From a virus, in the IMG/VR virus record IMGVR_UViG_3300050821_007613, positions 1-26,412 of that record: a DNA stretch of 26,412 nucleotides; one strand, given 5' to 3'. Under the pieces are notes generated by a model. That model did not search any database and was not told the origin of the DNA. It was given only the letters and a program-made list of their open reading frames with translations. Below, in pieces: positions 1 to 26,412 of this stretch; the stretch's first letter is position 1, and each line of letters begins with the position of its first letter. Both the position numbers and the translations under genes were made by a program.

Positions 1-1
1 C

Positions 2-1303
2 AACCATAAAGGCCGCATGCTTATCTGCAACACCGAGATGATGCGCATGAAGGCTGAGGTCTGCCCTGACGGACCGATGAACCGCTGCCGGTATGGCGGC
101 AAGGACGCCACGGCCTACGGGCACCCGCACGAGAAGAAGGTACCGGAGTGGCCCTTCCTGTTCGACCAGAAGTGGGACGCAATCATAGTGGACGAGAGCC
201 ACCAGGCCCTCGCCAGCACCGCCAACACGATGAGCAAGCGTATCACCCAGGTGCGCTTCGGAGCTATGCAGCTGCGCAAACTAGTACGCTCGGATGGCCT
301 GGCGATATCTCTCTCGGGAACGCCTGCTCGCAGTGACCTGGCCAAGTTCTGGGGACAGCTGAACTGGGTTGCTCCCGACGTGTTCACCAGCTTCTGGAAC
401 TTCGCTGAGAACCACTTCGAAGTTGAGGAACAGGAGTACGGCAAGGTCATAGGTACCCTCCAAGCTGATGGCAGCCGTAAGGTTGAGCCGCTGGACCCGG
501 AGAACTTCGCTCGGGCGCTGCGGCCATACTTCCTGGCGCGCGAGAAGGAAACCGTGGCACCTGACCTGCCGCCTATCTTCTACGCGGGTACCCCGATCGA
601 CGAGGACGAGCCTGACAGCCCGCGCTACGTGCAGCTGCCCATGGAGGGTAAGCAGGCTGAGGCGTACCGGCGCATGGTTGACCTTGCCACCGCCGATGTT
701 CAGGGTGGCCGCATCATGGCTACCGGCCTACTCGCCGAGCTAACCCGTCGCCGGCAGTTCGCTCTCGCCTACGGACAGCTGAAGGACGCTGGGGAATTCT
801 ACCCGGCTGCTCCGAGCAACAAGCTGGACTGGGTGCTGGAGTTCCTGGCCCAGAAGCAGGGCAACGGCAAGGTGGTCGTTGCTAGCTGCTTCACCAGGTT
901 CGTCAACTTCATGGCCGAAGAGATCACCAAGGAGTTCGGCCTGGGATCCGTGCGTACCCTGACTGGCGCTACCAGCGATAAGGACCGGCAGCACTTGGTG
1001 CAGGATTTCCAGAGCGATCAGCAGGAATTCTGGATCAGCGTCATCAACATGCAGGCTGGAGGCGTAGCCATCACGCTAGACGCGGCCGACGACATGGTAC
1101 TGACAGACCTGCCGTGGACCAGCGACGAGGAGCAGCAGCTGGTTGACCGCATCCACCGGGTCAGCCGGGTCCACAACGTGACGGTTTACCGGCTCATCAG
1201 TCAAGGCACTACTGAAGAGTGGATGGCTGGCCTTACGGAAGCCCAGCGGAAGCTGCTGCGCGCAGCTAAGCTAGACCCCGATATGGCGGCGACCCTCAAA
1301 TGA
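2..1303 (+). CDS. SF2/SNF2-like DEAH-box helicase, 5' end outside window
   Basis: An ATP-dependent DNA helicase or translocase of superfamily 2, closest in layout to SNF2-type phage helicases, probably acting in replication or recombination. The frame is open to the left edge, so the N-terminus with the Walker A motif is not in the window. Motif II reads IIVDESH (nt ~182-202), motif III SLSGTP (~308-325), motif IV lies in KVVVASCFTRF (~872-904), and the C-terminal RecA lobe carries QAGGVAITL followed by the arginine-finger motif QLVDRIHRVSR (~1136-1168). GTTEEWM near the end resembles the conserved SNF2 C-terminal segment. An insert with Cys and His (residues CPDGPMNRC) precedes motif II. The TGA stop overlaps the next start as ATGA, indicating translational coupling. 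The helicase family is secure; the exact process is inferred. Confidence 0.88.
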   Translation, partial: NHKGRMLICNTEMMRMKAEVCPDGPMNRCRYGGKDATAYGHPHEKKVPEWPFLFDQKWDAIIVDESHQALASTANTMSKRITQVRFGAMQLRKLVRSDGLAISLSGTPARSDLAKFWGQLNWVAPDVFTSFWNFAENHFEVEEQEYGKVIGTLQADGSRKVEPLDPENFARALRPYFLAREKETVAPDLPPIFYAGTPIDEDEPDSPRYVQLPMEGKQAEAYRRMVDLATADVQGGRIMATGLLAELTRRRQFALAYGQLKDAGEFYPAAPSNKLDWVLEFLAQKQGNGKVVVASCFTRFVNFMAEEITKEFGLGSVRTLTGATSDKDRQHLVQDFQSDQQEFWISVINMQAGGVAITLDAADDMVLTDLPWTSDEEQQLVDRIHRVSRVHNVTVYRLISQGTTEEWMAGLTEAQRKLLRAAKLDPDMAATLK

Positions 1304-2232
1304 CCTGCGACATATGCCCCGAGACGGCAACCGTGGTACGGCCAGCCACGCGCCATCGTGAGGAGGCGCGTTACTGCAGGTATGACGCGGGTAGGTATCT
1401 GGGTTGGCAAGACACATACCACAAGATAGAACCGGGCGAATCACAGGAAGGAACGGGCGTGAACATCCTGAGTGAAGACGAGGCGCGGCGTGAACTCAAG
1501 CAGCACTGGGGATTGGCCCCAGACATTGCCAGCAACGTGCTGCGCATAGCCAGGGAGTTCCGGGTCACCGCTGAACCAGTTGACGGCGGGTACGTCACGG
1601 TGACCCTGGTTAACAATAACAGCTTCACGATCGAGCGCGGCAAAAAAGAAGGGGCGGAATCCCGCCAGAGCGTAGCGCGGCGCACTGCGGCCCCGTATAC
1701 TAGGGCTGCGACAAAACCCCGACCGGCCGTCAGCCGGTCGGCCAGAACAACTACACCCGCACAGGGAAGGACGAAAGCAATGGCAACGAAGGCAGCTGAG
1801 CCCGAGGTCGAAGAGACCGAGGATGCCGCACCGGACTACACCGGATACGCCACCAAGCAGCCCACCGCGACCATGACGGACTTCGCGGACTGGCTGCTCG
1901 AGGAAGGCGCGGTCGCCGAGGACGCGGTCAAGAACGAAGCGCTGGAGCACGCGTTCCGTGAGGGCGTCCGCCTGGGCGGCACCCTGCGCATGGAGTTCCA
2001 GCGGTCCGATTTCAACGTGACCCGGCGCGAGGAGCGGAAGGCAGCCCGCGAGGCGGCAGCTGCAGCCGAGCCCGAGGAGGAAGAGGCCCCGGCCAAGGCC
2101 CCGGCCCGGGGTGGGCGTGGCAAGGCGACTGCGGCCAAGCCGGCCACCACGGCGGCCAAGCCCGCTGCGGCCAAGGCTCCGGCCCGTGGCCGGCGCGGCA
2201 AGGCTGCGGCCACGGCAGCGGCTCCCTACTAG
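1300..2232 (+). CDS. Zn-finger / basic-tail putative DNA-binding protein with internal starts
   Basis: Function not recognised. The 310-codon frame has three distinct parts: an N-terminal Cys-rich stretch (CDIC, then a later Cys), a middle alpha/beta segment beginning VNILSEDEARREL, and a C-terminal part beginning MATKAAEPEVEET that ends in an acidic patch and a histone-H1-like Ala/Lys/Pro tail with GGRGK and GRRGK, suggesting DNA contact. The ATG at 1300 overlaps the helicase stop (ATGA) but has no clear ribosome site of its own. Two in-frame internal starts have good ones: GTG 1459 behind AGGAAGGA and ATG 1780 behind GGGAAGG. A 7-bp hairpin (1721-1739) lies just before ATG 1780. Either one long protein with a disordered linker or nested products is possible; no stop separates the parts. 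Confidence 0.65.
   Translation: MTCDICPETATVVRPATRHREEARYCRYDAGRYLGWQDTYHKIEPGESQEGTGVNILSEDEARRELKQHWGLAPDIASNVLRIAREFRVTAEPVDGGYVTVTLVNNNSFTIERGKKEGAESRQSVARRTAAPYTRAATKPRPAVSRSARTTTPAQGRTKAMATKAAEPEVEETEDAAPDYTGYATKQPTATMTDFADWLLEEGAVAEDAVKNEALEHAFREGVRLGGTLRMEFQRSDFNVTRREERKAAREAAAAAEPEEEEAPAKAPARGGRGKATAAKPATTAAKPAAAKAPARGRRGKAAATAAAPY
1721..1739 (+). other. 7-bp hairpin inside the 1300-2232 reading frame
   Basis: GACCGGC - CGTCA - GCCGGTC forms a perfect 7-bp stem with a 5-nt loop. There is no T-tract after it, so it is not a clear intrinsic terminator. It precedes the strong ribosome site and ATG at 1780, and makes 1690-1780 look like an intergenic region although the frame stays open. 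Confidence 0.5.
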
Positions 2233-2243
2233 GCCGCTACTAG

Positions 2244-2253
2244 CCCTGAGCGG
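2244..2253 (+). repeat. CCCTGAGCGG motif, copy 1
   Basis: The ten-base CCCTGAGCGG occurs three times in the window, each within about 15 nt after a stop codon on the plus strand and directly before a stem (here the terminator stem that starts at 2254). The other copies are at 6925-6934 and 7627-7636. Confidence 0.7.
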
Positions 2254-2288
2254 AAGGAGCCTCACCCCAGCTAGGGGTGGGGCTCCTT
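2254..2288 (+). terminator. Strong intrinsic-terminator-like hairpin
   Basis: A 15-bp stem: AAGGAGCC (2254-2261) pairs with GGCTCCTT (2281-2288), CACCCC (2263-2268) with GGGGTG (2274-2279), and T2262 opposite G2280 is a wobble. The loop is AGCTA, followed by GCTTTAG, a short T-run. It sits 21 nt after the stop of the basic-tail gene and probably ends the upstream transcript. Confidence 0.75.
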
Positions 2289-2312
2289 GCTTTAGATGGA
2301 CGAGCGAAGTCG

Positions 2313-2390
2313 GCGCGAACGCGGTAGGATAGCTAGGTCCGGCTCGGGCTGGCACCTCGACCTCAAGGCTGGTGCCTCGACTCGAGCCGG
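2313..2390 (+). promoter_or_regulatory. Structured leader before the 48-aa gene
   Basis: After the terminator lies GCGCGAACGCGGTAGGAT (2313-2330), whose TAGGAT fits an actinobacterial -10 box, although no convincing -35 is visible. A stem-loop follows: CCGGCTCG (2339-2346) pairs perfectly with CGAGCCGG (2383-2390), with inner GGCACC (2351-2356) pairing with GGTGCC (2371-2376). The ribosome site AGGGAAGGG and GTG start follow 20-30 nt later. A GCGC-GAA-GCGC-AAGGAT relative occurs at 7657-7675. Promoter or RNA leader is inference. Confidence 0.45.
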
Positions 2391-2421
2391 GCTCACCGGG
2401 CGAACAGGGAAGGGTCATGCT

Positions 2422-2568
2422 GTGAGCAAAGCCAGCATCTTTGAGGAGTGGGCGGAGTCCCACGGAGCACGGGCCGAGGTCATACAGCCGGAAGAAGGCA
2501 ACGGGTATACCGTCTTCGAGTTGGCCATCGCTAACCAGCCCTTGATCGAAGTGACGGTCACCGAATGA
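2422..2568 (+). CDS. Small hypothetical protein (48 aa)
   Basis: Function not recognised. The protein is acidic, starts VSKASIFEEWAES and ends IEVTVTE, with no motif I can name. The GTG at 2422 is chosen because AGGGAAGGG lies about 8 nt upstream; the frame extends further upstream only through the structured leader. An ATG at 2417 is followed at once by a stop in another frame (ATG CTG TGA). The stop overlaps the following nuclease start as ATGA, so it is probably co-translated with the nuclease. Confidence 0.72.
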   Translation: MSKASIFEEWAESHGARAEVIQPEEGNGYTVFELAIANQPLIEVTVTE

Positions 2569-3605
2569 AGGGCGTCTCTGACAAGGAGGCCCAAGCGCTC
2601 CTTGATCGCGAGCTGAACATACCCGTCTTCGGAACTAGTGAGCGTTCCTGCTTCCGGCGCTGCCCTCAGAAGTGGTGGTGGACCTACCGTATGGGTCTGG
2701 TGCCCAAGGGGGATCACCCGGACGCGCTCTGGTTCGGGATCGGCATCCACGAGGCGCTGGCTCAGTGGTACGGCAAGGGGTTCAATCGTAGCAAGGTGCA
2801 TCCGGCTGACTACTTCCTTGACTGGTGTGGTGATGAAGAACGGGTAATTCGCCGCAGCAAGGAATCTTGGGAGCTAGAGGACGGCCCCAAGTTCGAGGAT
2901 GCAAAGTTGCTCGGGCAGGCTATGCTGGAGCAGTACATAGACGAGTACGGAAGGGACCAGGACTGGGAGGTACTGGCGGTAGAACACCCGTTCATCATCA
3001 AGGTGGTACGGGACGGTGTGCCGCTCGCCTACTTCGCTAGCACCTGGGATGGAGTGTACCGGGACGCTAACGATGGCCTGGTATACCTGATGGAACACAA
3101 GACGGCCGCTCAGATCATGCTAGCCTATCTGGAACTCGACGACCAGGGCGGAACGTACTGGGCGGTGGCCGACAGCATCTGCAGGGGGAATGGCTGGATC
3201 AGCCCGCGTGAGCACCTGGCAGGTATCACCTACAACTTCCTTCGCAAGCAGTTCCCTGACGATCGTCCACAGGACGACCAGGGCAACTATCTGAACAAGG
3301 ACGGCACGATCAGCAAGCGGCAGCCTGCCCCGTACTTTGTACGGCACATTGTTGACCGCAGCCCCAAGGAGCACGCCTCCCAGATGAACCGTATGGCCGA
3401 CGAGGTCGCCTGGATGAATGCTGTCCGTTCGGGTGAGTTGCCGGTTATCAAGAACACCACTAGGGACTGTACCTTCTGTCCCTTCTTTGACATGTGCAAG
3501 CTGCACGAGCGGGGCGGGGATGCCTGGATTGAATTCAAGGATGCAAGGTTTGACCAGCGTGACCCGTACGAACGCCACGAACTACTTCGCAAGAGTGCAT
3601 CTTGA
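2565..3605 (+). CDS. PD-(D/E)XK nuclease, Cas4/RecB-like, with Fe-S cysteines
   Basis: A 346-aa exonuclease-type protein of the RecB/Cas4 fold, expected to resect DNA ends for phage recombination or replication. The active-site set is visible: GIGIHEAL with H62, D162 in STWDGVY, and E177-x-K179 in LMEHKTA. Four cysteines in the classic Fe-S arrangement of Cas4/AddB nucleases are present: C33 in RRCPQKW near the N-terminus and C302, C305, C311 in CTFCPFFDMC near the C-terminus. The pattern of a nuclease wrapped by a cluster joining both ends is well known in this family. The ATG overlaps the previous stop (ATGA). Neighbours (helicase, Sak4-like ATPase, SSB-like protein) suggest a recombination operon rather than CRISPR adaptation; there is no cas1 or array. 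Confidence 0.88.
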   Translation: MKGVSDKEAQALLDRELNIPVFGTSERSCFRRCPQKWWWTYRMGLVPKGDHPDALWFGIGIHEALAQWYGKGFNRSKVHPADYFLDWCGDEERVIRRSKESWELEDGPKFEDAKLLGQAMLEQYIDEYGRDQDWEVLAVEHPFIIKVVRDGVPLAYFASTWDGVYRDANDGLVYLMEHKTAAQIMLAYLELDDQGGTYWAVADSICRGNGWISPREHLAGITYNFLRKQFPDDRPQDDQGNYLNKDGTISKRQPAPYFVRHIVDRSPKEHASQMNRMADEVAWMNAVRSGELPVIKNTTRDCTFCPFFDMCKLHERGGDAWIEFKDARFDQRDPYERHELLRKSAS

Positions 3606-3613
3606 CGCACCGC

Positions 3614-3862
3614 ATGACCAACGAAGAATGGGCCGCTGAGCTACGTAGCCAGGGGGCCATTCTCTGCAGCCGAGGCACCCCTACCGAGCATGACCTGCTA
3701 GCTGTTGAAGAGTTCATGGACATACTGAGGAGCAAGAGTGGCGACAAGAGCACCCTCCCGTCGGGCAGCACGGACGACCGCGCCCAAGCGCCGCAGCGCC
3801 AAGCAGGACCGGGAGGACCCCGAGAGCCTAGAGGCAAACATCCCAGAGATCGAGATCGCTGA
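3614..3862 (+). CDS. Small hypothetical protein overlapping the ATPase gene by ~125 nt
   Basis: Function not recognised. The first ~45 residues (MTNEEWAAELRSQG...EFMDILRSK) look like a normal helical protein, whereas the last ~35 residues are low-complexity Pro/Arg/Gly and lie over the start of the ATPase gene in another frame. A TTG at 3602 would overlap the nuclease stop (TTGA) and is an alternative start; neither start has an obvious ribosome site. The 125-nt same-strand overlap is unusual for this window. A frameshift or a shorter true product is possible. Confidence 0.55.
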   Translation: MTNEEWAAELRSQGAILCSRGTPTEHDLLAVEEFMDILRSKSGDKSTLPSGSTDDRAQAPQRQAGPGGPREPRGKHPRDRDR

Positions 3863-4598
3863 TCTTGAAACGTTTAGCGAATCGACCAACATCCTCTTGT
3901 ACGGGCCGGCAGGGCACGGTAAGACCGTGCTCGCAGGCGGGGCACGACGTGCCACCTACATGAGTACCGAGAAAGGCGTCGTAGCGGCTAGGCGGGTAGG
4001 CCACACGGCCAAGCTGATGCGTACGCCCACCTGGGAGCACTGTCTGGCCGCCATGAATATGGCGGACAAGCAATTGGGCCCCGAGGACTGGCTTATTTGC
4101 GACAGCGGCACCAAGATGCAGATCATGTATTACCGCTGGATCCTGAAGACCATCAAGGAGTCCAAGCCTAACCGGGACCTTGACATCGCTGCTATCCAGG
4201 ATCACCAAAAGTGGCAGAAGGGCTTCCAGCGCTTTGTGGACCATATGATCGACGCGCCGTACAACCTGATCATGGTAGCCACCCCCATGACCCGGGAGGA
4301 CGAGGACGGTGACGACGCCGTCATTCCCCACTTTGAGGGCAAGGGAAGGACCATCAGCGACTACATCAGCGCCCAGTTCGACGTCGTGCTGTACTATGCG
4401 GTCAGCAAGATCGCTAGCGACAAGGCCGGTGAGACGATACGCCGCGCACTAGCTCAGCCGCACCCCGACCTGCCATACATCGCCAAGGACCGCTTCCAGG
4501 CTCTCGGTGAGTACTGGGAGGTAGGCCCGGGTAACTACTGGGCTATGGCCGAGATGATAGAGGCCATCGACGAAAGCATGGAAACCGATGCTGCCTGA
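3738..4598 (+). CDS. Sak4-like RecA-fold ATPase (putative single-strand annealing recombinase)
   Basis: A 286-aa P-loop NTPase. The Walker A motif GPAGHGKT is at residues 56-63 and the Walker B-like WLICD at 118-122. The size, the short basic N-terminal extension (Arg/Lys-rich residues 5-22) and the neighbours fit phage Sak4-type ATPases, RecA-related proteins that work with an SSB in annealing-type recombination. The start is GTG 3738, set by GAGGAGC 5 nt upstream. It lies between a Cas4-like nuclease and, further down, an SSB-like protein, which fits a recombination cassette. The ATPase fold is clear; the Sak4 assignment is inferred from size and context. Confidence 0.78.
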   Translation: MATRAPSRRAARTTAPKRRSAKQDREDPESLEANIPEIEIADLETFSESTNILLYGPAGHGKTVLAGGARRATYMSTEKGVVAARRVGHTAKLMRTPTWEHCLAAMNMADKQLGPEDWLICDSGTKMQIMYYRWILKTIKESKPNRDLDIAAIQDHQKWQKGFQRFVDHMIDAPYNLIMVATPMTREDEDGDDAVIPHFEGKGRTISDYISAQFDVVLYYAVSKIASDKAGETIRRALAQPHPDLPYIAKDRFQALGEYWEVGPGNYWAMAEMIEAIDESMETDAA

Positions 4599-4920
4599 AC
4601 CGCAGCGGTACTCCGTCTGGATGGAGGTGCCCGAGGAGCTGTTTCATGATGCTGGCGTGGACAAGAGCCAGATGGCCATCGAACAGTTCGACAGGTGCAT
4701 AGCTTCCCAGGGCATACGGAAGCATTCTCCGTGGGAACTTACCTGGATGGAATCCATTCCCATGAGGATACCCATCGACTATCCGTGGCACAAAGAGGTG
4801 GCGTTCTTCCTTGCTCGCCTCTTCGGGTACCGACCAGAACGATTCATTATTGACCGCATGTGGGGATGTAGAGGAACTACCCTTGCTACAGAGATTGGGA
4901 AGGATTCTGATGGGGAGTAG
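4588..4920 (+). CDS. Hypothetical protein (110 aa)
   Basis: Function not recognised. A Trp- and Pro-containing protein beginning MLPEPQRYSVWMEVPEE, with no cysteine pair, P-loop or membrane segment. The ATG at 4588 overlaps the ATPase stop by about 10 nt; a later ATG at 4621 is an alternative. The end overlaps the next start. Position suggests a co-expressed accessory of the recombination module, but nothing in the sequence shows its job. Confidence 0.68.
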   Translation: MLPEPQRYSVWMEVPEELFHDAGVDKSQMAIEQFDRCIASQGIRKHSPWELTWMESIPMRIPIDYPWHKEVAFFLARLFGYRPERFIIDRMWGCRGTTLATEIGKDSDGE

Positions 4921-5380
4921 GCACACCGGCGTACGGGTCAGGAAGATGCCGCCGGATCAGGGATCACCGCACGGAGAGGTGCAGCAGAACAAGGGTCCCA
5001 AGCTGGTCGTGTTCGACGACGCAGCTGAGGCGCTGTACCAGGTATGGTGCGCAGCCCTGGACTACAAGGGGCCACTGGGTCGGCCGCTGAAACTGTGGCA
5101 CGAGCTAGCCAACAAGGAACGCCGTGCCTGGCGGTTCGTCCTGGAGCAGATCCGTCTGCAGCTGAAGGTCCGGGATCTCCTGCTGGTCAGGAAGCCCGGC
5201 CCGAACCAGTTCACTATCGTGACCTGCGGGCAGGACACCTGGGCGGCTCGGGTAGCTGACATCACCTCCATGAAGTCCATCAACGATCTGCGAAAGCTGC
5301 TGCACGAGATGGACCTACAGCTTGCTCTCCAGGACGAAGAGGTCCGGAACAAGGAAGTCCCCGAGGTGCGCAATGCTTGA
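4910..5380 (+). CDS. Hypothetical protein (156 aa)
   Basis: Function not recognised. It starts MGSRHTGVRVRKMPPDQ and has an alpha/beta core followed by a helical, charged C-terminus (DLRKLLHEMDLQLALQDEEVRNK) that may form a coiled coil. ATG 4910 is chosen over the longer upstream frame because GGGAAGG lies 6 nt before it and the start overlaps the previous stop; the extra upstream residues would lie wholly inside the preceding gene. No membrane segment or catalytic motif is evident. Confidence 0.68.
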   Translation: MGSRHTGVRVRKMPPDQGSPHGEVQQNKGPKLVVFDDAAEALYQVWCAALDYKGPLGRPLKLWHELANKERRAWRFVLEQIRLQLKVRDLLLVRKPGPNQFTIVTCGQDTWAARVADITSMKSINDLRKLLHEMDLQLALQDEEVRNKEVPEVRNA

Positions 5381-5804
5381 TGGCGAAGTCAAGGTCATAG
5401 CCAAGAATGACTTCTACTTCTCGTTCGATGGGCTGGGGATCGTCATCGGCAAGAAGATGAATGGCCGCATCCATATCCTGCGCATCGATGGCGAAGGCTA
5501 CGCTCGCTGGGACAGGCAAGAGGACGACACGGCTACCGTACCCGGCCACACTTTCATCCTGCCAAGCGAAGTACTGCTACCGTTGCTGGACGCCCTGACC
5601 TCACACTACAAGGGGGCCAGCGATGTACGTGACCTACGGGAATTCCTGGCGCACGAGAGTAGGCGGCGTGATAGCGCCGAGGATGCTCTCCGGCAGATAG
5701 CCCTTGCCGGCGCGACGGGCAATCTCGCCAACCTGCTGGGATCCGTACGCCCCAGGACAACCCCTGTAAGTCAGGAGGATGCCAAAGCCCAGGACCACCT
5801 TTAG
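5373..5804 (+). CDS. Hypothetical protein (143 aa)
   Basis: Function not recognised. The N-terminal half is beta-rich (VKVIAKNDFYFSFDG, IHILRIDGEGYARWD) and the C-terminal half helical (LLPLLDALTSHY, REFLAHESRRRDSAEDALRQIALAG), compatible with a small two-part regulatory or binding protein. ATG 5373 overlaps the previous stop and has GAGGTG 5 nt upstream; the longer frame starting at 5322 lies inside the preceding gene and is not preferred. Confidence 0.68.
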   Translation: MLDGEVKVIAKNDFYFSFDGLGIVIGKKMNGRIHILRIDGEGYARWDRQEDDTATVPGHTFILPSEVLLPLLDALTSHYKGASDVRDLREFLAHESRRRDSAEDALRQIALAGATGNLANLLGSVRPRTTPVSQEDAKAQDHL

Positions 5805-5806
5805 CT

Positions 5807-6016
5807 ATGGAAGACTTCCTAATGCGTTTCTTCGGAGGCACCCTCGGGGGCGCTGACGTGATCGTGACGGAACAGCAGTTCCCGTGGCCGCTACCCGGTA
5901 TAATTCCGGACATAGGCGGGCACTACTTCAAGAAGTCAGAAAGTGACCTGCCACCACAGAACCCGGGCAGTCACATAATGCGCAGCGCTGAATACCACTG
6001 GTGCGCTGCTACCTGA
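5807..6016 (+). CDS. Small hypothetical protein (69 aa)
   Basis: Function not recognised. It starts MEDFLMRFFGGTLGG immediately after the preceding stop, with AGGA about 11 nt upstream. It contains aromatic and Pro-rich stretches (QQFPWPLPGIIPDIGG) and a single Cys near the end. It may be real because it fills the gap between two genes of the same operon, but support is limited to position and start signal. Confidence 0.55.
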   Translation: MEDFLMRFFGGTLGGADVIVTEQQFPWPLPGIIPDIGGHYFKKSESDLPPQNPGSHIMRSAEYHWCAAT

Positions 6017-6026
6017 AGGGAAGGCA

Positions 6027-6917
6027 ATGCCCAAGCTCAAAATCACCGATGACGACCTGGACGTCGAAGAGCTCGAGAACGCCGAAGTCAACGAACGCGA
6101 CTATGAGCCCTACGAAGGCCCAGAGCCGCCGAAGGGGACCATTCTCGCCGGGTATGTCAAGCGCCTGTACTGGACGTACACCCAGAACGACGACCCCATG
6201 CTCAAGGTCCTGTTCATAGCATCCGACAACACCGGAACGAAGGCCAAGTTCAACGGATGGGCCAGCTGGGACAACATCGCCATCACCGCTCCGGCCAAGT
6301 TCCGCTGGAAGCCGTTCCTCGACGCCTACGGGCTGACCATCCGGGACGTCAAGACCAAGACGATGGTAGAGGCGGACGCTGAAGGCAACATGGGCGACCC
6401 CATCATCTCCATAGCCAAGTGGAAGCCGGGCGAGGAGCAGGACGGTGCCTGGGCCCGCATCGTGGTCAAGGTGGAACGCGGCGAGTATGCCGGTTCCAAG
6501 ATCGACACATGGCTGGAGTACGCCGAGCCGGAGGATGCCGACGAGGAAGATCCAGAAGACGAGGAAGAGCCAGAAGACGAGGAAGAGCCAGAAGACGAGA
6601 CCGAGGACGAGACCGAGGACGAGACCGAGGACGAGACCGAGGACGAAGAGCCAGAAGACGGCGAAGACGAGGAAGAAGAGGACGAGCCGGCAACCCCAAA
6701 GCGCGGCGCGGTCCGGCGTACTTCTACCCCGGCTCCGGCCCGTGGGGCGAAGGCGGGTTCCGCCAAGCCCGCTAGGGCTGCCGCTACGGCTCGGAGCAAG
6801 CCCGCCGCTACCGCTACCCGGCGCAGTACGGCTAAGCCCGCTGCGACAACCCGGGCCACAGCCCGTGCGACACGCGGCCGCAGCAAGGCCGGCAAGGACG
6901 ACGACCCGCCGTTCTAG
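6027..6917 (+). CDS. SSB-like ssDNA-binding protein with acidic repeats and DDDPPF tip
   Basis: A 296-aa protein with four parts: a beta-rich N-terminal domain (about residues 30-165, with GTILAGYVKRLYW and FNGWASWDNIAITA) that looks like an OB-fold as in phage ssDNA-binding proteins; a very acidic Glu/Asp/Pro/Thr repeat region (about 168-228); a basic Ala/Arg/Lys/Thr tail; and the terminal hexapeptide DDDPPF. Bacterial SSBs end in a DDDIPF-type tip that docks partner proteins, so this end is a strong functional hint. ATG 6027 follows GGGAAGG by about 5 nt. The neighbours (helicase, nuclease, Sak4-like ATPase) fit an SSB role. The OB-fold is inferred from pattern only. Confidence 0.7.
   Translation: MPKLKITDDDLDVEELENAEVNERDYEPYEGPEPPKGTILAGYVKRLYWTYTQNDDPMLKVLFIASDNTGTKAKFNGWASWDNIAITAPAKFRWKPFLDAYGLTIRDVKTKTMVEADAEGNMGDPIISIAKWKPGEEQDGAWARIVVKVERGEYAGSKIDTWLEYAEPEDADEEDPEDEEEPEDEEEPEDETEDETEDETEDETEDEEPEDGEDEEEEDEPATPKRGAVRRTSTPAPARGAKAGSAKPARAAATARSKPAATATRRSTAKPAATTRATARATRGRSKAGKDDDPPF
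6543..6659 (+). repeat. In-frame tandem repeats coding for acidic region
   Basis: Three 18-bp units GAGGAAGAGCCAGAAGAC (6543-6560 with one change, 6561-6578, 6579-6596) are followed by four exact 12-bp units GAGACCGAGGAC (6597-6644) and a partial first-type unit (6645-6659). All lengths are multiples of three, so copy-number change would keep the frame. They encode E-E-P-E-D and E-T-E-D repeats of the SSB-like protein. Confidence 0.9.
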
Positions 6918-6919
6918 GC

Positions 6920-7005
6920 CCATCCCCTGAGCGGACCAGCCCGGACGCGGGAAATAGCGGCCAACACAAGCGCTTGCGGATCGGGCTGGTCCCCCGAGGG
7001 GATGG
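6920..7005 (+). ncRNA. Long stem-loop element before secreted-protein gene (copy 2)
   Basis: It begins 3 nt after the SSB-like stop. Outer stem CCATCCCC (6920-6927) pairs with GGGGATGG (6998-7005); inner stem GGACCAGCCCG (6933-6943) pairs perfectly with CGGGCTGGTCC (6982-6992). The asymmetric internal loop carries the repeated CCCTGAGCGG motif (6925-6934), and the apical loop contains TAGCG...AAGCGC...GGAT. No T-run follows, so it is not a plain terminator; the ribosome site AAGGAGGC follows about 17 nt later. A closely similar layout is at 7623-7713. RNA or DNA function is unknown. Confidence 0.6.
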
Positions 7006-7030
7006 ACCCCTCAACAAGAAGGAGGCATCT

Positions 7031-7621
7031 ATGATGCGGATCCCCGGAGCAAGGCGTGGTTTCCTGCTCCTGATCAGCGCCGTGGCGGCGATCGGGCTGC
7101 CGCTCGGTGTCATGACAGCGCCGGCCAGTGCGGCTGCTACCCACCCGGTCGGCGTCGTCGCCAAGAACGCCCCGCGCGTGGTCACCAACCCGGCTGGGTT
7201 CAAGCCTGACCGATTCGCGGAGTCCGACGCGTCCTCGGACCTGATGTGCCTTACCGCCAACACCAATGAGTGCTGGACCACCCAGGGTGCTGGCAATCAG
7301 ATCCAGGACACAATCGGAGGCACCGGGTTCAACCTGACCGCCGTCACCAGTACCAGCGGGTACTACAAGATCCACGTCAACAACTCGCAGAACTGCATCA
7401 CATCCAGCGGTAACGAGGTCGTCTCGTCCGCGTGCGCGACGGGCGCGGAGAACCAGTGGTGGGGTGCCGGCACGGACGGCGGCCCTGGCTGCCTGTTCTC
7501 GACGTTCAACGACGGGACGGACCGGGCCACCGTGTTCAACACCGACAACAAGCCGGTATGGTACGAGAACAACGGTTCGGCCCTGTTCAACTGGAGCACC
7601 GGTCTCTGGTCCGGCTGCTAG
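7031..7621 (+). CDS. Secreted Cys-rich protein, possibly beta-trefoil/ricin-B-like
   Basis: A 196-aa exported protein. Residues 1-35 form a textbook Sec signal peptide (Arg-rich start, LLLISAVAAIGLPLGV core, A-x-A cleavage near PASAA). The mature part has six cysteines (73, 81, 122, 135, 154, 196), an even number suited to disulfides outside the cell. Segments such as MCLTANTNEC and the spaced Cys...Cys...NQWW at 122-144 recall the Cys and Q-x-W pattern of ricin-B-like lectin repeats; this is a resemblance, not a firm call. ATG 7031 is chosen for AAGGAGGC upstream; the longer frame runs through the stem-loop. It is flanked by long hairpin elements on both sides, like a moron gene. Role (surface binding, exclusion, host interaction) is unknown. 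Confidence 0.72.
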   Translation: MMRIPGARRGFLLLISAVAAIGLPLGVMTAPASAAATHPVGVVAKNAPRVVTNPAGFKPDRFAESDASSDLMCLTANTNECWTTQGAGNQIQDTIGGTGFNLTAVTSTSGYYKIHVNNSQNCITSSGNEVVSSACATGAENQWWGAGTDGGPGCLFSTFNDGTDRATVFNTDNKPVWYENNGSALFNWSTGLWSGC

Positions 7622-7622
7622 C

Positions 7623-7713
7623 CCTTCCCTGAGCGGGCCAGCCAAGCCGTGGAGTAGCGCCGAAAGCGCAAGGATGATGGCCCGAGCCGTCGGCTTGGCT
7701 GGCCCCCTGAAGG
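7623..7713 (+). ncRNA. Long stem-loop element before oxidoreductase gene (copy 3)
   Basis: It starts just after the TAG stop at 7619-7621. Outer CCTTC (7623-7627) pairs with GAAGG (7709-7713); inner GGGCCAGCCAAGCCG (7635-7649) pairs perfectly over 15 bp with 7691-7705. CCCTGAGCGG (7627-7636) occupies the internal loop, as in copy 2. The apical loop contains GCGCCGAAAGCGCAAGGAT (7657-7675), a small GCGC/GCGC hairpin. The ribosome site GAAGGAGAG and ATG 7739 follow. The stem sequences differ from copy 2 while pairing is kept, which is covariation-like. Confidence 0.62.
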
Positions 7714-7738
7714 TAGGAACCCGGGCGAAGGAGAGAAC

Positions 7739-8539
7739 ATGGACGTAGCGGTTATTGGCGCTGGCCCTGCCGGGCTAGCGGCCGCACACGCGGCTACCGG
7801 ACAGGGTGCAAGCGTGGTGATATACGCGCCTAAGCGGAAGACGCCGCAGAATGGCCCATTGCTGATGCAGCGGCCCATACCCGGAGTCAACCAGGGTCAC
7901 CCCGATGGGACGATTCAGCAGATCGTCATCAACGGCACGATCCTCGGGTACCGCTACAAGCTATACGGAGACATCAACATCGGCATCAACGGTGACCAGC
8001 TGAAGCCTAGCTATCACGCCTGGCGTCACAAGGAGACCTACGGGACACTGTGGAATATGTACCATGGGTTGATAGAGGACCGTATGGTGCTGCCACAAGA
8101 ACTCATGCACATGGACAACGAGTTCGATCTGGTAGTTTGTACGGCCAACATCCAGAACCTATGCCTAAGCCGGAACTCCGGGCTCCAGGCTTACCAGCAC
8201 CACTTCAACTTCAAAGCCGTGGCTGTCACAAACCGAGCAGAGTACCCGGATCAGCCGTACAACACGATCATATTCAATGCGGGCGAGAATGACCTCTGGG
8301 TGCGTAGCAGCAACGTGTTCGGGGTGACTTGTACCGAGTGGCCGCTGGAGCACGCTCCGGCCGGATCCCGGATTATTCAGAAGCCCATCAGCACGGACTG
8401 CAACTGTTTCTCGCGCGTGCTGCGTACCGGCCGGTTCGGAAGGTTCGAGAATGAGGTATGGGTAGACACCGCATACTACGATGTTTGGGGAGCCCTGGAG
8501 AGCATGAAGCGTCAGGGCGAACTAGACCACATCAAGTGA
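7739..8539 (+). CDS. Rossmann-fold (FAD/NAD-binding) oxidoreductase-like protein
   Basis: A 266-aa cytoplasmic protein starting MDVAVIGAGPAGLAAAH, a canonical dinucleotide-binding GxGxxG motif (residues 7-12). The second strand ends VVIYAPK, lacking the acidic residue that usually binds the adenosine ribose. EFDLVVCTAN (about 128-137) resembles the second, downstream dinucleotide motif of flavoproteins. GRFGRFENEVWVDTAYYDV near the end resembles C-terminal flavin-contact segments of some FAD enzymes. It is short for a complete flavoenzyme. GAAGGAGAG sets the start. It lies directly upstream of the flavin-dependent thymidylate synthase gene, so a redox partner role is conceivable, but the substrate is unknown. 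Confidence 0.72.
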   Translation: MDVAVIGAGPAGLAAAHAATGQGASVVIYAPKRKTPQNGPLLMQRPIPGVNQGHPDGTIQQIVINGTILGYRYKLYGDINIGINGDQLKPSYHAWRHKETYGTLWNMYHGLIEDRMVLPQELMHMDNEFDLVVCTANIQNLCLSRNSGLQAYQHHFNFKAVAVTNRAEYPDQPYNTIIFNAGENDLWVRSSNVFGVTCTEWPLEHAPAGSRIIQKPISTDCNCFSRVLRTGRFGRFENEVWVDTAYYDVWGALESMKRQGELDHIK

Positions 8540-8556
8540 GATTACCGAGGAGAGTC

Positions 8557-9474
8557 ATGGGTCAGGAATCTAGCAAAGAGGTGGCACGGTACGCCGACGT
8601 GGCCATGTACGACGCCGCGCCCGACACGCGTGCCAACGAAGGATTCACCCTCAAGCCCAAGGTCACGCTTATCAGTATGACCGAAAACCCGCTCCGGGTC
8701 ATGGCGGCCGGAGCCCAGCTGTATGCTGGGGAGATCATTCACTACCCGACGCAGATCAGCAACGAGACAGCGCGACGCTGGTTCGCCGACATGACCAAGA
8801 CCAAGCTGCAGGCTCCGCTGGAGTTCGTTCACCTGCACTTTCTGATCGAGGGTGTGACCCGAGCGTTCACGCACCAGATGGTCCGGCAGCGCACCGCCGT
8901 TTACGTCCAGGAGAGCCAGCGCTTCGCGGTGAAGCGCAACGCCAAGTTCGAGGTGGCAATGCCGCCCAGCATCGCTGCGCTCAAGGAAGACGATCCACAA
9001 CGGGTGATATGGGACAAGGCCATCACGCAGATCAGCCGGGCCTATGTATCGCTGGTCGATTCGGGCATCCCGGCTGAGGACGCACGCGGGCTGCTTCCGA
9101 CCAACATCACTACCCGCATCCACTACGCCACTAACCTGCGTAACCTAGCAGATCACGCGGGTATGCGGCTATGCTCCCAGGCCCAGTATGAATGGAAGCA
9201 GGTCTGGGCCGGCATGCTGGCCGCCATCCGGGACTACGGGCCGGAGGAAGAGGCCTGGCAGCAGTACCTCATCGCCTCGCTGTTCAAGCCGGTTTGCTAC
9301 CAGACCGGCAAGTGCGAGTTCATGGCCGAGACTGACCGTGCCTGCGCTATCCGGGGACGAGTCATGGAGCACCACGCAGCCGGGGAAGGTCCTGACAAGT
9401 GGACCGACATCAACTCAATGGAGGCGCTGTTCGAGGGTGCCGCCCGCGTACGCCCAGGAGGCGAAGATGGCTGA
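8557..9474 (+). CDS. thyX: Flavin-dependent thymidylate synthase ThyX
   Basis: Converts dUMP to dTMP using methylene-tetrahydrofolate with FAD and NADPH, supplying thymidylate for phage DNA synthesis. The ThyX signature RHR(x)7S appears as RQRTAVYVQES (R110-Q-R112 ... S120), with the usual QRFA after it. LLPTNITTRIHYATNLRNLADH (about 179-200) matches the conserved C-terminal half of the active site, with N193 and R195. The 305-aa length is longer than many ThyX proteins (about 230-250) owing to an N-terminal segment and a Cys-containing C-terminal extension (C247, C253, C263). ATG 8557 follows GAGGAGAG; the longer upstream frame overlaps the oxidoreductase gene. The stop overlaps the next gene. 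Confidence 0.93.
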   Translation: MGQESSKEVARYADVAMYDAAPDTRANEGFTLKPKVTLISMTENPLRVMAAGAQLYAGEIIHYPTQISNETARRWFADMTKTKLQAPLEFVHLHFLIEGVTRAFTHQMVRQRTAVYVQESQRFAVKRNAKFEVAMPPSIAALKEDDPQRVIWDKAITQISRAYVSLVDSGIPAEDARGLLPTNITTRIHYATNLRNLADHAGMRLCSQAQYEWKQVWAGMLAAIRDYGPEEEAWQQYLIASLFKPVCYQTGKCEFMAETDRACAIRGRVMEHHAAGEGPDKWTDINSMEALFEGAARVRPGGEDG

Positions 9475-10417
9475 CAGCCGCATAATGCCCGGCGCACCAG
9501 AGCACGACTATAACATGGTGCACTTCATGAACAAGCAGCCCTACGAGAAGGGGCATTGCCCGCCGAACTGCCCGTACAACATCTGGCGGGAAAACCTGGA
9601 AAAACTTCAGATGCGGCAGCTGAATGATCCGCGCGTCAGCCGGCATACTGAGACGCCGGATGACTACAACACCCTGGCCGTGGTAGCGGCCCGAAACTTC
9701 CTCGAGGCCTGCTGCCTGACACCTACCCCGGACGCCATCGAGCAGCTGGTGCAGGTCTTCCTGCCCTGCCTCGAGATCATGTGCGAGCGGCCCTGGGCTC
9801 CGGACGGAAGCACCTGGCGCCAGTCGGGTATCTACGGAGCCCTGACCGACGCCCGGAAGAAGTGGGACCGCTTCTGGGAGCGCACCTGGAAGCATGGCAA
9901 GCGCCATGACGACTCTGTGTTCGATCTCATCAACTATGCCGGGTTCGTCCTGCGGTCCGACCCGGACTCCGGATGGGGTAACTGGGGTCCTCCGTCCATA
10001 CCCGAAGCCGAGCGCATCGAGCTGGAGACTGACGTGGCTTGGGAGGAGGCGGTAGCGTCGCTACCTCCGGTGCCATTCCCTGATGGCGGGGTGTATCCGT
10101 CAGTATGGCCGCTCGGCAGTATCGGCAAGCCCATAGTGACAGGGTCACACGCACGCGCGCTATGGCCCGACGGCCCGCCGGACCCCATGACCAAGGAGAA
10201 CTGGCGCCAGCTGCATGTCGCCATCTTTGGGGAGCGCGAGCCTACGGGTGAGTACCCGCCTCCTCCGCCACGCGGGGAGTGGCCCAATGCCGACCCGGTA
10301 CGTCCGCATCACCGTCTGCCCTTCCCCATGCCGGACATCGAAGAAGGGCCGCCTGCCCCACCGCGCTGGGGCGAGCCCGGCAGCATAGCTCCAGGTTCGG
10401 AGGACCCTGATGCTTGA
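9467..10417 (+). CDS. DUF1599-like / nucleotide-modification-type protein (316 aa)
   Basis: Function uncertain. After a Cys-containing N-terminus (CPPNCPYNIW) there is a helical core with ALTDARKKWDRFWERT and HDDSVFDLINYAGFVLR (about 147-163). A D-L-x-N-Y-A helix is typical of DUF1599 and related phage domains linked with nucleotide metabolism. The C-terminal half is rich in Pro, including a PPPPP run, and looks disordered. ATG 9467 follows AGGAGGCG and overlaps the ThyX stop by 8 nt, so it is probably co-translated with thyX. Its place between ThyX and the polymerase genes supports a nucleotide-pool or base-related job, but this is inference. Confidence 0.62.
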   Translation: MADSRIMPGAPEHDYNMVHFMNKQPYEKGHCPPNCPYNIWRENLEKLQMRQLNDPRVSRHTETPDDYNTLAVVAARNFLEACCLTPTPDAIEQLVQVFLPCLEIMCERPWAPDGSTWRQSGIYGALTDARKKWDRFWERTWKHGKRHDDSVFDLINYAGFVLRSDPDSGWGNWGPPSIPEAERIELETDVAWEEAVASLPPVPFPDGGVYPSVWPLGSIGKPIVTGSHARALWPDGPPDPMTKENWRQLHVAIFGEREPTGEYPPPPPRGEWPNADPVRPHHRLPFPMPDIEEGPPAPPRWGEPGSIAPGSEDPDA

Positions 10418-10661
10418 TCGTGAGATAGACATAGCCATCAAGCTGGCGCAGGCTATCAACATGCTTAACAGCCAGCCCAAGGCTAGCCCGGACCTCAAGA
10501 TCTTCCTGATCATCCATGAGGTCTCGCCGTACGAGCTCAGCGTGGACGACATCGAGCGGATTACCGGGCTGAACCGCAAGCAGGTCGGAGATGCCCTGAA
10601 CATCTTGCGCGGCTGGGGATGGGTCACTGAAAAGGGCGGCCAGCTTAGCGCCTCCAAGTAG
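10410..10661 (+). CDS. Small winged helix-turn-helix protein
   Basis: An 83-aa protein whose second half reads as a winged helix: LSVDDIERITGLNRKQVGDALNILRGWGWVTEKGG has helix-turn-recognition helix followed by a wing with two Gly. This resembles MarR/ArsR-type or replication-protein wings. It could regulate phage genes or act as a replication accessory. ATG 10410 is preceded by GGAGGACCC and overlaps the previous stop by 8 nt. No effector domain is present. Confidence 0.72.
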   Translation: MLDREIDIAIKLAQAINMLNSQPKASPDLKIFLIIHEVSPYELSVDDIERITGLNRKQVGDALNILRGWGWVTEKGGQLSASK

Positions 10662-10704
10662 GTTGTCCTGGCCGAGTTGCCGGCAAGGGGAAGGGTACAG
10701 CCCA

Positions 10705-10782
10705 ATGGGCCACGGTACGAACTGGGTTTCAAAGCAGAAGATCCAGGCAGCTGGTCCCGCTTCCCGCCAGGGCCTCAGGTGA
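10705..10782 (+). CDS. Micro-ORF (25 aa) coupled to the PHP-domain gene
   Basis: ATG 10705 lies about 9 nt after a strong purine-rich ribosome site (AGGGGAAGGG). The peptide starts MGHGTNWVSKQKIQ, is basic and Gly/Gln-rich, and stops at TGA 10780-10782, which overlaps the GTG start of the polymerase PHP gene at 10779 as GTGA. This is the junction type used repeatedly in this genome. No function is recognised; it may be a true small protein or a coupling leader. Confidence 0.5.
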   Translation: MGHGTNWVSKQKIQAAGPASRQGLR

Positions 10783-11705
10783 AATTCGTCAATCTGCATC
10801 ACCACACGACCTTCTCGTTCGGTGATGGATTCGGTACCCCGGGGCAGCACGTCAAAAGGGCAGCTGCGCTGGGGTACTCAGCTATAGCGTTCACGGAACA
10901 TGGCAATGTGTCCTCCCACTTCCAGGCAGAGAAGGCCGCGCTGAAGGCCGGCATCAAGCCCATCTTCGGCCTTGAGGCGTACTGCGGCCCTACTGATCCG
11001 GAGACCCGTACTCAGTATAAGCACCACCTGACCATAGTGGCGGAGAATGTCGAAGGTTACCGTAGCCTCAATAGAATCGTATCCCAGTCTTACCGCGATT
11101 TCTATTACCACCCTACTGTTGCAGGATCCAGCCTTGCGGAAAACGCAAGTGGCCTGGTTGTTCTATCCGGTTGCTCGGGTTCCCACCTGGCTTGCGCGCT
11201 CCTGGGCGGCAAAGGTACACCGGAGCATATTGACCAGCCAGACATGGGGTACGCCCAGGAGATCATAGAGCGGTACAAGGTGCTATTCGGAGACCGCTAC
11301 TTCCTAGAGGTGCAGCCGTTCCATGAACTACCGCGTACCCACGCCATGAACACCTCGTATGAGAAGCTATCCAAGATGACCGGCGTGCCGCTGGTAGTGA
11401 CCCATGACGTTCATTACCCAGAGATGGCCGACGCCGAGATGCAAGCCGTACTGCACGCAGTACATCGAGGCAAGGCTAGCGTTGATGACGTCATGCGGGA
11501 ATGGAATTATAGCGTTCCCCTCACCCTCCCTAGTACGGACGAAGAGCTAGCCGGTAGGCTTAGGCGTACCGGGCTGTCCCGGAGTCAGGCGGCCGAGGCG
11601 ATAGACAACTCAGCCACCATCGGAGATATGTGTAACGTGACACTCCCGAAGGCAGAGCGCCTGATATACCCCGTACAGGACGGAGACCTTGAGCCGTGGG
11701 TCTGA
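10779..11705 (+). CDS. DNA polymerase III alpha, PHP exonuclease part
   Basis: The N-terminal PHP domain of a DnaE-type replicative polymerase, encoded separately (308 aa). From GTG 10779 the expected metal ligands are all visible: H7 and H9 in NLHHHT, D16 in FGDG, H41 in TEHGN, E66 in FGLEAY, H83 in KHHLTI, C132 in SGCSGS, and D210 and H212 in THDVHY. Full sets are typical of PHP domains with Mn/Zn-dependent 3'-5' proofreading. GTG 10779 is preferred because it overlaps a coupled micro-ORF and begins at the usual VKFVNLHHH; the frame extends to a TTG at 10677 without a ribosome site. The end overlaps the polymerase gene by 10 nt in the -1 frame. Confidence 0.85.
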   Translation: MKFVNLHHHTTFSFGDGFGTPGQHVKRAAALGYSAIAFTEHGNVSSHFQAEKAALKAGIKPIFGLEAYCGPTDPETRTQYKHHLTIVAENVEGYRSLNRIVSQSYRDFYYHPTVAGSSLAENASGLVVLSGCSGSHLACALLGGKGTPEHIDQPDMGYAQEIIERYKVLFGDRYFLEVQPFHELPRTHAMNTSYEKLSKMTGVPLVVTHDVHYPEMADAEMQAVLHAVHRGKASVDDVMREWNYSVPLTLPSTDEELAGRLRRTGLSRSQAAEAIDNSATIGDMCNVTLPKAERLIYPVQDGDLEPWV

Positions 11706-13954
11706 CTAGCTCAGAGCTACTGGTTCAGTGGTGCAGGTTCGGGTGGGACTACCGGGGTGTCCGGCAGCGGCCGAAGGAGGAGCGTGACTGGTATGGCGAA
11801 CGGGTCAAGTACGAACTCGGTCTCATGCTGGATAAAGGACTCGCTGATTTTTTCCTGGCCACCTCCGATATGGTACGATGGGCAAAAGATCAGGGAATCC
11901 CGGTCGGACCTGGGCGCGGTTCCGTGGCGGCCAGTGTTGTCGCCTGGCTACTGCGCATCACTGAGGTTGATCCCATCCGTTACCCCAACCTGCTTTTTGA
12001 GAGATTCCTAGATGTCACGCGCACTGACCCTCCTGATATTGATCTGGATTTCGCTGACGAACGCCGCCATGAAGTCTTCGAATATATGGCTCGTCGCTAT
12101 GGCGCTGACTGCGTTGGAACTGTCGGTAACTTCATCAGATACCGAGGCAAGAACAGCCTGGTTGATGTGGCGCGCGTCTATGGCATCCCGCACGGGGCGA
12201 AGCAGACTGTTTCCGATCTACTGGTTGAGCGATCCGGTGGCGATTCCCGCTTCGACGCTAGCCTCGCTGACACTGCGGCAATGTTCCCCGCCGCTGCCCG
12301 GGTCTTCGAGCAGTTCCCAGACCTATGGCAAGCCACAAGACTCGAAGGAAACGTCAGGGGCCTTTCGATTCATGCGGCGGGGATGATCGTAGCCAACAGC
12401 CCGCTCACGGATATCTGCGCAGTTTACGAGAAGGACGGTAGGCGCGTACTATCAATAGACAAGTACGACTGTGAGTATGCTGGCGCTTTGAAAATGGATT
12501 GCCTGGGTCTGTCCACGATGGGGATGATTCAGAACTGCCTTGATGCGGCGGGTCTGAGTCTGGAGGATCTCTATGCCATTCCGGATGACGACCCGGAAGC
12601 TCTGGCCATCTTTCGAACGGGTGACGTCACCGGGATCTTTCAGTTTGAAGGCCGAGCTACCCGGCTTGTCAATCGTGATGTCGTTCCGGATGACTTCAAG
12701 GAGGTCTGTGACGTCAACGCACTCGCTCGGCCAGGTCCGCTGTTCAGCGGCACTACGGCTGAGTACGTTGACGTCAAGTGGGGTAAGCGGAAAGCCGAGC
12801 GGTACCACCCCCTCATCACCGAGATCACCGCGCACACCAAAGGCCAGATAGTATACCAGGAACAAATACTCAGGATCGTACGTGAGATCGGGGGATTCTC
12901 ATGGACGAACGCAAACGAGATCAGGCGCATCATCGCCAAGAAGATCGGCGAGGCCGCATTCAACGTCAGCATGGGCAACTTCATCGAGGGAGCGGCCCGG
13001 CTACACGGCATGGACGAGAAGACAGCGAGCAAGGTTTGGAAGAAGCTGGTAACGAGCGGGACCTACGCATTTGTATATGCCCACTCGGTAAGCTACTCTA
13101 TCCTTGGATTGTGGTGTGCATGGCTGAAGGCACACCATCCTGTGGAATTCTACGCCTCCTCCCTGGCCAAAGCCGGAGACGAGGAGGCCGCGTTCAAGCT
13201 GATGAAAGACGCGCGAGCGCATGGTATAGAGATCCGCCCTCCGCATCGCAACCATTCGCGGGCTAGCTGGAGCGTAGGACCTGACCGTTCCCTAGTGGCA
13301 GGCTGGACGCAGATACCCGGTATCGGTGACAAGACCGCTGCCGCCATCATGCTCAACAAAGAGCAGTACGGAGAATTCCCGGACTGGTATGCCCTGGACG
13401 ACATCCGAGGGATAGGTCCGAAGACCATCGAGAAGATGATCGAGTTTGTAGTCAAGCCTGACCCATTCGGGCTAGACAAGACCGAACAGACGCTAGCCCG
13501 GGTACGCGCGTGGCTACGCGAGCAGCAGAGCAGCATACCAGTCCCGACGCACACTGGCACCGATGTAGCCGCCATCCAGGTAGAACAGAACTATGGTGCC
13601 AACGCCAAGAGCAATTACGGTAAGGGTCCTCGGGTAACTTATGCGGGGATCATCAAGGATCGTAACATGCAGGATGCTGTAGAGAACCGGCGCTCCCGGA
13701 CCGGCGAGGAGGCCGATGACATCCTGGCTAGCTTGAAGCGGCCTGACCTACTGGCCTACTGTAGCCTGCGGTGCTTCGACGACACCGATGAGGAAGTGTA
13801 TCTCAGGGTCAATCGTTTCGTCTTTCCTCGATTCAAGCGGGTCATTGAGGGCATCAACGTGGGTCACGATTTGGTAGTGGCAGTGGGCAACCGCATTGCC
13901 GGATTTGGAACCCCTGTGATGGTAGAGAGGCTATACATTGTCGACCCAGACTGA
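11696..13954 (+). CDS. dnaE: DNA polymerase III alpha, catalytic part (DnaE-type)
   Basis: The 752-aa polymerase part of a C-family DNA polymerase. GPGRGSVAAS (71-80) is the conserved active-site loop; PDIDLDF (113-119) supplies the two catalytic Asp; KMDCLGLSTM carries the third. IFQFEGRATRL, ALARPGPL, YQEQILRI and HSVSYSILGLWCAWLKAHHPVEFYA match fingers and thumb motifs. Helix-hairpin-helix motifs (IPGIGDKTAAA, IRGIGPKTIEK) and a C-terminal OB-like region follow. GTG 11696 is the only start before the frame closes (TGA at 11690), with GGAGA about 9 nt upstream. Together with the PHP gene the total is about 1060 aa, near a one-chain DnaE, so a functional split enzyme is likely. Confidence 0.93.
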   Translation: MGLTSSELLVQWCRFGWDYRGVRQRPKEERDWYGERVKYELGLMLDKGLADFFLATSDMVRWAKDQGIPVGPGRGSVAASVVAWLLRITEVDPIRYPNLLFERFLDVTRTDPPDIDLDFADERRHEVFEYMARRYGADCVGTVGNFIRYRGKNSLVDVARVYGIPHGAKQTVSDLLVERSGGDSRFDASLADTAAMFPAAARVFEQFPDLWQATRLEGNVRGLSIHAAGMIVANSPLTDICAVYEKDGRRVLSIDKYDCEYAGALKMDCLGLSTMGMIQNCLDAAGLSLEDLYAIPDDDPEALAIFRTGDVTGIFQFEGRATRLVNRDVVPDDFKEVCDVNALARPGPLFSGTTAEYVDVKWGKRKAERYHPLITEITAHTKGQIVYQEQILRIVREIGGFSWTNANEIRRIIAKKIGEAAFNVSMGNFIEGAARLHGMDEKTASKVWKKLVTSGTYAFVYAHSVSYSILGLWCAWLKAHHPVEFYASSLAKAGDEEAAFKLMKDARAHGIEIRPPHRNHSRASWSVGPDRSLVAGWTQIPGIGDKTAAAIMLNKEQYGEFPDWYALDDIRGIGPKTIEKMIEFVVKPDPFGLDKTEQTLARVRAWLREQQSSIPVPTHTGTDVAAIQVEQNYGANAKSNYGKGPRVTYAGIIKDRNMQDAVENRRSRTGEEADDILASLKRPDLLAYCSLRCFDDTDEEVYLRVNRFVFPRFKRVIEGINVGHDLVVAVGNRIAGFGTPVMVERLYIVDPD

Positions 13955-13979
13955 GGACGAAGAACAGACGGGGAAAGAA

Positions 13980-14219
13980 GTGAGTGACGACCGCCAGGTT
14001 GTGGTCCATCCGGACAGCATGGATCTGGACGCCTTCAACAAGCATATGACATACCGGCACGGGGATAGCCTGGGCGGCATGCCCGAGCTCAAGATCAGGC
14101 AAGAAGGTCAGGTCAGCCAGGCCTACCGTACATTCCATCGCACGCTACACCGGCTACGTGACGAAGACCTGAACCATGTGCACGATGACTACCATGCCGA
14201 AAGCCGTAAGACGGCCTAG
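13980..14219 (+). CDS. Small His-rich hypothetical protein (79 aa)
   Basis: Function not recognised. A charged protein with many histidines in its C-terminal half (FHRTLHRLRDEDLNHVHDDYH), which might bind a metal. GTG 13980 is preceded by GGGGAAAGAA; a TTG at 13938 would extend it over the polymerase end but has no ribosome site. It is the last gene before the 270-nt non-coding stretch. Confidence 0.62.
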   Translation: MSDDRQVVVHPDSMDLDAFNKHMTYRHGDSLGGMPELKIRQEGQVSQAYRTFHRTLHRLRDEDLNHVHDDYHAESRKTA

Positions 14220-14489
14220 TTGGGTGTGGCTCAGCTGTCCCCTAAGCGTTTACAGTGCCATTCCAGCCGGTAGGTACCGGGGCGACCCTACCGCCCAGGG
14301 AGCTGCCAGATGCGGTGGCAAATCGTGGCAATCCCTGCCCCGCCCTACCCTGCCCCTCCGTGTAGGGTTACGGTTCGGTAACGACGCGGACTCCTAACGG
14401 TTACCGTGGCGTAGCGTCACGGGTTAAGGCACGCCGAATGTAGGAAATCCCCAGAAGTAGGCGTGTAAGGAAACTCGGTCTGGAGGACC
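14220..14489 (+). other. Non-coding stretch rich in inverted repeats
   Basis: No convincing gene is present. It holds CCGGTA-GG-TACCGG (14268-14281), near-tandem GTGGCAAATC/GTGGCAATC (14315-14333), CCCTAC (14343-14348) pairing with GTAGGG (14362-14367), GTTAC-GGTTCG-GTAAC (14367-14382), CCGTG/CACGG (14404-14422), and CACGCC (14430-14435) pairing with GGCGTG (14460-14465). CCCCTAAGCG near 14240 resembles the repeated CCCTGAGCGG motif with one change. It separates replication from lysis genes and may hold a promoter, operator or origin; no clear -35/-10 pair is seen. GGAGGACC before 14490 is the ribosome site. Confidence 0.6.
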
Positions 14490-15251
14490 ATGCGCTCGCG
14501 TGTACGCAGCTATCTCGCACTGGCGTCCCTCGCCGCCGCAGCCCTGCTGGGCGTCGTCACCTCAGTCCCCGGCAGTGCGCAGCCTGGCTCAGATGCTATG
14601 GCTGCCTCCGTCAAGCAGGAAGCCACCAACTTCATCCAGCAAAGCGCTAGCTACTCAAAGCAGCGCCCCACCCGCGTCGTCTCCGTGTACGTCCCGGCGC
14701 AATACCGGGTCAAGGCCGGAGACACCCTCAGCAGCATCGCCAAGGTGTCGTGCGGACATGCAGGCCGCTGGCCCGACGTCTGGTGGGCGAACCGCAAGAC
14801 AGTCAAGAACCCCAACAACATCGCCATCGGCTGGAATCTGAACATCCCAGTTTGTGGCCACGTCAGTCCAAAGGTCCTGGGCCGCGCTCTGGCGGCCATC
14901 CCGGCTCCACCCGCTCCGCCCAAAGCGTCGAGCGTCCAGCTGGACCAGAGCAGCACTACCCCCGCAGCAGCGCCCCAGACCCCGGCCGCTGCCCCCTCTA
15001 CTCCCCTCAGCACCGCTGGGATGGGAAGCTTTGAAGCCTGCGTTATCCATGCCGAGTCGGGCGGCAACGACCAGATCTGGAACGCTTCCGGACACTGGGG
15101 TGCCTTCCAGTTCAGCGCATCAACCTGGGCTGCGCACGGCGGCAACCCGGCGGACTTCGGGTCTGCCGGCTTTGCCGAGCAACAGCAGGTGTTCTTCAAC
15201 ACGGTCGCTGCAGACGGTACCAGCGACTGGGCCCCCTACGACGGCTGCTGA
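14490..15251 (+). CDS. Secreted cell-wall hydrolase: LysM + Rpf-like transglycosylase
   Basis: A 253-aa exported enzyme that should cleave peptidoglycan glycan strands. Residues 1-30 form a Sec signal peptide. A LysM domain spans about 70-121 (QYRVKAGDTLSSIAK ... GWNLNIP). A Pro/Ala/Thr linker (about 138-175) leads to a C-terminal domain of the resuscitation-promoting-factor / lysozyme-like type with catalytic E189 in HAESGGN and GHWGAFQFSASTWAAHGG following. Cys 88/122 and 184/253 may form disulfides. Actinomycete hosts encode similar LysM-Rpf proteins, so host origin is plausible. It starts the plus-strand lysis pair. Sec export would let it reach the wall without a holin. Confidence 0.85.
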   Translation: MRSRVRSYLALASLAAAALLGVVTSVPGSAQPGSDAMAASVKQEATNFIQQSASYSKQRPTRVVSVYVPAQYRVKAGDTLSSIAKVSCGHAGRWPDVWWANRKTVKNPNNIAIGWNLNIPVCGHVSPKVLGRALAAIPAPPAPPKASSVQLDQSSTTPAAAPQTPAAAPSTPLSTAGMGSFEACVIHAESGGNDQIWNASGHWGAFQFSASTWAAHGGNPADFGSAGFAEQQQVFFNTVAADGTSDWAPYDGC

Positions 15252-15260
15252 GGCAACAAC

Positions 15261-15839
15261 ATGTTCCCTGACGAAATGCCACGCCAACATTCCAACACGG
15301 AACCGCTCACGGCCGGGATAGACATCCGGCTGCTCCCGCTCCCGGCTACGCACCGTACTACGCGGCGCATCCCCCGGCCTCGCCTATGGCTCATCGCGTG
15401 GCTAGTAGGGCTAGCCCTAGCGTTCGGAGCGGGACACGCGGCCGGAGCCGCTACGGCTGCCTCAGCCTCGACCAACCCGAAGCGGCTCGTCGCGTTCTAC
15501 GACGCACGCACCAGGGCCGGCGATCCCTATGTGTACGGGGATGCCGGCCCTAACGCCTTCGACTGTTCAGGACTCGTTCAGTGGGCCTACGCCCGTGCCG
15601 GTATCAGCCTCCCCCGGACTACCTACGGCATGCTGGCCGCCGTCGCCAACGGGCTTCTCCAGCCCACTACCCGGCCCGTAAAAGGGGACCTTGCTTTCTA
15701 CGGTAGCGGTCATGTAGAGCTGTTCGTCCGTAATGGGCACACCTTCGGAGCGCACCAGACCGGGCAGCCCGTCGGCTGGATCGCTTACGGGTGGGGCTGG
15801 GTCCCGACGATGTTCTTCCACGTCCGAGGCAGCGGGTAG
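15261..15839 (+). CDS. Membrane-anchored NlpC/P60 peptidase
   Basis: A 192-aa putative peptidoglycan endopeptidase. An N-terminal cytoplasmic segment rich in Arg/Pro precedes one hydrophobic segment (about 42-65: LWLIAWLVGLALAFGAG), acting as a signal anchor or signal peptide. The NlpC/P60 domain follows: catalytic C102 in FDCSGLVQWAYARAG, H151 in GDLAFYGSGHVELFV and a third polar residue, probably H165. ATG 15261 follows GAGG by about 8 nt. It is 9 nt after the LysM-Rpf gene, so the two form one operon with complementary bonds cut (glycan and peptide). Its 3' half is overlapped on the other strand by a minus-strand reading frame. Confidence 0.87.
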   Translation: MFPDEMPRQHSNTEPLTAGIDIRLLPLPATHRTTRRIPRPRLWLIAWLVGLALAFGAGHAAGAATAASASTNPKRLVAFYDARTRAGDPYVYGDAGPNAFDCSGLVQWAYARAGISLPRTTYGMLAAVANGLLQPTTRPVKGDLAFYGSGHVELFVRNGHTFGAHQTGQPVGWIAYGWGWVPTMFFHVRGSG

Positions 15840-15965
15840 CGTATACATCGGAGCGATCTCAGGCTGCCCCCAGCCGATGGACGTCTTGAGCTCTTCCTTG
15901 GCTCGGTCAACGTCCCATCCTGGGGGCAGCTGCAGCACCACCAGGAACGCTGCCACCTCGCTCAC
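15567..15965 (-). CDS. Hypothetical protein, antisense to the NlpC/P60 gene end
   Basis: Function not recognised. GTG 15965 overlaps the GH25 lysozyme stop as GTGA, the same coupling seen elsewhere in this operon. The first ~42 residues (SEVAAFLVVLQLPPGWDVDRAKEELKTSIGW) look protein-like, while the rest runs 273 nt antisense through the NlpC/P60 gene and has the Gly/Pro/Asp-rich look of a shadow frame. It could be a real convergent overlap, a gene extended by loss of its stop, or noise. The upstream ribosome site is weak. Confidence 0.42.
   Translation of the reverse strand: MSEVAAFLVVLQLPPGWDVDRAKEELKTSIGWGQPEIAPMYTLPAASDVEEHRRDPAPPVSDPADGLPGLVRSEGVPITDEQLYMTATVESKVPFYGPGSGLEKPVGDGGQHAVGSPGEADTGTGVGPLNES
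15863..15930. other. 11-bp perfect inverted repeat between converging genes
   Basis: GCTGCCCCCAG (15863-15873) and CTGGGGGCAGC (15920-15930) are perfect complements separated by 46 nt, in the only gap between the plus-strand lysis genes and the minus-strand tail/lysis operon. It could act in transcript ending from both sides, but there is no T-tract and the spacing is large. Confidence 0.5.
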
Positions 15966-16909
15966 CGAGTGACGACCGTCCGCCAGGTCGGCGTAGCGCC
16001 CGTCGCACCCGGCTTGGCCCAGATTCCCACGGTGTAGGTGTGGTGGAACTTGAGGTGCCCGAAGCGGTAGCCGGTAGCCGTAGGCGGCAGGAGCACCTTG
16101 TCCATGGCCGGCGCGTTGGGCGAGTCGCCGTCCGTCAGGTACACCTCGTACCCCTCGGGAGCATGGCCGCCCGTCCAGTTGAGCTGGATGCTGGTCCAGC
16201 GCGGCGTAGCTTTGACAGTGGTGGGCTGTACGGCTGTCTTCGGGTCCTGATACCCCAGAGCGGCCAGTTCGTCGATGTTGCCATGGAACAGGGAGCAGTC
16301 AGCCGTCCCGACGCCTGGCACGGTGAAGCTGTCCGTGAACTGCCAGAGCCGGTGCGACACACCCGGCTCATTGACCGTGTAGTCGGCGACCCAGTCGACC
16401 GGGGAGATGCCATGCTCGGCCGCGAAGTTCAGGCCAGAGTAGTTCCACGGGTCCTGCCCCAGCAGCTTGGAGATCTCGGAAGCCCAAGAAAGCCAGCGGC
16501 CCTTCTGGTCACCGGAACCTTCCTCCAGGTCGCCGATGATCCGCTCACCGGGCCGGAGATCGCCGATGATCGAGGCCATGACGTCAGCCTGCTGCCCCAC
16601 GTCCTGGCTTGCCACGATGTACTGATAGATCCCCAGGAACTTGACGCCGCCCTTGTGGAGATCCTCGCGACGTGCCCCGCCGTACCAGGCTTTGTCGTCA
16701 TGCGCATCGCCGTACGCGGCCCGGATCACGATGGCTTTGGACCAGTTCAGGTAGACCGCGTCCGCGATGTCCGGCTGGAATTCGGACACGTCCGCCAACA
16801 GCACCACCTCGGGGGTTGTGATGTGCGGGGTGACGATCTGACCCGGCTGATACCCCGGGTTGGCAGTGCCAGCCCGCCAGGGCTTCCGGGTTTCTACTGG
16901 TGTTGACAT
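15962..16909 (-). CDS. GH25 lysozyme (muramidase) with C-terminal FnIII domain
   Basis: A 315-aa probable endolysin or tail-linked muramidase. The GH25 fold shows LADVSEFQ with D40, IIGDLEEG with catalytic pair D127/E129, and the closing strand LWQFTDSFTVPGVGTADCSLF. Residues about 225-315 form a fibronectin type III-like domain (SIQLNWT ... GYEVYLTDG ... YTVGIWAKPG), probably for wall or carbohydrate binding. There is no signal peptide, so release would need a holin; two single-TM proteins encoded just upstream are candidates. ATG 16909 is preceded by GGGAAGGAGCG. It is the only gene of this operon with a clear upstream gap (36 nt). Confidence 0.88.
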   Translation of the reverse strand: MSTPVETRKPWRAGTANPGYQPGQIVTPHITTPEVVLLADVSEFQPDIADAVYLNWSKAIVIRAAYGDAHDDKAWYGGARREDLHKGGVKFLGIYQYIVASQDVGQQADVMASIIGDLRPGERIIGDLEEGSGDQKGRWLSWASEISKLLGQDPWNYSGLNFAAEHGISPVDWVADYTVNEPGVSHRLWQFTDSFTVPGVGTADCSLFHGNIDELAALGYQDPKTAVQPTTVKATPRWTSIQLNWTGGHAPEGYEVYLTDGDSPNAPAMDKVLLPPTATGYRFGHLKFHHTYTVGIWAKPGATGATPTWRTVVTR

Positions 16910-16945
16910 AACGCTCCTTCCCAGCGTTTGTTGTGTATCGGTATC

Positions 16946-17287
16946 TTACCCGGTTCCGGGGAACCGAGGGCGACGTTCATAGAGGACGTCTAGGATGCGA
17001 TCGTGGTCCTCTAGTTCACGCTGGTGTGCGGCAAGCTGATCGTCATGGTTGCGGAGCTTGTCTTCGACCAAGCGTAGAGAAGCGGTGAACTCTCTTATGG
17101 CTTCCGTGTTCCTATTGGTGGCGTTAGTATTCTCTGTACGCTCCTTGATCTCATCATCGCGCGCCTGCCGCACGCGGATCCACAAAGTGAATGCCCCGAA
17201 GATGACAGCGGCGGCGCTACCGAGCGCTCCGAGCACCAGCACAAGTACTGGTGTGCCGCCACTGACGTCTGCTGCCTCGATTAGCAA
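16946..17287 (-). CDS. Holin-like protein: one TM plus coiled coil
   Basis: A 113-aa membrane protein. Residues about 13-37 are a hydrophobic segment (PVLVLVLGALGSAAAVIFGAFTLWI) followed by a long charged helix (about 38-105) with heptad-like spacing, a layout seen in several phage holin-type proteins. TTG 17287 is chosen because AGGAAA lies 6 nt upstream; it overlaps the previous stop by 7 nt. Its place just before the GH25 lysozyme supports a lysis role, but holin activity is inferred. Confidence 0.68.
   Translation of the reverse strand: MLIEAADVSGGTPVLVLVLGALGSAAAVIFGAFTLWIRVRQARDDEIKERTENTNATNRNTEAIREFTASLRLVEDKLRNHDDQLAAHQRELEDHDRILDVLYERRPRFPGTG
16951..16966 (-). other. Small hairpin at the holin-like gene end
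   Basis: On the minus strand CGGTTC-CCCG-GAACCG makes a 6-bp stem over the last codons of the holin-like gene, followed by GGTAAGATACC, itself GGTA/TACC. This lies in the short gap before the GH25 ribosome site. Without a T-tract it is not a clear terminator; it could control lysozyme expression. Confidence 0.35.
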
Positions 17288-17580
17288 TGGAGTTTCCTGT
17301 GGATAGTGAGGAACGTCTGGTAGTACTGGTAGTCACGTACCCGGCTAGGGTTGGCAGACGGATCGCTCGGCTTAGGCACTGGCTCCGCTGTAAGTAGGTC
17401 CATAGCCTGGCACCAAGTGAAATGCTCGTAAGCTATGATTTCCTGTCTGGTCTGGTTGATCTGCGTAGTGCTAGCATTGTGCCCGGCTACGGCGGTGATG
17501 ACCGGGTATGCCAGCAGCCCTATGACGCCTATGGCAAGGGGTAGCCAGGTCCGCCAGTTAGTTGCTGGTCTGCGTATCAC
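17281..17580 (-). CDS. Single-TM membrane protein, lysis-associated candidate
   Basis: A 99-aa protein with a hydrophobic segment near the N-terminus (about 12-33: WLPLAIGVIGLLAYPVITAVAG) after a positive stretch (MIRRPATNWR), then a soluble part with a Cys in the middle and one at the very end. GTG 17580 overlaps the preceding stop as GTGA. Together with the next gene it makes a pair of small membrane proteins before the lysozyme, which recalls holin/antiholin or spanin-like pairs, but the family is not recognised. Confidence 0.6.
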   Translation of the reverse strand: MIRRPATNWRTWLPLAIGVIGLLAYPVITAVAGHNASTTQINQTRQEIIAYEHFTWCQAMDLLTAEPVPKPSDPSANPSRVRDYQYYQTFLTIHRKLHC

Positions 17581-17900
17581 TGTCCCACGACCACCTGACT
17601 GAGCTCCTGGTCGAAGTTGAACTGCGAGGCCTGATCAGCCGTTCCGAAGTAGACCCCCGCCACGGTGTTGAGGTACGCCAGCATGTTCAGGTAGTACTGA
17701 GCGTCACTCACCCCGCCCGGGTTGGCCGGGTTAGCCGTACCGCTAAACCCTAGCGCCTCAAGGGTAGCGAGGCCGGCAGCCTGCCCGTTGATCTGGGTGT
17801 TGAGGTTGGCGATATCCCGGCAAGCCTCACGTAGCTGTACCACGAGGGAAGAAAGTTGTGAGTTGAGGTTGCCCGAGTTGGTCTGCTGCCCTACCGACAT
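17577..17900 (-). CDS. Small tail-module protein (107 aa)
   Basis: A helical protein with an N-terminal Gln/Asn/Ser-rich part (SQLSSLVVQLREACRDIANLNTQIN) and a core AQYYLNMLAYLNTVAGVYFGTADQ. I recall similar small proteins in the tail region of Streptomyces phages, but the function is not known to me; it may be a small structural or fibre-associated protein. Two adjacent ATG codons (17903, 17900) follow AGGGAGAG; the second has better spacing. Confidence 0.68.
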   Translation of the reverse strand: MSVGQQTNSGNLNSQLSSLVVQLREACRDIANLNTQINGQAAGLATLEALGFSGTANPANPGGVSDAQYYLNMLAYLNTVAGVYFGTADQASQFNFDQELSQVVVGQ

Positions 17901-17909
17901 CATCTCTCC

Positions 17910-18656
17910 CTAGAATATCTTTCTGTACGACGCCCAGCGACTCGTGATCGAGGGCGCTCCCGTTGTCCCGCCCCAGGCTGCTAGCAGACCGAACTGGTTG
18001 TTCTGTAGCGTGCTTAGGCTGATAGTCCCGGTAGACTCGCTGGCGGTTAGCGCACCATCGTTCTGGCTACCGCTGCCGCCGATAACATTAGAAGTGGTAG
18101 TGATCGCCCCGAACAGCATCGAGTTCCAGACGCCGCTGGCGCCGGTAACGCTGACCATGACCCGGCACTTGACATAGAACCGCCAAGCCTGCGAGGCAAC
18201 GACTCCCCAGAATGAGGTGCCCAGGGTCACATTGCTAGCAGCCGAGCCGCCCAGGTTGACCGCTAGCTCGAGGGTCTCGGCCGTAGTGCCCGTGGTGATG
18301 TTGCCCCAAACATCAAGCTCATACATTGAGTTGACACAGGGGTCGCCGTTTAGTATCGTCTGGCTAGCCAGGTTGGAAAGGGACGTACCCGTGACCTGGT
18401 TGCCGGGCTGCCACACAGTGTTGGTAGCCGGTATCACCCCGTTGTAGCCGGTCGGGTTCATGTACGCCGGAAGCTGCTGCGCCGCATTGGCGTAGTGCTG
18501 GACGCGGTCGGTCAAGGCATTGGGAGGCTGCGGACTAGTCAGAAGGAGGTACATGACCTCCTCAAGATTGCTGATAGCTCCCTGCACGCCCGCCATATCC
18601 TCTTCGGCCTGCGAGAGATCATATGGTGCGGTAGCGGTACTGTCCTGAGTGGCCAT
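17910..18656 (-). CDS. Minor tail / fibre-type protein (248 aa)
   Basis: A probable virion protein: helical N-terminus (SQAEEDMAGVQGAISNLEEVMYLLL) followed by a beta-rich, Ser/Thr/Gly-rich C-terminal domain (GNITTGTTAETLELAVNLGG, WRFYVKCRVMVSVTG, STGTISLSTLQNNQFGLLAAW) like phage fibre or baseplate beta-sandwiches. ATG 18656 is preferred over the upstream GTGs because AGGAGG lies 5 nt before it and the junction with the previous gene is TGATG. Receptor-binding or structural role is inferred. Confidence 0.7.
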   Translation of the reverse strand: MATQDSTATAPYDLSQAEEDMAGVQGAISNLEEVMYLLLTSPQPPNALTDRVQHYANAAQQLPAYMNPTGYNGVIPATNTVWQPGNQVTGTSLSNLASQTILNGDPCVNSMYELDVWGNITTGTTAETLELAVNLGGSAASNVTLGTSFWGVVASQAWRFYVKCRVMVSVTGASGVWNSMLFGAITTTSNVIGGSGSQNDGALTASESTGTISLSTLQNNQFGLLAAWGGTTGAPSITSRWASYRKIF

Positions 18657-21600
18657 CACCACCTCCTGATGGTTGAGGTGATCTCAAAGGGAGACTCCGG
18701 CGTACAATTCCAGGTAATGGTCCACTTGTACGTGTTCAGCAACTCTGAGTACCCGGTAATCAGTTGCTTGGCAGTGCTGCTCGGATACCAGAATGGAAGG
18801 TTGGTAAGCTGAATGTAGTCCCCTGGCCCAGCGCTCGGCACCGCGTTGAACAGAGACGCCACTTCAGTCCGCGTCATATCCACCACTACCGTCGGGTACC
18901 GCTCATTGCCGGCCGTACCGATCGTCAGGATGTGGTTGGCTAGCGCTAGCAGCTGCGCATCAATCTCGGCTACCGTCTTGAGCGTCCGCTTGAACTTTCC
19001 GATACCATTGGGAGGCTGCGAAACCGAGTTGGTACCAGAGTTCAGGGATACCGTGACCTTGCTGCCCTTGTGCTTCTTGACCGTGATCTCGTTGGTGGTC
19101 TGCAGATTGTCGATAACCGGCTGTGGCGTATCCCCCAGCTGTGCTGCGGTGTAGCTGAGCGTGACGGCTACCGCCTGGCTGAGCATACTGATGCGAGTCC
19201 GGAAGCCTAGGCCCCAAAGCTTCTTGGACTCCTTGCGCATGCCCTGTTCTAGATCGTGGAGCTCTTCTGTTAGGTCGTGCAGGCGCTTCCGGGTCTGGCT
19301 AGTCATACGCGGCCCGATACGCACGTTGTCAACATAGAATGTGGTACCGTTGGTCAGCGTTCCAGAGCTAGTGATGCTCACAGAAAGGAAAGCCGCGTTG
19401 GTAGGTGCTCCACCGCTGCCCGTAGTCACCTTGACCGTCTGGATCTCGCCAGCCGTTGTCGGGGTATCGAGCGCAGTACTGACCGAACTCAGGAAAGTAC
19501 CGCTGCTATTGTAGAAGTTTATGTTGCAGCTAAGGCCGGACACGGCCGTCGGTGTGTATACATCAAAGGCTACCGAGCAGACATCACCCGCGTTAACCGG
19601 CTGACCACTGGTACCCGTAGGACTACTAGCCGTTACAGCGCCCGCCCCGTTGGCGACGATGGATAGCGAGTGTGTCCCATCGGCCGGCCAGTTCCACCAG
19701 TTCGTCTGCCCCGAGCCTAGGTCTCCCGTGTTGTTGTTGGTCGGAGCCATACCGACGATGAATCCGGGGAACAGGGTCGGACTGGTCACCGAGGATAGCG
19801 CAGCATTGGTTCCCACCCAGCTTTGCGTCCCCGCCTCGAAGCCCCAATGATCCGCACCCTCGTTCTGGATAACCTCAACGCCGCTGTAGCCTTCCTCAGA
19901 CATCAGGCGTATGAAGCGATCAACCGTCATCTCACTGGTATGTCCGTCGAGCGCGGCCGCAACGTGCGTCAGATCGATGAAGGCATACTGGACGCTGAAG
20001 TGTCCCATAGCCGTCTTGGTTATGTCGCCATTAGGCGCCACGATCAATTCGGAACAGTTACCCACGGATGCGGTAGTCTGGGTTCCGGTAACTGTGCCGA
20101 TCTTCTTCTGGCCTATGCCCGGCTTGACGGCGGTCAGGGTGTAGTTGACGCTTGTGCCCGAGTTGGTAGCCTCGACGCTCACCATGGCCGTCTGGTTGTC
20201 GCCGATGGTAAGCTGCCCGCTAGTGAACAGAAGCGTGTTGCCGCTGTTGTACCCAAGGACCTGTATCTTGCCGCCAGTCACGTACTGCACGTCCCAGCGA
20301 GCTATCGTGCCGCCAGTCAGCCAGCGGGTCAGGACCTTGCCGTTGTTCCCGCCATGCTTCGGTACGTACAGGATAAACCGGAACACATTCCAGGGTGGCG
20401 ATGATGACGGAGTATAGGTCAGCTGAACAGTACCGGAACCGCCCGGTGCGCCAGCACGCAGATATCCGGTGTTCGGGTTGGTGCAACCTCCTGCGCCGCC
20501 ACCGCCCGGAACGCCACCTGCCGTGCCGTTGCCCTGTGGTCCGGCTGCACCATTCCCGCCAGCAGCCCCGCCAGTAGGAGCGCTGCCGCCAGATCCCGGG
20601 GAGTTGTGGGATGCAGTACCGCCAGCGTTACCATTAGCCGCTGTGCCAGCTGAGCTACCGCCCCCAGCGCCCGCCTCCGGAGTGCCAGAAAGAACCGCAC
20701 CGCCAGAACCTCCGGTAAAGCTGCTTCCCACGCCACCCGTAGGGCCTGTGCCCGGTATCCCGCCCTGTCCACCGCCAGGAGCGGTACCTCCGGTATGCGT
20801 ACTGGAGTTGTCGGTGAAGGATGATACGCCGCCTGCCTGCCCGTTGTTGAATGCACCAGATGATCCAAGGCCCCCATTGCCACCTTGGCCGACTACGACC
20901 GTATACTGCTGACCAATAGTAGTGGCGAACGTTCCGGTGGTATAGCCTGACCCTGCGCCACCGCATCCTGGACCGTTGCCGCCCCCGCCCCCGCCATTCC
21001 AGATCTTGTATGTGCCCGTGGTTGTGGATGCTATCCACTGGTAGGTCCCTGGCGTATTGAATACATCGTTCCCTGAACTCCCGAAGGAGCCGGTGACCCC
21101 GGTCCAGGTAGAACCGTTCAGCACGCCTATAGGAGCCGAGCCGTTAAAGCTGCTGACCGTCTTCCACTTAGGCGTACCGCTGACCGACATGGTCAGGCCG
21201 CCGCTGAGCCCGGTACCGATACTAGTCGAGAGGTTGTCCTCCTCGGCTGGCCAGTAGGCGATAGGTGCATAGGTTCCGGTTAGGGTCTGGTAGTACCGAG
21301 TCAGCGCTGAGCCCTCACCGCCACCTTGCCGGATATAGCGGAACGGACCAGTAGCCGTTATGGGGACGAATATGTCAGTGTTGCTGATGTCGGAGTTAGG
21401 CGGCCAGTCTGTTACTGAGCCCCAGAATCTGTAACCATTGTACGTTGTGTTATTGATGCTCTGGCTGTTAACGCTTACCCGTATCTGTGTGCTGCGCTGC
21501 AAGTACGGATAGTAGGCTCCCCCGGTGTAGTTGGGAGAGAACCGGCCATCTGAGTTGTTAAGCGTCAAGGTAAGCTGAGCCGAACTAGGCTTGGTCACCC

Positions 21601-21727
21601 CATCGGGAGCCCCGCCAGTAATGCTGATATCATCTCGGTTGTAAACAAAGTCGCTGATGTCATTCCAGGCGCCATTGACATATATCTCAACGATGATGCC
21701 CAGGGGTACCAGCGGGAATCCGGTCAC
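18656..21727 (-). CDS. Large minor tail protein with glycine-rich insertion (1023 aa)
   Basis: A tail-tip/baseplate protein. The N-terminus (LGIIVEIYVNGAWNDISDFV ... SSAQLTLTLNNSDGRFSP) resembles the start of actinophage minor tail proteins. A concanavalin/LamG-like region begins YAPIAYWPAEED (about 154) and GSAPIGVLNGSTWTGV (197-211), is interrupted by a Gly-rich module (220-444), then resumes NVFRFILYVP. A carbohydrate-binding-like segment (about 625-800, GFEAGTQSWVG) and a charged C-terminal region follow. GTG 21727 overlaps the tape-measure stop as GTGA. The virion role is well supported by position; receptor binding is inferred. Confidence 0.85.
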   Translation of the reverse strand: MTGFPLVPLGIIVEIYVNGAWNDISDFVYNRDDISITGGAPDGVTKPSSAQLTLTLNNSDGRFSPNYTGGAYYPYLQRSTQIRVSVNSQSINNTTYNGYRFWGSVTDWPPNSDISNTDIFVPITATGPFRYIRQGGGEGSALTRYYQTLTGTYAPIAYWPAEEDNLSTSIGTGLSGGLTMSVSGTPKWKTVSSFNGSAPIGVLNGSTWTGVTGSFGSSGNDVFNTPGTYQWIASTTTGTYKIWNGGGGGGNGPGCGGAGSGYTTGTFATTIGQQYTVVVGQGGNGGLGSSGAFNNGQAGGVSSFTDNSSTHTGGTAPGGGQGGIPGTGPTGGVGSSFTGGSGGAVLSGTPEAGAGGGSSAGTAANGNAGGTASHNSPGSGGSAPTGGAAGGNGAAGPQGNGTAGGVPGGGGAGGCTNPNTGYLRAGAPGGSGTVQLTYTPSSSPPWNVFRFILYVPKHGGNNGKVLTRWLTGGTIARWDVQYVTGGKIQVLGYNSGNTLLFTSGQLTIGDNQTAMVSVEATNSGTSVNYTLTAVKPGIGQKKIGTVTGTQTTASVGNCSELIVAPNGDITKTAMGHFSVQYAFIDLTHVAAALDGHTSEMTVDRFIRLMSEEGYSGVEVIQNEGADHWGFEAGTQSWVGTNAALSSVTSPTLFPGFIVGMAPTNNNTGDLGSGQTNWWNWPADGTHSLSIVANGAGAVTASSPTGTSGQPVNAGDVCSVAFDVYTPTAVSGLSCNINFYNSSGTFLSSVSTALDTPTTAGEIQTVKVTTGSGGAPTNAAFLSVSITSSGTLTNGTTFYVDNVRIGPRMTSQTRKRLHDLTEELHDLEQGMRKESKKLWGLGFRTRISMLSQAVAVTLSYTAAQLGDTPQPVIDNLQTTNEITVKKHKGSKVTVSLNSGTNSVSQPPNGIGKFKRTLKTVAEIDAQLLALANHILTIGTAGNERYPTVVVDMTRTEVASLFNAVPSAGPGDYIQLTNLPFWYPSSTAKQLITGYSELLNTYKWTITWNCTPESPFEITSTIRRW
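20396..21070 (-). other. Glycine-rich domain inserted in the minor tail protein
   Basis: Residues 220-444 start NTPGTYQWIAS...YKIWNGGGGGG, contain YTTGTFATTIGQQYTVVVGQGGNGG and many GG/GGG clusters, and end GTVQLTYTP. This order (PGTY strand, GGGGGG, QYTVVVG, Gly clusters, closing strand) is that of Gly-rich tail domains found in many phage fibres. It is set within a lectin-like region whose halves flank it. Confidence 0.75.
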
Positions 21728-24700
21728 CAGTTCCTCCCGAACGCCTGCTGAACGTCTCCGCCACCATCAGCTATCACGATGCGCTTGATCACGGCCTTGA
21801 ACAAGGTCTCTAGTTCCTGCCCGTGACTGCTGCTAACCTCAAAGGCAGCGCTAGGGCCGCCCTGTCCGGCCGGGGTTACCGTAACGTGCTCTGCGCCGCG
21901 TTCCCCTACCCCGAGCAGCGCAGGCCCGTTCACGATGGCGTCAAGGCCGGAGCCGTACCATCCGTAAGCTAGCTCGTGCGCCCAGGCTCCGGCCGGGTCT
22001 CGGTAGGCCGGATTGCCGGCAATGTAGTCCTCGCCCCATTGAATCTGGGCTGCTGCATTTCCGTTGTTGGCAGCTACCGATGGGTACTGGTTTCCGTACC
22101 GGCCGCCCGTACCCGGCAGGCCGTGCCCCAGCGCCTGGGCGATACCGAAGGCACCCGAGCTAGCATTCATGGCCAGGGGGTTCCAGCCGGACTCTCGGTT
22201 CCAAAGCGCACCCAGCGGCAGGATCTGATTGCCGCCCCAGCCGTGCGATGGGAACAGACTGGCAGCGTACCGCTCATAGGCGTACTGGGAAGCTCCCCCA
22301 GTACTTCCGCCCGTGATTCCAAGCTGCTGGGCTGCATGCTTGGCTGCAGATATGTCAGCAGCGAACGCATTGACCACACCCGTGGCCCAGAGCCCGGATG
22401 TCTGGGTGCCCCATCTATTAGAGGCAGCGCCACCCCACGGCATAACATTTCCGATCTCGCCCACCAAACCGCCTGAGCCGAATCCTGGAATAGCTCCCTG
22501 TAGATGGTCTACCGCGCCCGCGTTCACCATGGAGGTAGGCACGACTACCTCGCCGGGCATAGCCATGATAGGAACGCTGTCCTGCCCAGGCACTCCGCCG
22601 GTGACCATCATGCCATTGGCAGCATGTGCACCCACCAGGTGGCTCACCCAAGTCTTGCCCTGCACCTCAGCCTTGACGGTAGCATCGCCAACAGCTATGA
22701 AGCTAGCCGTGATGGGTATGTTAGTTCCGTGCAGAGCATTGACTGCACCCTGCAGCTTGGGTAGCGTGGTGTTCCATAGTTCATCGGCCTGGCTTTGCGT
22801 AAGGTGCAGCGCATCCTCCGCGAACGAGACGAACTCGCTCTTGGCCTGGCTAGCGTTGCCGGTCAGATTGATCAGGGAGTTGGCAAGCTTGAGGGAAGCA
22901 TCCTGCGTTGTCTGGCTGTTCAGCCCCGTGTTGAAGATAGCCGAAGCGAAGTTGTCGAAGATCTTCTGGCCACCCGAAGCGTCAAAGATAGCCGTAGCCA
23001 TAGCGCTGTTCAGGGTGGAGCCAAGCGCTATGCTCAGGTTCTTGACGTCGGTAGTCAAGCCGGCACTAGCCTTGGTGAGTATCCCTGTGATCGTACTCAG
23101 GTTCTTCATCGGGTTCTCAGTGTTGCCCACCCAGGTGCTCAGAGCTTTGAAGCTGTCGGCACCCTGATATCCGCCGCGCTGCGCTAGCGCATAAAGGATA
23201 GCCGTGAACGTCTGGCTGTGGGCTGCGGCCGGCAGCATCGAGGCCACCATGTCCTTGGTAGCCTGCTGCAGAAGATCGGTCCCCTTGGCGCCTAGCCCGG
23301 CCGCATTAGCCAGGGTGGTCAGGGAGTCCATCTCTGTGTTGGCCTGCCCGGCCGCAACCGTGAAGTACTGGATCGACTGAGCCTGCTTGCTGCTGAGCGT
23401 CTGTACCGCGTCTGCGCTCTTCCCCAGGGTACCGTTCAGGTTGACTATGGTATTGTTGAACTTGAAGAATTCAGTCTCGCCGCCTTGCACCATATTCTCG
23501 AAGGCGTCCCAGCCCGCATTCAGCTGCTGAACCTTCTCGTTCTGCTGCAAGCTTGCGAAGGTGACTGCATTGACACTGTTGGCCAGGAGGCCGCCACGGA
23601 TCGAAAGGTCCTGGTATCCGGTGATGAGATCCTTGACCTTCTGCTGCATAAGCTGGTAACTATCGCCAGCCTTAACTCCGGCCAGGTCCATCAGGGCCAT
23701 GCTCTGCGCGTAACTATAGCCCTGCGTGATCAGGTTCCCAGTCATGTGGAACAGGTCTCCCTGCTGCCCGACCAGGTTCTGCAGCTCACCGTTCAAAGCT
23801 CTGATATTGTTCTGTACCGCTATCTCGGCACCCTGGCCCGGCTTGAAGATGCCCATGATAGCATCGCCAAGCTGTCCGATACCCTTGAGTACGCTACCAC
23901 CCGGGGTGAAAATGTTGCTCAAGCCGTTCTTGATATCCTGGCCGACAGCCCGGGTGTCGTACGCCAATGCCATCCAGGACTTATCCCAGCCCTGCAACGT
24001 CTCTTGCACGTTGGTGTGGGCCATGGCATTGTCTAGGATACCAACGTCCACAGCTATCTGGCCGATAGCCTGACTAGCCGTATCAGCTTGTAGGCCAGTG
24101 TTCAAGCCATTGATCAAGTCCTTGGTGCTCTTGGTAGCCTGCCCGCTTTCGTATGCGAGGTAAGCTAGCCCGGCTGCGGCCGCTGCCACCCAGAACAACG
24201 GGTTGTACGCCATCTTGGAGAGGCTGACTATGAAGCCACCCATTCCCTTGGCCGCATTGACGAACATGCTAGCCAGAGGCTGTCCCCATACATACAGGCC
24301 GTGCAGCATCAGGGTAGCCGCGACGATCGGGGCAGGCAAGTCGGTGAACAGCTTCAGCAAGGTAGCAGCACCCTGGATGATGTCCAGCAGATAGTGCGCG
24401 ATACCCGGGTCCTCGTGCAGCAAGTTGCCCAGCGCCGAGCCCAGCGTTCCGATGATGCTTCCGAACTGCTGTAGGTAGCCAATCCCCGAATGAAGGATTC
24501 CGCCTACCCCTCCCATGCTGTTCTCCCAGATAACCAGCTTGGCAGCCCAGTCATCAAACAGAGTAACTACCGGGCTGGCTACCTGGAACAAGTTCGCAAC
24601 GCTATGGGAGACGATATTGAGGCCTGCGCCATAGAGCTCGATGCCCTGGCTCTTCATGGCTTCGGCCATCTGGTCAAGATGCCCGGTAAGCGGCGGGATA

Positions 24701-25530
24701 TCCTGCCCCAATGCACCTGCTACCGTGTCGACTGCAGCCAAGTGCTGATACAGATCCTTGCCTGTCTCGGCAATGGTGGCTACGCCGGCAGTGGCTGCCA
24801 GGGCTGCTAGCCCCACCGATATCAGCGCCTCGATGGCGCCATCAAGAGCCAGGTGCCATGCCCCCACGCCGCCTATCAGCGTGCCCCATCCACCACCGGT
24901 CACCAGCTTGCCGGTAACGTTGCTCCAGATGTGACCGAAGTATCCGCCCGCTGCGGCCGCGCCGAGGATGCCTGAGCCACCCCCGCCACCGTTACCGGCA
25001 CCCCCGGCTGCGCCCATGGCCGCCGTAGCGGCCGTACCTACGTTGTTAAGTGCACTAGAGGCATTCTGGGCTCCCTCAATGTTTACCAGAATGTTCTCGT
25101 TCAGGTTCTTCCCGATCAAGCTGGCTGGTAGTGGAGCCACGTCGAAGTTGACAGGTATGGTCTCAGCTAGGTTCTTCAGCTTAGATATCTGTGCCTGTAG
25201 CTTCTGGGGGTCAACGTTAACATCAAGCAGGTCAGAAATGCCTGCCTGATCAACGAACCGCTTGATAATGTTGATCTGAGTGATCAGCCGGCCATACGGA
25301 ACGTTGACATCCGCTATGTCCGCGATGCCCAGCTGCTGTATCTTGTTCTTCAACGCTACCAGGCTTGCAGCCATAGCGCCGGTGTCTAGCCGAGCGGCAC
25401 CGATCCTGCCGATGTCCGTCGCCAGCATCTTGGCTGCAGCCTGTAGCGTTGCGAGGTGTGCGAGAGCGCCGGCAAACGCTGGCCCAGAAAGGTCCTGAGC
25501 CGTGATAGTGATCTCTACCTCATTCGGCAT
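21724..25530 (-). CDS. Tape measure protein with C-terminal lytic transglycosylase domain
   Basis: The longest gene (1268 aa), which sets tail length and is ejected into the host envelope. It has an N-terminal helical region, hydrophobic segments (about 225-255 ALISVGLAALAATAGVATIAETG, and WVAAAAAGLAYLAYESG further on), and long helical Gln/Ala-rich stretches. A lytic transglycosylase-like domain lies near the C-terminus: GALWNRESGWNPLAMNASSG, with catalytic E at about residue 1113, then FGIAQALG and WAHELAYGWYGSG, suited to local wall opening during DNA entry. ATG 25530 overlaps the chaperone-fusion end. From about 0.15 nm per residue the tail would be near 190 nm (inference). Confidence 0.92.
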   Translation of the reverse strand: MPNEVEITITAQDLSGPAFAGALAHLATLQAAAKMLATDIGRIGAARLDTGAMAASLVALKNKIQQLGIADIADVNVPYGRLITQINIIKRFVDQAGISDLLDVNVDPQKLQAQISKLKNLAETIPVNFDVAPLPASLIGKNLNENILVNIEGAQNASSALNNVGTAATAAMGAAGGAGNGGGGGSGILGAAAAGGYFGHIWSNVTGKLVTGGGWGTLIGGVGAWHLALDGAIEALISVGLAALAATAGVATIAETGKDLYQHLAAVDTVAGALGQDIPPLTGHLDQMAEAMKSQGIELYGAGLNIVSHSVANLFQVASPVVTLFDDWAAKLVIWENSMGGVGGILHSGIGYLQQFGSIIGTLGSALGNLLHEDPGIAHYLLDIIQGAATLLKLFTDLPAPIVAATLMLHGLYVWGQPLASMFVNAAKGMGGFIVSLSKMAYNPLFWVAAAAAGLAYLAYESGQATKSTKDLINGLNTGLQADTASQAIGQIAVDVGILDNAMAHTNVQETLQGWDKSWMALAYDTRAVGQDIKNGLSNIFTPGGSVLKGIGQLGDAIMGIFKPGQGAEIAVQNNIRALNGELQNLVGQQGDLFHMTGNLITQGYSYAQSMALMDLAGVKAGDSYQLMQQKVKDLITGYQDLSIRGGLLANSVNAVTFASLQQNEKVQQLNAGWDAFENMVQGGETEFFKFNNTIVNLNGTLGKSADAVQTLSSKQAQSIQYFTVAAGQANTEMDSLTTLANAAGLGAKGTDLLQQATKDMVASMLPAAAHSQTFTAILYALAQRGGYQGADSFKALSTWVGNTENPMKNLSTITGILTKASAGLTTDVKNLSIALGSTLNSAMATAIFDASGGQKIFDNFASAIFNTGLNSQTTQDASLKLANSLINLTGNASQAKSEFVSFAEDALHLTQSQADELWNTTLPKLQGAVNALHGTNIPITASFIAVGDATVKAEVQGKTWVSHLVGAHAANGMMVTGGVPGQDSVPIMAMPGEVVVPTSMVNAGAVDHLQGAIPGFGSGGLVGEIGNVMPWGGAASNRWGTQTSGLWATGVVNAFAADISAAKHAAQQLGITGGSTGGASQYAYERYAASLFPSHGWGGNQILPLGALWNRESGWNPLAMNASSGAFGIAQALGHGLPGTGGRYGNQYPSVAANNGNAAAQIQWGEDYIAGNPAYRDPAGAWAHELAYGWYGSGLDAIVNGPALLGVGERGAEHVTVTPAGQGGPSAAFEVSSSHGQELETLFKAVIKRIVIADGGGDVQQAFGRNW

Positions 25531-26082
25531 CCGGCGCTCTGCTTTCTCTGCTGCCTATCTTGATGATCTTCAGCATCCTTACCAGGTTAACATCCTGGTC
25601 ATAGATGCCACCGGCGTCAGGTAGAGTGTGGAAGCGATCGCAGAGCGATATTACCATCTCTGCTTGCGCTAGCTCTACAGGCTTTGTGACTGGTCTCCCA
25701 GCCCTAGTGATTCCTCCTGGTCCAATAGCCCTCCATCGCTCGAGCTCTGCGACAAAGGGGCGGGGATGTTGACCATCGCAATCTGCCAAGCGTTGATGAT
25801 GCCGGTAACCACCGGCCGCTCCTGAGCTTGCAGCCCTTCGACGGTCTTGGGAGTAGGCGTCCCGTCCTGGTTCTCGAGGTTCCACTCGACAAGCCGGTCC
25901 AGGAACAGCTGAGCCACCCAGCGGTTGGCCGCCATGGCCTCATCCGCCGTGCCGCTCGATCCCTTGCTGAGCATCTCATTGTACTCAGCAACCGTCAGGC
26001 TACCTACCCGGATGAGCAAACCATCCAGGAAGGTACCTGAGAAGTTGAGCCTGTAAATCGTTCTCTCGGGCTTGAATCCCAT
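25520..26082 (-). CDS. Tail-assembly chaperone fusion (G-T like) by -1 frameshift
   Basis: The frameshifted product reads from ATG 26082 through the slippery site at 25759-25753, then continues in the -1 frame to TGA at 25522-25520, giving about 187 aa. After the shift the protein reads FVAELERWRAIGPGG ... MVISLCDRFHTLPDAGGIYDQDVNLVRMLK. As in lambda G-GT, the short and long forms are expected to chaperone the tape measure during tail assembly. Frame relation (exactly -1), position (between major tail protein and tape measure) and the slip site all agree. The downstream frame has no good start of its own. Confidence 0.85.
25675..26082 (-). CDS. Tail-assembly chaperone (G-like, unshifted)
   Basis: A 135-aa protein starting MGFKPERTIYRLNFSGTFLDGLLIRVGSLTV and ending ESLGLGDQSQSL. 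It is the zero-frame product, expected to bind the tape measure. ATG 26082 is chosen over the longer frame because AGGGAAGGAAG lies upstream and the extra residues lie in the gap and over the end of the major tail protein gene. It follows the major tail protein, as in most siphoviruses. Confidence 0.85.
   Translation of the reverse strand: MGFKPERTIYRLNFSGTFLDGLLIRVGSLTVAEYNEMLSKGSSGTADEAMAANRWVAQLFLDRLVEWNLENQDGTPTPKTVEGLQAQERPVVTGIINAWQIAMVNIPAPLSQSSSDGGLLDQEESLGLGDQSQSL
25753..25759 (-). promoter_or_regulatory. -1 ribosomal frameshift site C CCT TTG
   Basis: On the minus strand, the zero-frame codons are GCC CCT TTG, giving heptamer C-CCT-TTG, which fits X-XXY-YYZ (CCC, TTT, G). Slipping back one base changes Pro-Leu to Pro-Phe and enters the -1 frame that stays open to the tape-measure start. 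It lies 26 codons before the zero-frame stop. Confidence 0.82.
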
Positions 26083-26125
26083 TGTCCTGCTTCCTTCCCT
26101 GAAAGCGGCCGGTGGTCGGGTACTG

Positions 26126-26412
26126 CTAGGCCCAGGTGGGCACGTTGCCATCAGCCAGCTGGCCGGGCACCTGCCATGTGAGCTCGCCGGTGTTGGCGCG
26201 AGTGATCTGGTAGTCTGTCAGGACGCAGTTGACGGTCATGACCGGCGTGCTGCCCCCGATCGGGTAGATGCCGGTCGCCCGGACGACCGAGGTAGACGGG
26301 ATGGTACTGAACACCGCATGGCTGTTGGCAGTGTCGGAACCGCCACCCGTGCCCGAGGAGTTGAACACGCCATTGAGCGTAAGCGTGTAGTCGGCCAGGA
26401 GGAGCAGCGTCT
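26126..26412 (-). CDS. Major tail protein, 5' end outside window
   Basis: C-terminal part only (about 94 residues); the frame is open through the right edge. The segment YPIGGSTPVMTVNCVLTDYQITRANTGELTW and the end GQLADGNVPTWA* are of the type seen in actinophage tail-tube proteins, as I recall them. Gene order (then chaperones with frameshift, then tape measure) confirms the call. The internal GTG at 26368 is not the true start because coding continues upstream. Confidence 0.82.
   Translation of the reverse strand, partial: TLLLLADYTLTLNGVFNSSGTGGGSDTANSHAVFSTIPSTSVVRATGIYPIGGSTPVMTVNCVLTDYQITRANTGELTWQVPGQLADGNVPTWA

What the first reader, a model, noticed from the sequence alone, without database searches (positions are those of the whole stretch)
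2244..7713. Three related stem-loop elements with a shared CCCTGAGCGG motif, each between a stop and the next start
Exact CCCTGAGCGG occurs at 2244, 6925 and 7627, each shortly after a stop codon. At 6920-7005 and 7623-7713 it sits in an asymmetric internal loop between an outer stem (8 and 5 bp) and a long inner stem (11 and 15 bp). Inner stems differ in sequence yet pair perfectly. The loops share TAGCG...GCGC...GGAT, and copy 1 has a related GCGC-GAA-GCG...TAGGAT before its own 8-bp stem. Copies 2 and 3 lack T-tracts. This recalls, without matching, the start-associated inverted repeats of some mycobacteriophages, and could be a phage RNA leader, protein-binding site or processing site.
Basis: partly seen in the sequence, partly recalled or inferred. 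Interest (0 to 1): 0.68.

Follow-up and report, generated by a model that had tools for sequence, protein, structure and literature searches.

The report
Conserved hairpin RNA between phage genes
Two of the three hairpins belong to an apparently undescribed family of structured RNA that many actinobacterial phages, including cultured Streptomyces phages, place a few bases after the stop codon of one gene and before the next, which points to a shared switch or cutting site in phage messenger RNA.

Summary
The three CCCTGAGCGG copies are real. Copies 2 (6918-7005) and 3 (7622-7718) are one element: an outer stem, a fixed core 5'-UGAGCG/3'-AGYCCC (U-A, G.G mismatch, A-U, G-C, C.C mismatch), a perfect inner stem and a variable loop. 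Copy 1 (2244-2293) shares only the decamer; it is a T-tailed terminator-like hairpin followed by a promoter-like box.

The element is not local. A covariance model recovered it in about 20 uncultured phage contigs and in five cultured Streptomyces phages (phiRKBJ001, Wentworth, Dryad, Rooney, PHTowN). Over 24 aligned copies, 16 of 21 pairs change on both sides and 91% of cells pair (at most 56% when slid). Over 39 copies the G.G mismatch is kept in 37, and the fourth core pair is A-U in 27, G-C in 12 and nothing else. In 34 of 39, the core lies 3-14 nt after a sense-strand stop codon (2 of 39 antisense; 7.6% of random positions). Nothing in Rfam 15 matches.

Membership in a real RNA family is well supported. 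Its function is inferred. I favour an intercistronic mRNA-processing site working like T7 RNase III sites (about 0.4), over translational coupling, U-less termination or an operator.

The parts
6915..6917 (+). TAG stop of the upstream gene (SSB-like protein with acidic ...DDDPPF tail, 6027-6917)
6920..6927 (+). element 2 (W2): outer stem, 5' strand CCATCCCC
   Evidence: pairs 8/8 with 6998-7005
6928..6933 (+). W2 core, 5' side TGAGCG
6933..6944 (+). W2 inner stem, 5' arm
   Evidence: 12 pairs
6945..6980 (+). W2 variable loop (36 nt)
6981..6992 (+). W2 inner stem, 3' arm
6993..6997 (+). W2 core, 3' side CCCGA (G.G and C.C mismatches opposite 6929 and 6932)
6998..7005 (+). W2 outer stem, 3' strand
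7016..7033 (+). Shine-Dalgarno AAGAAGGAGG and ATG (7031) of the secreted, weakly ricin-B-lectin-like protein 7031-7621
7619..7621 (+). TAG stop of the secreted protein gene
7623..7629 (+). element 3 (W3): outer stem, 5' strand CCTTCCC
   Evidence: 5 of 7 pair with 7711-7717
7630..7635 (+). W3 core, 5' side TGAGCG
7635..7649 (+). W3 inner stem, 5' arm (15 pairs)
7650..7690 (+). W3 variable loop (41 nt)
7691..7705 (+). W3 inner stem, 3' arm
7706..7710 (+). W3 core, 3' side CCTGA
7711..7717 (+). W3 outer stem, 3' strand AGGTAGG
7728..7741 (+). Shine-Dalgarno AAGGAG and ATG (7739) of the FAD-dependent oxidoreductase-like gene
2244..2293 (+). copy 1: shared decamer followed by a 15-pair, 5-nt-loop hairpin and GCTTT tail; terminator-like, not a member of the family
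   Evidence: absent
2325..2330 (+). TAGGAT, -10-like box after copy 1 (read by eye)
   Evidence: sequence; not scored by the consensus scan

Best explanation
W2 and W3 are members of a family of cis-acting structured RNA in actinobacterial phages that occupies the boundary between two cistrons of one transcript. Shown: the helix is maintained by compensatory change, a fixed core (UGAR with YUGA: G.G and C.C mismatches in register) sits between outer and inner stems, the loop is free to vary, the sense strand is used, and the core starts 3-14 nt after the upstream stop. Inferred: the long helix, with its mismatched core, is recognised as double-stranded RNA and cut or trimmed there, most likely by the host RNase III, so that each polycistronic phage transcript is divided into units with a hairpin-protected 3' end upstream and a free ribosome-binding site downstream, as at the T7 early-region sites. 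In roughly half of the copies the outer 3' strand overlaps the next Shine-Dalgarno sequence, so cutting, or a ribosome terminating at the upstream stop, would also expose it.
For: Covariation on 24 copies: 16 of 21 pairs change on both sides, 91% paired against 29-56% when slid, 0 of 500 shuffles as high; same result on the first 8 copies. G.G mismatch in 37 of 39, U-A beside it in 38 of 39, fourth pair A-U 27 / G-C 12. Sense-strand stop 3-14 nt before the core in 34 of 39, against 2 of 39 antisense and 7.6% of random positions. Conserved U.G wobble at one inner pair (24 of 39) with A.C only once there favours RNA of the sense strand. No T tract after W2 or W3. In many copies the next start codon lies 9-30 nt after the core, leaving no room for a promoter. 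Loop-independent recognition of a helix of about 20 bp or more is what a dsRNA endonuclease needs; [quoted passage not shown]
Against: No RNA data. RNase III shows limited sequence specificity, whereas here a short sequence core is strongly kept, which suits a specific RNA-binding protein as well. The mismatches are symmetric, not the 4/5-nt asymmetric loop of R1.1. About half of the copies do not overlap the Shine-Dalgarno sequence. L146 carries several hairpins in tandem, which a single cut site does not need.
Confidence: 0.4

Rival explanations
1. Translational coupling or Shine-Dalgarno occlusion: the outer stem hides the next ribosome-binding site, and the ribosome that terminates a few nt upstream opens it, tying expression of the second gene to the first.
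For: Tight 3-14 nt spacing from the stop; the Shine-Dalgarno sequence overlaps the outer 3' strand in 16 of 35 copies by a rough scan, clearest in phiRKBJ001, Dryad, Rooney, PHTowN, L148 and G019a; some 5' outer strands read CCUCC, like the 16S anti-Shine-Dalgarno.
Against: More than half of the copies, W2 and W3 among them, have the Shine-Dalgarno sequence beyond the outer stem. Coupling needs no conserved G.G/C.C core or 11-15 bp inner stem.
Confidence: 0.2
2. Factor-independent terminator or attenuator without a U tail, ending or thinning transcription after each gene.
For: Strong GC-rich hairpins straight after stop codons. U-less terminators are reported for Streptomyces and for actinophage phiC31 (cited in PMC8355165). 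Copy 1, sharing the decamer, does look like a terminator.
Against: No U tract. Next start codons lie too close for a promoter in many copies, so full termination would silence the next gene. Loops up to 97 nt and a conserved core inside the helix are not terminator features. phiC31's own inverted repeats do not match the model (best E 0.11).
Confidence: 0.2
3. Operator for a specific RNA-binding protein of phage or host (translational repressor or antitermination factor), which reads the UGAR/YUGA core.
For: The core sequence is kept while stems and loops change; several copies per genome in the same orientation.
Against: No shared protein was identified: the DnaE and FAD-protein genes of the window's group are missing from most of the other carriers. 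Flanking genes differ widely.
Confidence: 0.12
4. DNA-level site, such as a cassette-exchange or attC-like recombination site that travels with each gene.
For: Elements recur gene by gene (W2-gene-W3; three in 2 kb in G016; three in 3 kb in G018; tandem in L146), often around secreted-protein genes.
Against: Orientation is fixed to the sense strand. The conserved wobble is U.G on the sense strand and would be A.C on the other. No integron-type RYYYAAC/GTTRRRY ends by inspection.
Confidence: 0.08

Closest known systems
RNase III processing sites of phage T7 early mRNA (R1.1 type)
   Same: Repeated intercistronic stem-internal loop-stem elements between a stop and the next ribosome-binding site of a polycistronic phage transcript (PMC6121014, PMC4858673).
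   Different: R1.1 has an asymmetric 4/5-nt loop; here the core is two symmetric mismatches with conserved sequence. Host, phages and sequence are unrelated, and cleavage is untested.
Start-associated sequences with inverted repeats (SAS/ESAS) of cluster K mycobacteriophages
   Same: Multi-copy, one orientation, non-structural gene region, inverted repeat with variable spacer near starts (PMC3203893).
   Different: ESAS are imperfect 17-bp repeats with spacers mostly 4-13 bp next to the 13-bp GGGATAGGAGCCC at the start; here the anchor is the upstream stop, the core is UGAR/YUGA, loops reach 97 nt and there is no 13-mer.
U-less terminators of actinophage phiC31
   Same: Actinophage, intercistronic GC-rich inverted repeats without a U tail (Ingham et al. 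1995, known here only from the reference list of PMC8355165).
   Different: phiC31 hairpins read AAGCCCC...GGGGCTT and do not match model R2.
Integron attC sites
   Same: Folded site 3' of each gene, conserved ends, variable centre (general knowledge).
   Different: attC works as bottom-strand DNA with RYYYAAC/GTTRRRY ends; neither is seen here.

Membership tests
One structured-RNA family (W2, W3 and relatives) | helix kept by compensatory change | tested here: met
   16 of 21 pairs change on both sides; 91% paired against 56% or less when slid
One structured-RNA family (W2, W3 and relatives) | fixed core UGAR/YUGA with G.G mismatch | tested here: met
   37 of 39 keep G.G; TGAG/CTGA gives 10 hits against a mean of 0.155 and at most 3 for 400 random 4-mer pairs
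One structured-RNA family (W2, W3 and relatives) | W2 found by a model that did not contain it | tested here: met
   W2 is in neither seed: R1 E 2.4e-6, R2 E 4.5e-5. W3 is a seed of both models, so its score is not independent
One structured-RNA family (W2, W3 and relatives) | copy 1 (2244) belongs too | tested here: not met
   no match at E up to 10 or 0.1
Any Rfam 15 family | match above or near a gathering score | tested here: not met
RNase III processing site | long intercistronic helix with internal loop | tested here: met
RNase III processing site | cleavage by RNase III | not testable with these tools
   needs RNA ends or a biochemical assay
Intrinsic terminator (classical) | U tract after the stem | tested here: not met
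   none at W2 or W3; the 10 nt after the inner stem are G/A-rich over 39 copies
SAS/ESAS of cluster K mycobacteriophages | 13-mer GGGATAGGAGCCC 3-7 bp before the start | tested here: not met
   not present between W2 or W3 and the next start in the sequence read; definition
phiC31-type U-less terminator | sequence and structure relationship | tested here: not met
   phiC31 best model E 0.11; hairpins differ
Integron attC | RYYYAAC ... GTTRRRY ends, IntI-dependent, bottom strand | tested here: not met
   ends checked by eye on the listed copies; recombinase not searched

The most novel reading that the evidence does not exclude
A modular expression system of actinophages: single genes, often secreted lectin-like cargo, are strung together with one dedicated RNA element at each boundary, read by a conserved factor through the UGAR/YUGA core, so that genes can be gained as gene-plus-element units and still be individually processed and translated.
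Probability: 0.15. Interest if true: 0.85.

Novelty: new variant of a known kind. Interest (0 to 1): 0.66.

Why it matters
It appears to be an undescribed RNA family, shared by phages of different lineages and present in cultured Streptomyces phages, so its function can be tested at the bench now. It gives phage annotators a searchable mark of cistron boundaries, and it would show either that actinophages divide their transcripts the way T7 does or that they use a new recognition motif. The G.G/C.C core kept inside otherwise drifting stems is an unusual constraint that asks for a binding partner.

Tried and rejected
Exact decamer as the family mark: an IMG/VR scan with CCCTGAGCG...CCCTGAAG (capped) gave only the window and one relative with a hairpin. 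Kink-turn reading of the CUGA boxes: considered, but the bulge-free G.G register pairs better in most copies (reasoning on the sequences). Stop-codon readthrough: the frame after the stop stays open through the element in 15 of 36, not a clear signal; no null was computed. Bacterial chromosome copies: of the GTDB pattern hits, the best (Arthrobacter, E 7.7e-6) appears by eye to lie inside a coding gene on the other strand, and the whole genome gave nothing at E <= 0.01; treated as chance. This shows that E near 1e-5 is not decisive when sites were preselected by motif. L008's hairpin: lacks the 3' core. Cultured phages Yara, Wollypog, RikSengupta, KandZ and phiC31: no element. SSB-like, Sak4-like and secreted-protein searches for more relatives found nothing useful. 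No paper describing the element was found.

Full report
OBSERVATION. CCCTGAGCGG occurs exactly at 2244, 6925 and 7627, all on the + strand; about 0.16 exact copies are expected in the window on both strands. Each is followed by a strong hairpin. Copies 2 and 3 fold far better than shuffles (z -5.2 and -4.9) and have long loops. Copy 1 has a 5-nt loop and a GCTTT tail, lacks the 3' partner of the motif, and is followed by a TAGGAT box; it is best read as a terminator followed by a promoter and is not counted below.

RELATIVES. The window is a 26.4 kb IMG/VR virus fragment, with gene order like Streptomyces phage Yara: helicase, Cas4-like exonuclease, RecA/Sak4-like, SSB-like, FAD oxidoreductase, DnaE. 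Two protein queries brought in relatives. Among their hairpins of 11 or more pairs, CTGAG is the most enriched 5-mer in the 5' flank (7 against 0.47 expected). A descriptor, TGAG + stem + CTGA with an outer stem in register, found a group well separated from background: 10 hits in the relatives against a mean of 0.155 and at most 3 for 400 random 4-mer pairs.

MODEL. Eight copies gave covariance model R1; 14 of 22 pairs change on both sides, 88.6% of cells pair, at most 53% when the partner is slid. R1 then found W2, which was not in the seed (E 2.4e-6), plus new copies in other phages. In cultured Streptomyces phages phiRKBJ001, Wentworth, Dryad, Rooney and PHTowN it found one copy each (E 4e-8 to 5e-6), filling the gap between a TerD-domain gene and a DUF7239 gene. 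A degenerate pattern scan of IMG/VR followed by R1 added about ten more phages, several with two to four copies. The common form there is CUGAACGUCCUGCUCGG...CCGAGCAGGGCCUUGAGG; the window's UGAGCG/CCCUGA is the compensated variant.

FAMILY. Twenty-four copies gave R2: 16 of 21 pairs with change on both sides, 91% paired, 0 of 500 shuffles as high, sliding drops to 29-56%. These copies were chosen by structure and motif, so part of the pairing is by selection; the compensatory A-U/G-C change inside the core (27/12, no exceptions), the outer stem and the spacing below were not all selection criteria. Over 39 copies the G.G mismatch is kept in 37, C.C in 28, and the flanking U-A in 38. Most other carriers lack the window's DnaE and FAD genes, so the element crosses phage lineages. 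Rfam 15 has no match.

POSITION. In 34 of 39 copies an open frame ends 3-14 nt before the core on the same strand; only 2 of 39 do so antisense, and 7.6% of random positions. The distance to the next start varies from about 9 to 85 nt; in 16 of 35 the likely Shine-Dalgarno sequence overlaps the outer 3' strand (rough start calls). Many neighbours are secreted proteins, a few with weak ricin-lectin resemblance, as in the window. Copies follow one another gene by gene in W, G014, G016, G017 and G018, and L146 has four hairpins in a row, only one of which (3310-3385) the model reports.

MECHANISM. Shown: a sense-strand structured RNA at cistron ends with a fixed core. Inferred: what reads it. A long helix with free loop fits a double-strand-specific nuclease, and the anatomy and position resemble T7's RNase III sites. 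Classical termination is disfavoured by the absent U tract and close downstream starts, but U-less termination is claimed for actinobacteria and stays open. Coupling suits the copies with an occluded Shine-Dalgarno sequence. A specific binding protein suits the kept core. The probabilities given are judgement, not computed.

LIMITS. Start codons and ORFs were called by simple rules; E-values come from short calibrations; the search covers only loaded records; W3 is a seed of both models. No expression data were available.

Noticed in passing
L005 3429-3480, L006 4023-4064, L016 1786-1829, L144 8040-8069: A second hairpin style in other relatives: 5' flank CTAGACC and/or 3' flank CATTTCTAG or similar (CATTT is 9 against 0.16 expected in 3' flanks), often also with a short outer stem. 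Probably terminators.
   Followed up: partly
L146 3134-3372: Four hairpins in tandem between the SSB-like and FAD genes, with CCCCGAGC and CCCTGAGC as linkers; stems of hairpins 2 and 4 are nearly the same sequence and could pair with each other.
   Followed up: partly
window 7031-7621: Secreted protein of 196 aa flanked by elements W2 and W3, with weak ricin-B-lectin similarity below Pfam's cut-off; similar secreted genes sit beside elements in G008, G016, G018, G014 and L243.
   Followed up: partly
window 1719-1741: Strong hairpin CCGACCGGC...GCCGGTCGG after a TATACT box at about 1698; on the - strand it is followed by GGTTTTG and scored as terminator-like.
   Followed up: no
window 6540-6680: Long acidic repeat (EDETEDE...) in the SSB-like protein before its DDDPPF end; the relatives share the acidic and Lys/Ala-rich tail at varying length.
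   Followed up: no
G005 37591-38502, G006 1409-1462: Clusters of GTAGTCGAC palindromes repeated many times in intergenic DNA of two relatives, unlike the element studied here.
   Followed up: no
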